NCBI RefSeq assembly: GCF_900163965.1
Contig: NZ_FULE01000034.1
Coordinates: forward strand, 1-64,000
Source: Vibrio ruber DSM 16370
GTDB taxonomy: Bacteria > Pseudomonadota > Gammaproteobacteria > Enterobacterales > Vibrionaceae
Reading direction: 5' to 3'
DNA: 64,000 nucleotides
A model generated the notes under the pieces. It did not search any database. It was not told the DNA's origin and was given only the letters and a program-made list of their open reading frames with translations. This document shows, one piece after another, positions 1-64,000 of this stretch. Both the position numbers and the translations under genes were made by a program. Position 1 is the stretch's first letter. Each line of letters begins with the position of its first letter.

Positions 1-232
<232 letters not shown>

Positions 233-496
233 ATGCAACATTGCATTATCAGATATAGAGCTCTCATGGATTTTTTCAAGGTATCTTTTTATCTCAGGTG
301 CAGACTGTTGGGGACTATGTGAAAAGAAACCCATAATCTTTATTATATATTGAGTTGCTACATGCATAATCATTGAATGGCCAACTGAATCTCTCGCTCA
401 ATCGTTGTACCGATATAATCATTGAAAGCGTCCTGTCATTGCTTCAATTCATTTCTCTGTCTCTTCGGTAGGAGATAATGCACCCAAATTGTTCAT
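233..496 (-). pseudogene. Degraded unidentified gene fragment next to the IS3 end
   Basis: On the minus strand a frame starts at 496 (MNNLGALSPTEETEK), meets an in-frame TGA, continues IEAMTGRF and is then best read in a shifted frame (NDYIGTTIEREIQLAIQ). A further open stretch, MIMHVATQYIIKIMGFF onward, runs to position 233, where it is cut by the IS end. One stop and at least one frameshift, together with protein-like composition, suggest a decayed gene interrupted by the IS. I do not recognise the family. Chance open reading is possible. Confidence 0.3.
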
Positions 497-585
497 CGGG
501 GAGAACGCTGACAGTTAAATCTCTCTTACGCCCTCAACAGCAATGAGGAAAAATGATACTATCTGCTGAAAAAGAGGAAGTCAGT

Positions 586-918
586 ATGCCCCATTTTCGA
601 TTTCGTGCGGTGGAACCGCAAACCGTTCAACACCTTTCTAAAACATTGGTGGATGAGCTACAGTCCCCGATGAATGCTCCCCGTGAAGATTTTACATTCG
701 AATACATCTACACCACTTTTTTCCAAGAGGGTGAGGTCGCTCCAGCTTATCCGTTTGTTGAAGTCTTGTGGTTTGATCGAGGCCAAGAGACTCAGGATCG
801 GGTCGCGCAAATTATTACGCAACAGGTTCGAGGGGTGATAGGAGAAGAAGTGGATGTCGCTGTGATTTTTACTGCACTCTCCCAGAAAGATTATTATGAT
901 AATGCTCAACATTATTGA
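586..918 (+). CDS. DUF1904 family (tautomerase-superfamily-like) protein
   Basis: The product is 110 residues and starts MPHFRFRAVEPQTV. The length and sequence match the DUF1904 family, which is placed in the 4-oxalocrotonate tautomerase superfamily, where the proline exposed after Met removal is the catalytic base. Pro-2 is present here. The start at 586 is preferred over the upstream ATG at 553 because GAGGAAG lies just before it and because a Pro-2 start fits the family. Substrate is unknown. nfsA follows 25 bp downstream on the same strand, so the two may be co-transcribed. Confidence 0.75.
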   Translation: MPHFRFRAVEPQTVQHLSKTLVDELQSPMNAPREDFTFEYIYTTFFQEGEVAPAYPFVEVLWFDRGQETQDRVAQIITQQVRGVIGEEVDVAVIFTALSQKDYYDNAQHY

Positions 919-943
919 TTGATACAATGGAGACAAGTTTAAA

Positions 944-1666
944 ATGAATCCAGTTATTGAAACGATTCGGGGACATCGCTCGATTCGTTCCTTTGAAGAG
1001 AGACCGCTGACAACAGAGCAGATGGATACCATTATTGCTTCTGGGATTGCAGCGTCTTCTTCAAGTTTGTTACAAACCGTCTCTATCATTCGAGTTACGG
1101 ATCAGGAGAAGCGACGAGTCTTAGCTGAACTGGCGGGTAATCAATCCTATGTTGCCAGTGCGGCAGAATTTTTAGTGTTTTGCATCGATTATCAACGTCA
1201 TGCTTCGCTGAATCCAGATGTTCAGTTAGAACATACGGAGCTCACCTTGATTGGTGCGATAGATGCCGGGATTATGGCGCAGAACTGCTTGCTGGCAGCA
1301 GAATCGATGGGCTTGGGTGGCGTTTATATTGGTGGATTGCGCAATGCACCGAAAGAAGTCGATGAATTGCTGGGGTTACCGCAATATACCGCAATTTTGT
1401 TTGGTATGTGTTTGGGATATCCGGCTCAGGATCCGGAACTGAAACCACGCCTGAGCCCCGAAGTGATTGTTCATGAGAACTGCTATCAGCCACTAGATCT
1501 GGCGATGATTACGGAATATGACCAGCAGATGGAAAAGTATTATCAGCAGCGTTCATCCAATACGAAGCAGCAAGCATGGTCCGATCAAGTCACAACTAAA
1601 CTCAGTAAAGAGCAACGACCTTATATTCGGGATTACCTGAACAGTAAAGGATTAGCAAAAAAATAG
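944..1666 (+). CDS. nfsA: Oxygen-insensitive NADPH nitroreductase / flavin reductase (NfsA/Frp type)
   Basis: This 240-residue protein fits the NfsA/Frp group of FMN-dependent nitroreductases, which reduce nitroaromatics, quinones or flavin with NADPH. The N-terminal IRGHRSIRSFEERPLT is the FMN-phosphate-binding segment typical of the family. GLGGVYIGGLRNAP and GMCLGYP are further family motifs around residues 125-165. The C-terminal region is rich in Lys and Gln, as in Vibrio Frp. Length matches the family (about 240). It follows the DUF1904 gene closely. An IS4-family element has landed about 35 bp after its stop, so its native terminator may have been disturbed. Confidence 0.88.
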   Translation: MNPVIETIRGHRSIRSFEERPLTTEQMDTIIASGIAASSSSLLQTVSIIRVTDQEKRRVLAELAGNQSYVASAAEFLVFCIDYQRHASLNPDVQLEHTELTLIGAIDAGIMAQNCLLAAESMGLGGVYIGGLRNAPKEVDELLGLPQYTAILFGMCLGYPAQDPELKPRLSPEVIVHENCYQPLDLAMITEYDQQMEKYYQQRSSNTKQQAWSDQVTTKLSKEQRPYIRDYLNSKGLAKK

Positions 1667-1771
1667 CAGCCAACCTATTTTAGGTCGGGACAAACAATAA
1701 AAAAGCCCAATTTAAAATTTAATGCCGATCGTTTAAGAAAACTTGAATGATCCTAGAGTGGCCTCATAATC

Positions 1772-1802
1772 GGTCTCAGAGTAATTTCTGAGGCCGTTTT
1801 TT
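1772..1802 (+). terminator. Terminator-like hairpin immediately before the transposase start codon
   Basis: GGTCTCAGA (1772-1780) pairs with TCTGAGGCC (1787-1795) around a 6-base loop and is followed by GTTTTTT. The run of T ends at 1802 and the transposase ATG begins at 1803. This has the full form of a Rho-independent terminator but lies upstream of the gene inside the element. It would stop transcription entering from nfsA, and it leaves no room for a Shine-Dalgarno sequence. Confidence 0.7.
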
Positions 1803-3125
1803 ATGTCTGAATTTTCTCGCGAGTTACAAATCGCAGCTGAATTTCATTACCCTGAATCAATCGATTCATTTCAGAAAAATATTCCTATTGAATGGATTTG
1901 TGAAGCAGTAAAGCAAACTGGCCGTGCTGCGGTTAGAAAACGAAGATTTCCTGCGGAACAAGCCGTTTGGCTGGTGTTGGGGATTGGGCTAATGAGAAAC
2001 CACTCTATCAGCGACGTCTGCGATAAGCTTGAACTGGCCTTTCCTGATTCAAAGGGGGAACTTCCCCCTCTTGCGACTAGCAGTATTGTGAAAGCAAGGC
2101 AGCGTATCGGTTTTGAACCATTACGTTACTTATTCCATACCACCGCGACTGAGTGGGAAAAAGAAGATACCGCGACCTCAGTTTGTGGGCTGAAGGTTTT
2201 GAGTGTAGACGGAACTCAATTCAGGGTGCCTGAAACAAAAGATAATCAACAATTTGGCTATAGAAGTGCCACATCCACATTCCCTTCTGTATTAGCCGTC
2301 ACATTAACGTCTACCCGAACTCATTTGGTATCCGATGTGGCTTTTGGCCCGATAACCAATAGTGAAATATCTTACGCTCAGCAACTTGTTGGCTCTGCGC
2401 CAGATAACTCACTCACTCTTTTTGATCGTGGTTTCTTATCAGCGGAGCTTTTCCAATCATGGCGCGGAGCTGGCAAGAATATCCATTGGCTGACACCAAT
2501 CAAGAGTAAGTTCAGATATGAGGTTCTGGAGGAGTACTCTCCCTATGACAAACTCATCAAAATGCCAGTCTCTCCTCAAGCTCAAAAAGAATATCCTCAT
2601 CTGGGACAAAACTGGCAAGCTCGCTTGGTACTCATTCCTGAGCCAAAAGGAGAAATCAAAGGCTTCATCACATCAATGGAATGCCCGGAAACCTATCCAT
2701 TGAAGGAGATTGTCAAAGTATACTGGGAACGCTGGGAAATTGAGCAAAGCTACGGTGAGCTGAAACAGAATCAACTGGACAACACTACTGTTCTTAGAAG
2801 TCAGAAAGCGGAAGGGATTTATCAAGAGCTCTGGGGAGTTTTTATCTCTTACAATCTTGTCCGCTTAGAAATGAAAAGGATGGCAGAGTATTACGGTGTG
2901 GAACCACTCAGAATTAGCTTTATCAATGCGCTAAGACTGATACAAGATGAGTTTTTATGGTGTTCTGGCCGTACACCAGGGACGGTACCAAAGAAACTTC
3001 AAAACCTGAGAGAGAATGGCAAACGGTTCATCTTACCAGAGAAGAGAAAACGCAAACCGATACCAAGACAGGTACTCTACAAAGCCCCTCGTTATCCCTA
3101 TAAGAAAAGAGTCGCTCGCTGTTAA
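1803..3125 (+). CDS. IS4-family DDE transposase
   Basis: A 440-residue transposase of the IS4 family. The catalytic residues are all visible: Asp-136 in VLSVDGTQF, Asp-208 in LTLFDRGF, and the YREK signature Y(2)R(3)E(6)K as Tyr-307, Arg-310, Glu-314 and Lys-321 in YWERWEIEQSYGELK. The frame is intact from ATG to stop and the C-terminus is strongly basic, so the enzyme could be active. No ribosome-binding site precedes the ATG, which sits directly on the T-run of a terminator-like hairpin. That arrangement suggests expression is held very low. Confidence 0.9.
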   Translation: MSEFSRELQIAAEFHYPESIDSFQKNIPIEWICEAVKQTGRAAVRKRRFPAEQAVWLVLGIGLMRNHSISDVCDKLELAFPDSKGELPPLATSSIVKARQRIGFEPLRYLFHTTATEWEKEDTATSVCGLKVLSVDGTQFRVPETKDNQQFGYRSATSTFPSVLAVTLTSTRTHLVSDVAFGPITNSEISYAQQLVGSAPDNSLTLFDRGFLSAELFQSWRGAGKNIHWLTPIKSKFRYEVLEEYSPYDKLIKMPVSPQAQKEYPHLGQNWQARLVLIPEPKGEIKGFITSMECPETYPLKEIVKVYWERWEIEQSYGELKQNQLDNTTVLRSQKAEGIYQELWGVFISYNLVRLEMKRMAEYYGVEPLRISFINALRLIQDEFLWCSGRTPGTVPKKLQNLRENGKRFILPEKRKRKPIPRQVLYKAPRYPYKKRVARC

Positions 3126-3227
3126 GCGAGCGGCATTACAATTTAAAATTGGGCTTTTTCGTGAACAAGCTGATGGCTGTCATTTCACACAAAGTGTCAT
3201 TCCACACAAAGATAGTAGGCTGAATTA

Positions 3228-4884
<1,657 letters not shown>

Positions 4885-4916
4885 TGCTTCTATTCCAAAT
4901 CTGATCACAAGTCAGG

Positions 4917-4939
4917 CCGATACCACCTGATGGTATCGG
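4917..4939 (-). promoter_or_regulatory. Perfect 9-bp hairpin in the trhP leader
   Basis: CCGATACCA (4917-4925) and TGGTATCGG (4931-4939) form a perfect stem around a 5-base loop, about 30 bases before the trhP start. There is no following T-run on the minus strand, so it is not a classical terminator. It could be a protein-binding palindrome or an mRNA 5' stem-loop. Function unknown. Confidence 0.4.
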
Positions 4940-5069
4940 AGGGGGCGAATTTTACGTCAAAACAAGTTGTGATCCTAGCTTTGTTTCGAGGATTTCGCGG
5001 TAAATTCCGGAGGAACGCGAGGTGATTGAAAATGGTGACATGACCGCATGGATAGTGTCGGAAAAATCA

Positions 5070-5104
5070 AAGCCAGAAGTCGGGGAACCAACTTCTGGCT
5101 TTTC
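5070..5104. terminator. Terminator downstream of rdgC
   Basis: AGCCAGAAGT (5071-5080) pairs with ACTTCTGGCT (5091-5100). T-rich tails are present on both sides (TTT on the plus strand; TTTGATTTTT on the minus strand). It lies just after the end of rdgC on the minus strand and upstream of trhP. Confidence 0.8.
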
Positions 5105-5131
5105 AATCATGAAGTGTGAGTCAAATCAGTG

Positions 5132-6043
5132 TTACTCGGCTTCAGGCAAGCCACCTAATGCTTCAAACAGGTTCGGCAGAAAAGCACTGAGCTCACCGCA
5201 CATCAATGAGAAATCCGCATCGAAGCGAGCGGCACGATCTTCGCGGGGAATATCTTCGTTGTGATCTTTCAAATCATCGCTGTATTGGACTCTTTTCAGG
5301 CTTGCATCGTCAGCCAGTACGAACGTGATTCGTTCTTGCCAGCTGAGTGCCAGCTTGGTCACCACTTTATTGGCAGTGATGTGACTCATAATTTCGTCAC
5401 TGGTCAGATCCTGTTTTTTACAGCGCACGACGGCACCATCTTCCAGTAAGGATTTGAGTTCGGCTTCATCTTGCAATTGAAAACCTGCCGGTAACTCTCC
5501 GCCCTGAACCCACTCGGTGAGCGTCGTTTCGACAGCATTTTGCGGAATAGCCGGAATCACCGGCAGACTGCCCATGGTTTTACGCAGCAAGGCGATCACC
5601 TCTTCGGCTTTTTTATAACTGCCTGCATCGACCACGATTAACCCCAGTGAAGGCAAAATCAACAAATAGGTATATTGGCTTTTGCTAAACGCACGGGGGA
5701 GCAGGTCAATGATGATATCTTCTTTGAGCGTATCTTTTTCTTTCTTTTTGATGGGGCGGCCTTCTTCCGCTTCCAGCGTTTCTACCTTACTCGCAAGAGA
5801 ATCTTGAATCACGGAGGCTGGCAAGAGCTTTTCTTCTTTTCTGGCACATACAAGGATGCGGTCTTCAGAAACATGGGTCAGCATATCACCATCTTTTCCC
5901 ATCACACTTGTCCAGCCGAATTTCTGCTTATCCTGACTGCCGCACGGTGTAAAGCGGAATTCATGAAGTTGTTTTTCCAGTTGATCGGCATTGAAGCGGA
6001 TATCGCGGTTTACACGATAAACCATACAGTTTTTAAACCACAT
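5132..6043 (-). CDS. rdgC: Recombination-associated protein RdgC
   Basis: A 303-residue RdgC, a ring-forming DNA-binding protein that coats duplex DNA and limits RecA-driven recombination. The start [15 protein letters not shown] and the ending [15 protein letters not shown] are characteristic. Length matches E. coli RdgC (303). Internal motifs such as [16 protein letters not shown] and [17 protein letters not shown] are typical. It is transcribed divergently from phoB and ends at a good terminator. Confidence 0.93.
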
Positions 6044-6262
6044 AAAGTCTCTCTTGTCCCATAATCAAGGGCAAACATCATAGGCGAAAAGCCGATAAAT
6101 GTCTCAGTCGATTTGCAATCTCTGGCACTGGTTAACTTTTGGAATGCGGTGCCCCTGTTGTGACGACATAAATATTTTCGATAAACATCAATGAGGAAGG
6201 TGTCGCGGCACAGCACTTATCTGTGAACTTGCGACGAAAGTTATGTGAAAATTTGTTTTCAA

Positions 6263-6296
6263 AGGTCACAAAAGTGTCATAATTATTTTTAATAAT
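6263..6296 (+). promoter_or_regulatory. Pho box and -10 of the phoB promoter
   Basis: AGGTCAC (6263-6269), AAAA, then GTGTCAT (6274-6280) form two 7-bp direct repeats with a 4-base spacer, the arrangement bound by phosphorylated PhoB. Ten bases downstream, TAATAAT (6290-6296) is a good -10. There is no -35 hexamer, as expected when PhoB replaces it. This supports autoregulation of phoBR and the following pstS. Confidence 0.75.
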
Positions 6297-6336
6297 GCAG
6301 AGCGTTGATAGAAAAACAAACAAAGGCTAATCGGAT

Positions 6337-7026
6337 ATGTCCAGAAGGATTCTTGTGGTTGAGGACGAAGCACCCATTCGCGAAATGTTATGCTTTGTGC
6401 TTGAACAAAAAGGTTATCAGGCGGTTGAAGCTGAAGATTATGAGACCGCAATTAACAAACTCGCAGAACCTTTCCCTGATCTTGTTTTACTTGATTGGAT
6501 GCTTCCCGGAGGAAGTGGCATTAATTTTATCAAGCATATGAAACGAGAAGAGTTGACTCGAAATATTCCGGTCGTAATGTTGACGGCCCGCGGTGAAGAA
6601 GAAGATAAAGTCCGGGGGCTCGAAGTCGGTGCTGATGATTACATTACCAAACCCTTTTCTCCGAAAGAGTTAGTCGCCCGGCTCAAAGCGGTGATTCGTC
6701 GCGTCACTCCGACAGCATTGGAAGATGTGATTGATGTACAGGGGCTCAAGCTTGATCCGGTATCTCATCGGGTGACGGCCAATGACAAAGCGCTGGACAT
6801 GGGGCCGACAGAATTTAAGCTACTGCATTTCTTCATGACACATCAAGAGCGGGTCTATAGCCGTGAACAGTTATTGAATAATGTCTGGGGAACGAATGTT
6901 TATGTCGAAGACCGGACGGTGGATGTTCATATTCGTCGCTTGAGAAAAGCACTGGAAGATGCCGGACACGATAAATTAGTGCAGACGGTTCGCGGTGCCG
7001 GATATCGTTTTTCAACGAAAGCATAA
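6337..7026 (+). CDS. phoB: Phosphate regulon response regulator PhoB
   Basis: A 229-residue OmpR/PhoB-type regulator. The receiver domain (about 1-120) shows acidic residues at 9-11, the phosphorylated Asp-53 in [10 protein letters not shown] and the conserved Lys in [10 protein letters not shown]. The winged-helix domain (about 130-229) has [28 protein letters not shown] and the ending VRGAGYRF. Once phosphorylated by PhoR it activates Pho-box promoters under phosphate limitation. It has its own Pho box upstream, and phoR follows after 38 bp. Confidence 0.97.
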
Positions 7027-7064
7027 CTGATGATTGCTCGGTTGAAGAATTGTAGAGGAGTGAG

Positions 7065-8366
7065 ATGGTCGAACGTCTAACTTGGAAAAGGCTGGCTTGG
7101 GGGCTGGCTTTTTTTTACTGTCCTTGGTTACTTGTCGGTTGGATCTTTGGCTACATGCCTTGGTTGCTACTGATCGCAACTGCCATTCAACTACTCTGGC
7201 ATCTGGGAAATCAAGTCCGTCTTTCTGCCTGGCTGTGGGATGAGCGTCGTTTAGGGCCGCCATCCGGCAAAGGGCAGTGGGAATATCTGTTTAACGGCAT
7301 CTATCACCTGCAACAGCATCAGCGTAAAAAACGCAAAGAGTTGACCAACCTGATCCGCCGTTTTCGCAATGGTGCCGAATCGTTGCCTGATGGTGTGGTC
7401 GTTTTTCGTGATGAAGGGAATATCGTCTGGTGTAACCGTCTGGCTCAGAACCTGCTGGGGTTTCGTTGGCCGGAGGATGAAGGTCAGCCAATATCCAATC
7501 TTTTGCGGGCTCCCGATTTTATTAAATATCTTGAAAAGAATGATTTTACCGAACCACTGGAAATTCACTCACCGCTGAATGTTGATCGCATGTTGGAGTT
7601 GCGAATCGTGCCTTACACTAAAGGCGAGCATTTATTGGTGGTGCGCGATGTGACTCAGTTGAAACAGCTGGAAGGTATGCGGAGAAACTTTTTTGCCAAT
7701 GTCTCCCATGAGCTACGGACGCCAATGACCGTTCTCCAAGGGTATCTGGAGATGACTGAAGACCCGGATATGCTGGGCGGCCCGATGTGGGAGAAGGCGC
7801 ATCAGGTCATGACTGAGCAGTTGAGCCGGATGAACAGTTTGGTCAATCAGTTACTGACGTTATCGAAGATCGAAGCGGCACCGATGCATGAGCTGGATGA
7901 GGTGGTTGATATTCCGGCGATGCTCAAGGTTCTCGAAAAAGAGGCGATGAGTCTTAGCGGCGACAATCAGCATCAGTTACATTTTGAAGTGGATCAAACC
8001 CTGAAAGTTTTGGGGGATGAAGATCAGCTCAGAAGCGCGGTCTCTAATCTGGTTTATAATGCGGTGAAATACACCCCGCCCAAGGCAGAGATTCGTGTGC
8101 GCTGGTATAGCAGTTATCAGGGCGCATGCCTGGAAGTTGAAGATTCAGGGGAAGGAATTGCTCCGCAGCACTTACATCGTCTGACGGAACGGTTTTACCG
8201 GGTTGATAAAGCACGTTCCCGTGATACCGGTGGCAGCGGGCTCGGGCTGGCAATCGTGAAACATGCGCTCTCTCACCATGACTCACATCTTGATATCCAT
8301 AGTGAAGTTGGTGTCGGAAGCCGGTTCTCTTTTGTATTACCCAAACGTCTGGTTGTTCAGTCATGA
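7065..8366 (+). CDS. phoR: Phosphate sensor histidine kinase PhoR
   Basis: A 433-residue membrane histidine kinase. Two hydrophobic segments at the N-terminus (about residues 8-48) anchor it without a large periplasmic domain. A cytoplasmic PAS region follows (about 95-200, with [17 protein letters not shown]). The dimerisation domain carries the phospho-acceptor His in [10 protein letters not shown] (near 214), and the ATPase domain has [15 protein letters not shown] and [13 protein letters not shown]. It phosphorylates or dephosphorylates PhoB according to signals from Pst and PhoU. A strong GAGGAG precedes the start. Its stop overlaps the pstS start (ATGA). Confidence 0.96.
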
Positions 8367-9337
8367 GTCAGTTCAAACGCTGGTTATGGGGTTTTATGAT
8401 CTGTTGGTGGAGTGGTTGGTCGCTTCAAGCCGCAGCATTACCCGAGTCGTTGCCTCAGTACCACAAGCAGGTTGGTGTCTCCGGCAGTCTGTTGTCTGTG
8501 GGGTCCGATACACTGGCCGGTGTCATGTCTTTGTGGGTGGAAGCTTTTCAGGCTTACTATCCGAATATCAATATCCAAGTTCAGGCGTCCGGCTCTTCGA
8601 CGGCACCGCCGGCATTGACTCAGGGAACGGCACAATTAGGGCCGATGAGTCGTGTGATGAGGCACCGGGAAGTCAGCGCATTCGAACAAGCATATGGTTA
8701 TCAACCAACGGCTTTACGTGTGGCGATTGATGCCATCGGTATTTTTGTCCGGCAGGACAACCCCATTCAGGGGCTCAGCTTTGAGCAGATCGACGCGATG
8801 TTTTCGACCACGCTGCGATGCGGGGAGACTCAGCATCTGACGCGCTGGTCACAGTTAGGCATACAGGCGAGCTGGGCGCGACGCGCGATTCAGTTATTTG
8901 GCCGTAATTCGGTGTCAGGGACTTACGGCTATTTTAAAAATCACGCCCTGTGTGGCGGCGATTTCAGCCCGAGAGTCAATGAGCAGCCCGGTTCAGCTTC
9001 TGTGGTACAGTCGGTTGCCTCGTCGATGAATGCTATCGGTTATTCCGGCATTGGCTATTCGGTTTCCGGGGTTCGTTTGATACCGATATCCCGACAGGGA
9101 AGCGATTATACTTTCCCCAGCCGGGATAATATTTTATCCGGAGATTACCCGTTATCACGCTATCTCTATATCTATATTAATAAGAATCCGGAACGGCCAC
9201 TCTCGCCGGTTGAGGAAGCGTTCATCCGATTTATTTTTTCTCAGGAAGGGCAGGTGTTAGTCGCTAAAGATGGGTATGTCCCGGTGTCGCCAAAAATCGC
9301 TGAGCAAGAACTGGCGAAAGTCGGTTTATTCAATTGA
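8363..9337 (+). CDS. pstS: PstS-family phosphate-binding periplasmic protein
   Basis: A 324-residue secreted substrate-binding protein of the PstS family. A signal peptide spans about residues 1-25, with a Trp-rich hydrophobic core. Phosphate-ligand motifs [19 protein letters not shown], and [13 protein letters not shown] are visible. The gene overlaps phoR by 4 bp, so it belongs to the phoBR transcript and not to the pstCAB operon, which lies 4 kb away beyond ppx-ppk. Another pstS elsewhere in the genome is possible, so assignment as the main phosphate receptor is inference. Confidence 0.82.
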
Positions 9338-9359
9338 GCTGGTTGATTCAATCGATACA

Positions 9360-9400
9360 AAAAACGATGACATTTCAATACTGCCATCGTTTTTCGTTTT
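9360..9400. terminator. Bidirectional terminator between pstS and ppx
   Basis: AAAAACGATG (9360-9369) pairs with CATCGTTTTT (9385-9394). Runs of T follow on both strands (CGTTTTTCGTTTTT on the plus strand; CGTTTTTTG on the minus strand). It sits between the converging pstS and ppx genes. Confidence 0.8.
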
Positions 9401-9419
9401 TCATATACCGTCGGAGTCT

Positions 9420-10922
9420 TTAAAAGCTCAATGTCCAACCGATATTTTCCCAGTATTGTTGCTCGCTGAGTAGATCGGCATGAAGCAGTTTATTGTTCTC
9501 CAGCCATTCGGGATCATGGCTGGAGAGCGTCCAGACGTTGTCATCTGCCGTCAGAAATATTTCCGGAAGTAAATCATCACTTCTTTGTCCGTTCAGAACG
9601 ATCGCCAGCCTGAGAATACGGATCAGCCGGACGATCTGTTTTTTCTTGTAGAGAGTGAAATCCGGCATTTCGTTGAGCTTTAAAGCCTTTCTCTGGAAGC
9701 GGGCTAATGTTGAGAGTACCAATTGTTGCTCGCTGTTAAACCCCGGCATATTGGTATAGCGCAGAATATATTCAGAATGACGGTGGTATCCTTGCAGGCT
9801 AATACTCAAACCAACCTCGTGTAACAGCGCACTCCATTCCAGCAAATCGACCAACTCATGTTCCTGAGCTGAAAGATCGCCGCCTTGATGGATCTGCTCA
9901 AAAAATTGCCGTGCTAATCCTTTGATTTTAGCGGCATGCTCCAGATCAACACGGTGTTTCTGAGCGAGACTCTCTGTTGTTCTCAGACGAATATCCGAGC
10001 ACTTAAAGCGGTCTTCCATTTCATACAACAGACCTTCTCTGAGTGCACCTTGTGAAAAATGCATCTCTTTGATATTCAGATCTTTTAAAATGGCATAAAG
10101 AATTGCAACGCCTGCGGCAAATACTGGTTTTCTTTCGTCATTGAGTCCCTTGATATCTAAGTCTTCAATTTGTGTTTTTTCACAGAGCTTGTCGATCAGG
10201 TTTTCCAGTCGCTCGATTGTGATGATGCCATCGTCATAACCAATCCCGATCAACACTTCCCGGACTGCTTTGATGGTTCCTGACGAGCCAAATGCACTTT
10301 GCCAGCCTTTTTTGCGATACTGCCGGGCGACCGATTCCAGCTTTTGTTGCGCGGCCACGAATGCTTGGGAAAACCGCTTTTTGGAGAGTTTTCCTTGGGA
10401 GAAGAAACGCTGATTGTAACTGACACATCCCATCTGAAGACTATTGACGAGCTGTGCTTCGAATCCCTGACCTATCACCATTTCCGTACTCCCGCCACCA
10501 ATATCAACGACAAGCATGGAGTCCGATTGTGGTTGGGTATGAGCTACGCCCAGATAAATCAGTCGGCCTTCTTCCATACCGGGAATCACTTCTATCGGGT
10601 AGGGCAGAATGGCCCGGGCACGTTCAATGAACTTCTGAGCATTGGCTGCCTGTCGTAAGGTATGAGTTGCCGCGATACGAACATTTTCAGGCGCGAAGCC
10701 CTGAATGCGTTCAGCAAACATTGCAAGGCAATCCAACCCGCGGGTCATTGCTTCGGCATCGAGCTTTTTATTGTCGTCCAATCCTGATGCCAGCCGGACG
10801 CGCTGTTTATGGCGGCTGACCAGTTGAAGATCTTGATCGATGACTTGCGCGACGACCATGTGGAAACTGTTTGAACCTAAATCAATTGCAGCGATATGTC
10901 GGGGTTCATCGGGTGTTTTCAT
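9420..10922 (-). CDS. ppx: Exopolyphosphatase Ppx
   Basis: A 500-residue exopolyphosphatase, which removes terminal phosphate from polyphosphate chains. It shows the sugar-kinase/HSP70-like nucleotide fold motifs [13 protein letters not shown] at the N-terminus, [14 protein letters not shown] (near 145) and [10 protein letters not shown], with an HD-like C-terminal region ([16 protein letters not shown]). Length fits the Ppx/GppA family, nearer to Ppx. Its start overlaps the end of ppk by 17 bp, so the two are translationally coupled on one transcript. Confidence 0.94.
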
Positions 10923-13011
10923 GAGACTTTACTTCTATTGATTTTTGCTTACGCGTTTGTTTTTCGACATTTTTCAGGTAATCGTAAATTGCTATCTGAG
11001 AACGTATCTTCTTGCGATTACCCCGGTTAACATATCGGTTACTCATCTCTTTGTCTATCCAGCGCGCTTTTACCGTATCAGTAAAGTGAATGTCGATAAT
11101 GTCAATAATCCGTTTTTTCAGGCGCTCGTCACGAATGGGTGTGGCAACTTCAATCCGGTGATCGATATTACGTGTCATCCAGTCCGCGGAAGAAATATAA
11201 ACCAGCGGATCCCCGTCATTGTGGGTAATGATGACACGAGGATGCTCCAAAAACCGATCAACGATACTAATGATCTGGATGTTGTCACTGATGCCTTCTA
11301 TGCCCGGTACCAGAGAACACATGCCCCGAATGATCATTTTGATCTTAACCCCGGCAGCACTGGCTTCGTAAAGTTTGTTATTGAGATCTCGATCAACCAG
11401 ATTGTTGACTTTCAAGGTAATGGCAGCTTTCTTATTGGCTCTGGCATTTGCAATTTCATTGTCCAACAATTCATTGAGACGCGAGCGAGAGTTCCGGGGC
11501 GATACAATCAAGTGGTGGAATTTGACTGGCCGGTATGGATTTTCAATGTAGTCAAATACACTGCGCACTTCGTTGGTAATTTCCGGATCTGCGGTTAACA
11601 GGGAAAAGTCAGTATAAATTCGAGCGGTTTTTTCATGGAAGTTACCGGTACCGATGTGTGCGTAACGGATGATTTCTTCTTCCTCTTTTCGGGAGATCAA
11701 TAACAGTTTTGAGTGGATCTTGAGCCCCGGGGCGCCAAAAATGACGTGCACACCGGCTTCTGTCAGGATTCTGGACCACTCAATATTCGCCTCTTCATCG
11801 AAACGGGCCTGTAGCTCAACCACAACTGTCACTTGCTTACCATTCATTACGGCATGGATCAGCGAATGCATCAATTTTGAATCTTTTGCGACGCGATAGA
11901 TATTAATTTTGATATTCAGAACCTTGGGATCAAATGACGCTTGCCTGACCAGCTCGGTAATATGCTCGAAGGTGTGGTAAGGGTAATAGAGCAGAATATC
12001 CTGTTCTCTGATGGCATCAAAACTGTTGGCGAAACCCAAAAAGTCAGCGCACTTGATGGGAGGCATCGGTTTGTTTTCTAAGTAGTTGCGCCCGACATTC
12101 GGGAACGAGATAAAATCTCTGAAATTATGATACCGGCCTCCGGGCAGCAGACTATCATAACTGGAAATTTTGAGTTTATCGCACAGAAACTGCAACATCT
12201 CTTTCGGCATGGTATTTTCATAAACAAAGCGTACCGGCATGGCGGTTAACCGTTGGCTGAGACCTTCCGACATCTGTTCCAGCAGGCTGTGTTCCACCTC
12301 ATGACTAAGGTCATATTCGGCATCCCGGGTCATCTTGATTGCATAACCATTGAGTTGCTCATACTCGAAGAACCCTCTGAAAATATCATCCAGACAATAG
12401 CGGATAATATTATCCAGTAACATGATTGTTTTGCGCTGTTTACCTTTTTGCTCCGGCACCATAATAAACCGGGGCAGATGATTGGTCGGAATTTCAATCA
12501 GCGCATAGTGAGTCTGTTCATTGGTTTTCAGCTCGACGGCAATATAAGCGTATTCATCTTTGAGAAATTGCAGCATGTCCGCTTCTTCATTGAGCAGCCA
12601 AGGCGTGATGTGCTGAATCACTTCATTTTTAAAATATTTTCTGACCCATTTCCCCTGAAATTCATCCAGCTGAGTTTCATTGACTAAAAAAATTCGCCGG
12701 CGAGCCATTTCCTTAATCAGCTCATTATACAGTTCTTCGAATTCCAGATTGAGTTTGAGTGCCTTGCTTTGCATTTTGGAGAGCAAGTGCTTGTATGTAC
12801 TATTGCCGCCATGCTCCCGGTCAATCAGAATTCGCCGTTTTACATCGGCAAAGCGCACTTTATAGAATTCATCCAAATTGTTGGAAAAAATGCCCAGAAA
12901 ACGAATCCGTTCAATGAGTGGTACTGATTTATCCGCAGCTTCCTGAAGAACCCGTTCATTAAAAGATAACCAGCTTAATTCTTTTTCAATATATAACTTC
13001 TCAGCACTCAT
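10906..13011 (-). CDS. ppk: Polyphosphate kinase Ppk1
   Basis: A 701-residue Ppk1, which reversibly polymerises the gamma-phosphate of ATP into polyphosphate. The start [15 protein letters not shown] at 13011 fits the family N-terminal domain; an upstream in-frame Met adds 12 residues and is less likely. The autophosphorylated His lies in [11 protein letters not shown] (near 430), and the second catalytic His in [18 protein letters not shown]. The sequence [14 protein letters not shown] and the C-terminal [11 protein letters not shown] are typical. Its 5' leader contains a perfect stem-loop. Confidence 0.95.
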
Positions 13012-13056
13012 ACAATCAGACCTTTCATGCAAACCGGGATGATACATTCAGTGGCG

Positions 13057-13075
13057 ATCGGTCATAACGACCGAT
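13057..13075 (-). promoter_or_regulatory. Palindrome in the ppk leader
   Basis: ATCGGTC (13057-13063) and GACCGAT (13069-13075) form a perfect 7-bp stem with a 5-base loop, 46 bases before the ppk start. No T-run follows. It may be an operator or an mRNA stem-loop. Confidence 0.35.
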
Positions 13076-13342
13076 TCTCTGTAAGATAATAGTCGGTAAT
13101 ATATATGCAACTCGTGGTTTATTTCACACCAAGCCAACATAACTATCAGTAATAAAAAAGAAAGTTAGGTGTTTTGTGTTACATTTTTATTTCAAAGTTT
13201 TTTATTTCAAAGTATATAAGACATTTGGTGATTTACTTGTGTGAGGGTTGGAAATAGACAGGAAAATAACGATGAATCAATCATAAAATCGGGCTTGTAT
13301 GTCACTTGTTATTTCAGGTGGTTAGCGCTTGTTGTAATATAA

Positions 13343-13360
13343 ATGTCACGTCATTGACAT
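13343..13360 (+). promoter_or_regulatory. Candidate Pho box upstream of pstC
   Basis: ATGTCAC, GTCA, TTGACAT has the 7-4-7 layout of a Pho box with about 11 of 14 consensus matches, 120 bp before pstC. It is also nearly palindromic (ATGTCA, 6 bases, TGACAT), so another dimeric regulator could be the true ligand, and it could serve either direction. Confidence 0.45.
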
Positions 13361-13479
13361 ATGCTTATGGGTCGGAGATAGCGAAGCTCGGTGCCTTGTG
13401 AGTCTGTCACAGGTCGGAAGGCGGATATATTCTCTGTCTATGTCATTGGTATATATAGGTCAGATTCATTAGGACAAAC

Positions 13480-15669
13480 ATGTCATACCCTCAGTTTTCT
13501 CTCAAAGCAGCGGATAAACAGCGTCTTGTTAAAGATCGACTGATTCGTTTTACCGTTAGTGCTGGTGGTGTCAGTGTGCTTGGGGCTTTGATCCTAATCT
13601 TCGTGTATCTGATTTGGGTGGCTTTTCCGCTGTTTTTCGGTGCTGAAATCAAGACATCTTCTATTCATCCAAGTGTTTCTGCTTCCGGCCAGAGCCCGCT
13701 CCAACTTACTGTTGATGAATATGGTCAACATGTTTTTATGCTGGATCATCTCGGGAAAATGACGTTCTGGTCGACACAAAAAACAGCACAGTCACCGCTT
13801 TGGCAGCAACAAATTGATTTCGTGCCCAAGCAGAGTGCTGTGGTCGGGCATTGGTTTGCGGCACTCGGTGCTGATAAACAACTGGTGATTGGCCGGCCTC
13901 AATTTACTTACCGGCTTCGTGGTGGCGAGAAGGTTTTCATCCCGAATTTTGAACAACTCAAACTGCCTTCATCACTGCGTGCCGATATTCCGGAGCATGT
14001 CCGTCGATTGACGTTTGCTGTATCAGCACAGGCCGTAACGATCGCATTTGCCGCTCAAAACGACACACTCACGGTTTTGTCATGGTCCCGGCATTCAGCG
14101 CAAGTGAATGCCTTTCATTTTCCTGAGCCGATTGCGGCTGACGCGTTATTATTGTCCCCCGATGGTCAGATGCTGTATGTCCGCGAAGGTGGGCATCTTG
14201 TCATTGCAACCCGTAATGGTCAGACATATCAGGTCAGAGAGGTGGTTGATCTGACCCGAGGTGATACCCACCGAACGATCGTCCAAATGGTTTTATTGCC
14301 CGGTGGTGACTCATTATTAGTGCGTGATCAACAAGGGGTTGTTACCCAATGGTTTGATGTCATTCGGGATCAAAAAAGACAGTTCACGCCGATTCGTGCA
14401 TTCAACACCGGTGAGCAGACGAGTTTTATTGTTACGGATGCTTATCATCAGGGGTTTTTCTCATTTCATCACACAGGACAGGTGCGTAATTATCAGGCGA
14501 CGAATCATAAGCTGGTTTTGGCGCAAAAGATGTTTGAGCAGTCTCCGGAGCGGGTGGCTTTGTCTGAAAATGAAAAATATCTGGTCGCATACCGTCAAGG
14601 GCAACTGAATCTGGCTCATGTTGATCTCGGATATCCGGAGATCTCATTCTCTGCGTTGTGGCAGAAATTATGGTACGAAAATTATCCGCAACCGGACTAT
14701 GTCTGGCAATCCACATCCGCGTCGGATAGTTTCGAGCCGAAGTTTAGTTTGGTGCCTATTGTTTTCGGCACCATTAAAGCTGCACTGTATGCAATGATTT
14801 TTGCTGTGCCGATGGCAATTTTAGCGGCGATTTATACCGCTTATTTTATGTCTGCCCGGATGCGACGTAAGGTGAAGCCGACCATTGAACTGATGGAAGC
14901 ATTACCAACCGTGATCATCGGCTTTCTGGCGGGGCTGTGGCTGGCTCCAATTTTAGAGCAGCATCTGGTCGCTGCGGTAGTCATGATCATTCTATTGCCG
15001 TTATCGACGATTGTATTCGGTCTGATATGGCATTTTTCACCGGATCGCTGGCGCAGAACGGTACAGCGTGGCTGGCACGCTGCGATTTTAGTACCGGTAT
15101 TGGCCGGTGTGATGGCGCTGATGCTGCCGGTCGGTTTTAACCTTGAGACCTGGCTGTTTGATGGGGATATCCGGGTCTTTCTGGCGCAATACGGCATCGA
15201 CTTTAATCAACGCAATGCGTTAGTGGTTGGGATTGCGATGGGGTTTGCGGTGATTCCGACGATTTTTACCATCGCTGAAGATGCGATTTTCTCTGTGCCG
15301 AAGCACCTTTCCGATGGTTCGCTGGCATTGGGGGCAACCCCTTGGCAAACCCTGACGCATGTTGTGTTACTGACTGCAAGCCCGGGCATTTTTTCTGCGA
15401 TTATGATGGGGCTGGGACGCGCGGTTGGTGAAACCATGATCGTGCTGATGGCTACCGGCAACACGCCGATTATGGACTGGAATATTTTTGAAGGAATGCG
15501 CACGCTTGCCGCGACCATTGCAGTGGAATTACCGGAAGCAGAAGTCGGTAGTAGTCAGTATCGGTTGTTGTTTTTAGGGGCACTGCTGTTGTTTATCTTT
15601 ACGTTTTTAGTCAATGCGTTGGCGGAGTGGATTCGATTGCGCCTGCGAGAAAAGTATCGGGCATTGTGA
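13480..15669 (+). CDS. pstC: Phosphate ABC transporter permease PstC, long form with periplasmic domain
   Basis: A 729-residue permease subunit of the high-affinity phosphate importer, more than twice the length of E. coli PstC (319). An N-terminal membrane segment (about residues 28-50) is followed by roughly 360 residues predicted outside the membrane. These contain repeated strand-like units such as LSPDGQMLYVREGG, LPGGDSLLVRD and LSENEKYLVAYRQG, resembling a beta-propeller. The permease domain proper (from about 420) has several membrane helices and the ABC-contact loop containing [15 protein letters not shown]. It is the first gene of pstCAB-phoU; no pstS precedes it. Confidence 0.9.
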   Translation: MSYPQFSLKAADKQRLVKDRLIRFTVSAGGVSVLGALILIFVYLIWVAFPLFFGAEIKTSSIHPSVSASGQSPLQLTVDEYGQHVFMLDHLGKMTFWSTQKTAQSPLWQQQIDFVPKQSAVVGHWFAALGADKQLVIGRPQFTYRLRGGEKVFIPNFEQLKLPSSLRADIPEHVRRLTFAVSAQAVTIAFAAQNDTLTVLSWSRHSAQVNAFHFPEPIAADALLLSPDGQMLYVREGGHLVIATRNGQTYQVREVVDLTRGDTHRTIVQMVLLPGGDSLLVRDQQGVVTQWFDVIRDQKRQFTPIRAFNTGEQTSFIVTDAYHQGFFSFHHTGQVRNYQATNHKLVLAQKMFEQSPERVALSENEKYLVAYRQGQLNLAHVDLGYPEISFSALWQKLWYENYPQPDYVWQSTSASDSFEPKFSLVPIVFGTIKAALYAMIFAVPMAILAAIYTAYFMSARMRRKVKPTIELMEALPTVIIGFLAGLWLAPILEQHLVAAVVMIILLPLSTIVFGLIWHFSPDRWRRTVQRGWHAAILVPVLAGVMALMLPVGFNLETWLFDGDIRVFLAQYGIDFNQRNALVVGIAMGFAVIPTIFTIAEDAIFSVPKHLSDGSLALGATPWQTLTHVVLLTASPGIFSAIMMGLGRAVGETMIVLMATGNTPIMDWNIFEGMRTLAATIAVELPEAEVGSSQYRLLFLGALLLFIFTFLVNALAEWIRLRLREKYRAL

Positions 15670-15686
15670 TGTTAGGACAAGATTAA

Positions 15687-17327
15687 ATGGTGAATTGGAT
15701 AAAGTCCGGCTCTCCGTGGATATGGCTGACAGGCGGGGCGGTGAGTTTCAGTTTACTCGCTGTATTAGGGCTATTGCTGCTGATTGGCTGGAAAGGGTTA
15801 ACTTATTTCTGGCCGACCCCTTTATTATCATGGCAGACATCGTCAGGTGAGCGTCTGATTGGTCAACTTTATGATCAAGATGAAGTGCTGGCCTCCCATT
15901 TGTCCTCGCTCAAGAACGGTAAGACTGTCAAAGAAGGGGACTCGATTACTCGTTTGCATATTAAGATCGCGAACCGCGATATTTATCCGTCAGATTTTGT
16001 ATCAGTTCTCAAGAGTCAGCTCTCTGAACCCTCTGTGCCACGAGGCTGGGCTGTGATTGATCGAACCCGGGACGGGCAGTTTTTTGGCAAGCCAGTTGGT
16101 TATCAGCTCGCGGATGGTGTGGTGGCGGATAATACTGATATAGCCCTGCAAGCCGGATTGGTTGAATCTGAACAGGTTCACCAACAGATTCAAACCCTGA
16201 TGCGTGACAAAGTGCAGGTGTGGAATCAGCAGCTGGAAAAACTGCGTTTAGAGAAACGCAAGCGTGAACTGAACCATCAGCTCGATGCTGCTTATCTGAC
16301 ACAATATGATCAGCAAAAATCAGCACTCGAGCAGAAGTTAACTGCGGTTTCTCAGACTTTGGATGCGTTGCGTGAGCAGCTCAGACAACAAGCTTTGCTG
16401 GTGGTCGATATGCGGGGAGATACCATTCGCATACCGGTGAGTCAGATCTTGCATATCTGGTATCCCAACGATATGTCCTTGCCGGAAAAAATCGCTCACT
16501 GGGGTAAACAGGTGTGGCATTTCGTCGCTGATGATCCCAGAGAATCGAATTCGGAAGGTGGAGTATTCCCTGCGATTTTTGGCACTATTTTACTGGTGAT
16601 TATCATGTCTGTTATCGTGATGCCGCTTGGTGTGGTGGCTGCGATCTATTTACATGAGTATGCCGGTGAAAATACATTAACCCATCTGATCCGTGTCGCG
16701 GTGATGAATTTGGCTGGTGTACCTTCCATTGTTTATGGTGTGTTCGGACTCGGTTTTTTTGTCTATACCATTGGTGGCACCATTGATTCGTTGTTTTATG
16801 CCGAGCGTTTGCCTGCGCCGACGTTTGGTACCCCCGGACTACTGTGGTCAGCCTTGACGTTAGCTGTGCTCACATTACCGGTTGTGATTGTCGCGACAGA
16901 AGAAGGGTTAAGCCGAATTCCACTCTCTGTTCGTCATGGGTCGTTGGCGCTGGGAGCCACCCAATTTGAAACCATCTGGCGGGTGGTTTTGCCGATGGCA
17001 ACGCCGGCAATGATCACCGGGTTGATTCTGGCTGTTGCCAGAGCTGCCGGGGAAGTGGCTCCGTTAATGTTGGTCGGGGTGGTGAAAATGGCATCTCGTC
17101 TTCCGGTCGATAATGAGTTTCCATTTATCCACTTGGAACGAAAATTTATGCATCTGGGATTCCACATTTATGATGTCGGCTTTCAGACCAGTAATATCGA
17201 GGCTGCACGGCCGCTGGTATTCGCGACCTCATTCTTACTGGTTGCCGTGATTGTTGCACTGAATCTGACAGCGATTGGTATCCGGAATAATCTGCGGGAG
17301 AAATACAGAACAATGGGACAGGATTAA
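15687..17327 (+). CDS. pstA: Phosphate ABC transporter permease PstA, long form with coiled coil
   Basis: A 546-residue permease partner of PstC, against 296 in E. coli. One N-terminal membrane helix (about 10-35) is followed by some 240 predicted periplasmic residues, including a Glu/Gln/Leu-rich coiled coil near 172-243 ([13 protein letters not shown] to [10 protein letters not shown]). The permease domain begins near 290 ([16 protein letters not shown]), and the ABC-contact loop reads [16 protein letters not shown]. It follows pstC by 17 bp, and pstB starts 2 bp after its stop, so the subunits are co-expressed. Confidence 0.9.
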
Positions 17328-17329
17328 TC

Positions 17330-18148
17330 ATGTTACCTTTGAATCATACGCTGGGGTTCCAGCCAACCATTGATGTCAATCATCTCAGCGATCAACAGAC
17401 TGCGATTGAGATTGATGATCTCAGCCTGTTTTATCAGGGGACTCTTGCACTCAGTCATATTTCAATGCGGATTCCCAAAGGGCAAGTGACGGCTTTTATT
17501 GGCCCTTCCGGATGTGGTAAGTCAACGTTATTGCGTTGTATGAACCGGATGAATGATTTGGTTGAAGGGTGTCGGGTTGAAGGAAAAGTTACATTGCATG
17601 GTCAGGATATTTATGCGCCATCGGTCGATGTTGCCACCCTGCGCCGACGCGTCGGTATGGTGTTTCAGCGTCCGAACCCGTTTCCGAAATCAATTTATGA
17701 GAATGTGATTTATGGGTTGCGCTTGCAAGGTGTGCGCAATGCCCGGACACTGGATGATGCGGTTGAGCGCTCATTACGGGCAGCAGCACTGTGGGAAGAA
17801 GTGAAGCATCGTTTACATGAAAATGCATTTGGTTTGTCGGGCGGTCAGCAACAGCGTCTGGTGATTGCCCGGGCGATTGCGATCGAACCGGAAATTCTGT
17901 TATTGGATGAACCGACATCGGCGCTTGACCCGATTTCAACGCTGACGATCGAAGAGCTGATCAATGATCTTAAGACCAAATATACGGTGGTAATCGTCAC
18001 GCACAACATGCAACAGGCCGCACGCGTCAGTGATCACACGGCCTTCATTCACATGGGTAAGCTGGTTGAATATGCAGATACGGATACCATTTTTACATCG
18101 CCAGTGAAAAAACAGACTGAAGACTATATTACCGGGCGTTACGGATAA
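17330..18148 (+). CDS. pstB: Phosphate ABC transporter ATPase PstB
   Basis: A 272-residue ABC ATPase that powers phosphate import. Walker A is GPSGCGKST (near 61-69), the Q-loop lies in [14 protein letters not shown], the signature is LSGGQQQRL, Walker B is [13 protein letters not shown] and the H-loop lies in [11 protein letters not shown]. It begins 2 bp after pstA and is followed by phoU 38 bp downstream. The roughly 20-residue N-terminal extension before the ATPase core is ordinary for PstB. Confidence 0.96.
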
Positions 18149-18186
18149 CCGTTTGTCATTAGACGATACAATTGAAGAGAGGCATT

Positions 18187-18900
18187 ATGCAGTTTGGTCG
18201 CCACATATCCGGGCAGTTCAACGCTGAGCTTGAAGCGATCCGGACACATGTCCTGACAATGGGCGGATTAGTCGAGCAGCAATTATCTTATGCCATGCAA
18301 GCATTGCATAAGCAAGATCTGGAACTGGCTCGTCAGGTGATCCGCGATGATCACAAGGTTAATGCAATGGAGGTTGCGATTGATGATGCCTGTACCCGGA
18401 TTATTGCGAAGAGGCAGCCAACCGCAAAAGATTTGCGCCTGATTATTGCCATTATCAAGACCATTACGGATTTGGAGCGGATTGGTGACGTCGCGACCAG
18501 AATGGCCCACGTTGCGATTGAGAGTCCGGCTTCAAAAGAGCGCCGGTTTCAGGTGTCTCTGGAACCTTTATGTCGCCAAGCTATCGCTATGCTACACCAA
18601 GTGTTGGATGCATTTGCCCGGATGGATGTTGAGGCTGCGGCCCAGGTTCACAAACTCGATGATCGGCTCGATTCAGAATACGAAGCGGTCATTCGCCAGT
18701 TGATGACCTATATGATGGAAGATACCAAAAATATTCCGCATATTCTGCAAGTGATGTGGTCTGCCCGTGCGATTGAACGCGTCGGGGATCGTTGCCAGAA
18801 TATTTGTGAATACATTATCTACTTTGTGAAAGGCAAAGATGTCCGCCATCTGGGCGATCAGTCTCTCGATGATGTGTTAAAAACCGATCCTGACACATAA
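18187..18900 (+). CDS. phoU: Phosphate signalling regulator PhoU
   Basis: A 237-residue all-helical PhoU made of two repeated three-helix units, each with a conserved acidic metal-binding segment: [19 protein letters not shown] (near 89-107) and [16 protein letters not shown] (near 193-208). It links the Pst transporter to PhoR and keeps the Pho regulon off when phosphate is plentiful. The ATG at 18187, preceded by GAAGAGAGG, is preferred to the TTG at 18172. It ends the pst operon at a strong terminator. Confidence 0.94.
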
Positions 18901-18901
18901 A

Positions 18902-18928
18902 AAAACCGGAGCAAGGCTCCGGTTTTGT
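18902..18928 (+). terminator. Terminator after phoU
   Basis: ACCGGAGC (18905-18912) and GCTCCGGT (18916-18923) pair around AAG, followed by TTTT. It closes the pstCAB-phoU operon. Confidence 0.88.
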
Positions 18929-19017
18929 ATATCGACTTTACTTTTTCATGATTGGGGTAAGTCATTCTTTATTTATTATCCAACCATTGACCAGTGTTGA
19001 GAACTGGTTAGTCTGTA

Positions 19018-19629
19018 TTATCTTTTATCTAGATCTGCTGTGTGCTCAGACAGGTAAGCGGCAACACCGTCAGGTGATTCTTTCATACCGGCTTTACCTT
19101 CTTCCCACTGTGCAGGACAAACTTCACCGTGTTTCTGGTGGAAGTTCAGCGCGTCAACCATACGCAGCATTTCATCAATGTTACGGCCCAGAGGCAGATC
19201 ATTGATGACTTGGTGACGAACAACGCCTTCTTCATCAATCAGGAAAGAACCACGGAAAGCAACACCAGCTTCTGGATGCTCAACATCGTATGCTTTGACG
19301 ATTTCGTGTTTGACATCAGCAACAAGTGGATATTTCACTTCACCGATACCGCCTTTGTCTACCGGTGTATTACGCCATGCGTTGTGTGAGAATTGAGAGT
19401 CGATTGAGACACCGATCACTTCAACGCCTTTCGCTTGAAAATCTTCAAAGCGCTTGTCGAATGCGATCAACTCTGATGGGCAAACGAATGTAAAGTCTAG
19501 TGGATAGAAGAAAACAACAGCTTTTTTACCTTTGGTAAATTCTGCAAAGTTGAATGCATCAACAATTTCACCGTTACCTAAAACAGCAGCAGCAGTAAAA
19601 TCAGGGGCTTTACGACCAACTAGTACCAT
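19018..19629 (-). CDS. Typical 2-Cys peroxiredoxin (AhpC/TSA family)
   Basis: A 203-residue peroxiredoxin that reduces hydrogen peroxide and alkyl hydroperoxides. The peroxidatic Cys-50 lies in FYPLDFTFVCPSE and the resolving Cys-171 in GEVCPAQW. The GGIG motif (near 93-96) tied to over-oxidation sensitivity is present, but the matching C-terminal YF motif is not; the end reads YLSEHTADLDKR. The start MVLVGRKAPDF at 19629 has AGGAG upstream. It is divergent from oxyR, a pairing seen in Vibrio peroxiredoxin loci, so OxyR control is likely. I leave the prx number open. Confidence 0.92.
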   Translation of the reverse strand: MVLVGRKAPDFTAAAVLGNGEIVDAFNFAEFTKGKKAVVFFYPLDFTFVCPSELIAFDKRFEDFQAKGVEVIGVSIDSQFSHNAWRNTPVDKGGIGEVKYPLVADVKHEIVKAYDVEHPEAGVAFRGSFLIDEEGVVRHQVINDLPLGRNIDEMLRMVDALNFHQKHGEVCPAQWEEGKAGMKESPDGVAAYLSEHTADLDKR

Positions 19630-19705
19630 TTTTTTTGCTCCTAATAATATGAAAAATTCCAGACTGTTAAAAAACGGCCCGGTCCATGTTTGTGTCGGAT
19701 CAACT

Positions 19706-19756
19706 ATAGACAAATCCTAGTATAGGAAAAAGCGAAATAAATAGATTAAGTTTATC
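19706..19756. promoter_or_regulatory. Candidate OxyR-binding region between prx and oxyR
   Basis: Loose ATAG-type half-sites recur here: ATAGACAAATCCTAG (19706-19720), TATAGG, and ATAGATTAAGTTTATC (19741-19756). They partly match the spaced ATAG/CTAT elements bound by OxyR. The match is imperfect and the region is AT-rich, so I rely mainly on position between the two divergent genes. Confidence 0.35.
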
Positions 19757-19821
19757 GAAAAAAACGATGAACTAGGATATGCTGATGTTCATGCAGATTC
19801 CACTCATATATTAATGATTTT

Positions 19822-20727
19822 ATGAATAAATGGCCGAGTTTAAAGCAAATTCATTACTTGGTAACGCTGTATGAAACACGTCATTTCAGCGAAGCGGCCG
19901 AGCGTTGTTTTGTCAGTCAGTCAACATTGAGTAAAGGCATTCAGACACTGGAAGAGCTCATCGGTTGCCCTTTGTATGAGAAGAAGGACAAGAAGAGCCC
20001 GTTAGTCTTTACACATGCCGGAGAACAGGTGGTTCATCAGGGCAGAGAATTGCTCGCAAAAGGGCAAGACCTGATCGAAATGGGAAAACTCTGTCAGGGC
20101 GATCTCATGGAAGGCCAGCTCAGAGTCGGCTGTATTCCGACGATTGCGCCGTTCTTATTGGGCGATCTGGTTCAAGAAGTCAATATTCGTTTCCCGAAGC
20201 TTCATTTACTGTTGCGCGAAGATACCACCACCAATTTGCTGCAAGGGTTGCGTCACGGTGAACTGGATGTTCTGGTTTTAGCTTTACCGGTTGATATCGG
20301 CAATATGGAAAGCCGGATTGTCGGTAAAGATCCCTTCCGCATGATTATCAGTAAAAGTCAGGCTGATCGGATTCCCGTTCCGATTTGTTATGATGATTTG
20401 CCCGATGAATCCGTATTTCTGTTAGAAAATGAGCATTGTTTAACAGAACATGCTGTGTCGGCCTGCCAGTTAACGGAAAAAGAAAAGATTAACCCTTTCA
20501 TGGCAACCAGCTTGCACACTCTGGTGCAGATGGTGGCGAACGGGTTGGGGACAACGTTTATTCCGCAGATGGCGATTCAACACGGTCTGCTGGATAACCA
20601 AAATCTGGTAGTGGTTGATCCGCCCGGCCAAAGTGCATTTCGTCTGATTGGTTTGGTCTGGCGCCCGAGCTCTTCACGTAGTCAGGTTTTTCATCAGTTA
20701 TCTGAAGTCGTTTCAGAACTCCTTTAG
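19822..20727 (+). CDS. oxyR: Peroxide-sensing LysR-type regulator OxyR
   Basis: A 301-residue LysR-type activator. The N-terminal HTH includes HFSEAAERCFVSQSTLSKGIQTLEE. The regulatory domain contains Cys-206 and Cys-215 in ENEHCLTEHAVSAC, the 9-residue spacing of the redox pair that forms a disulphide in oxidised OxyR. GCIPTIAPFLL and the T-x-x-x-L-x-Q-M-V motif (TSLHTLVQMV) are also typical. It is divergent from a peroxiredoxin, its likely target, and ends at a hairpin terminator. Confidence 0.93.
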   Translation: MNKWPSLKQIHYLVTLYETRHFSEAAERCFVSQSTLSKGIQTLEELIGCPLYEKKDKKSPLVFTHAGEQVVHQGRELLAKGQDLIEMGKLCQGDLMEGQLRVGCIPTIAPFLLGDLVQEVNIRFPKLHLLLREDTTTNLLQGLRHGELDVLVLALPVDIGNMESRIVGKDPFRMIISKSQADRIPVPICYDDLPDESVFLLENEHCLTEHAVSACQLTEKEKINPFMATSLHTLVQMVANGLGTTFIPQMAIQHGLLDNQNLVVVDPPGQSAFRLIGLVWRPSSSRSQVFHQLSEVVSELL

Positions 20728-20750
20728 CAGTTAGTCTTAACCAGTTTTTT

Positions 20751-20783
20751 ACACCATGGAATCATTATTTCATGGTGTTTTCT
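20751..20783 (+). terminator. Terminator after oxyR
   Basis: ACACCATG (20751-20758) pairs with CATGGTGT (20771-20778), followed by TTTCT. The loop is 12 bases and AT-rich. Confidence 0.7.
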
Positions 20784-21292
20784 ATTGATTGAATGGGATT
20801 TTTTGTAAAATTTTACAGTACTTATCGATTGAAGCTTTCATAAAATCAAAAATATTCACAATGTCAATTTTACACAAGGCTGTGAAGCCGTTGTGGATAA
20901 CAAGATTAATTAATTTGAGTCAAATCAATGGCTCACTTATCCCTCCTGAAAATCTAACCTGCCATAACTTGGTTATATAACGGTTTATTTTGGTAATTTA
21001 ATTACGAAATTAAATTACTTTTCGGGTTTATTTCTCTCACAGTATGAAACTTCGAATTTTGTTTTTTGCTGCGCAACGGTCTTTTCATTTATCTATTTAT
21101 TTCCTAGAGTTTATCTAGATTTAATAAGACTTATGTCTAGTATGAGAACAGTTGAAAAATTGATCATTCTGGAACATGGTAAATAACATCAACGTAAAAA
21201 TATTGGATTTAAGTGGTATTTGGATGTTGTTTTAAATTTACAAATGAAATTGATGTGTAATTGGATGATCGGATCAAAAGAAGAGGGAAGCA
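20784..21292. other. 509-bp AT-rich region upstream of aceB
   Basis: No convincing gene is seen. The stretch is very AT-rich with many short inverted TTAAT/ATTAA motifs, and should carry the aceB promoter and regulator sites. I could not assign a particular operator. GAGGGAAG before 21293 is the aceB ribosome-binding site. Confidence 0.6.
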
Positions 21293-22930
21293 ATGATGGA
21301 ACCACTCGCTGATGAACAAACGCTCTCTTGTGAGCAACAAAAAGTGCTGCAACGACTCAACATTCTCGGCAGTGTGCCTGAAACGCAGTCTTATATTATC
21401 TCATCGGCAGCTCAGCTCTTTCTGGCCGAACTTTGTGCGCGTTTTGCGCCTCATGTTGCAACCTTATTGCAACGTCGTATCGAGCGCCAAAAAGTCATTG
21501 ATCAGGGGACTCTGCCTCACTTCTTACCGGAAACTCAGACCATTCGCGACGGACAGTGGAAAATTTTAGGAATTCCTCAAGATTTACAGGATCGGCGGGT
21601 TGAAATTACCGGGCCGACTGAGCGGAAAATGGTAATTAACGCATTGAATGCGAATGTAAAAGTGTTTATGGCTGACTTTGAAGATTCAATGTCTCCGGTT
21701 TGGTCAAAGATGCTGGAAGGACAGATTAATCTTCAGGATGCGGTGAATGGCACGATCAGTTATGTTCAACCGGAAAGCGGTAAGTCTTATCAGTTATGTG
21801 ATGATCCGGCGGTGTTAATATGCCGGGTTCGCGGTCTGCACCTGCGGGAAAAGCATGTCACCTTTGATCAACAGCCGATTCCCGGTGCCTTATTCGATTT
21901 TGCGCTCTATTTTTTCAATAATTATCAAGCGTTACTGAAAAAAGGGAGTGGCCCTTATTTCTATATTCCCAAGCTGCAAAGCCATCAGGAAGCCAAGTGG
22001 TGGAGTGATGTCTTTCATTTCACTGAAGATTATTTCAGCCTTAATACCGGCACCATCAAAGCAACCGTTTTGATTGAAACACTACCGGCAGTGTTTGAGA
22101 TGGATGAAATTCTGTTTGCGATGAAAGAACATATTGTCGGTCTGAATTGTGGTCGGTGGGATTATATTTTCAGCTACATTAAAACGTTGAAAAATTATCC
22201 GGATCGCGTGCTGCCTGATCGTCAGGTTGTCACGATGGAGAAACCCTTTCTCAGTGCTTATTCCCGCTTACTGATTCGGACTTGTCACCGACGCGGTGCT
22301 TTTGCGATGGGCGGTATGGCTGCTTTCATTCCTGCAAAAGATGCAGCGCAGAATCGTCAGGTTCAGGAAAAAATTCACCAGGACAAGCGACTGGAAGCAA
22401 CCAACGGACATGATGGAACCTGGGTTGCCCACCCAGGCCTCGCGGATACCGCCATGGCTGTGTTTGATGAGGTACTTGGCAGTAAACCCAATCAATTGGA
22501 CGTCATGCGTGAGCATGACGCACCGATCTCCGCCGAACAGTTACTTCAACCTTGTGAGGGAGAGCGAACCGAACAGGGAATGCGACATAACATTCGTGTC
22601 GCGCTGCAGTACATTGAGGCTTGGATTTCCGGCAATGGTTGTGTGCCGATTTATGGTCTGATGGAAGATGCCGCGACGGCGGAGATTTCCAGAACGTCTA
22701 TCTGGCAATGGATTCAGCATCAAAAAACATTGGATAACGGAGAGGTGGTGACAAAAGCTTTGTTTGAACGCTATCTCACCGAAGAAGTTGAAGCCGTTCG
22801 CAAAGAAATCGGAGCAGAGCGGTTTGAGCAAGGGCGTTTCAGTGAAGCGGCACAACTTATGAAACGTCTGACGACCAGTGATGCGTTAACGGCATTTTTA
22901 ACGGTGCCGGGATACGACTATCTGGCGTAA
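21293..22930 (+). CDS. aceB: Malate synthase A
   Basis: A 545-residue malate synthase of the A type (about 530-550 residues), which condenses glyoxylate with acetyl-CoA in the glyoxylate shunt. Visible family motifs include FMADFEDSMSPVW (near 120), the ATVLIETLPAVFEMDEIL segment with the Mg-binding Glu, GLNCGRWDYIFSY and the catalytic-Asp region YGLMEDAATAEISR. GAGGGAAG lies just upstream of the ATG; the next codon is also ATG. aceA follows on the same strand after about 200 bp containing a stem-loop. Confidence 0.95.
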   Translation: MMEPLADEQTLSCEQQKVLQRLNILGSVPETQSYIISSAAQLFLAELCARFAPHVATLLQRRIERQKVIDQGTLPHFLPETQTIRDGQWKILGIPQDLQDRRVEITGPTERKMVINALNANVKVFMADFEDSMSPVWSKMLEGQINLQDAVNGTISYVQPESGKSYQLCDDPAVLICRVRGLHLREKHVTFDQQPIPGALFDFALYFFNNYQALLKKGSGPYFYIPKLQSHQEAKWWSDVFHFTEDYFSLNTGTIKATVLIETLPAVFEMDEILFAMKEHIVGLNCGRWDYIFSYIKTLKNYPDRVLPDRQVVTMEKPFLSAYSRLLIRTCHRRGAFAMGGMAAFIPAKDAAQNRQVQEKIHQDKRLEATNGHDGTWVAHPGLADTAMAVFDEVLGSKPNQLDVMREHDAPISAEQLLQPCEGERTEQGMRHNIRVALQYIEAWISGNGCVPIYGLMEDAATAEISRTSIWQWIQHQKTLDNGEVVTKALFERYLTEEVEAVRKEIGAERFEQGRFSEAAQLMKRLTTSDALTAFLTVPGYDYLA

Positions 22931-22971
22931 ACCGTGAGGAATGCGTTCCGAGTGGGGAGTAACTCGACGCT

Positions 22972-22995
22972 GGCTTGAAGGCAGCAAAGCAAGCC
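22972..22995 (+). other. Stem-loop between aceB and aceA
   Basis: GGCTTG (22972-22977) and CAAGCC (22990-22995) pair around a 12-base purine-rich loop, with partial extension into flanking CG-rich bases. No T-run follows, so it may tune mRNA stability or expression of aceA relative to aceB, not terminate transcription. Confidence 0.35.
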
Positions 22996-23126
22996 GTGGC
23001 GAGAGATAAAAATAAGATAAATCAAAACGTGAAACAAGCTTTTCGATATCAACTGTTTAAGACGGGATGATAAAGAAAAGGAAGAAGGACTACCGATATC
23101 ATTCGGATAACATGAGGGATAAGACT

Positions 23127-24437
23127 ATGACTCTGACTCGTCGTCAACAAATTGAAGCGCTGGAAAAAGATTGGGCAACCAATCCTCGCTGGCAACATGT
23201 GAAACGGACTTATACCGCTGAAGAAGTCGTCGCACTCCGGGGATCGGTCATGCCGGAATATACCCTTTCACAGCGGGGAGCCGATAAGCTTTGGTCTTTG
23301 GTCAATGGTCAGGCAAAAAAAGGTTATGTGAATTGTCTGGGGGCACTGACCGGCGGACAGGCGGTTCAACAAGCCAAAGCGGGGATTGAGGCTATTTATT
23401 TGTCAGGCTGGCAAGTCGCTGCGGATAACAATACAGCTTCTGCGATGTATCCGGATCAATCCCTCTATCCGGTCGATTCTGTACCGGCGGTGGTCAAACG
23501 AATCAATAGTGCATTCCGTCGTGCCGATCAAATCCAATGGTCGAATGGCGTCACCCCTGAAGATGAAGGTGGGATTGACTATTTTCTGCCGATTGTTGCT
23601 GATGCAGAGGCCGGCTTTGGCGGCGTTCTTAACGCTTATGAGTTGATGAAACATATGATTGAAGCCGGTGCGGCCGGGGTTCATTTTGAAGATCAACTGG
23701 CCTCGGTGAAAAAATGTGGCCACATGGGGGGGAAAGTATTAGTGCCCACTCAGGAAGCCGTGCAAAAACTGATTGCCGCCCGGCTTGCTGCCGACGTTGC
23801 AGGGACAACGACACTGGTGATTGCGCGAACCGATGCCAACGCTGCCGATTTGTTGACTTCGGATTGCGATCCTTATGATCAGGACTTCATTATCGGAGAA
23901 CGAACTGCGGAAGGGTTCTATCGGGTAAAAGCGGGGATCGAACAGGCAATCTCTCGCGGTCTGGCTTATGCGCCTTATGCGGATTTGGTCTGGTGTGAAA
24001 CGGCCAAACCTGATTTGGAAGAAGCTCGGCGGTTTGCCGAGGCCATTCATGAGCAGTATCCGGATCAGCTCTTAGCTTATAACTGTTCTCCTTCTTTCAA
24101 CTGGGAGAAAAATCTCGATGCGGAAACGATTCGTCACTTCCAACAATCACTCGCGGACATGGGATATCGCTATCAATTCATTACCTTAGCGGGGATTCAT
24201 AACATGTGGTACAACATGTTTGATTTAGCCCATGCCTATGCGCAGGGAGAAGGGATGCGTCATTACGTTGAAAAAGTTCAGCGGCCTGAGTTTGCAGCCG
24301 CAGAGCGAGGGTATACCTTTGTTGCACACCAGCAGGAAGTCGGAACCGGTTATTTTGACCGCGTGACCAATACCATTCAGGGCGGGCAATCTTCTGTGAC
24401 AGCACTGACCGGGTCAACTGAAGAAGATCAGTTCTGA
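23127..24437 (+). CDS. aceA: Isocitrate lyase
   Basis: A 436-residue isocitrate lyase that splits isocitrate into succinate and glyoxylate. The catalytic-loop Cys (about residue 197) sits in [14 protein letters not shown]. Other motifs are [21 protein letters not shown] with Mg ligands, and [11 protein letters not shown]. The start [12 protein letters not shown] at 23127 has GAGGGATAAG upstream and gives the family length; an upstream in-frame Met at 23067 is unlikely. It follows aceB, so both arms of the shunt are made together. The gene ends at tandem hairpins. Confidence 0.95.
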
Positions 24438-24473
24438 TATCGCGGACTTTTTGCAATTAATCTTGCCATTTTA

Positions 24474-24530
24474 CTTTGCAATTCACCCCACCGAATTGCA
24501 AAGAGAGCAGCTTCGGCTGCTCTTTTTTTG
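24474..24530 (+). terminator. Tandem terminator hairpins after aceA
   Basis: First hairpin: CTTTGCAATTC (24474-24484) with GAATTGCAAAG (24493-24503), an 11-bp perfect stem. Second: AGAGCAGC (24504-24511), TTCG tetraloop, GCTGCTCT (24516-24523), then a long T-run. The second is a textbook Rho-independent terminator. Confidence 0.93.
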
Positions 24531-24540
24531 TCATCCCTAA

Positions 24541-24561
24541 ACCACCGCCTTGGGCGGTGGT
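24541..24561. other. GC-rich palindrome between aceA and the CBS gene
   Basis: ACCACCGCC (24541-24549) and GGCGGTGGT (24553-24561) form a perfect 9-bp stem with a 3-base loop. No T-run follows on either strand. It lies downstream of the minus-strand CBS gene and could stabilise the 3' end of that mRNA. Confidence 0.4.
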
Positions 24562-24598
24562 GATTGTGTTACTCACTAAGTGTGTCTGGCGTGATGTG

Positions 24599-25060
24599 TT
24601 AAAGGGTATCGATGTCCTCGCCTTCGAACTCATCCGGTTCGGTTTCCTCTTGTAGCTCAAGCAGGTTAATTGCAATCGCAACAAAATCGTTATCGGTGAT
24701 GATTCCGACCAGACGTTCGTGTTCGATCACCGGGAGGCAACCGACTTTATGCTTTTGCATAAACAAGGCGCTTTCTTTCAGTCCCGCATCAGGAGAAACC
24801 GTGATCATCTGGGTATGCATGATTTCAGATAGCGGATGAGAGAGTAAGATTGTCGAAGGAGAAATATCACGATTCAGGCAGGAATGCTGAGCCTGTAAGA
24901 TGTCTCTCTGGGAAACGATACCACGGATTTTCTGGTGTTGATCGACAATCGGAATATGGTGGATTTCATACTTTTCCATAAATACCCGGGCATCTTCTAT
25001 GGTATGGGCAGGGGTAAGCGTATGTGGATGGCGAGTCATCATGTCTTCAATCTTGATCAT
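24599..25060 (-). CDS. CBS-domain pair protein
   Basis: A 153-residue protein made almost wholly of two CBS domains: residues 1-60 (MIKIEDMMTRHPHTLTP, HHIPIVDQHQKIRGIVSQRDIL) and about 75-140 (MITVSPDAGLKES, CLPVIEHERLVGIITDNDFV). It ends in an acidic tail. CBS pairs bind adenine nucleotides and act as sensors; no catalytic domain is attached, so the partner is unknown. The start at 25060 has TAAGGAG upstream and is preferred over the longer frame. Confidence 0.85.
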   Translation of the reverse strand: MIKIEDMMTRHPHTLTPAHTIEDARVFMEKYEIHHIPIVDQHQKIRGIVSQRDILQAQHSCLNRDISPSTILLSHPLSEIMHTQMITVSPDAGLKESALFMQKHKVGCLPVIEHERLVGIITDNDFVAIAINLLELQEETEPDEFEGEDIDTL

Positions 25061-25285
25061 AGCGAACTCCTTACTGAAGCGGCAATCATCGGTTGTTGTG
25101 AATACAAGAGGGTGCATACTCTGACTATAGTTATTTCTGCTGAACAGAGATGAGAGATCGCGACCGATTTCTGGCTTTGGTGAAAAAATTATTCCTGATT
25201 TAGGCCGAATCTATGGAATACGCTGCCGTCCTTGCTGATTTCCGTATATACTACCGCGCTGCGAATGACTAGACAGAAAAGAGTT

Positions 25286-26347
25286 ATGCAAGTTTCCGAT
25301 TTTCATTTTGACTTACCCGATGAGCTGATAGCCCGGTACCCGAAAGCAGAACGGACATCGAGTCGTCTGTTGCAGCTGAACGGTGAGACCGGTGCCGTTG
25401 TCGATGGAACCTTTACCGATGTACTGAATTTGGTGCAGCCGGGAGATCTGCTGGTGTTCAATAACACGCGAGTTATCCCGGCGCGAATGTTTGGTCGTAA
25501 GGCGTCCGGCGGCAAGATTGAAGTGCTGGTTGAGCGAGTTCTGGATGAGCACCGTATTTTGGCTCACGTTCGTTCTTCAAAAGCACCTCGCGAAGGCAGT
25601 GCATTATTGTTGGGAGAACATGATGAGTATTCTGCCACGATGGTTGCACGTCATGATGCCTTGTTTGAGATTCGTCTGGAGACTGAGGTCACCGTTTTGG
25701 ATGTCTTGAACGTAATCGGACATATGCCTTTGCCGCCTTATATTGATCGGCCTGATGAAGACGCGGATAGAGAGCGTTATCAAACCGTCTATAACCAAAA
25801 GCCGGGTGCAGTTGCTGCACCGACCGCAGGGTTACATTTTGATACTGATTTGCTTGAACAAATTGCGGCAAAAGGTGTCGAAATGGCTTATGTTACGCTC
25901 CATGTCGGTGCCGGTACATTCCAGCCGGTACGGGTTGAAAATATCAATGATCACCATATGCACGCTGAATATGTTGAAGTTCCGCCGGCGGTTGTCGATG
26001 CGATTGCTGCAACCCGTCAACGCGGTGGACGAGTGATTGCCGTCGGTACCACATCGGTTCGTTCATTAGAGAGTGCAGCACATCAGGCGTTGAAAAATGG
26101 CCAGACGTTGGCGCCTTTCTTTGGCGATACTGATATCTTCATTTATCCGGGGTATGAATATCAGATTGTTGATTGCCTGATCACCAATTTCCATTTACCA
26201 GAATCGACGCTCATCATGTTGGTCAGTGCCTTTGCCGGTTATGACAATGTGATGGCAGCTTATCGTCATGCCGTCGAGCAAAAATATCGCTTCTTCAGTT
26301 ATGGGGATGCGATGTTCATTGAAAAGCGCAAGCATGAAAGCGCATAA
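25286..26347 (+). CDS. queA: S-adenosylmethionine:tRNA ribosyltransferase-isomerase QueA
   Basis: A 353-residue QueA, which moves the ribosyl group of SAM onto preQ1 in tRNA to form epoxyqueuosine. The start [19 protein letters not shown] is the family N-terminus; earlier in-frame Mets are spurious. Typical motifs are [42 protein letters not shown] and [10 protein letters not shown]. It is followed after about 100 bp by tgt, the enzyme that acts just before it in queuosine synthesis. Confidence 0.95.
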
Positions 26348-26411
26348 GCGCTGTTTAAGTATGAATCAAGGGTGTTGGTGAACAACATCCGGGAGAAAAA
26401 ATTTCTCGTAG

Positions 26412-27581
<1,170 letters not shown>

Positions 27582-27687
27582 ATGGACTGCGCCGGCAGAT
27601 AATCACCAAGTGGTTGAAATTTCAATGGCGCAACCCAACATAAGATGAATATGATTTAACAACAATAACCCGAGAGGATGTTTCTCA

Positions 27688-28020
27688 ATGAGTTTAATTT
27701 CTGTTGCCCACGCGGCGGGCGAAGGTGCACCACAAAGTAATGGTTATGAAATGCTGATCATGCTGGCTGTGTTTGCTGTCATCTTCTATTTCATGATCTA
27801 TCGTCCACAAGCCAAACGTGCCAAAGAGCATAAAAATTTGATGTCTTCAATGACCAAGGGTGATGAAGTATTAACCAGTGGTGGTTTGATTGGCAAAATT
27901 ACTAAAATTGCTGATGACAATGATTTCATCACAATCGAATTAAACCCGAATAATCCTGTTGTAATCAAAAAGGACTTCGTTACTGCGGTGTTGCCAAAAG
28001 GTACGCTTAAATCTCTATAA
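27688..28020 (+). CDS. yajC: Sec translocase accessory protein YajC
   Basis: A 110-residue inner-membrane protein with one membrane helix near residues 20-38 (MLIMLAVFAVIFYFMIYRPQ) and a basic cytoplasmic domain with the motif GDEVLTSGGLIGKI. It associates with SecDF and SecYEG. secD begins 19 bp downstream. Confidence 0.93.
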   Translation: MSLISVAHAAGEGAPQSNGYEMLIMLAVFAVIFYFMIYRPQAKRAKEHKNLMSSMTKGDEVLTSGGLIGKITKIADDNDFITIELNPNNPVVIKKDFVTAVLPKGTLKSL

Positions 28021-28039
28021 CAGCTAGAGGATCCTCGCT

Positions 28040-29896
28040 GTGCTGAACCGTTACCCATTATGGAAGTATCTGATGGTGCTGTTTATTATCGCCATCTCTG
28101 CATTGTATGCACTTCCGAATATTTACGGTGAAGATCCAGCTGTTCAGATAACAGGGGCGCGAGGCGCCTCCGTTGATATGGCTACGCTGGATACTATCAC
28201 CCAGTCGCTTGATAAAGCGCATCTTTCTTATAAATCGGCTGCTTTAGAAAACGGCTCTGTTCTTGTCCGATTTAATAATACCGATACTCAACTCAGTGCC
28301 CGGGATACGATCCGGGAAGCCCTTGATCGTAATATGATCGTGGCATTAAACCTTGCGCCGCTGACACCACATTGGCTGGAGTCTATTGGTGCGACGCCGA
28401 TGAAGCTCGGGCTTGATTTACGGGGTGGTGTGCATTTCCTGATGGAAGTGGATATGGATGCCGCCATGGATAAATTGCTGACTCAGGAAGAAGATGCCTT
28501 CCGGACCGAACTTCGGGAAGCCAAGATTCGTTATCGTGCCGTTCATACCGCTGACAACAAGCGTTTGGAAGTCGTGCTGCGTAACGAAGAACAGGCGAAT
28601 GAGGCCATCAATGTTCTTCAGCCGAAACATCGGGATATGACTCTCTCTGCGGCAGAAACACAAGGCCGCTATGTTTTGACGGCGGTATATACCGAAGCGC
28701 GTCTGCAAGAAATTCGTAATTACGCCGTTGAGCAGAACATTACGATTCTGAGAAACCGGGTCAATGAACTCGGGGTTGCCGAACCGCTAGTTCAACGTCA
28801 GGGAGCCAACCGGATTGTGGTTGAACTGCCCGGTGTGCAGGATACAGCCCGTGCCAAAGAAATTTTAGGTGCCACGGCCACATTGGAGTTCCGCGAAGTG
28901 GATACCAGTGTCGATTTGGCTGCAGCTGCAGCTGGCCGAGTGCCACCGGGAACAGAGGTCAAACTTGATCGTCAAGGTCGACCGGTTGTGCTGAAAAAAC
29001 GGGTGATTCTCAGTGGTGCCAGTATTACCGATGCAAGCTCGAGTGCTGATGAATACGGCCGGCCTCAGGTGAACATCTCTCTCGATAGTGAAGGTGGCAG
29101 CAAAATGGCTGCGTTTTCCGAGAAGAATATCGGTAAGTTGATGGCAACTGTTTTTGCTGAGTATAAAGACAGTGGTCGTAAGACTCCGCAAGGCAAAGTT
29201 ATCTTGACCAAGCACGAAGAGGTGATTAACCAGGCGACAATCCAGTCAGCTTTAGGTCGCAGTTTCCGAATTACGGGGATCGATTCTTCTGCAGAAGCAC
29301 ACAATCTGGCTTTGCTGCTCCGTGCCGGTGCGCTGATTGCGCCGATTTCTATTGTTGAAGAGCGGACGATTGGTCCGTCTATGGGACAACAGAATATCGA
29401 TATGGGTGTTCAGGCATGTGTCTGGGGACTGATTGCCGTCATGTTGTTCACCGCGCTTTACTACCGTAAATTCGGTTTGATTGCTAATTTGGCGCTGGTT
29501 GCAAACTTGGTATTGATTGTCGGCGTAATGTCGATGATTCCGGGGGCAACCATGACATTGCCGGGGATTGCGGGGATTGTTTTGACCGTTGGTATGGCGG
29601 TGGATGCGAACGTGCTGATCTTTGAGCGGATCCGGGAGGAGCTGGTTGAAGGTCGTAATCCGCAACAGGCGATTCATCAGGGATATGCCAATGCATTCAG
29701 CACCATTGCGGATGCGAACATTACGACGTTGATTACCGCAATTATTTTGTTTGCGGTCGGAACGGGGGCAATCAAAGGATTTGCTGTGACGTTGTCGATT
29801 GGTATTCTGACGTCAATGTTTACTGCCATTATCGGAACACGTTGTGTGGTGAACTTGCTTTATGGCGGCAAGCGGATTAAGAAATTGTCGATCTAA
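28040..29896 (+). CDS. secD: Protein translocase subunit SecD
   Basis: A 618-residue SecD, matching the usual length. One membrane helix at the N-terminus is followed by a large periplasmic region (P1) beginning near [17 protein letters not shown] (about 113), and a C-terminal bundle of five helices with the RND-type [17 protein letters not shown] motif. With SecF it uses proton motive force to pull proteins out of the Sec channel. The start codon is GTG at 28040, with AGAGGA upstream. Confidence 0.95.
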
Positions 29897-29926
29897 TCGT
29901 CGTCAGATTAAAAGCTGGGAATAGAT

Positions 29927-30874
29927 ATGTTTCAAATTCTAAAAGCAAAGCAAGCGATCAACTTTATGCGTTGGTCGAAGTTTGCCTTCGTCCTTTCCGC
30001 GCTACTGATTGTGGCGTCGATTGTGACGATCTCTATCAAGGGATTTAACTGGGGGCTTGATTTCACCGGCGGGACACTGATTGAAGTGAGTTTTGAGCAG
30101 CCGGCTGATCTTGAACAGGTCCGAAATGCGCTTGAGACACAGGGTTTTGGTGATGCAACAGTCCAAAACTTTGGTTCGGCCAAAGATGTCATGGTTCGTT
30201 TGCGTCCGCGTGAAAATATGGCGGGTGAAGCGTTAGGCAATCAGATCATCAGTGCAATCAATAAGGGCACGGGTCAACACGTTGAAATGCGTCGAATCGA
30301 GTTCGTCGGACCGAATGTCGGGGATGAGCTGACAGAAGCAGGAGGGATGGCAATCCTGATTTCGCTGCTCTGTATCTTGATGTACGTTTCAATGCGTTTC
30401 GAATGGCGTTTATCTGCCGGGGCCGTTTTGTCTTTGGCGCATGATGTCACGATTACACTGGGTGTGTTCTCATTCTTACAGATTGAAGTCGATCTGACCA
30501 TTATTGCAGCCTTGCTGACGGTGGTGGGTTACTCACTCAACGATACCATCGTGGTCTTTGACCGGATTCGTGAGAATTTCCGTAAAATGCGCAAAGGCGA
30601 ATCGGACGAAGTCATGAATAATTCAATTACACAAACGCTGAGCCGGACTTTAATTACTTCCGGTACGACGTTATTCGTGGTAATTGCTTTATTTGTTGAG
30701 GGTGGTGCGATGATTCACGGGTTTGCACTGGCACTGTTACTGGGTATCACCGTCGGGACCTACTCTTCAATCTATGTTGCCTCTGCTCTGGCCCTCAAAC
30801 TAGGGATTAAACGTGAGCACTTACTTCAGCCACAGGTTGAGAAAGAAGGCGCGGAGTTTGATGAGCTTCCTTAA
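29927..30874 (+). CDS. secF: Protein translocase subunit SecF
   Basis: A 315-residue SecF, the membrane partner of SecD. An N-terminal helix is followed by the periplasmic motif GLDFTGGTLIEVSFEQ, and the C-terminal helices include VVGYSLNDTIVVFDRIREN, the family motif. It ends at a strong terminator shared with the converging suhB. Confidence 0.95.
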   Translation: MFQILKAKQAINFMRWSKFAFVLSALLIVASIVTISIKGFNWGLDFTGGTLIEVSFEQPADLEQVRNALETQGFGDATVQNFGSAKDVMVRLRPRENMAGEALGNQIISAINKGTGQHVEMRRIEFVGPNVGDELTEAGGMAILISLLCILMYVSMRFEWRLSAGAVLSLAHDVTITLGVFSFLQIEVDLTIIAALLTVVGYSLNDTIVVFDRIRENFRKMRKGESDEVMNNSITQTLSRTLITSGTTLFVVIALFVEGGAMIHGFALALLLGITVGTYSSIYVASALALKLGIKREHLLQPQVEKEGAEFDELP

Positions 30875-30909
30875 CATGCATGATTAGAAGTAAATCGCGC
30901 TTAAAAATA

Positions 30910-30938
30910 AAAAAACCGCTGATATCAGCGGTTTTTTT
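30910..30938. terminator. Bidirectional terminator between secF and suhB
   Basis: AAAACCGCTGA and TCAGCGGTTTT form a long perfect palindrome with A-runs before and T-runs after, so it works on both strands. It separates the converging secF and suhB. Confidence 0.9.
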
Positions 30939-30959
30939 ATGTCCGGAGTATTCTGGCGA

Positions 30960-31763
30960 TTATTTCAGAATCGCATCATTACCCTGTTCGCGGATATGCT
31001 TCAGGATTGCTTTCGTTCCCTTTGCACTGGATGCCACGATATTGCCCGATTTGACATAGTCTGTTCCACCGGCAAAGTCAGTGACAATAGCGCCCGCTTC
31101 GCGTGCGATAAGCTCACCGGCTGCCATATCCCATGGTTTCAGGCCGAGTTCGAAGAAGCCATCGACACGATTTGCGGCAACGTAGCATAAATCCAGTGCC
31201 GCTGAGCCGGTTCTGCGGAAATCAGCACATTCAGTAAAGAGAGCAGACACAATTTTCAGGTAAGATTCAGCGTGCTGTTTTTGTTTAAAAGGAAAACCTG
31301 TTGCTAAAACAGTACCTTGTAGATCTTTGATCGCATTGACGCGAATCCGGGTGTTGTTTAACTGTGCTCCTGCGCCACGCTGGGCGGTAAACAGTTCATT
31401 GAGCATTGGATCGTAAACACAGGCAACTTCAGTTTTACCTTTGATGCGTACTGCGATAGAGACGGAGAAGTGCGGCAGTCCTCTGAGAAAATTGGTGGTG
31501 CCATCCAGTGGGTCGATGATCCATTGTACGTCTTGATCTTTTCCTTCAATCACGCCATTTTCTTCAGCAATAATGACATGTTCCGGATAAGCATGTTTGA
31601 TTACGTCAACAATCATAGACTCAGCTTCTTGATCTACATTAGTGACGAAATCGTTCGTACCTTTTTGAGTTGACTGAATTTTTTCAGAATTTTCTAGTGA
31701 TTTAGCAATATGATTGCCAGCTTTTCGTGCGGCACGAATAGCAATATTAAGCATTGGATGCAT
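30960..31763 (-). CDS. suhB: Inositol monophosphatase family protein SuhB
   Basis: A 267-residue SuhB: an inositol-1-monophosphatase that in enteric bacteria also joins ribosomal RNA antitermination complexes. The metal-binding motifs are AEENG (near 67), WIIDPLDGTTNFLRG (near 81-95) and PWDMAAGELIAREAGA (near 215). Length equals the E. coli protein. It is divergent from trmJ, a conserved arrangement. Confidence 0.94.
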   Translation of the reverse strand: MHPMLNIAIRAARKAGNHIAKSLENSEKIQSTQKGTNDFVTNVDQEAESMIVDVIKHAYPEHVIIAEENGVIEGKDQDVQWIIDPLDGTTNFLRGLPHFSVSIAVRIKGKTEVACVYDPMLNELFTAQRGAGAQLNNTRIRVNAIKDLQGTVLATGFPFKQKQHAESYLKIVSALFTECADFRRTGSAALDLCYVAANRVDGFFELGLKPWDMAAGELIAREAGAIVTDFAGGTDYVKSGNIVASSAKGTKAILKHIREQGNDAILK

Positions 31764-31962
31764 ACGAGTTTCCCAACGGATGTTAAAGAACGAAAAAAGC
31801 GGGCTGAAGTATACCAGAGATCTTCAGAAAAGGAAGTGATTAAATTATGTTCTATAGGGGGATTATTTCACTCAGAACCTGACCATTTTTATCTGGTTTA
31901 TGGTAACATCGACAGCTATTCAATGATGACATCATCCCATAATTAATAAAGTAGAATCACCC

Positions 31963-32685
31963 ATGCTCAGTCAAGTGAAAATCGTGCTCGTCGGCACTTC
32001 TCATTCAGGTAATATCGGTTCGGCGGCTCGGGCAATGAAAGTGATGGGATTCAGCCAGATGGTTTTGGTTGATCCTCAATGTGAGGTTGATGCTCAGGCG
32101 ATTGCAATGGCTGCCGGTGCCAGTGATATTGCGTTAAATGCAACGATTGTTGATTCTCTCGAAACCGCTGTTGAAGACTGTCAACTCGTGGTTGGCAGCA
32201 GTGCTCGCTCGAGAACGCTTTCCTGGCCTATGTTGACCCCGAGAGCGTGCGGTGAACGTTTCGTTCAGGAAGGGGAGCAAGGTGCTGTTGCATTGGTGTT
32301 TGGGCGTGAGAGAACGGGCCTGACAAATGAAGAATTACAGAAGTGCCATTATCATGTCGCGATTCCGGCGAATCCTGAATATAGCTCTTTGAATCTGGCA
32401 ATGGCAGTTCAGACACTTTGCTATGAAATTCGTGTCGCCTATCTGGAGCGCCAATCGCAGGTTTTTCCTCAAGAAGAGCAGCCTGCGTATCCGCGCCATG
32501 ATGAGCTGGAGCGATTCTATCAGCATCTGGAAAAAGTGTTGTTCAAGACCCAGTTTATTGCCGAAGAACAGCCGAATCTGGTGATGAATAAATTACGCCG
32601 TTTATTTAGTCGAGCTCGCCCGGAATCTCAGGAAATCAATATCTTAAGAGGTATTTTGACGTCAGTTGAACGACGCGTAAAATAA
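31963..32685 (+). CDS. trmJ: tRNA (cytidine/uridine-32-2'-O)-methyltransferase TrmJ
   Basis: A 240-residue SPOUT methyltransferase that 2'-O-methylates position 32 of tRNA. Trefoil-knot motifs are visible: [20 protein letters not shown] at the N-terminus, [15 protein letters not shown] (near 108-122) and [17 protein letters not shown] (near 132-148). The C-terminal helical extension matches TrmJ. It lies just upstream of iscR, as in many gammaproteobacteria. Confidence 0.94.
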
Positions 32686-32706
32686 CCACCCTTATTGAAG
32701 GGTTAA

Positions 32707-32756
32707 ATACCTGACTAAACAGGTCAATTAAATACTTGACCTGTTTAGTCAGGTAT
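32707..32756 (+). promoter_or_regulatory. Two abutting type 1 IscR-binding sites
   Basis: Two 25-bp boxes touch end to end: 32707-32731 (starts ATACCTGACT) and 32732-32756 (ends TTTAGTCAGGTAT). They match the type 1 IscR consensus at about 20 and 22 of 25 positions. Together they contain a perfect 21-bp inverted repeat (32707-32727 with 32736-32756, 8-base centre). Holo-IscR binding here would repress its own operon, as in E. coli, which also has two sites. Confidence 0.85.
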
Positions 32757-32798
32757 GACACACTGCGATCCACATAAACGGTGTGGATAAAAGTGATT

Positions 32799-33320
32799 AT
32801 GAGATTAACATCAAAAGGAAGATATGCAGTAACCGCCATGCTTGATGTGGCTCTGCATTCGCAACAAAATCCAGTACCGCTGGCTGATATTTCCGAGCGT
32901 CAGGGTATTTCTTTGTCCTATCTGGAGCAGTTATTTGCAAAACTGCGTAAAGCCGGATTGGTTGCAAGTGTCCGGGGTCCCGGTGGCGGCTACCGTTTGG
33001 GAGCTGAAGCTTATGCGATTTCTGTCGGACATGTCATCGGTGCTGTTGATGAATCCGTCGATGCAACCAAATGTTCAGGGAAAGGTGACTGTCAGAGCGG
33101 AACCCGTTGTCTGACACATACACTTTGGTGCGATTTAAGTTCTCGTATTAGTGATTTTCTCAATAATATTACACTGGGCGATCTGATGAATGATAACGAA
33201 GTAATAGAAATTTCAGATCGACAGAATGTAGACCTTGCAATCAATCAGGGACGCTCGCAGCAGAAACCGCTTTCGGTGTCAGCCGAACCTGTGTCTCTTA
33301 GAGCGAATGCTCGGTCATAA
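32799..33320 (+). CDS. iscR: Iron-sulphur cluster regulator IscR
   Basis: A 173-residue Rrf2-family repressor. The winged HTH is in the first 70 residues ([35 protein letters not shown]). Cluster ligands Cys-92, Cys-98 and Cys-104 lie in [13 protein letters not shown], followed by His-107. The start at 32799 is chosen by family; a GTG 18 bases upstream is less likely. It reports [2Fe-2S] status and represses the isc operon from the two boxes upstream. Confidence 0.96.
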
Positions 33321-33346
33321 TTGCTAGTTTTACATTGGAGTAGAAA

Positions 33347-34561
33347 ATGAAACTGCCTATTTATTTTGATTATTCAGCGACTTGTCCGGTTGATCATCGT
33401 GTTGCTGAAAAAATGGTTCAGTACATGACTGTTGATGGCATTTACGGTAATCCGGCATCTCGTTCTCACCGTTATGGCTGGCAGGCAGAAGAAGCTGTTG
33501 ATACAGCGCGTGAGCAGATCGCAGCGTTGCTGAATGCTGATTCAAGAGAAATTGTGTTCACTTCGGGTGCGACAGAGTCTAATAACCTTGCGATTAAAGG
33601 TGTGGCCCATTTTTACGGTAAGAAAGGCAAGCATGTCATTACCTGTAAGACGGAGCATAAAGCGGTTCTGGATACCTGCCGTCAACTTGAACGCGAAGGT
33701 TTTGAAGTTACATATCTTGAGCCAGAGTCAAATGGCTTGATTGATCTCAACAAACTGAAAGCGGCAATGCGTGATGAGACCGTGCTTGTCTCAATTATGC
33801 ATGTCAATAATGAAATCGGTGTGATTCAGGATATTGAAGCTATTGGTGAGTTGTGCCGTGAGCATAAAATTGTATTCCATGTCGATGCGGCTCAGTCAGC
33901 CGGAAAACTACCGATTGACGTCCAGCAGATGAAGGTTGATCTGATTTCTTTATCCGGACACAAGATTTATGGTCCGAAAGGGATTGGTGCACTGTATGTT
34001 CGTCGTAAACCCCGCATTCGTCTTGAAGCGCAAATGCATGGTGGCGGACATGAGCGCGGGTTCCGTTCAGGAACACTTCCTACGCATCAAATTGTCGGTA
34101 TGGGAGAAGCGTGCCGAATCGCCAAAGAAGAAATGCAACAAGACTATGATCATGCCAAAAAGCTACGTGATCGGATGCTGGCAGGCCTTGAAGGAATGGA
34201 AGCCGTTACGGTGAATGGTGATCTTGAGCAGCGTCTGCCGAACAACCTGAACATTAGTTTTGCATACGTTGAAGGTGAGTCGTTGTTGATGTCTTTAAAA
34301 GACCTTGCCGTCTCGTCTGGTAGTGCATGTACTTCTGCCAGTTTGGAGCCGTCTTATGTGTTACGTGCTCTGGGTATGGACGATGAACTGGCTCATAGCT
34401 CAATTCGTTTTTCATTTGGTCGTTTTACGACGGAAGAAGAGGTAGACTACGCGGTCGAGCAAATCCGTGTAGCTGTAGATAAATTACGCGACATGTCTCC
34501 TCTATGGGATATGTACAAGGAAGGCGTTGATTTGAGTTCCGTTGAATGGGCTCATCATTAA
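33347..34561 (+). CDS. iscS: Cysteine desulfurase IscS
   Basis: A 404-residue PLP enzyme that takes sulphur from cysteine for Fe-S clusters and tRNA thiolation. The PLP lysine is Lys-206 in [12 protein letters not shown] and the persulphide Cys-328 lies in [14 protein letters not shown], both at the E. coli positions. Other motifs include [15 protein letters not shown] and [10 protein letters not shown]. It follows iscR by 26 bp and precedes iscU by 36 bp. Confidence 0.97.
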
Positions 34562-34597
34562 TTTCTTCCCGGCGATAGAGGATATGAGGTAATCATC

Positions 34598-34981
34598 ATG
34601 GCATATAGTGATAAAGTAATCGACCACTATGAGAATCCGCGAAATGTTGGTTCTTTTGATAAGGAAGACCCAAGTATCGGTAGTGGTATGGTAGGTGCGC
34701 CGGCGTGTGGTGACGTAATGAAACTGCAAATCAAAGTCTCACCGGAAGGCATTATCGAAGACGCAAAATTTAAAACCTATGGGTGTGGGAGTGCGATTGC
34801 TTCCAGCTCATTAGTCACCGAGTGGGTGAAAGGTAAGTCGATTGATGAAGCGGCAGCGATCAAAAATGCGGAAATCGCGGAAGAGCTTGAACTGCCACCA
34901 GTGAAAGTTCACTGTTCTATTCTGGCAGAAGATGCGATTAAAGCAGCCGTTGCGGATTATAAGAAAAAACACGAGCATTGA
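34598..34981 (+). CDS. iscU: Fe-S cluster scaffold IscU
   Basis: A 127-residue scaffold on which clusters are assembled. Ligands Cys-37 (GAPACGD), Cys-63 (TYGCGSA) and His-105/Cys-106 (KVHCS) are all present. LPPVK at 99-103 is the HscA recognition motif. It acts with IscS, HscB and HscA, all encoded beside it. Confidence 0.97.
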   Translation: MAYSDKVIDHYENPRNVGSFDKEDPSIGSGMVGAPACGDVMKLQIKVSPEGIIEDAKFKTYGCGSAIASSSLVTEWVKGKSIDEAAAIKNAEIAEELELPPVKVHCSILAEDAIKAAVADYKKKHEH

Positions 34982-35040
34982 TAATTGATTGAGGGAGTCT
35001 GACTCCCTCTGAAACCCACTAAATTTAAGGTTAGAGTTGT

Positions 35041-35364
35041 ATGTCCATCACCTTAACTGAAACAGCAGCAGATCGAGTTCGTTCTTTCCTGGATAATCGT
35101 GGCAAAGGGATCGGCTTGCGTTTAGGTGTTAAAACAACAGGTTGTTCCGGCATGGCTTATGTGCTGGAGTTCGTTGATGAGCTCAATGAAGAAGACCAAG
35201 TTTTTGACAATCATGGTGTTAAAATTATCATTGATCCTAAAAGTCTCGTTTATCTTGACGGTACTCAGTTAGATTATGTCAAGCAAGGACTAAACGAAGG
35301 CTTTGAATTCAACAACCCGAATGTCAAAAGTGAATGTGGTTGTGGTGAAAGCTTTAATGTTTAG
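35041..35364 (+). CDS. iscA: A-type Fe-S carrier IscA
   Basis: A 107-residue A-type carrier with the three conserved cysteines: one in [10 protein letters not shown] (near 35) and two in the C-terminal SECGCGESF. It delivers clusters or iron to target apoproteins. A 157-bp gap with no visible gene follows before hscB. Confidence 0.96.
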
Positions 35365-35521
35365 ACGACAGCTGTAAATACGACAACATCGATTCATCTC
35401 ACGGTCTCTCATCATATTCACATAGAACGGGTGCGTGTCACAGTTGCGGATACGATGACATCGATAGTCAGGATTGATGAATGTTGAATTGGATAGCCGA
35501 TGAATCAGGACTGATATTAAC

Positions 35522-36037
35522 ATGAATTATTTTGAATTATTTGGGCTACCAACTCAGTTTGAACTGGATGGTAGCCTTCTTTCTTCTCAGTTCCGAGAGT
35601 TGCAAAAGAGTTTTCACCCCGATAACTTTGCCACCGCTTCAGAGCGTGAGCGTTTAGCTGCGGTACAGAAAGCTTCAGAAATCAATGATGCTTATCAGAC
35701 ACTAAAAAGTGATATTCGTCGTGCTGAGTATCTTTTAATGCTTCATGACATTGATCTTCGGAGCGAGCAGCAGACCATGCAGGATCCTGAATTTCTGATG
35801 GAACAGATGCTGTTACGTGAAGAACTGGAAACGCTTGAAAGTGCTGCGGATGCGCAGGAGCAACTGATCGATTTTGAAGGAAAAGTCAGCAAAATGTATA
35901 AAATACAATTGACTGTCCTGAAAGAACAACTGGCGCAATCTCAATGGGAAGCGGCGGCAGATACAGTTCGAAAACTCAAATTTATTGCCAAACTAAGAAA
36001 TGAAATCGAACGGGCCGAAGATAAACTTCTCGGCTAG
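35522..36037 (+). CDS. hscB: Co-chaperone HscB
   Basis: A 171-residue J-domain protein. The HPD motif is His-32, Pro-33, Asp-34 in KSFHPDNFA, with the rest of the J domain (QKASEINDAYQTLKSDIRRAEYLL) up to about residue 75. The C-terminal helical part (EFLMEQMLLREELE) binds IscU. It stimulates the HscA ATPase, which is encoded 21 bp downstream. Confidence 0.95.
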   Translation: MNYFELFGLPTQFELDGSLLSSQFRELQKSFHPDNFATASERERLAAVQKASEINDAYQTLKSDIRRAEYLLMLHDIDLRSEQQTMQDPEFLMEQMLLREELETLESAADAQEQLIDFEGKVSKMYKIQLTVLKEQLAQSQWEAAADTVRKLKFIAKLRNEIERAEDKLLG

Positions 36038-36058
36038 TTCAGAACAAAGGAAAGCCCT

Positions 36059-37915
36059 ATGGCATTACTGCAAATCGCTGAGCCTGGTCAGAGTGCGGCA
36101 CCTCATCAACACAAGCTGGCAGCAGGCATTGATTTAGGTACAACAAACTCATTGGTGGCTTCGGTCCGCAGTGGTACTGCTGAAACGCTAACCGATCACA
36201 ATGGACGAGCCATTGTGCCTTCGGTTGTCAATTATGCCCGAGATGCGGTGTTGGTTGGTGTTGATGCGAGAAAAAAAGCTCAGCAAGACCCGGAAAATAC
36301 AATTATTTCTGTCAAACGACTGATTGGTCGTTCTTTGCATGACGTACAACAACGTTATCCCCATGTGCCCTATCGGTTTAAATCAAGCCAAAACGGTTTA
36401 CCTGTGATTCAAACAGCGCAGGGCGATAAAAACCCGATTCAGGTATCTGCCGAGATTCTCAGAACCTTAGCGCGTCGTGCCGAACAATCACTGGGTGGCG
36501 AATTGGCCGGTGTGGTGATTACTGTGCCTGCTTATTTTGATGACGCCCAGCGTGCGGGGACGAAAGAGGCCGCACAGTTGGCCGGACTTCATGTATTACG
36601 TTTATTGAATGAGCCGACCGCAGCCGCGATTGCTTACGGTCTTGATTCAGGACGTGAAGGGGTGATCGCGGTCTATGACCTCGGTGGCGGAACATTCGAT
36701 ATCTCGATTCTGCGTTTATCAAAAGGCGTCTTTGAAGTTCTGGCGACGGGGGGCGATTCTGCGCTTGGCGGAGATGATTTTGACCACCTGATTGCCGAAC
36801 ATCTCAAGGAATGCATCGGGATTGAACAGACACTCAATGCTGAAGAATATCGCACCTTGTTAGATGCCGCGTCACAGGCAAAAATTGATTTATCAGACGC
36901 TGAATCGGCTGATATTTCAGTGCTTGGCTGGCATGGACAGCTGAGCCGGGAACAGTTTGAAGCATTGATTCAACCGTTAGTGAAAAAAACACTGATGTCG
37001 TGCCGCCGCGCATTGAAAGACGCCGAGGTTGATGCGGATGAGGTGATTGAAGTGGTGATGGTCGGTGGTTCGACCCGCACCCCATTCGTCCGGGAAATGG
37101 TTGGTGAATTCTTTGGGCGCGAGCCGCTGACCAGTATTAATCCTGATGAAGTGGTAGCGATTGGTGCTGCAACGCAAGCGGATATTCTGGCCGGTAACAA
37201 ACCGGATTCGGAAATGTTGCTGCTGGATGTGATTCCATTGTCGCTGGGGATCGAGACCATGGGTGGACTCGTGGAAAAAATTATTCCGCGCAATACGACG
37301 ATTCCCGTTGCCCGGGCACAAGAGTTCACGACGTTTAAAGATGGTCAAACTGCAATGATGGTTCATACGGTGCAGGGCGAGCGGGAGATGGTTGCGGATT
37401 GTCGTTCTCTGGCGCGCTTCTCTCTCAAAGGGATTCCCCCGATGACTGCCGGCGCTGCACATATCCGGGTCACCTATCAGGTGGATGCCGATGGTTTACT
37501 GTCGGTGACTGCGATGGAAAAAAGTACCGGAGTTCAGGCTGAAATTCAGGTGAAACCGTCATATGGTTTAAGTGAAGACGAAGTTGCCTCGATGCTCAGA
37601 GACTCAATGACTCATGCCGCTGAAGACATGCAAATCCGGGCGTTGATGGAGCAGCGTGTAGAAGCTGACCGAGTAATTGAAGGATTAATTGCAGCCATAC
37701 AGGCGGATGGTGATGAACTATTGGATGAGCAAGAAAGCGCAGAGCTCCTGAAAGCGATTGAAACGCTGATCGCGTTGAGAAACGGTGATGATGCCAATGC
37801 GATTGAACAGGGCATCAAAGATATTGATAAAGTGAGTCAGCCATTTGCTTCACGCCGTATGGATAAATCGATTCGTGAAGCGCTGGCGGGTCAGTCTGTA
37901 GATGATATTGAGTAG
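36059..37915 (+). CDS. hscA: Hsp70-type chaperone HscA
   Basis: A 618-residue specialised Hsp70 that binds the LPPVK motif of IscU and drives cluster transfer. Nucleotide-domain motifs are [14 protein letters not shown] (near 22-35), [14 protein letters not shown] (near 200) and [16 protein letters not shown]. The substrate domain follows the linker [13 protein letters not shown] (near 385). It lacks the extended lid of DnaK, as usual for HscA. Confidence 0.96.
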
Positions 37916-37928
37916 TTGAGAGACACAC

Positions 37929-38267
37929 ATGCCAAAGATTATTGTTTTACCTCATGAAGACCTGTGCCCTGAAGGTGCTGTCCTTGACGCTGAAACCGGA
38001 GAAACGGTTCTTGATGTGGCATTGAAAAATGGCATTGGGATTGAACATGCGTGTGAGAAATCATGTGCGTGTACGACCTGCCATGTTATCGTTCGGGAAG
38101 GGTTTGATTCACTGGATGAGAGTGATGAGCTGGAAGACGATATGCTGGATAAAGCCTGGGGACTTGAACCTGAATCCCGGCTGGGGTGTCAGGCGAAAGT
38201 AACCGATGAAGATTTGGTGATTGAAATCCCTAAATATACATTGAACCATGCAGCGGAAGAGCATTGA
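37929..38267 (+). CDS. fdx: Isc-system [2Fe-2S] ferredoxin
   Basis: A 112-residue adrenodoxin-type ferredoxin. Cluster cysteines are in CEKSCACTTCHV and RLGCQAKV, with acidic segments (DSLDESDELEDDML) that guide partner docking. It supplies electrons to IscS/IscU assembly. It starts 13 bp after hscA. Confidence 0.96.
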   Translation: MPKIIVLPHEDLCPEGAVLDAETGETVLDVALKNGIGIEHACEKSCACTTCHVIVREGFDSLDESDELEDDMLDKAWGLEPESRLGCQAKVTDEDLVIEIPKYTLNHAAEEH

Positions 38268-38301
38268 TTTCTGACCGTTGCACAGCATCTGATAGGAACG
38301 A

Positions 38302-38499
38302 ATGATGAAGTGGACTGATTCACGGGATATCGCTATCGAACTATGTGATCTTTATCCTGATGTTGACCCGAAAAATGTACGTTTTACCGATTTACATCAA
38401 TGGGTTATGGATTTGGATGATTTTGATGATGATCCAAACCATTCTAATGAAAAAATTCTGGAAGCGATTATTTTGTGCTGGATGGACGAAATGGATTAA
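38302..38499 (+). CDS. iscX: IscX, small acidic isc-operon protein
   Basis: A 65-residue acidic protein ([26 protein letters not shown] end) that binds IscS and iron and tunes cluster assembly. Start at 38302 or the adjacent in-frame ATG at 38305. It is the last gene of the operon; a MITE-like insertion separates it from the operon terminator. Confidence 0.94.
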
Positions 38500-38518
38500 T
38501 TTTGTCATCCTTTCATTA

Positions 38519-38782
38519 GGGGCTGTTGACCTTTCGTGGTTGAATTTTGTTCAATCTGAACGGGTATTGATCGCGGCGCGGGGCATGCCGATTAGCTATC
38601 CTAAGCAAATGACCCGCAACAAAGAGCAAGACACGTTCAGATGAACCCTCTGGGCAGCATTTGTCGCTCATTTATCCAGCGTTAGGTCATGGTTCATGTA
38701 GATCGCTACACTTCACATGACCTGCCTTGACTAAATGCACGACAAATTGCTGCAAAAACCATCACGAAAGATCAATAGCCCC
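38519..38782. mobile_element. 264-bp MITE-like non-autonomous element
   Basis: The stretch begins GGGGCTGTTGACCTTTCGTG and, read from the other end, begins GGGGCTATTGATCTTTCGTG, giving imperfect terminal inverted repeats of about 30 bp. TA flanks both ends (38517-38518 and 38783-38784), consistent with a TA target duplication as made by IS630/Tc1-like or some IS5-family elements. No coding region is present. The inside folds as nested stems: GCAGCATTTGTCG with CGACAAATTGCTGC, AGGTCATG with CATGACCT, and a central TGTAGATCGCTACA. The parent transposase is not in this window. Confidence 0.75.
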
Positions 38783-38810
38783 TAGGATTGCTTGTGAAAT
38801 AAATCTCGTC

Positions 38811-38840
38811 AAAAGCGGATCTTTACAGATCCGCTTTTTA
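38811..38840 (+). terminator. Terminator of the isc operon
   Basis: AAAAGCGGATC (38811-38821) pairs with GATCCGCTTTTT (38828-38839) around a 6-base loop. It is placed after the MITE, so isc transcripts probably run through that element before stopping. Confidence 0.88.
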
Positions 38841-38936
38841 TCAATTTGACATGTTTGCCAGATATAATGGTAAATTGTCTGAGTGAACCAGAGATAAAAA
38901 TAAGTGGCGAAAAGTGAAAAAAGACAAGGAGAGGCC

Positions 38937-40223
38937 ATGTCTGTAAATATGTCAGTATCGATTAGCCAAGAAAAAGCCCCTGAACAGTGGGGAGAAAAGG
39001 CGACCATATCTTATTCCGAATCCGGTGTGACCATTCATATCGATCCATCATCTACTCCGCTGGCGACGATTCAAAAAGCAGCCCGAAAAATAGATGGGCA
39101 GGGCTTACGCAATATTTCATTAGTGGGGAGTGATTGGGATTTAGAGCGAATCTGGGCTTTTTATCAAGGATATCGTGACCCGAAGAAATTAAATACACTG
39201 ACATGGGAAGCACTTGCTGACAACGACCAGCAAGAACTTGAGGCGCGGATCAAAACATCTGACTGGGCCAGAGATGTCATTAATAAGAGTGCCGAAGAGG
39301 TTGCCCCCCGGCAGTTGGCAACGATGGCCGCTGAGTTTGTGAAGTCTCTCGCGCCTGAATTAGTTTCTTATCGTATTGTTAAAGATAAAGATTTACTTTC
39401 CGATGGCTGGGAAGGGATTTTTGCTGTCGGACGCGGGTCTGAGCGAACTTCAGCAATGCTGCAATTGGATTTCAATCCGACGGGTGATGAAAATGCACCG
39501 GTTTATGCTTGTCTGGTCGGCAAAGGTATTACATTTGATTCGGGCGGCTACAGTCTGAAGCCTTCGAACTTTATGTCATCCATGAAGTCAGATATGGGCG
39601 GTGCAGCGCTGGCCACCAGTGGATTAGGACTCGCGATTCTACGTGGCCTGAACAAACGGGTGAAACTGATCCTGTGCTGTGCGGAAAACATGGTATCCGG
39701 TCGTGCGCTGAAATTGGGCGATATCATTACCTATAAGAATGGTAAAACGGTCGAAATCATGAATACTGATGCGGAAGGTCGTTTAGTATTGGCCGACGGC
39801 CTGATCTATGCCAGTGAACAGCAGCCAGAAATGATTATTGACTGTGCGACGCTAACGGGTGCTGCGAAAACAGCATTGGGTGTCGACTATCATGCGTTGA
39901 TGAGCTTTGACGAAACGTTAAGTCATCAAGCGCTTTCTGTTGCGAAAATGGAAGGGGAACGGCTATGGCCACTGCCGCTGGAATCATTCCATCGTGATAT
40001 GTTGCCTTCTAGCTTTGCTGATCTGTCGAATATCAGCGCTTCTGATTATTCGCCGGGAGCGAGTACCGCTGCGGCATTTTTATCGCACTTTGTTGAAGAT
40101 TACCGTAAAGGCTGGTTACATTTCGATTGTGCCGCGACTTATCGTAAATCAGCGACCGACAAGTGGGCTGCCGGTGCAACCGGTATTGGTATTCGTACTT
40201 TGGCTCGTTTATTGATTGACTAA
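38937..40223 (+). CDS. pepB: Peptidase B (M17 leucyl aminopeptidase family)
   Basis: A 428-residue cytosolic aminopeptidase, close to E. coli PepB in length. The M17 metal-binding and active-site motifs are [15 protein letters not shown] and the family signature [14 protein letters not shown]. The ATG at 38937 with AAGGAG upstream is preferred to the GTG at 38904. Position next to the isc operon and ndk is as in other gammaproteobacteria. Confidence 0.93.
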
Positions 40224-40278
40224 AATAAAATTCAGATCTTGATATCTGAGTAAAAATTGAGAAAGAAAGGACAATTTT

Positions 40279-40716
40279 ATGGCGTTAGAGAGAACGTTTT
40301 CTATCATAAAGCCAGATGCTGTAGAGCGTAATCTGATTGGTGAAATTTACCATCGTATTGAAAAAGCCGGATTGCAGATTATTGCGGCGAAGATGGTACA
40401 TTTGAGCGAAGAGCAGGCAAGTGGTTTCTACGCAGAGCATCAAGGTAAACCATTTTTTGAGCCGCTAAAAGAGTTTATGACTTCCGGACCGATCATGGTA
40501 CAGGTGCTTGAAGGTGAAAATGCCATTGCTCGCTACCGTGAATTGATGGGAAAAACCAACCCTGAAGAAGCTGCTTGCGGCACCTTGCGTGCTGATTATG
40601 CACTGAATATGCGTCTGAATTCGGTTCACGGCAGTGATAGTGAAGCATCTGCTGCCCGGGAAATCGCTTTTTTCTTCCCTGATTCAGAAATTTGTCCAAG
40701 AGCTTCTCAGTCATAA
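40279..40716 (+). CDS. ndk: Nucleoside diphosphate kinase
   Basis: A 145-residue kinase that balances nucleoside triphosphates through a phosphohistidine. The active His-117 lies in [16 protein letters not shown], and the N-terminus [12 protein letters not shown] is typical. It ends at a clear terminator. Confidence 0.96.
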
Positions 40717-40749
40717 ATCACGCTCGGTGAACACTAAAATATGCAATTG

Positions 40750-40776
40750 AAAACCCCGTTTTAAACGGGGTTTTGT
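40750..40776 (+). terminator. Terminator after ndk
   Basis: AAAACCCCGTTT and AAACGGGGTTTT form a strong palindromic stem followed by TTTTG. Confidence 0.9.
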
Positions 40777-40862
40777 TGCTTATCGGTAGGGCTTGTTGTC
40801 AGTGCTCAAAGGCTGTACAATTCGCGCCCTGAATTTGATGTACGGCTTTTCTGAGAGGCGCC

Positions 40863-41987
40863 ATGACCACACAAAAAATTAATCTGCTTGATTTTGATCG
40901 TACAGCTTTACGTCAGTTTTTTACTGAAGAGCTGAACGAAAAAGCGTTTCGTGCAGATCAAATCATGAAGTGGATTTATCACTTTGGTTGTGATGACTTT
41001 GAACAGATGACCAACATTAATAAAAAGCTGAGAGAAAAGCTGAAAATTAGTTGTGAGATTAAAGCACCAACGGTTTCAGCTGCTCAGCATTCATCGGATG
41101 GCACGATCAAATGGGCGATGCGGGTCGGTGATCAAGATGTTGAAACCGTCTATATCCCGGAAGATGATCGGGCCACATTATGTGTGTCATCTCAGGTCGG
41201 TTGTGCGCTGGAGTGTAAATTCTGCTCTACTGCGCAGCAAGGCTTTAACCGTAACTTACGCGTTTCCGAAATCATCGGCCAAGTATGGCGTGCTGCCCGT
41301 GAAATCGGTATGGAGAAAGAGACCGGCCGACGTCCCATCACTAATATCGTGATGATGGGAATGGGTGAACCATTGCTTAATATGAAAAACTTGCTGCCTG
41401 CATTGGAGATCATGCTGGATGACTTAGGGTTTGGCTTGTCCAAGCGTCGGGTCACTGTTTCTACCTCCGGTGTGGTTTCCGGATTGGAGCAGATGACCGG
41501 ACGAATCGATGTTGCGCTGGCGATTTCTCTTCATGCTCCGAATGATAAACTGCGTAGCGAGATCATGCCGATTAATGATCGATGGGATATTCAAGATTTT
41601 CTGGCATCGGTACGTCGTTATATTGCTTCTTCAAATGCTAACCGTGGCAAAGTTACCGTTGAATATATTTTGCTTGATCATGTCAATGATGGCACCGAGC
41701 ACGCGCATGAACTTGCGGAACTCATGAAAGATACGCCATGTAAGATTAACCTGATTCCATTCAATCCCTATCCGGGGTCGCCGTATCGGAAACCAAGTAA
41801 CTCCCGGATTGACCGGTTTATGAAAACCTTAACGGGGTATGAATATACAGTAACAGTCCGTAAAACGCGTGGGGATGATATTGACGCAGCTTGCGGGCAG
41901 TTAGTCGGCGATGTGATTGACCGGACCAAACGAACCCGATTATTGACCGAGCAGGAAAATGCCATTCCGATTAAGGCCGTTAACTGA
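40863..41987 (+). CDS. rlmN: Dual-specificity RNA adenosine-C2 methyltransferase RlmN
   Basis: A 374-residue radical-SAM enzyme that methylates C2 of A2503 in 23S rRNA and A37 in some tRNAs. The radical-SAM cluster motif is Cys-114, Cys-118, Cys-121 in [22 protein letters not shown] and the C-terminal Cys in DIDAACGQL (the methyl-carrying cysteine region) are present. It depends on Fe-S supply from the isc genes upstream. Confidence 0.95.
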
Positions 41988-42434
41988 TTGATATGATAGG
42001 TGGGGGCCCGATGCTGAGTATTTATTTCTGTGAGAAAAGGTTCCGCGTCGATACCCCTTTCGTTTTTGTATGATTCACTCTCTTTTCTGATGTTTTATGA
42101 GCGAATATTTCTTCTGATCAAGAAGTGCGATGAGTTGATAAAAGTCGTGTTCTTACCTGTTTTCTCTACAATTTAGCCCTGTTTTGTGTCAATTTTCCGA
42201 AAAACTTGGATTCGACTGAGTCTTCTTCCTTAATTCATTGTTGTTTCAGTTTTAATATCCTTTAGAATGAGCCCATGTGTTTCAAAATTATTTGAGTTAC
42301 TGATAATTTTGACGCTAAGATAAACCATATTTTATGCTGGAACTTAAACAAGCTATCCCAAAAGAACTAAAATCAATAAAGCGCTATGCTTATTATAGGG
42401 TTACAGCAAAGAGACAAGAGATAGATGCGACGTG
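41988..42434. other. 447-bp gap between rlmN and rodZ
   Basis: I find no gene here. In many related genomes a pilF/pilW-type pilotin gene lies between rlmN and rodZ; none of it is recognisable. A candidate promoter is at 42309-42338, and a 33-codon frame (42334-42435) overlaps the rodZ start but lacks a ribosome-binding site. Confidence 0.65.
42309..42338 (+). promoter_or_regulatory. Candidate promoter for the rodZ operon
   Basis: TTGACG (42309-42314) and TATGCT (42333-42338) with an 18-base spacer match the sigma-70 -35 and -10 well, about 95 bases before rodZ. No other equally good pair was seen in this gap. Confidence 0.5.
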
Positions 42435-43403
42435 ATGACAGAATCAGAAACAGTAAAAGAAGATGATAACCAGATAGGCCCCGGTACACTTTTGAAGCAG
42501 AAGCGGGAATCGCTTGGGTTGACTCAAAAGCAAATAGCGGACAGGCTCCGGCTTCGTCTGACGATTGTACAGTCGCTAGAAGAAAATAATTTTGATATTG
42601 ATAAGGTATCAACATTTACCCGAGGTTATGTTCGCTCTTATGCCAAATTGGTTGGGATTGATGAGCCAGAGATCCTTGCAGCGTATGATCATTACTGTGG
42701 TGCAACTGCCCCTGACTTATTGATGACCAGTTTTTCCAGAAAAACGACTCGGGAGCAGCATAACAGCCGGATTAATCTGATTACGATTGGTATTGTTGCC
42801 ATTGTGATCGGTATTTCATCGGTCTGGTGGTATCAAAACCAACAACAGGACACGTTGATTCCGTCTCAGCAGGCATCATCCGAAGAGCAGGCGCAAGCTG
42901 CCGCGTCATCAGGTGATGAGAAAGGGGATGATTTTGCCACCGTGCGAGATCTGACTCAGCCATCTCAAGAGCCATCCGATATTGAGCAGACCGCTTCGCC
43001 TGAAGAGCAAGCAACCGATACGGTGGATGACACTGCATCTGAACCTGAACCGACGCAACAACCTCAAGATGAACAAGCCGTTAGTCATGAAGCCGATACT
43101 GCGTCAGCACAACCGGTTGCTTCCGATTCCGCGACAACCTCAGCAGACGAGTCGCAATCTCCGGAATTACAAGCTTTAACCATGAATTTTGAAGATGATT
43201 GCTGGGTTCGGGTCTCCGATGCTAACGGTAAAACGTTGTTGATTGGGTTGAAAAAAGCAAATCAATCCGTTCAGCTTCAGGGTGAAGCCCCATTTAAGGT
43301 TATTTTAGGTGCGCCAGAAGGTGTTTCTATGACATTTGCAGGTGAACCTGTAGACCTTTCTGGGTATACTTCAGGCAAAGTAGCCAGATTTAGCTTACCT
43401 TAG
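42435..43403 (+). CDS. rodZ: Cytoskeletal cell-shape protein RodZ
   Basis: A 322-residue bitopic membrane protein. The N-terminal HTH ([31 protein letters not shown], about 20-50) contacts MreB in the cytoplasm. One membrane helix lies near 113-133 ([18 protein letters not shown]). A long Gln/Glu/Ser/Ala-rich linker is followed by a periplasmic DUF4115 domain from about 250 ([14 protein letters not shown]). It begins the rodZ-ispG-hisS-yfgM-bamB operon; ispG starts 8 bp after its stop. Confidence 0.92.
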
Positions 43404-43411
43404 ACAAAAAT

Positions 43412-44539
43412 ATGCAATATGAGTCTCCAATAAAGCGTCGCCGTTCGACACGTATCTACGTCGGTGACGTTCCTATCGGCGATGGTGCGCCCATCGCAGT
43501 TCAGTCGATGACAAATACCAGAACGACCGATGTCGAGGCAACGGTTGCTCAAATCCATTCACTGGAAAAAGTCGGTGCAGATATTGTTCGGGTTTCAGTT
43601 CCGACGATGGATGCAGCGGAAGCATTCCGGGAAATCAAAAAAAGAGTATCGATTCCTTTAGTGGCCGATATCCATTTTGATTACCGCATTGCGCTTCAGG
43701 TTGCGGAATACGGGGTTGATTGTTTACGGATCAACCCGGGAAATATCGGTCGTGAAGAGCGGATTCGTGCAGTTGTGGACTGCGCCCGTGATAAAGGCAT
43801 TCCGATCCGTATTGGTGTGAATGGAGGATCATTAGAAAAAGATATTCAACAGAAGTATGGTGAGCCGACGGCCGAAGCGCTGGTGGAATCCGCAATGCGT
43901 CACGTTGATATTCTTGATCGACTTAATTTCGATCAATTTAAAGTGAGTGTCAAAGCATCCGATGTTTTTCTGGCTGTTGATTCTTATCGTCTGTTGGCTC
44001 AAAAAATCGATCAACCTTTACATTTAGGGATCACCGAAGCCGGTGGTGCCCGCGCTGGCGCGGTTAAATCTTCTGTCGGGCTGGGGATGTTACTTGCTGA
44101 AGGGATCGGTGATACGTTGCGGATTTCGCTGGCTGCAAACCCGATAGAAGAGATTAAAGTCGGGTTTGATATCCTTAAATCTTTGCGGATTCGTTCCCGG
44201 GGGATCAATTTTATTGCCTGTCCGAGTTGTTCCCGTCAGGAGTTTGATGTCATCGGCACTGTCAATGCACTGGAAGAGCGTTTGGAAGATATTCTCACGC
44301 CAATGGATGTCTCGATTATAGGCTGTGTCGTCAATGGCCCAGGTGAGGCTGAAGCTTCACATCTCGGGATTGCCGGCAGCAATCGAAAAAGTGCATTTTA
44401 TGAAGACGGTGTCCGCCAGAAAGAACGGTTCGACAATGATGATTTAGTTCATCAGCTTGAAGCAAAAATCCGGGCCAAAGCGTCGATGCTTGACCAGCAA
44501 AATCGCATTCAGGTCACTCAAGTCGAAGACAACAATTAA
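43412..44539 (+). CDS. ispG: 4-hydroxy-3-methylbut-2-en-1-yl diphosphate synthase IspG (GcpE)
   Basis: A 375-residue [4Fe-4S] enzyme of the MEP isoprenoid pathway. The barrel domain starts with [21 protein letters not shown], and the C-terminal cluster domain has [10 protein letters not shown] and [10 protein letters not shown], holding the three cysteine ligands. It overlaps no gene but is closely packed with rodZ and hisS. Confidence 0.96.
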
Positions 44540-44566
44540 TATCATAATGAATTTACGGTAATCCTT

Positions 44567-45841
44567 GTGGCAAAAACAATTCAAGCAATTCGGGGCATGA
44601 ACGACTGCCTCCCGACACAATCACCGCTCTGGCAAAAGGTTGAGGGCAAGGTAAAACAAGTCATTAATGCGTACGGCTATAGTGAAATCCGTATGCCGAT
44701 TATTGAAATGACGCATCTGTTCAGCCGTGCTATCGGTGAAGTGACCGATGTGGTTGAAAAAGAAATGTACACGTTTGAGGATCGCAACGGCGACAGCCTG
44801 ACTCTACGCCCTGAAGGGACGGCGGGTTGTGTTCGTGCCGGGATTCAAAACGGTCTGCTCTATAATCAGGAACAGCGTTTGTGGTATATGGGGCCGATGT
44901 TCCGCCACGAACGGCCGCAAAAAGGACGATACCGACAATTCCATCAATGTGGTGTCGAGGTGTTTGGTCTTGACGGGCCGGATATTGATGCTGAATTGAT
45001 CATGATGACTGCCCGGATTTGGCGAGAGCTGGGAATTGCTCAGTATGTACGACTTGAACTGAACTCTATTGGTTCACCAGAAGCACGAGCCGAATACCGG
45101 ACCGCATTGATTGCTTTTCTGGAGCAGCATGAATCAGTGCTGGATGAAGACAGTAAACGTCGGATGTACACCAATCCATTACGGGTTCTCGATACCAAAA
45201 ATCCTGAAATACAGGCAATTTTGGGCGATGCACCGAAACTGTCAGAGTATCTTGATAATGATTCACGCGTTCATTTTGCCGGTTTATGTGAACTTCTTGA
45301 CGCTGTCGGTATCGAATACACCGTTAATGAACGTTTGGTTCGCGGACTGGATTACTACAACCGTACTGTTTTCGAATGGGTAACCGAAAGTCTCGGTGCT
45401 CAGGGGACTGTCTGCGGTGGTGGTCGTTATGACGGCCTTGTCGAGCAGATGGGCGGTAAAGCGACATCTGCTGTTGGTTTTGCAATGGGACTAGAGCGTC
45501 TGGTTCTGATGGTTGAAGCGCTGGAACTGACTGATGACGTTGCGCGTCAGGTCGATGTTTATATCGTGACGGCTGGTGAAGGTACCTTACCGGCAGGGGT
45601 GACTCTGGCAGAATCGGTACGAGAATCATTGCCGACACTGCGTGTCATGAACCATTTTGGTGGTGGTAACTTTAAGAAACAGTTTAAGCGGGCTGATAAA
45701 GTCGGCGCCTCTGTTGCATTAGTTCTGGGAGAGGACGAGATGGCACAACAGATGGTCGTTTTTAAAGATCTGAACGGTGGAACTCAGGAAACGGTACTCC
45801 AGTCAGATGTCATTGAAAAACTGGCTTATTTTTTCAAGTGA
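44567..45841 (+). CDS. hisS: Histidyl-tRNA synthetase
   Basis: A 424-residue class II synthetase. Motif 2 is [15 protein letters not shown], the histidine-binding [13 protein letters not shown] lies near 260, and motif 3 is in [15 protein letters not shown]-terminal [12 protein letters not shown] is typical. The start codon is GTG at 44567. Confidence 0.96.
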
Positions 45842-45889
45842 TGATGGTTGGAAAGTGCAGCTGAGAGGCTTAATTAAAGAGGGAAAAAC

Positions 45890-46504
45890 GTGGAACTCTA
45901 CGATACCGAAGAACAACAAGTTGAAGCGATTAAGAGTTGGTGGAAAGAGAATGGCAGATCCGTCATTGTCGGCACTGTTGTTGGCTTAGCTGCAATTCTG
46001 GGCTGGAATTATTATCAGTCGTCAGTGAAAGCGGCTCAGGAAGCTGCCTCTCATCAGTATTCTGATGTTATAGCTTCACTTTCTCAGCAAGGGTTAGACG
46101 CAGAAAAAACAGTTCAGAGTTTTATTGAACAGCATTCAGACAGTAATTATGCCGTCCTGGCAGCGATGCAGTTAGCAAAATCTCAGATTGATGCCAAGCA
46201 TCTGGATCAAGCACTGGCTCAGCTTGAGTGGGCCAAAGCGAATACTGATGATAAAGCACTGGATACGTTGATTGATTACCGAATTGCCCGCATTCAGGCC
46301 GAACAAGGTAATTATGAGAGTGCTGAGGCATCTTTAAAACAGATTACGGATTCTGGCTGGGTTGGCCGTGTGGCTGAATTGAAAGGTGATATCGCGCTGC
46401 TTCAGGGTGATAAGAAAGCGGCTTATGTTGCTTATACCGAAGCCCAGCAGGCTGAAGATGCCAGCCAGACATTACAAATGAAGTTAGATGATCTTGCCAA
46501 ATAA
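45890..46504 (+). CDS. yfgM: YfgM, periplasmic TPR-like chaperone subunit
   Basis: A 204-residue protein with a short cytoplasmic N-terminus (VELYDTEEQQVEAIKSWW), one membrane helix near 24-42 (VIVGTVVGLAAILGWNYY) and a helical TPR-like periplasmic domain. In E. coli it works with PpiD at the Sec translocon. The start is GTG at 45890, after GAGGGAAAAA. bamB follows after 12 bp. Confidence 0.9.
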   Translation: MELYDTEEQQVEAIKSWWKENGRSVIVGTVVGLAAILGWNYYQSSVKAAQEAASHQYSDVIASLSQQGLDAEKTVQSFIEQHSDSNYAVLAAMQLAKSQIDAKHLDQALAQLEWAKANTDDKALDTLIDYRIARIQAEQGNYESAEASLKQITDSGWVGRVAELKGDIALLQGDKKAAYVAYTEAQQAEDASQTLQMKLDDLAK

Positions 46505-46516
46505 GGGCGTGAGTGA

Positions 46517-47677
46517 ATGAAGAAGTGGTTTGGCAACTTATTTTTAATGGCTGTGATAACGGGCGGATTAGCGGGATGCTCCGGAGAAGAAGAGTCGGTT
46601 GTCATGGCGCCTGTCCCTGTTGTTAACAGCGAGTTTACGCCACATATAGATTGGCGAGCTTCGGTGGGTAGCGGGGTCGGTCATTATTTTTCGAAACTCA
46701 AGCCGAAGTATGTCTATGATACCATTTTTGTTGCAGACCGGGATGGTTTAGTCAAAGCGCTAAACCCGGAAAATGGAAAAGAACTCTGGCATCGTGATCT
46801 TGAGATTGATGATCCCATCCGTTTGGCTGGTGGCATTGCTGCCGGATTTAACCAGATCTATGTCGGCAGTGAAAATGGGATTGTTTATGCGCTGAATGCT
46901 AAAACCGGTGATTTGAAATGGAAACAGAACATCGGTGGTGAGGTTCTCGCTTCTCCGACAACAGACAGTAACCTATTGATCATCAATACCAGCAACGGTA
47001 ATTTGACCGCACTGGATCAAAACAGTGGTAAAGAGCAATGGGTGATTAGTACCGAAGTGCCAAACCTGACGTTACGTGGGGTGAGTGAACCGGTTGCTGT
47101 GTCTGGCGGAGTTTTTTGGGGAACAGCCGGCGGCCGACTGGCAGCAGCTATTACCTCACGCGGGCAGATGATTTGGCAACAACCAATCGGCATACCGAAA
47201 GGCTCAACAGAAATTGATCGACTCGTGGATGTGGATTCATCACCGCTGGTTATCGGTGATTCGCTCTATACCATTGGTTATAACGGTCAACTGGTTGATA
47301 TCGATCTGCGTTCAGGAAAGCCTGTCTGGAAGCGCACATATTCATCAGCTAAAGATATTGCAACCGATGGCGGACGTTTGTTTATCGCAACGGATGAAGA
47401 TCATATTGTTGCCGTTGATGCGCGCAGCGGAACGGAATTATGGACTAATCGTAAACTCGAACACCGTTTGGTGACTGCACCGGTTGTGATCAGTAATTAT
47501 GTTGTCGTTGGTGATAGCGAAGGTTACCTATACTGGATTGACCGGAATAGTGGTGAGTTTGTTGCCCAACAGTTTGTCAATAGCAGTGGATTTGCGGTTT
47601 CTCCGATTGCTTTGCCGGACAATAGTTATCTGCTGACGACACGAAATGGCGATCTGAAGAAACTGACGATCAACTAA
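46517..47677 (+). CDS. bamB: Outer-membrane assembly lipoprotein BamB
   Basis: A 386-residue lipoprotein of the BAM complex. The signal peptide ends with lipobox LAGC (Cys-21, followed by SGEEE). The rest is an eight-bladed beta-propeller of PQQ-like repeats, such as DGLVKALNPENGKELW, NGIVYALNAKTGDLKW and DHIVAVDARSGTELW. It ends the rodZ operon at a terminator. Confidence 0.95.
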   Translation: MKKWFGNLFLMAVITGGLAGCSGEEESVVMAPVPVVNSEFTPHIDWRASVGSGVGHYFSKLKPKYVYDTIFVADRDGLVKALNPENGKELWHRDLEIDDPIRLAGGIAAGFNQIYVGSENGIVYALNAKTGDLKWKQNIGGEVLASPTTDSNLLIINTSNGNLTALDQNSGKEQWVISTEVPNLTLRGVSEPVAVSGGVFWGTAGGRLAAAITSRGQMIWQQPIGIPKGSTEIDRLVDVDSSPLVIGDSLYTIGYNGQLVDIDLRSGKPVWKRTYSSAKDIATDGGRLFIATDEDHIVAVDARSGTELWTNRKLEHRLVTAPVVISNYVVVGDSEGYLYWIDRNSGEFVAQQFVNSSGFAVSPIALPDNSYLLTTRNGDLKKLTIN

Positions 47678-47701
47678 AAATTCGTGATATAATTTCACTA
47701 T

Positions 47702-47737
47702 CGGCTCCTGGCTGGAAACAGTTAGGAGCCATTTTAT
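47702..47737 (+). terminator. Terminator after bamB
   Basis: GGCTCCT (47703-47709) pairs with AGGAGCC (47724-47730), followed by ATTTTATT. The loop is 14 bases. Confidence 0.7.
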
Positions 47738-47863
47738 TATGGTTTTTGAACTGCTGCTTTTTTCAAGCCGCAGGGCTTTGTGTCATCATCGGCCGGACTC
47801 ATGACAGTGAGTTAACGCAGTTATGCGGTCGTACACATGGCATTGAACAATTTAGAGGGTGTT

Positions 47864-49348
47864 ATGGTTCCTGTTGTTGCGCTGGTTGGGCGTCCGAATG
47901 TCGGTAAATCTACATTATTCAACCGATTAACCCGTACTCGCGATGCATTGGTTGCAGACTTTCCCGGTCTGACCCGAGACCGTAAGTATGGTCATGCCAA
48001 AATAGGCGAGCAAGAATTCATCGTCATTGATACCGGTGGTATTGATGGCGGGGAAGAAGGTGTCGAAAGCAAAATGGCACAACAGTCTTTGGCTGCAATT
48101 GAAGAAGCCGATGTTGTGTTATTTATGGTCGATGGCCGTGCCGGATTAACACCAGCAGATGAAGGGATTGCTTCGCATTTACGTAAAATTGAAAAGACTT
48201 CATTTCTGGTTGTGAATAAAGTTGATGGCATTGATGCCGATGCAGCCAGCGCTGAATTTTGGCAGCTGGGAATGACCCAGATGTTTCAAATTGCTGCAGC
48301 TCACGGGCGTGGGGTCAGTGCACTGATTGAACGGGTTTTGACTCCGACGATTGAATCGTTAAAAGCACAAGCTGAAATCGAAGATCTGACTGAAATCGAA
48401 ACAGTAGAAACGCCTGCAATACACGATTATACCGAAGAAGAAGCTGAAGCTGAGTATCAGCGCTTGCAAGAGCAACCGATCAAGCTGGCAATTATCGGAC
48501 GTCCTAATGTTGGTAAGTCAACGCTCACCAACCGTATTCTGGGAGAAGAGCGGGTCGTCGTTTATGATATGCCCGGAACGACTCGCGATTCGATCTACAT
48601 TCCCATGCAACGTCATGAACGTGAATATGTTTTGATCGATACAGCAGGTGTGCGGCGCCGCAAGCGAATTCATGAGACCGTAGAAAAATTCTCAGTGGTC
48701 AAGACACTCAAAGCAATTGAAGACGCCAACGTGGTATTGCTGTTGATTGATGCCCGGGAAAATATTTCGGATCAGGATTTGAGCTTACTTGGTTTTGCCT
48801 TGAATGCAGGACGTTCTATTGTTCTTGCGGTGAACAAGTGGGATGGCTTGGATTCCGATATCAAAGAGCGGGTGAAAAAAGAACTTGACCGTCGCTTAGG
48901 ATTTGTAGATTTTGCGCGTATTCACTTTATTTCAGCATTACATGGTACAGGCGTCGGTCATTTGTTTGAATCGGTTGAAGAAGCCTACAAATCAGCGACA
49001 ACACGAGTCAGTACATCGATCTTGACGCGCATTATGAAAATGGCAACAGAAGATCATCAGGCACCAATGGTTCGTGGTCGACGCGTTAAATTAAAGTATG
49101 CACATGCCGGTGGTTATAACCCGCCGATTATTGTCATTCACGGAAACTTGGTCAATGAGTTGCCAGATTCTTATAAACGCTATTTGATGAATTACTATCG
49201 TAAGTCTTTGGAAATTATGGGCACACCGATTCGGATCCAGTTCCAGAGCAGTGAGAACCCGTATGAGAATAAATCATCTAAGTTAACGTTATCTCAAGAG
49301 AGACAGAAAAAACGTTTGATGTCGATGATGAAGCATCGTAAGAAATAG
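47864..49348 (+). CDS. der: Ribosome-assembly GTPase Der (EngA)
   Basis: A 494-residue GTPase with two G domains in tandem: [14 protein letters not shown] (near 9-22) with DFPGLTRD and NKVDG, and [15 protein letters not shown] (near 212-226) with DMPGTTRD and NKWDG. A KH-like C-terminal domain follows. It acts in 50S subunit maturation. The start [11 protein letters not shown] at 47864 has AGAGGG upstream. Confidence 0.95.
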
Positions 49349-49371
49349 TATTTTGTTGTTCAGGATGGATG

Positions 49372-49399
49372 AAAACCCGGCAGATAAGCCGGGTTTTTT
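49372..49399 (+). terminator. Terminator after der
   Basis: AACCCGGC and GCCGGGTT pair around AGATAA, followed by TTTTTT. Confidence 0.92.
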
Positions 49400-49829
49400 A
49401 TGTCTGGCGCTTGGTCTCTGTAACTGACAGTCTTTGACAAACAACAGATGATGTAAAGTATATGATCTTTTTATGAAATGCTTTGTATGGGTTTTTAATA
49501 CAAAAAAATTTTTATAAAATATCGTTTAAAATCCAAAAACAGAAGATGTAACTTATGCTTTCGGTGTGTGGTTATATAAATGTTCTTTTTGGTATTGATC
49601 GCTGATCAGCGGTAATAAAGCGTGAGATCAAGCAAAGATCGTATCCTTCGTGTCTGGATCGACTTTGTCATCTTTTTTACCAATGCTGGCAAATACTTAG
49701 ATGCATTCATTTGACTTAGTATACAATCAATTCATTGATTTCGGATCCGATCTTTTTAGCGGTAGATCAGAGATGCGGATCCGATCGACACTTCATTAAA
49801 TCGTTCTATTCCGAAAAGGAGGAGAAAGG
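49400..49829. other. 430-bp AT-rich region upstream of yfgJ
   Basis: No gene seen. The second half holds a direct repeat of CGGATCCGATC at 49742-49752 and 49776-49786, 34 bp apart, each with the palindrome CGGATCCG. GATC/TGATCA motifs are frequent between 49590 and 49790. AAAAGGAGGAG before 49830 is the yfgJ ribosome-binding site. Confidence 0.6.
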
Positions 49830-50072
49830 ATGAGCCAGAATCAATGCCCGACATGTCATGGGGAACTGGAATGGGATGGTCAGTATTATTGCCCGGCATG
49901 TGTCATACATTACCGTAAAGTCGCGTATTGTCCCGATTGCCAAACTGAATTAGAACGACTGCAAGCTTGTGGCGCGGTAAGTTATTTTTGTCCGCAGTGC
50001 AACGAACAGAAGTCAAAACGACATCCTGAACTACGATTGGAGTTTCAGCCGGTAGAAGAGCACTCGGGTTGA
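49830..50072 (+). CDS. yfgJ: Zinc-ribbon protein, YfgJ type
   Basis: An 80-residue protein with four CxxC pairs (CPTC, CPAC, CPDC, CPQC), which would form two zinc ribbons. It matches E. coli YfgJ in size, layout and neighbourhood (between der and xseA). Function is unknown; zinc binding is inferred from the motifs. A near-perfect Shine-Dalgarno precedes it. It converges on xseA with only 7 bp between stops. Confidence 0.85.
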   Translation: MSQNQCPTCHGELEWDGQYYCPACVIHYRKVAYCPDCQTELERLQACGAVSYFCPQCNEQKSKRHPELRLEFQPVEEHSG

Positions 50073-50079
50073 GCGGCTA

Positions 50080-51420
50080 TCAGTCTGACTGAATGACCGT
50101 TGAACGTATCATGCCATCGGTGACACGAGTCGTAATACATTCACCGGGTTTAACGTCGTGCTGACTCCGAATGATCTGGCCGGCCTGATTTTGAGTGACG
50201 GAGTAACCCCGTCTTAACGTCGAAAGCGGGCTCACCGCATCCAGTGTTTCAGCAGCAAGTGCCAGTTGATGACGTGAGTTGAGCAATTTTCTTTCTATTG
50301 CATCAATATAGCGCTGTTCATATTTTTTCAGCAGATAATGCTGTTGCTGGATCAGTTGTCCCGGCGAGTGATATCTGAGTTGGTAAGCGGTTCGTTCCAA
50401 CATTTGCGAATGTCGGGCGATGTAGTTTTGTATGGCCTTCTGGAGACGAATGCTTAATTCATCAAGTTGTTGAATTTGTCGCTCCAGACGGTAAGTCGGA
50501 TGCTGTTTTTCTAAAGCATACTGGTGTGTCTGACTTTTCTGGCGTTGCGCTGCCAGATAGTAACGGATTGCCTGATTCAGACGATGACGATAATTGAGCA
50601 GACCGGTTCGTTTGCCGCTACTGTCCCGGCTCACTAATTCAGCGGCGGCAGAAGGTGTCGGGGCGCGAACGTCAGCAACGAAATCTGCAATTGTAATATC
50701 AATCTCGTGGCCGACCGCACTGACAATCGGAATCTGGCTGGCAGCAATCGTCCGGGCGACAATTTCATGGTTAAAACACCACAGATCTTCCAGCGATCCA
50801 CCACCACGTCCGACGATTAATACATCACATTCCTGACGGGCATTGGCTCGGCCAATCGCCTGAGCGATCCGAATCGGAGCCTCTTCTCCCTGCACGATTG
50901 TCGGATAGATAATCACGGGAAGCGTTGGATCGCGGCGTTTTAATACATCGAGAATATCAAACAGTGCAGCTCCCGTCTTAGACGTAATGATACCGATACA
51001 TTGTGGATGCTCGGGCAAGGGTTGCTTATTACCCGGGGCAAACAGCCCTTCTGCGGTGAGCTTTTGTTTCAGTTGTTCGAATTCTTGTTGCAACCGTCCG
51101 TCACCTTCGGGTTGCATACTTTCAATAATCAGCTGATAGTCGCCGCGGGGTTCGTATAACGACAGACGTGCTCTGACCAAAACCTGCTGCCCGTTTTGGG
51201 GCTTAAAGGAGACAAAACGATTGTTGCCTTTAAACATCGCACACTTGACCTGTGCCCGGGCGTCTTTCAGCGATAAGTACCAATGCCCGGAAACCGGTGT
51301 AGAAAAATTGGAAATTTCGCCGAGCAGCCAGACGATGCCCATCTCATTTTCGAGGAGCAGACGCACTTCAGCATTAAGACGGGAGACTGTGTAAATATTT
51401 TGATTATTTGCAGATAGCAC
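50080..51420 (-). CDS. xseA: Exodeoxyribonuclease VII large subunit
   Basis: A 446-residue subunit that, with XseB, degrades single-stranded DNA. The N-terminal OB fold includes [21 protein letters not shown]. The catalytic domain has [30 protein letters not shown] and [18 protein letters not shown] long coiled-coil region follows, ending [11 protein letters not shown]. It is divergent from guaB, the standard arrangement. Confidence 0.95.
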
Positions 51421-51630
51421 AGGCGAATGTCGTGGCCGTAGGAATGGAAATTAGCCGCAATATAATACATATCAAGGGGGTAATTGCAAATAAAAATTGA
51501 ATAAATGTGTAGTAAAACGATTAATCGCTCGGTATAATCCCTCCGCAATATCAAATCCAATTCACTTTGATGAAAAACGCTTAAGGGATTGGGTTCTTTC
51601 TTTTAACACCCAAGCTGTGAGATATTGCAA

Positions 51631-53097
51631 ATGCTACGAATCGCCAAAGAAGCCCTGACTTTTGATGACGTATTGCTCGTCCCCGCCCATTCAACTGTTC
51701 TTCCCAATACTGCTGACCTGAAAACTCGGCTGACTAAAAATATCACGCTGAATATTCCAATGATTTCTGCGTCCATGGATACAGTCACGGAGGCTCGTCT
51801 TGCAATTGCTCTGGCTCAGGAAGGTGGGCTTGGCTTTATTCATAAGAATATGTCCATTGAGCAACAAGCGGCTCAGGTTCGTCAGGTAAAAATCTACGAA
51901 GCCGGGGTTGTCACTTCTCCTGTGACCGTTCAGCCGGACCAAACCATCGCTGATGTCATGGCTCTGACTGAAAAACATGGCTTTGCCGGATTCCCGGTTG
52001 TGACAGACAGTCATGAGCTGGTTGGGATTATCACCGGACGCGATGTTCGTTTCGTGACGGATTTGACCAAAAAAGTCTCTGCGGTAATGACACCGAAAGA
52101 GCGTCTGGCAGCAGTAAAAGAAGGCGCTTCCCGTGCTGAAGTACAGGAAAAAATGCACCAAGCCCGTGTTGAAAAAGTATTGGTCGTGAATGACGAATTC
52201 CAGCTGACCGGGATGATCACCGCAAAAGATTTCCATAAAGCAGAACTGGCACCGAATGCTTGTAAAGATGAGCAGGGACGTTTACGTGTCGGTGCGGCTG
52301 TCGGTGCCGGAGCCGGTAATGAAGAGCGTGTTAAAGCATTGGTTGAAGCCGGTGTCGATGTGCTGTTGATTGACTCTTCTCACGGTCATTCTGAAGGTGT
52401 TCTGCAACGGATTCGTGAAACGCGGGCAGCTTTCCCCGATTTAGATATTATCGGTGGTAACGTTGCAACGGCCGAAGGTGCACGCGCACTGATTGAAGCT
52501 GGTGTGAGCGCGGTAAAAGTCGGCATTGGCCCGGGTTCTATCTGTACGACTCGTATTGTAACCGGTGTTGGTGTCCCGCAAATTTCAGCCATCGGTGATG
52601 CTGCATCCGTTGCCAACGAATACGACATTCCGGTAATTGGTGATGGTGGTATCCGTTTCTCCGGTGATATCTGTAAAGCAATCGCAGCCGGTGCATCTTG
52701 TGTGATGGTCGGTTCCATGTTTGCCGGTACCGAAGAATCTCCGGGAGAAGTCATTCTCTATCAAGGTCGTTCTTATAAAGCCTATCGTGGTATGGGGTCT
52801 CTGGGAGCGATGTCAAAAGGCTCTTCTGATCGTTATTTCCAGTCAGATAATGCAGCCGATAAACTGGTTCCTGAAGGGATTGAAGGACGTATCGCATATA
52901 AAGGCCTGCTAAAAGAAATCGTTCACCAGCAAATGGGTGGTCTGCGTTCTTGTATGGGGCTGACCGGCTCTGCAACCATTGAAGATCTGCGCACGAAGGC
53001 TGAATTTGTACGGATTTCCGGTGCTGGTATTCAAGAATCCCATGTCCATGATGTTCAAATTACCAAAGAAGCACCAAACTATCGTTTAGGGTCATAA
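51631..53097 (+). CDS. guaB: Inosine-5'-monophosphate dehydrogenase
   Basis: A 488-residue IMPDH, which oxidises IMP to XMP, the first step of GMP synthesis. Active Cys-305 lies in [17 protein letters not shown]. Two CBS domains are inserted at about residues 95-210 ([32 protein letters not shown]). The start [14 protein letters not shown] is as in E. coli. Confidence 0.97.
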
Positions 53098-53104
53098 TCC
53101 CACG

Positions 53105-53120
53105 ACGAAAACGTTTGCTT
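53105..53120 (+). promoter_or_regulatory. PurR-box-like sequence between guaB and guaA
   Basis: ACGAAAACGTTTGCTT matches the PurR operator ACGCAAACGTTTGCGT at 14 of 16 positions, including the central AAACGTTT. It lies 8 bp after the guaB stop and about 75 bp before guaA. It suggests guaA may have its own purine-regulated promoter. Confidence 0.6.
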
Positions 53121-53140
53121 TTTGCTTGATGCTGACATGA

Positions 53141-53160
53141 GAGGCGAGTAAACTCGCCTC
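53141..53160 (+). other. Stem-loop between guaB and guaA
   Basis: GAGGCGAG and CTCGCCTC pair perfectly around TAAA. Only CG and TTCC follow, so termination would be weak; it may attenuate read-through from guaB into guaA. Confidence 0.5.
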
Positions 53161-53194
53161 CGTTCCATAAACTTTTCTTTGAAGACGACTCAAC

Positions 53195-54772
53195 ATGACC
53201 AAAAACATTCATGACCAACGGATCCTTATCCTAGACTTTGGTTCACAATACACGCAGCTTGTCGCACGTCGTGTCCGTGAAATTGGCGTATATTGCGAAC
53301 TATGGAGCTGGGATGTCGATGAAGCCGACATTCGAGAATTTAACCCGAATGGCATCATATTATCAGGTGGCCCTGAAAGTGTGACGGAGGAAAACTCTCC
53401 TCGTGCCCCACAATATGTCTTTGATTGTGGCGTCCCTGTTCTGGGGGTTTGCTACGGTATGCAGACCATGGCAGAACAATTGGGCGGAAAAGTCTCCGGT
53501 TCGACCGAGCGTGAATTTGGCTACGCTCAGGTTAAAGTGGTTCAAGAGTCGAAGCTGTTTGAGGGTTTACGTGATAGCTTGACCGAAGATAACAGCGCTT
53601 TATTAGATGTCTGGATGAGCCACGGTGACAAAGTTATCGAAATCCCAATGGGATTCACTCAAGTTGCGCAAACGGATACATGTCCGTACGCAGCAATGGC
53701 CAATGAAGAGAAAAAATACTACGGCGTACAGTTCCATCCGGAAGTAACCCATACCAAGCAAGGGCTGAAAATGCTGGAAAACTTTGTTATGGGAGCTTGT
53801 GGTTGTGAACGCTTATGGACACCGACTTCAATCATCGAAGATGCTGTTGCACGGATTAAAGAAACGGTTGGCGACGATGAAGTGATTCTGGCACTGTCCG
53901 GTGGTGTTGACTCATCGGTTGTTGCGATGCTGGTTCAGCGGGCTATCGGCGACAAACTGACTTGTGTTTTCGTTGATAACGGTTTGTTACGCCTGAATGA
54001 AGGTCAGCAGGTAATGGAAATGTTCGGCGACCATTTCGGGCTGAATATTATCAAAGTCGAAGCTGAAGACCGTTTCCTCAAAGCATTGGCCGGTAAGTCT
54101 GATCCGGAAGAAAAACGCAAAGTGATCGGGCACGAATTCATTGAAGTCTTTGATGAAGAAGCCAGCAAACTGAAGAATGCCAAATGGCTGGCTCAGGGAA
54201 CGATCTATCCGGATGTGATTGAGTCTGCGGCGTCTAAAACCGGTAAAGCACATGTCATCAAATCGCACCACAATGTGGGCGGATTACCTGAAGATATGGA
54301 AATGGGCTTGGTTGAACCGCTACGTGAATTGTTTAAAGATGAAGTGCGTAAAATTGGTTTAGAACTCGGTCTGCCATACGACATGCTCTACCGTCATCCA
54401 TTCCCGGGGCCGGGTCTGGGAGTGCGGGTTTTAGGCGAAATCAAGAAAGAATATTGTGATTTACTGCGTCGCGCTGATGCAATCTTCATTGAAGAGCTTC
54501 GTGCTGCGGACTTGTACAACCAAGTCTCACAAGCATTCACCGTATTCCTTCCGGTTCGTTCTGTGGGCGTGATGGGCGATGGCCGTAAATACGACTGGGT
54601 TGTATCACTACGTGCTGTAGAAACCATCGACTTTATGACCGCACACTGGGCACACCTGCCTTATGAATTTTTAGGTCGGGTATCAAACCGCATCATTAAT
54701 GAGGTCGATGGGATCTCACGCGTGGTTTACGATATCTCAGGCAAGCCACCGGCAACGATTGAGTGGGAATAA
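53195..54772 (+). CDS. guaA: GMP synthase (glutamine-hydrolysing)
   Basis: A 525-residue enzyme turning XMP into GMP. The glutamine amidotransferase domain has Cys-86 in GVCYGMQTM and the His/Glu pair in QFHPEVTHT. The synthetase domain has the PP-loop [14 protein letters not shown] (near 231-244) and [11 protein letters not shown]; the end PPATIEWE is invariant in the family. Confidence 0.97.
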
Positions 54773-54816
54773 TTGAGTCCTAGGTCTATCCTAAACTAAA
54801 TAAAATCCCATATATG

Positions 54817-54840
54817 AAGCCCGCATCAGCGGGCTTTTTG
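54817..54840 (+). terminator. Terminator after guaA
   Basis: AGCCCGC and GCGGGCT pair around ATCA, followed by TTTTG. Confidence 0.9.
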
Positions 54841-55056
54841 TGTTTTGGGGAAGTGGCTGCACAACCCCGGACACGGCTCGAAGATGAAAGCCATTGCCGA
54901 CAAAATGGCGGTATTCCAGAACGGTTGGCCGGGCGTGCTTACAAGGACATGACCAGATCGGCCGAGCAAATCGCTTTGGCCGCCGCAAGTAGTTAGAAAG
55001 TACACACGGACTGGTGATAGTGCACTAGCCCCTAGTACCTTACCGTTTCAATATTT
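54841..55056. other. GC-rich orphan stretch after guaA
   Basis: From about 54845 to 54996 the base composition is clearly more GC-rich than the flanks. Plus-strand reading shows an open frame ending IPERLAGRAYKDMTRSAEQIA and then TAG, with no start or ribosome-binding site of its own after the guaA terminator. It looks like the tail of a foreign gene left by an insertion or deletion. I do not recognise the family. Confidence 0.4.
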
Positions 55057-55710
55057 TTACATATTGGCTTGGAAATTACTGGAGTTGCTACCGATATAGC
55101 GATCAACAAGCTGTCGCCACTCATCAGGCTTGCCATAAAAATCAGTGTGAGGAAGTTTTATCAATTGATTGTTTACTTCAAGGATCAGCGTTGGGTATCC
55201 ATGAACCTGTAGCCTCTGCATCAGCTGTTGGCTTTCACTTATTGCTTTCTGCTCAATGCCTTCATTTGCAGTCATAGCGTTATGCCACTGTTCACCGTCT
55301 ATTCCCAAGTTTACTGATAGTTCCTTGAGCACTTCTGGATGATTGACCAGTTTACCCTCAAAATAGTGAGCACGCTGAATGGCTTCCAACATGTCTAACG
55401 GTGGGAGACCCAATTGTTCTGCCGTTAGAATTGCACGTGCAGTGATGAAGGAGTCCAAAACCATTTCATCGTTGCTTTGTACTCGCTGAATATAATCTTC
55501 TCCAAATGCCGCTCCCGTCAATTTAGCAATACGCTCGTCATGCTCGAGGATATGCCTGCGAAAAGAGGGGGAGATAGCCTTGTTGTCAATCATACCTCCA
55601 GGGTGAAACTCGAGCTTAATTTCAGAGTTAGCTGCCATCACAGCTAACAGAGAAGTTGCACCGTAGCACCAGCCGCACATTGGATCGAAAAAATAGTGTA
55701 CAGTTACCAT
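55057..55710 (-). CDS. DsbA-family thioredoxin-fold protein
   Basis: A 217-residue protein starting MVTVHYFFDPMCGWCYGAT. The CGWC active-site pair (Cys-12, Cys-15) and the later cis-Pro segment HGYPTLIL are typical of the DsbA/FrnE branch. No signal peptide is present, so it is probably cytosolic and not a periplasmic disulphide donor. Its ATG overlaps the end of a truncated MBL-hydrolase remnant; the weak GGGTGA in that remnant serves as ribosome-binding site. It is divergent from a LysR regulator. Confidence 0.85.
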   Translation of the reverse strand: MVTVHYFFDPMCGWCYGATSLLAVMAANSEIKLEFHPGGMIDNKAISPSFRRHILEHDERIAKLTGAAFGEDYIQRVQSNDEMVLDSFITARAILTAEQLGLPPLDMLEAIQRAHYFEGKLVNHPEVLKELSVNLGIDGEQWHNAMTANEGIEQKAISESQQLMQRLQVHGYPTLILEVNNQLIKLPHTDFYGKPDEWRQLVDRYIGSNSSNFQANM

Positions 55711-55844
55711 TTTATTTCACCCATTACTAATGTTGAGTTTACGTCGAAACTGTTCTCATCAGCGTTATAAACATTAAAAGTTAGTGATGTGTTTTCGGTT
55801 GCAGCCAGTAACATAGATGCAGCCGTTATAATTGATTTTTTCAT
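55704..55844 (-). pseudogene. Truncated secreted MBL-fold hydrolase remnant
   Basis: A 46-codon frame starts at 55844 with AGAAC/GGAGAA upstream. It reads MKKSIITAASMLLAATE, then LTFNVYNADENSFDVNST and ends KW-stop. The second part resembles the first strands of secreted MBL-fold metallo-hydrolases (pattern Thr-x-x-Val-Tyr-Asn ... Ser-Thr-Leu-Val), but the metal-binding HxHxDH core is absent. The signal peptide also looks shortened. The stop overlaps the start of the DsbA-like gene, as expected if a deletion fused the head of one gene to its neighbour. Confidence 0.55.
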
Positions 55845-55950
55845 ACCGTTCTCCTTCAGTGCATTAGGGTATGAAAAGATAATAAGAAATTGATATGTTC
55901 ATATAAACACGACAAAATGATCATTATTGTTTCTTAATTCGATCAAATGT

Positions 55951-56838
55951 ATGGACAGACTAACAGCCGCAACAGTATTTGTTGACGTTGCTACGACGGG
56001 CAGTTTTACCGCTACAGCAGACAGATTGAACATGTCTCGTCCCATGGTAACGAGATACATTGAGACGATGGAAGCTTGGTTGAATACCCGCTTGCTACAT
56101 AGAACGACACGAAAGGTGTCTTTAACGACAGCGGGAGAAACATGTCTGGAAGAAGTTAAACAATGGCTTGGACAAGCAGAAAGCCTAAGCGAGCTGGCAG
56201 ACATCAGTGATAAGTTGTCAGGCACCATTCGGTTAGCAACCAGCATGTCATTTGGTTATTCTCAATTGGTGCCAGCTATTCAAGCATTTATGTCAGAGCA
56301 CCCCAACGTAAATATCGATATCGACTTGCAAGACTCAGTAGCCGACTTGACTGAAAGGCAGATAGATCTCGCTATCCGAATCGCTTCGGCACCTGATCAG
56401 TCTTTGATAGGTAAGCCTATATCAGTATGTGAGTCGGTTGTCGTGGCTTCACCGGGATATTTGGCTAATAGTAGCTCTATCTCAACACCACTTGATTTAA
56501 TGAGTCATACTTGTCTTGGGTATAAAAATTTCCAACAACATATCTGGCATTTGACAAAAGACGGTGTGCAACAATCAGTAGAAGTTAGGTGTCATCTGAC
56601 CGCAAATGAAACGACCACCTTACTGCACGCAGTATTGTGTGGCGTAGGTATAGCTATTCAGCCAACTTATCTCGCAAACCAATACCTTAAAAGTGGTCAG
56701 ATTCAGCAGATTTTACCTGATTGGAAGCCAGATGATCTGACCATTTACGCGCTCTATTCTTCCAGAAAGTACATGTCTCCCACTGTTCGTGCTTTGATTG
56801 ATTATTTATCAGACTATTTTGCCGAAACGCGTTGGTAA
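55951..56838 (+). CDS. LysR-family transcriptional regulator
   Basis: A 295-residue LysR regulator. The HTH lies in MDRLTAATVFVDVATTGSF and LNMSRPMVTRYIETMEAWL; the substrate domain starts near 88. DRLTA...RTTRKVSLT resembles the CrgA-like subgroup. It is divergent from the DsbA-like gene and the MBL remnant, which are likely its past or present targets. The start at 55951 is preferred over an in-frame codon 24 bases earlier. Effector unknown. Confidence 0.85.
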   Translation: MDRLTAATVFVDVATTGSFTATADRLNMSRPMVTRYIETMEAWLNTRLLHRTTRKVSLTTAGETCLEEVKQWLGQAESLSELADISDKLSGTIRLATSMSFGYSQLVPAIQAFMSEHPNVNIDIDLQDSVADLTERQIDLAIRIASAPDQSLIGKPISVCESVVVASPGYLANSSSISTPLDLMSHTCLGYKNFQQHIWHLTKDGVQQSVEVRCHLTANETTTLLHAVLCGVGIAIQPTYLANQYLKSGQIQQILPDWKPDDLTIYALYSSRKYMSPTVRALIDYLSDYFAETRW

Positions 56839-56989
56839 TGTTTGGCCTGTTTTTGCAATGACAGGAAGCTAAACTGCTCCTTCAAACTGGAAAACTTTGC
56901 CAGACAGAACATCCAAGTAAATTACTATACAAAAGTAATGTAGGTAAAGAGCCAGTACAACTCACTCTGACTCGGACATTAAGATACAG

Positions 56990-57118
56990 TTATTTGCTCG
57001 AGGATTTGCTCGGCTTTAGGTCCGGAGTGTTTCCTGGCGTTTTTTTGTTGTCACGTCGACGTTGATCTGGCTTGCCTGTTGAATCGGCGATTGGTTTTGG
57101 TCCTGGTTTCAAACCCAT
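56990..57118 (-). CDS. Small basic Pro/Lys-rich protein (42 residues)
   Basis: A short frame starting MGLKPGPKPIADSTGKPDQR and ending KPSKSSSK. AAGGA lies 7 bases before the ATG. It is rich in Lys, Pro, Arg and Asp with no hydrophobic core, so it is probably disordered and could bind nucleic acid or another protein. I do not recognise a named family. Good ribosome-binding site and biased composition favour a real gene. Confidence 0.55.
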   Translation of the reverse strand: MGLKPGPKPIADSTGKPDQRRRDNKKTPGNTPDLKPSKSSSK

Positions 57119-57330
57119 GATTTAATCCTTTTATTTAATGAGGTTATTCCTCGCTGTATAATATTTGGGCAATGCCGATGGCTTTCAAGATGTGTATGAA
57201 AAATCATCTAAAAATATGCTTAATGCTCCTTACTGATCACTTATGTTTTGATGCGCTATCTAAAATGTACAGTGGCAAGTTGGAGGTACAAGAAGGGTGA
57301 GGGGGTATTTGTTGAAGAGGAGATAATAAT

Positions 57331-57708
57331 TTAATACCTTTTTTTTGTTAATTCCATCATTAATGTTGCTGGTCGAGATGTTGAATGTTTTGGTACCATC
57401 ATGCCAAATTGCCGACACATGGGGGGATTTAGCGGCAGCACTCGTAAACCTTTACGATTTTCTGGTAAGTTTGATTCCGGAACTAGGCTGATACCTTCCC
57501 CCGCTCGTACAAGGGCAACTGCGCTGACCCAATCACGTACCTCTATTCTCACGTCCGACAGCGATAAACCAGCATCAGCCATAATTGAGGCCGCATGCAC
57601 ATGGCATCCCCCGGTAGCTAATACAAATGGCTCGTTCGTCAATTCGACCAATGACAGTTCTTTGTGTTGCGCTAGATGATGCCATAGTTTCTCCTTCGAT
57701 GTTTTCAT
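57331..57708 (-). pseudogene. LysR-family regulator, truncated (C-terminal domain only)
   Basis: The 125-residue frame holds the second half of a LysR substrate-binding domain (ELTNEPFVLATGGCHVHA, WVSAVALVRAGEGISLVPE, LPLNPPMCRQFGMM). No HTH is present in frame. Upstream on the same strand, to about 57870, a frame reading MNIFIAGVDGLMNQ, SSQSAL and YLYRTRQ faintly resembles a LysR N-terminus that has lost segments. I take this as a decayed regulator with deletions. Confidence 0.7.
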
Positions 57709-57950
57709 ACTGCCCAGACCAAGCTACAATTTTGGGGTTGAATGGTCTCGCGGCTTCTTCAGCTTGCCGGGTGCGGTACAGGTAAACAATGTTCAATCTT
57801 ACCATGAGTGCGGATTGGCTGGAGTTGGACTGATTCATCAGGCCGTCTACACCAGCAATAAAAATGTTCATGTTTGACGATATCAAAGAGTAAACATGAA
57901 CCTTAAATTATGCTACCGTAAACCGATATTCAACTTGATGGAGATAAATT

Positions 57951-58199
57951 ATGAACGGCAGTTGGGCTGACTTCTTTCCGTACTTTGCTGGTGCCTTTAA
58001 GATTATTGTATTAGGGATTGTGGCCTACTTAGCCATTAAATGGCATTTTGATGAAGAGCGACGGGTGAGAGAAGCAGAAGGTGCGGTATTTGATACACCA
58101 AGTGCCATGAAAAAGTTGTCAATGATATTCGCCTTTATCGCCTTTTTCGTTGTGCTGATCGTTCTGGTGGTTTATGCGACGAACTGGGTACTTTACTGA
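57951..58199 (+). CDS. Small two-helix membrane protein, unknown function
   Basis: An 82-residue protein with two hydrophobic segments, about residues 8-28 (FFPYFAGAFKIIVLGIVAYLA) partly and 57-80, separated by a charged stretch DEERRVREAEG. GGAGATAAATT precedes the ATG. Topology suggests both ends on the same side with a charged loop between. I do not recognise the family. It stands alone between a broken LysR gene and the DUF4865 gene. Confidence 0.6.
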   Translation: MNGSWADFFPYFAGAFKIIVLGIVAYLAIKWHFDEERRVREAEGAVFDTPSAMKKLSMIFAFIAFFVVLIVLVVYATNWVLY

Positions 58200-58368
58200 C
58201 GGGGTTACTACAAAGATAGAGACTCATCACAAAGAAATCAGCGAGTGTATCTCGGTGAAGTAATGACCATCATTGTTGCTTTTCGTCGTAAAATGAATGC
58301 GCGAAAAGAGCTATGGCTCAGGCGGAGCAGTGATAAGTGACTGCCCCACCAAAGTTGGTGGCGAAAGC

Positions 58369-58860
58369 TTAGCCCCGGGCCACATATCCTACTGCATAAA
58401 GCTCTTGCCCTTGGTAGGCACTGAGCTCAGCGTCGCAAATCCATGTGACGCTCAGTGTTTGCCAGGCATGGTAATTGATGCCTTGGATATCCGTTTCCGT
58501 TTGTTGATTGGCATCATGAGCAATAGATGCAAAGTGATGCTGTTCAGCGGGTGGTGTCGGCACAGTATCAAGAAACCAAGTTTCGACGTTGGGCCGGCCA
58601 AATTGCTGACACAGCGCTTTGAATCCGTCACTGTTGAGAAAGGCCATCATCGCCTGATGATCTTCCCACACATACAAGGGCGCATAGCAATTCACCGGGC
58701 TGTGATATTGCGTTGCATCCTGACGTGCATATAAGTAAGCCTTGAACACTAACCCCGGCCAGCCATCTAATAAATATCCCTTATCTTTGATCCTGCGTTC
58801 TATCAGTTCCATGTCGTAATCAGCAGGGAGTACGAATTTGTATTGCATTGCTATCATCAT
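58369..58860 (-). CDS. DUF4865 family protein
   Basis: A 163-residue protein beginning MMIAMQYKFVLPADYDMELI. The opening QYKFVLPADYDM and the central LVFKAYLYAR, HSPVNCYAPLYVWED and MMAFLNSDGFKALCQQFGRP fit DUF4865, a dimeric alpha-beta-barrel-like family of unknown function. AGGAG lies before 58860; longer frames to 58977 lack support. It follows the CMD-domain gene by 62 bp on the same strand, and both are divergent from a LysR gene, suggesting one regulated unit. Confidence 0.8.
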   Translation of the reverse strand: MMIAMQYKFVLPADYDMELIERRIKDKGYLLDGWPGLVFKAYLYARQDATQYHSPVNCYAPLYVWEDHQAMMAFLNSDGFKALCQQFGRPNVETWFLDTVPTPPAEQHHFASIAHDANQQTETDIQGINYHAWQTLSVTWICDAELSAYQGQELYAVGYVARG

Positions 58861-58922
58861 GATTTCTCCTGTGAATCTGTGGCTGGAATACCACAAGTAA
58901 AAGACCAGTCTTCCGCCTGATT

Positions 58923-59240
58923 TCATTGAGACGGGGTTGTATCTAAACGTTCGAACGCTGAGGCGGCGACAGGCCATCCGGCATAAAAGGCTAAGTGGGT
59001 GATTGCCGCGCTAAGCTCTTCGGTACGCAAGCCATTGTTCAACGCACGCGTCAGGTGGCCGGGTAATTGTTCCATTCGGTTGAGCACCACAAGGGCGGTA
59101 ACCGTGATTAAACTCCGGTCTCTTTGGCTGAGTGTGTCATCCTGCCAAACTTGTCCGAAGAGCACCTCTGAAGTGAGCTGGTGGAACTGAGGCGCAAGCC
59201 GGGCAATCATTGCCATGAGTTCGGTTTCCTGAGCAGTCAT
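58923..59240 (-). CDS. Carboxymuconolactone decarboxylase-family protein
   Basis: A 105-residue protein of the CMD/AhpD-like family. SLITVTALVVLNRMEQLPGHLTRALNNGLRTEELSAAITHLAFYAGWP spans the conserved core with the His (GHLTRAL). The CxxC pair of AhpD is absent, so it is closer to the decarboxylase-like branch. Role likely in a small redox or aromatic pathway with DUF4865; this is inference from adjacency. Confidence 0.85.
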   Translation of the reverse strand: MTAQETELMAMIARLAPQFHQLTSEVLFGQVWQDDTLSQRDRSLITVTALVVLNRMEQLPGHLTRALNNGLRTEELSAAITHLAFYAGWPVAASAFERLDTTPSQ

Positions 59241-59287
59241 CTGTTTTCCTCGCCTGATTGAAGTGACAGGGAAATCATAAGTTGAAA

Positions 59288-59308
59288 TTTTGATTCAAAA
59301 AATCAAAA
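59288..59308. promoter_or_regulatory. Candidate LysR operator between CMD gene and lysR
   Basis: TTTTGATT (59288-59295) and AATCAAAA (59301-59308) form a perfect 8-bp inverted repeat with a 5-base centre, between the divergent CMD and LysR genes. It contains T-N11-A spacings as in LysR boxes. Confidence 0.5.
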
Positions 59309-59345
59309 CTATTGGTATTAATTGTTTTGTTTTTCGGGATTATTG

Positions 59346-60218
59346 ATGATGCGTAGCCTTGATTTAGATGCTTTGCGGTGTTTTGTGTTAGGGATTGAAC
59401 TGGGCAGTTTTGCACTTGCCGCCGAGCGGCTGAACCGTTCTCCGTCTGCCGCCAGCGCACAGTTAAAGAAGCTCGAACAGCAGTGTCAAACACAGTTAGC
59501 CGTGAAAGTGGGGCGGAATCTTGAACCGACGGAGGCCGGGGAAGTGGTGCTGGGATACGCCCGGCGAATGTTGCAGTTAAATGATGAATTACTGAACCGT
59601 CTGAGCGGCAGCCGACTGGCAGGTAAAGTCACCTTTGGCTTACAAGAAGATTTTAGTGATGTGCTATTACCCCAATTGTTAGGTGCGTTTTCACGCAGCC
59701 ATCCACAAATACAATTACAGTCAATTGTCGGACGTCATCAAGAGCTACTGCGTGATATTGTCTCTGGTGAGTTAGACTTCTCACTGGGATGGATGGGTGA
59801 AAAAAGTGCGCCTTACAGTGAGTTTTTAGCGGAATTACCCATGCAATGGTATGGACCGGCCAGTAAACACCTCAGAGAATCCGTGCTGATGGCGCAGCCT
59901 TTGCCGTTAGTGATGCTGGACGGCTCATGCCTGATCCGTCAGCAAGCCACCGAAGCGCTAGATCATCACGGGATCCCGTGGAAAATTAACTTTGTTGGCA
60001 GAAGCTTAAGTAATTTATGGCGTGCCGTTGAAGCCGGGTTAGGGATTACCGTACGTTCCTCTTTCAGCCACCCGGAGAGCATAACCAAACTGAGCGGTTT
60101 ACCATCGTTGGGGAAACTCAAATTGTGTCTGGACAGAAGCCAATATCAGCTCGATGACGTTCAGGCTCAGTTGTATGCAGAATTGAAACAGCAGCTATTG
60201 CAGTATCTGGAAATTTAG
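59346..60218 (+). CDS. LysR-family transcriptional regulator
   Basis: A 290-residue LysR regulator. HTH: LDLDALRCFVLGIELGSFALAAERLNRSPSAASAQLKKLE. The substrate domain begins near 90 (KVTFGLQEDFSDVLLP) and includes GITVRSSFSH. It is divergent from the CMD-DUF4865 pair with a palindromic operator between them, so it probably controls that pair. Start at 59346 or the next ATG at 59349. Confidence 0.87.
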   Translation: MMRSLDLDALRCFVLGIELGSFALAAERLNRSPSAASAQLKKLEQQCQTQLAVKVGRNLEPTEAGEVVLGYARRMLQLNDELLNRLSGSRLAGKVTFGLQEDFSDVLLPQLLGAFSRSHPQIQLQSIVGRHQELLRDIVSGELDFSLGWMGEKSAPYSEFLAELPMQWYGPASKHLRESVLMAQPLPLVMLDGSCLIRQQATEALDHHGIPWKINFVGRSLSNLWRAVEAGLGITVRSSFSHPESITKLSGLPSLGKLKLCLDRSQYQLDDVQAQLYAELKQQLLQYLEI

Positions 60219-60349
60219 GGGGCAGACTGCTCTCGACGCTATCAATATATTCCAAATAAAGGGTTGGTGTTTGAGGTGGAATTCAGAACATTTCTCAACA
60301 AAATTCTCAAGAATACATATGATGCGAATACGCAAGGACTCTATTAAAT

Positions 60350-61585
60350 ATGTTTGATTCTCCGTCCTCTTTGCAAGGGAGAAAACCTTCGAACCCCCAG
60401 CTAAATAATCGCGTTCTGATGATATTAGCCATATCCGTTTTTTTGGTCGGCGCAACAGAATTTATGCTGTCTTCTATGTTGCGTCCTCTTGCTGATGCCT
60501 TCAATACCACGACCGTCAATGCATCATGGCTGGTTGCCAGTTATGCGATTGCTTATGCTGTCTCTGCGCCTATTTTAGGGTACATATCAGATAGAATTGA
60601 CCGGCGCTCGTTACTGTTATTGGCTCTTCTGGCATTTTCTATTGATGGTGCCGCGATTTCGTTTGCTCCAACGTTTGAGGTTGCTGTTGGTCTACGTGTT
60701 TTTGGTGGGATTGCTTCTGCGATTATTATCCCAACGACCTTTGCTCTGATTTCAGAATGGGTGCCCCGGATGAATCAGGCAAAAGCGATGGGAATATTGA
60801 TGTTAGGGATGACTGCCGGAATTGCTTTTGGACCGGCACTTGCAGGTATACTTACCGAAGAAATCAGTTGGCGTGCGCCATTTACAATCACGTCATTAGG
60901 CTGTGTGATGGTCTTTATTGTTGGTTTTTACATTCTTCCTCAAACAGGTAAACAGCCAATAATTTGCCAAAATCGTACTGGACGTTGGTATAGGAAATGG
61001 CTTGTTTGGCGGCCATTAGTTGCTAAAGGCTGCTGGAATGGTTCCGGTGTTGCCGCTTTCTTACTCTCCGGAGAAATCCTACAACACCGATTCGGATATG
61101 ATGCGGCAGAGATAGGGATGACCGTGACTGCGTTTGGTCTTGGTCTTGGCCTTGGCAACCTTGGCGCGGGGATATTAAAAAAGAAATGTCGGCGCGAGGA
61201 ATTATCATTAGTGGTCGTAACTACTGTGCTGATGTTATCCGTTTCTATATTTATGCTGGTCACACTATCTGTCTTTGGCACGATTATCTGTCTTGTCGCT
61301 TGGGGGGCTGCTCTGGGAGCCGGAGCACCATCAAGTACGGTCATTCTGGCAGAGCGCTCAGCTCAGGATAAAGGCACGGTCTTATCGTTTGCTGAAACAA
61401 TGAACAATATTGTCATTTTTGCTGCGATACCACTCGCTTCATTGTTATTGGCAACACAAGGTACAAAAGAAGCGTATACGGTCATTGCGTTTGGTTTGGG
61501 GATAGGACTATTGCTGACGGTGACTGATGCCATTGAAGCCGTCAGGAAAGAAGCGACATCCAAAATAGACGAATCCTTCCGATAG
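60350..61585 (+). CDS. MFS transporter, DHA1-type drug exporter
   Basis: A 411-residue transporter with about 12 membrane helices. The loop 2-3 motif reads GYISDRIDRRSLLL (motif A), and FGGIASAIIIPTTFALISEW and GMTAGIAFGPALAG match motifs B and C of drug:proton antiporters. A charged central loop (near 200-225) divides the halves. It probably exports an organic compound; substrate unknown. It follows the LysR gene by about 130 bp on the same strand and is followed by a hairpin. Confidence 0.85.
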   Translation: MFDSPSSLQGRKPSNPQLNNRVLMILAISVFLVGATEFMLSSMLRPLADAFNTTTVNASWLVASYAIAYAVSAPILGYISDRIDRRSLLLLALLAFSIDGAAISFAPTFEVAVGLRVFGGIASAIIIPTTFALISEWVPRMNQAKAMGILMLGMTAGIAFGPALAGILTEEISWRAPFTITSLGCVMVFIVGFYILPQTGKQPIICQNRTGRWYRKWLVWRPLVAKGCWNGSGVAAFLLSGEILQHRFGYDAAEIGMTVTAFGLGLGLGNLGAGILKKKCRREELSLVVVTTVLMLSVSIFMLVTLSVFGTIICLVAWGAALGAGAPSSTVILAERSAQDKGTVLSFAETMNNIVIFAAIPLASLLLATQGTKEAYTVIAFGLGIGLLLTVTDAIEAVRKEATSKIDESFR

Positions 61586-61787
61586 CGGGTAACTTTTTAT
61601 AGCTACCCGCTAATTCAGTTCGTGTCATGAGCAACACGATATTTTATCGGTGATGCTGACTTTGGTTCCAGAGAAACGGAACGTTTTTAGTGGCAGAGCA
61701 GCATTAGCAAGATTGCTCCTGTGCCTGCCATCATTTCCCGGGCAAAACTTGGATCAAGTCTTCAGTCCGGGATTTAGCCATGCCGTC
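61586..61787. other. Region between the MFS gene and the chemoreceptor
   Basis: Begins with a hairpin GCGGGTA/TACCCGC (about 61586-61610) followed by a weak T-tract, a possible terminator for the MFS gene. The remaining 170 bp show no gene. Confidence 0.4.
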
Positions 61788-63380
61788 TTACACACCAAAG
61801 CGTTGGATTTGCAGTTTTAACGCATCGACTTGTGCTAACAGTTGCTCCTTCACTGTGACACTAGCGCGGGTTAAGTCCGCATTTTCACTGGCGTTACTGG
61901 CAATACTTTCGATTTGCTGATTCAAATGCAGCGACGATTGACTTTGCTCATGGGTTTTCGCGGTTATCTCTTGGTTAGAGCGACTAAAATCATTAATCGC
62001 GGAGATAATTTCATCAAATAATACCATGGCGCTTTGGGCTTCAGATGACACTTTACCGGTTAGCTCTTGCGAGTCTCGCATCGCATTGGCAGCGCTACTT
62101 GAACCTTTTTGAATCCGTTCAACCACGGTTTGAATCTCAATTGTTGAGGTATGGGTACGATTTGCCAAGTTGCGTACCTCATCGGCAACCACCGCAAAAC
62201 CACGTCCGGATTCTCCGGCTCGCGCAGCTTCAATCGCCGCATTGAGCGCCAGCAAATTGGTTTGTTCTGCAATACTGCGAATGACCTCCAGCACCGAACC
62301 AATGTTTTGTCCGTCTTCTTCGAGTGTACTGATCACACTGGAAGCCTGTGTCATTGAGCTGACCACTTCATCGAGAGATTTCACGGTACTTTCCAGCGTT
62401 TTCTGGCCTGTTGCTGAGCGCTCCTGTACTTGTGTCGCGCTGAGCAGCGTCTGACTGGCTGACTCAGCGACTTCATTCAGTGACAGGCTCATGTCTTGGA
62501 TGGATGATGCAACCTCATTGGTATCATGATTCTGTCTGCGTGCCCGCTCATCGATTTGTTGCAGGTTATCGCCAATTGAATCAGCGAGACGGGTGGTGTT
62601 TTGCATCGTGTCACTGACCTGATTGACGATTTTGAAAACCACGTCGATAAAATGATTGATATGTCCGGCTAATTGTCCAATTTCATCGTTACTCTTTACA
62701 TCGAGCTTCATATTTAGGTTGCCATTTGAGCTACCCAGTGAAGCAATACGTGTGATCATAAAATGGAGCGGCTTAAGGACTAATGTTTTAACGGTCATCA
62801 CCACCGCGATAGCAATTAAAATTGCAGCGATTAAAACGATGAGTGAATAGTTTTTTATGCTCGCGGTCGTGCTCTCCAGTGCGATGGCTGTTTTCTCAAC
62901 TTTTTCATCGCCGGATTCCTCCAGATGCCCGATAAATTCTTGCATCGCGTCAAACTGAGCCAGTAGTGTCTTTAAAGCGCCGGACTGAGCGTTATCACTG
63001 GCGTTGAGTAAAGCATTTTTACTGGTTTCAAATTCGGTCAGGTAAATATCTAACTGTCTGGTTTTATCTGGCTCAATTAGTCCGGCCTCTTTGAGCCGTT
63101 GGAAAGATTCTGTGGTTAAAGCAGTGTGCTCGTTTAAGGCTTCTAACGTTTTATCTCTGGAAACTTCACCGGATGCAAAGCGTTGTAACTGAATCAACTG
63201 TCCCTGTAACCCGATTGTGCCTTCCATCGCGCCATCAGCGGTTGACCATGCAGGCCCGGTCACAAACTCGATCGCATTAATTAATTTGCTTATGCCTGAG
63301 TAACTTATCCAATAATTAATCACAACCAGCGAGATAAGCACGCTAATACTAAGATAGAGCTTCGAGCTAATTTTCATCAT
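61788..63380 (-). CDS. Methyl-accepting chemotaxis protein
   Basis: A 530-residue chemoreceptor. Membrane helices lie near residues 9-27 and 181-202. Between them is a four-helix-bundle-type periplasmic sensor of about 150 residues ([15 protein letters not shown]). A HAMP domain follows (about 205-257, [15 protein letters not shown]), then the signalling hairpin with the tip [35 protein letters not shown] (quoted in parts: [24 protein letters not shown]). No C-terminal CheR-binding pentapeptide. Ligand unknown. Confidence 0.93.
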
Positions 63381-63489
63381 CCATTCTCAAATGCCTTCAA
63401 TATTACATAACTATAGAATTAATTATGGTTTCTGCTACTCAAGGACATCATTAGCTCGATGGTGCTTTGTGACAACATGTTGCAAAGTC

Positions 63490-63939
63490 TTACTGACTCA
63501 TCAGATGCGGACCTGCGCCTTTTTCACCTAATTTATCGTAGGGATTGAGAAGCCGGCATCTTTCAAGCGAAAGACAGCCGCAGCCAATGCAATCGGTCAT
63601 CATGTCTCTTAACTCAGTCAACTGCGTTATTTTTTTATCGAGTTCGGTTTTCCATCGGGAACCCAATGCTTCCCAATCCTCAAGTGTGACACGGGCACGG
63701 TTCGGCAGGCCTTCAAGCTCCGCTAAAATATCGTCCAAAGAAAAACCGGTTCGTTGAGCAACTTGAATCAGTGAGACAATCCGAATGACGTGTTTGGGGT
63801 ATTGTCTGTGATTGGCAGCGTTTCTCTGACTCTTGATTAAGCCTTTTTTCTCATAGAAATGTAACGCTGACACTGCAACGCCGGTTCTTTCACTCAGTAC
63901 GCCGACTGAGATCCACTCTGGGATGATTTTCTTCTGCAT
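63490..63939 (-). CDS. soxR: Redox-sensitive regulator SoxR
   Basis: A 149-residue MerR-family regulator. The N-terminal winged HTH has WISVGVLSERTGVAVSALHFYEKKG. The [2Fe-2S] ligands Cys-117, Cys-120, Cys-122 and Cys-128 lie in CIGCGCLSLERC, the SoxR signature. Oxidation of the cluster by redox-active compounds switches on target promoters. A canonical SoxR-type promoter 11 bp upstream points away from soxR, toward the next gene beyond the window edge. Fe-S delivery depends on the isc system. Confidence 0.94.
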   Translation of the reverse strand: MQKKIIPEWISVGVLSERTGVAVSALHFYEKKGLIKSQRNAANHRQYPKHVIRIVSLIQVAQRTGFSLDDILAELEGLPNRARVTLEDWEALGSRWKTELDKKITQLTELRDMMTDCIGCGCLSLERCRLLNPYDKLGEKGAGPHLMSQ

Positions 63940-63946
63940 TCGTCTG

Positions 63947-63977
63947 TTGACCTCAACTTAAGTTTAGGTCTTATGAT
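63947..63977 (+). promoter_or_regulatory. SoxR-dependent promoter pointing out of the window
   Basis: TTGACC (63947-63952) and TATGAT (63972-63977) are separated by 19 bp, the overlong spacer typical of MerR-family targets. Between and overlapping them, CCTCAACTTAAGTTTAGG (63951-63968) matches the SoxR box CCTCAAGTTAACTTGAGG closely and is nearly palindromic. The geometry copies the E. coli soxS promoter. The controlled gene starts beyond position 64000. Confidence 0.82.
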
Positions 63978-64000
63978 AAGTATCAACCGAGTATTGCTCA

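Follow-up and report, generated by a model that had tools for sequence, protein, structure and literature searches.

We analysed a 64-kb stretch of Vibrio ruber DSM 16370 DNA (assembly GCF_900163965.1, contig NZ_FULE01000034.1, positions 1–64,000), hereafter the window, which contains genes of the Pst system, known from textbooks as the importer that takes up phosphate with high affinity and feeds sensory information to the Pho regulon. On the forward strand, pstC, pstA, pstB and phoU follow one another in this order. The pstC gene is a single open frame (13480..15669, +; ATG at 13480, stop at 15669) encoding a long form of 729 aa. It is followed by a long pstA of 546 aa (15687..17327, +), which matches TIGR00974 above cut-off, by pstB (17330..18148, +), which has an ABC_tran match and is named from its operon position, and by phoU (18172..18900, +), for which the start listed is a TTG and the real start may be further in. 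Upstream on the same strand lie phoB (6337..7026, +), phoR (7065..8366, +) and a gene for a PstS family protein (TIGR02136; 8363..9337, +), which is the probable binding protein of the long Pst system. The ppx and ppk genes sit between these upstream genes and the pst genes, on the opposite strand. The search for a Pho box upstream of pstC gave a single site with three mismatches (13332–13348), and the window as a whole contained 20 sites vs 18.1 expected.

A second pst operon in the V. ruber genome is short: it encodes a PstC of 332 aa, a PstA of 287 aa and its own PstS, and no phoU was found at this operon among frames of at least 150 aa across 9 kb.

Domain layout of the long PstC

A preliminary description of this locus had singled out PstC for its 729 residues, far above the usual length of about 320, and for some 360 extra residues between the first membrane helix (TM1) and the permease core. 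Both points hold. The frame is confirmed, E. coli PstC has 319 aa and is therefore too short for the domain described below, and the insert spans about residues 54–423 (about 370 residues), close to the 50–415 noted earlier. TM1 occupies residues of about 21–52 (13540..13635, +) according to the AlphaFold2 model and hydropathy. The N-terminus that precedes it is positive, with six K/R vs two D/E in residues 1–24. Hydropathy analysis found a segment at 21–58, none entirely within 54–420, and the core after that.

The permease core, residues 424–729 (14749..15666, +), is delimited by Pfam, NCBIfam and the model. In a Pfam search at E≤1, BPD_transp_1 matched residues 511–723 with 37 bits vs a cut-off of 26.4; matches to Tudor (301–331) and Caveolin (413–472) were below cut-off and are taken as chance. 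The PstC family model TIGR02138 scored 191.3 bits on the core (E 1.8e-56), which falls 5 bits short of its cut-off of 196.45, and 11 long-form rows among the matches listed scored 205–232 bits when the pieces per frame were summed. E. coli PstC, which is of the TIGR02138 type, shares this permease core and matches residues 580–724 of the window core. By its core and gene order, the window PstC is a predicted member of the phosphate ABC permease family, and phosphate transport is its predicted activity.

The PstC insert is predicted to form a seven-bladed propeller

An AlphaFold2 model of the window PstC, built with 80 sequences, has a mean pLDDT of 83.4 and a pTM of 0.75. Ten-residue blocks between residues 51 and 380 have pLDDT values of 85–97, with the exception of 61–70 (69). 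On this model, DSSP assigned 28 strands of at least three residues from 56 to 382, which fit seven blades of four strands each, strand 56–60 being the fourth strand of blade 7. This blade assignment follows from the strand order, and closure of the ring is deduced from fold matches rather than from the coordinates. The repeated strand-turn motifs that had led the preliminary description to suggest a beta-propeller fall in blades 4 and 7.

Fold comparison points to the same architecture. Foldseek with the propeller model returned 1730 PDB chains at E≤0.001, and the 50 PDB entries listed are, by their titles, WD40 proteins or WD40-containing complexes. VIA-align gave Z scores of 18.9–21.4 for the 50 entries listed, with rmsd of 3.6–5.2, mostly over model residues 54–392. 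These WD40 propellers (e.g. Utp21 and Sec12) share the fold over 283–309 aligned residues at 6–12% identity; they are eukaryotic by titles and none is an ABC permease. Sequence profiles of orthologues agree: the WDR55 Pfam model matches at least 21 of 28 PstC orthologues scanned singly at E≤0.1, other WD40 models match fewer (best E over all propeller models 5.7e-9), and a PDB search with a profile of the 28 orthologues retrieves WD40 chains, the strongest at 3.5e-5. In the same scan, PQQ_2/BamB models matched two of the 28 orthologues (best E 0.0013), and the window copy had no WD40 Pfam match. Taken together, structure prediction, fold search and orthologue profiles give good support to the prediction that PstC residues 54–385 (13639..14634, +; about 330 residues), modelled with high confidence, form a seven-bladed WD40-type propeller. 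It would lie on the periplasmic side, judging by TM1, hydropathy and the general topology of PstC.

For the sequence comparisons, set A1 was composed of the 30 best-scoring of the 85 class matches, minus L007 (identical to the window), L010 (a 596-aa frame) and L024, and set A2 is without L052, which contains X. Set A3 includes 67 of the 81 PstA sequences and set A4 includes 43. The L010 frame (genome G056) aligns over 593 residues with the 766-aa frame of L011 (genome G193) at 98% identity, and it is either broken late in the core or affected by a sequencing error.

PstA carries an arm that accompanies the propeller

The preliminary description had made no mention of an extra domain in PstA, which is present wherever the propeller is. 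This periplasmic arm, residues 40–280 (15804..16526, +), is defined by model and profile as a beta domain into which a helical hairpin (residues 150–234; 16134..16388, +) is inserted, and the arm itself sits at the place equivalent to that of the propeller in PstC. In the AlphaFold model the arm consists of strands and the hairpin (150–195/201–234), with block pLDDT values of 74–92 except for 71–80 (57); the PstA core is poorly modelled, and the mean pLDDT over the whole of PstA is 67.9. Searches with the arm gave no clear fold match: Pfam returned no family above cut-off for its about 240 residues, Foldseek with the whole-PstA model found permease cores of ABC transporters (best E 9.4e-4) and, weakly, Sm-like structures (E 0.26–0.48), VIA-align gave Z of at most 9.2, located on the hairpin, and a sequence profile against the PDB had a best E of 0.026. 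The hairpin resembles that of MacA with Z of 7.7–8.1, values that ordinary helical hairpins can attain by chance.

To describe how the two domains are distributed, profiles were run against 274 Gammaproteobacteria genomes. The propeller profile matches 85 of the 274 at E≤0.001 and the arm profile matches 88, the two together in 84. In 83 of these 84 genomes the arm match lies 1068–1736 bases downstream of the propeller match on the same strand, and in the other one (G181) contig ends split the pair. Five genomes were discordant. One (G247) encodes, next to pstA, an 882-aa PstC of the propeller type and was counted as the 85th holder by reading the locus; another (G186) was set aside as a contig end falls inside its pstA. 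The propeller match in G063 and the arm matches in G014 and G094 are false, being in frames without permease motifs. The corrected count thus remains at 85 of 274 (G063 removed, G247 added). The arm is found only with propeller PstC, in all 85 holders, and none of the 274 genomes demonstrably has one domain without the other.

Gene order tells the same at closer range. In all 80 named loci, which are the best 80 of 584 and hence those nearest to the window rather than a random sample, a long PstC (723–803 aa) is followed by a long PstA (515–614 aa) and PstB on the same strand, and PhoU follows in 79 of them. Among the Vibrio loci, a ppx match was not found beside pst in L048, L050, L051, L062 and L064, nor a ppk match in L050, L051, L062 and L064; the remaining Vibrio loci have both ppx and ppk beside pst. 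In one other genome of the genus (G292, C24:62995-65189), pstC reads as two overlapping frames of 570 and 199 aa; either the gene is split there or the sequence contains an error.

Distribution and phylogeny of the long Pst system

Long PstC had been expected in relatives of Vibrio, where it is indeed found, including all 24 other genomes of the genus; that expectation understated its spread to 85 of 274 Gammaproteobacteria genomes. As a yardstick, a TIGR02138 match of any kind at E≤1e-20 occurs in 197 of the same 274. In a sample of 398 genomes from the phylum, whose share from outside the class is not given, 61 match and 60 of these are Gammaproteobacteria. The sole match outside the class (G564; E 8e-5, profile positions 229–347, in a 1259-aa frame) is taken as an unrelated propeller. 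Four of the 60 genomes in the class (G323, G560, G580 and G666) match the last 40–60 profile positions only, corresponding to the linker, the propeller itself not being recognised.

Among the 591 pattern matches listed from genome contigs, 584 encode a relative. Named holders among the best 80 of these 584 include members of Vibrio, Photobacterium, Aeromonas, Pseudoalteromonas and Psychromonas, and further named holders are Serratia marcescens MSU97 and Pseudomonas chengduensis. In S. marcescens MSU97 (L107), the long pstC-pstA-pstB genes lie beside ppk/ppx, with no phoU match in the stretch examined. Viral contigs yielded one pattern match, which is not a relative, and plasmids yielded two records, from Pseudomonas aeruginosa and Aeromonas caviae. 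A pst operon of P. aeruginosa was reportedly described by Nikata in 1996.

A third kind of Pst system is present in some Vibrio and a relative, with a PstC of 459–466 aa and a PstA of 431–467 aa. All five mid-size loci (L133–L137), which were picked by length, fit this kind, and the two that were scanned with Pfam have DUF3708 with DUF3333. Above the Pfam cut-offs, DUF3708 is found in 68 and DUF3333 in 71 of the 274 genomes: all 68 with DUF3708 have DUF3333, and three more have DUF3333 alone (G024 and G013, below the cut-offs, were left out of these counts). This association was already noted in 2013 (PMC3597751). Like the propeller and the arm, DUF3708 and DUF3333 (PF12501/PF11812) are co-occurring extras N-terminal to the conserved core; they differ in size (about 460 and 430–467 aa for the whole proteins) and belong to a separate PstC clade. 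Neither domain matched the window PstC or PstA (Pfam, E≤1), and DUF3708 was not found in the V. ruber genome. Mid-size paired inserts are a kind already known, and the propeller/arm pair is a separate form of paired PstC/PstA inserts. Long and mid kinds occur together in 3 of 274 genomes vs 22.0 expected (Fisher p 6e-10, uncorrected for kinship).

In a tree of PstC cores built by a quick method from 61 rows (28 short, 7 mid and 26 long), each form falls on one side of a branch, with SH-aLRT values of 99 for the long, 99 for the mid and 78 for the short form. The short rows were the best-scoring ones rather than random, and the program warns of long branches meeting. Because each form lies on one branch side, a single gain of the propeller would be the simplest reading.

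Conservation, charge and covariation

Between the propeller and the core lies a linker, residues 386–423 (14635..14748, +), recognised by conservation and the model. In the 80 loci, identity to the window PstC is 16–36% over residues 54–390, 56–83% over 391–426 and 57–77% over 427–729. Weighted over 108 sequences, a set from which L010 was omitted for the conservation and charge calculations, the linker averages 3.47 bits of information and the core 3.35, compared with 2.00–2.30 for blades 5–7 and 1.50–1.77 for blades 1–4. As judged from sequence comparison, then, the propeller is fast-evolving and the linker is conserved as much as the permease core. Linker residues 396–405 and 407–420 have pLDDT below 50 in the monomer model. 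A segment that is conserved yet unordered in the monomer is what would be expected if it orders on a partner. In an alignment with one short and four mid sequences, most of the long-form linker had no counterpart in the short PstC of V. ruber. Net charge of the propeller has a median of −14 and spans −38 to +21; 100 of the 108 sequences have a negative value, and the window copy is at +1. Residues R323 and K324 are conserved in most orthologues, and the window copy has H/Q there.

We also compared evolutionary distances between proteins of the same loci, the propeller distances being corrected for PstC core and PstB. With 42 loci, partial correlations with the propeller are 0.47 for PstS, 0.28 for the PstA arm, 0.23 for the PstA core and −0.06 for PhoU. 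With 31 loci, PPK being included, they are 0.32 for PstS, 0.14 for the arm, 0.17 for the PstA core, 0.17 for PhoU and 0.13 for PPK; with 79 loci, 0.38 for the arm, 0.39 for the PstA core and 0.02 for PhoU. PhoR reaches 0.18 in its larger set (n=28). The 15 loci with every gene give another order: PhoU 0.37, PhoR 0.29, PstS 0.28, PPX 0.23, PPK 0.23, PstA core 0.15 and arm −0.16. The arm itself, corrected for PstA core and PstB, correlates with PstS at 0.40 (n=37) and with PhoU at −0.08 (n=66). The covariation of propeller and PstS is therefore a hint: it is modest, locus-dependent and unstable in the smallest set.

Discussion

Prediction and comparative genomics show what fold the insert has, where it is inserted, that it pairs with the PstA arm, that long cores cluster on the tree and that a fast-evolving propeller contrasts with a conserved linker. 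Its periplasmic location, its contacts with PstS and with the PstA arm, and the coupling to the gate are our inference.

The preliminary description had considered the role of the extra domain as not established, and this still stands: no description of a PstC propeller was found in the accessible parts of the open-licence literature, including PMC2225411, PMC3597751, PMC5775613 and PMC4926252, and the available excerpts of PMC11596576 (on PQQ-binding propellers, with 323-aa PstC rows), PMC10745930 (on beta-propeller phytase) and PMC4423584 (on E. coli PhoR) do not mention it.

A precedent for an importer permease with an inserted periplasmic domain is MalF of the maltose importer, whose P2 domain touches the binding protein. 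MalF P2 differs from the PstC propeller in having another fold and lying in another loop, and we know of no partner arm in MalG.

Among the roles proposed earlier, which were binding of PstS, of polyphosphate or of cell-envelope partners and direct sensing of phosphate, docking of PstS is the most plausible, although unproven. More specifically, the PstC propeller and the PstA arm may pair up into a platform that sits on the channel formed by PstC and PstA, at its outer face. Such a platform would capture and orient PstS, raising the odds of productive docking, and the conserved linker 386–423 would couple the docked state to the gate. In type I importers, the places beside PstC TM1 and its PstA equivalent flank the landing site of PstS. 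A docking platform best accounts for the co-occurrence of the two domains, the conserved linker and a propeller rate that tracks PstS in the sets with more loci, and paired function gains a further point from the known mid-size DUF3708/DUF3333 inserts, which are also paired. Several points count against it: the covariation with PstS is weak and varies with the loci used, arm and PstA core covary with the propeller to the same degree (n=79), the fold of the arm has no clear match, and one might expect a surface for docking to show more conservation than blades 1–4 do. In addition, E. coli-type PstSCAB (PDB entries 9k3s, 9k3x and 9k3y) is without both inserts, so that a platform would be unnecessary for transport as such. 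We favour the PstS-capturing platform tentatively, at a little under even chances.

The constant pairing of propeller and arm, and the equal covariation of arm and PstA core with the propeller, would also be explained if the two domains served assembly or stability. They would then clamp PstC to PstA and set the choice of partner among two or three Pst systems, with PstS docking as in E. coli. V. ruber has a short PstC/PstA pair besides the long one and some Vibrio have mid-size pairs; with several pairs per cell, specificity between PstC and PstA would matter. On the other hand, PstS has the highest partial correlation in the sets of 42 and 31 loci, though not in that of 15, and a propeller of 330 residues is costly for that purpose; we regard such a clamp as somewhat unlikely. 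An envelope scaffold, in which propeller and hairpin hold a further periplasmic or outer-membrane partner (a porin, a phosphatase or peptidoglycan) near the importer and so channel phosphate to PstS, appears quite unlikely. BamB and TolB are periplasmic propellers that act as protein scaffolds, PQQ_2/BamB models match the two orthologues mentioned above, and the arm hairpin is MacA-like, but at a Z within the chance range for helical hairpins; moreover, no partner gene was found when the flanks were compared with eight window proteins.

Sensing was the remaining proposal of the preliminary description, and it fares poorly. If the propeller bound phosphate, polyphosphate or some other ligand and passed a signal on to the Pho system, this would agree with the location of the pst operon next to phoBR and ppk/ppx in the window, with the conservation of R323/K324 in most orthologues and with the PhoU covariation in the 15-locus set. 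The window copy, however, has H/Q at these two positions, PhoU covariation is about zero in the two largest sets (n=79 and 42), and a mostly negative propeller (window +1, range up to +21) with poorly conserved blades 1–4 disfavours phosphate or polyphosphate as ligand; we regard direct sensing as improbable. The least probable of the alternatives, to which we assign very little weight, is that contact with the propeller sets the state of PhoR across the membrane. The phoR gene lies upstream of pstC, PhoR covaries with the propeller in the 15 loci, and transporter conformation in E. coli has been proposed to signal to PhoR and PhoU (PMC5775613). Location speaks against such a contact, since PhoR is described as lacking a significant periplasmic domain in PMC5775613 and PMC4423584, and the correlation is lower in the larger set.

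In a broader proposal, which we consider unlikely, the Pst importers of Gammaproteobacteria would fall into separate kinds that mostly replace one another and are set apart by matched periplasmic inserts in PstC and PstA. The propeller and hairpin-arm would then constitute an undescribed periplasmic module that changes the route of phosphate to the permease, for example by permanent holding of PstS or by bridging to the outer membrane or cell wall.

About a third of the sampled Gammaproteobacteria (85 of 274) have phosphate permeases with large paired periplasmic domains, and Pfam has no family of their own for the PstC propeller and the PstA arm. If propeller and arm dock PstS, the mechanism of the E. 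coli importer would not transfer unchanged to these systems.
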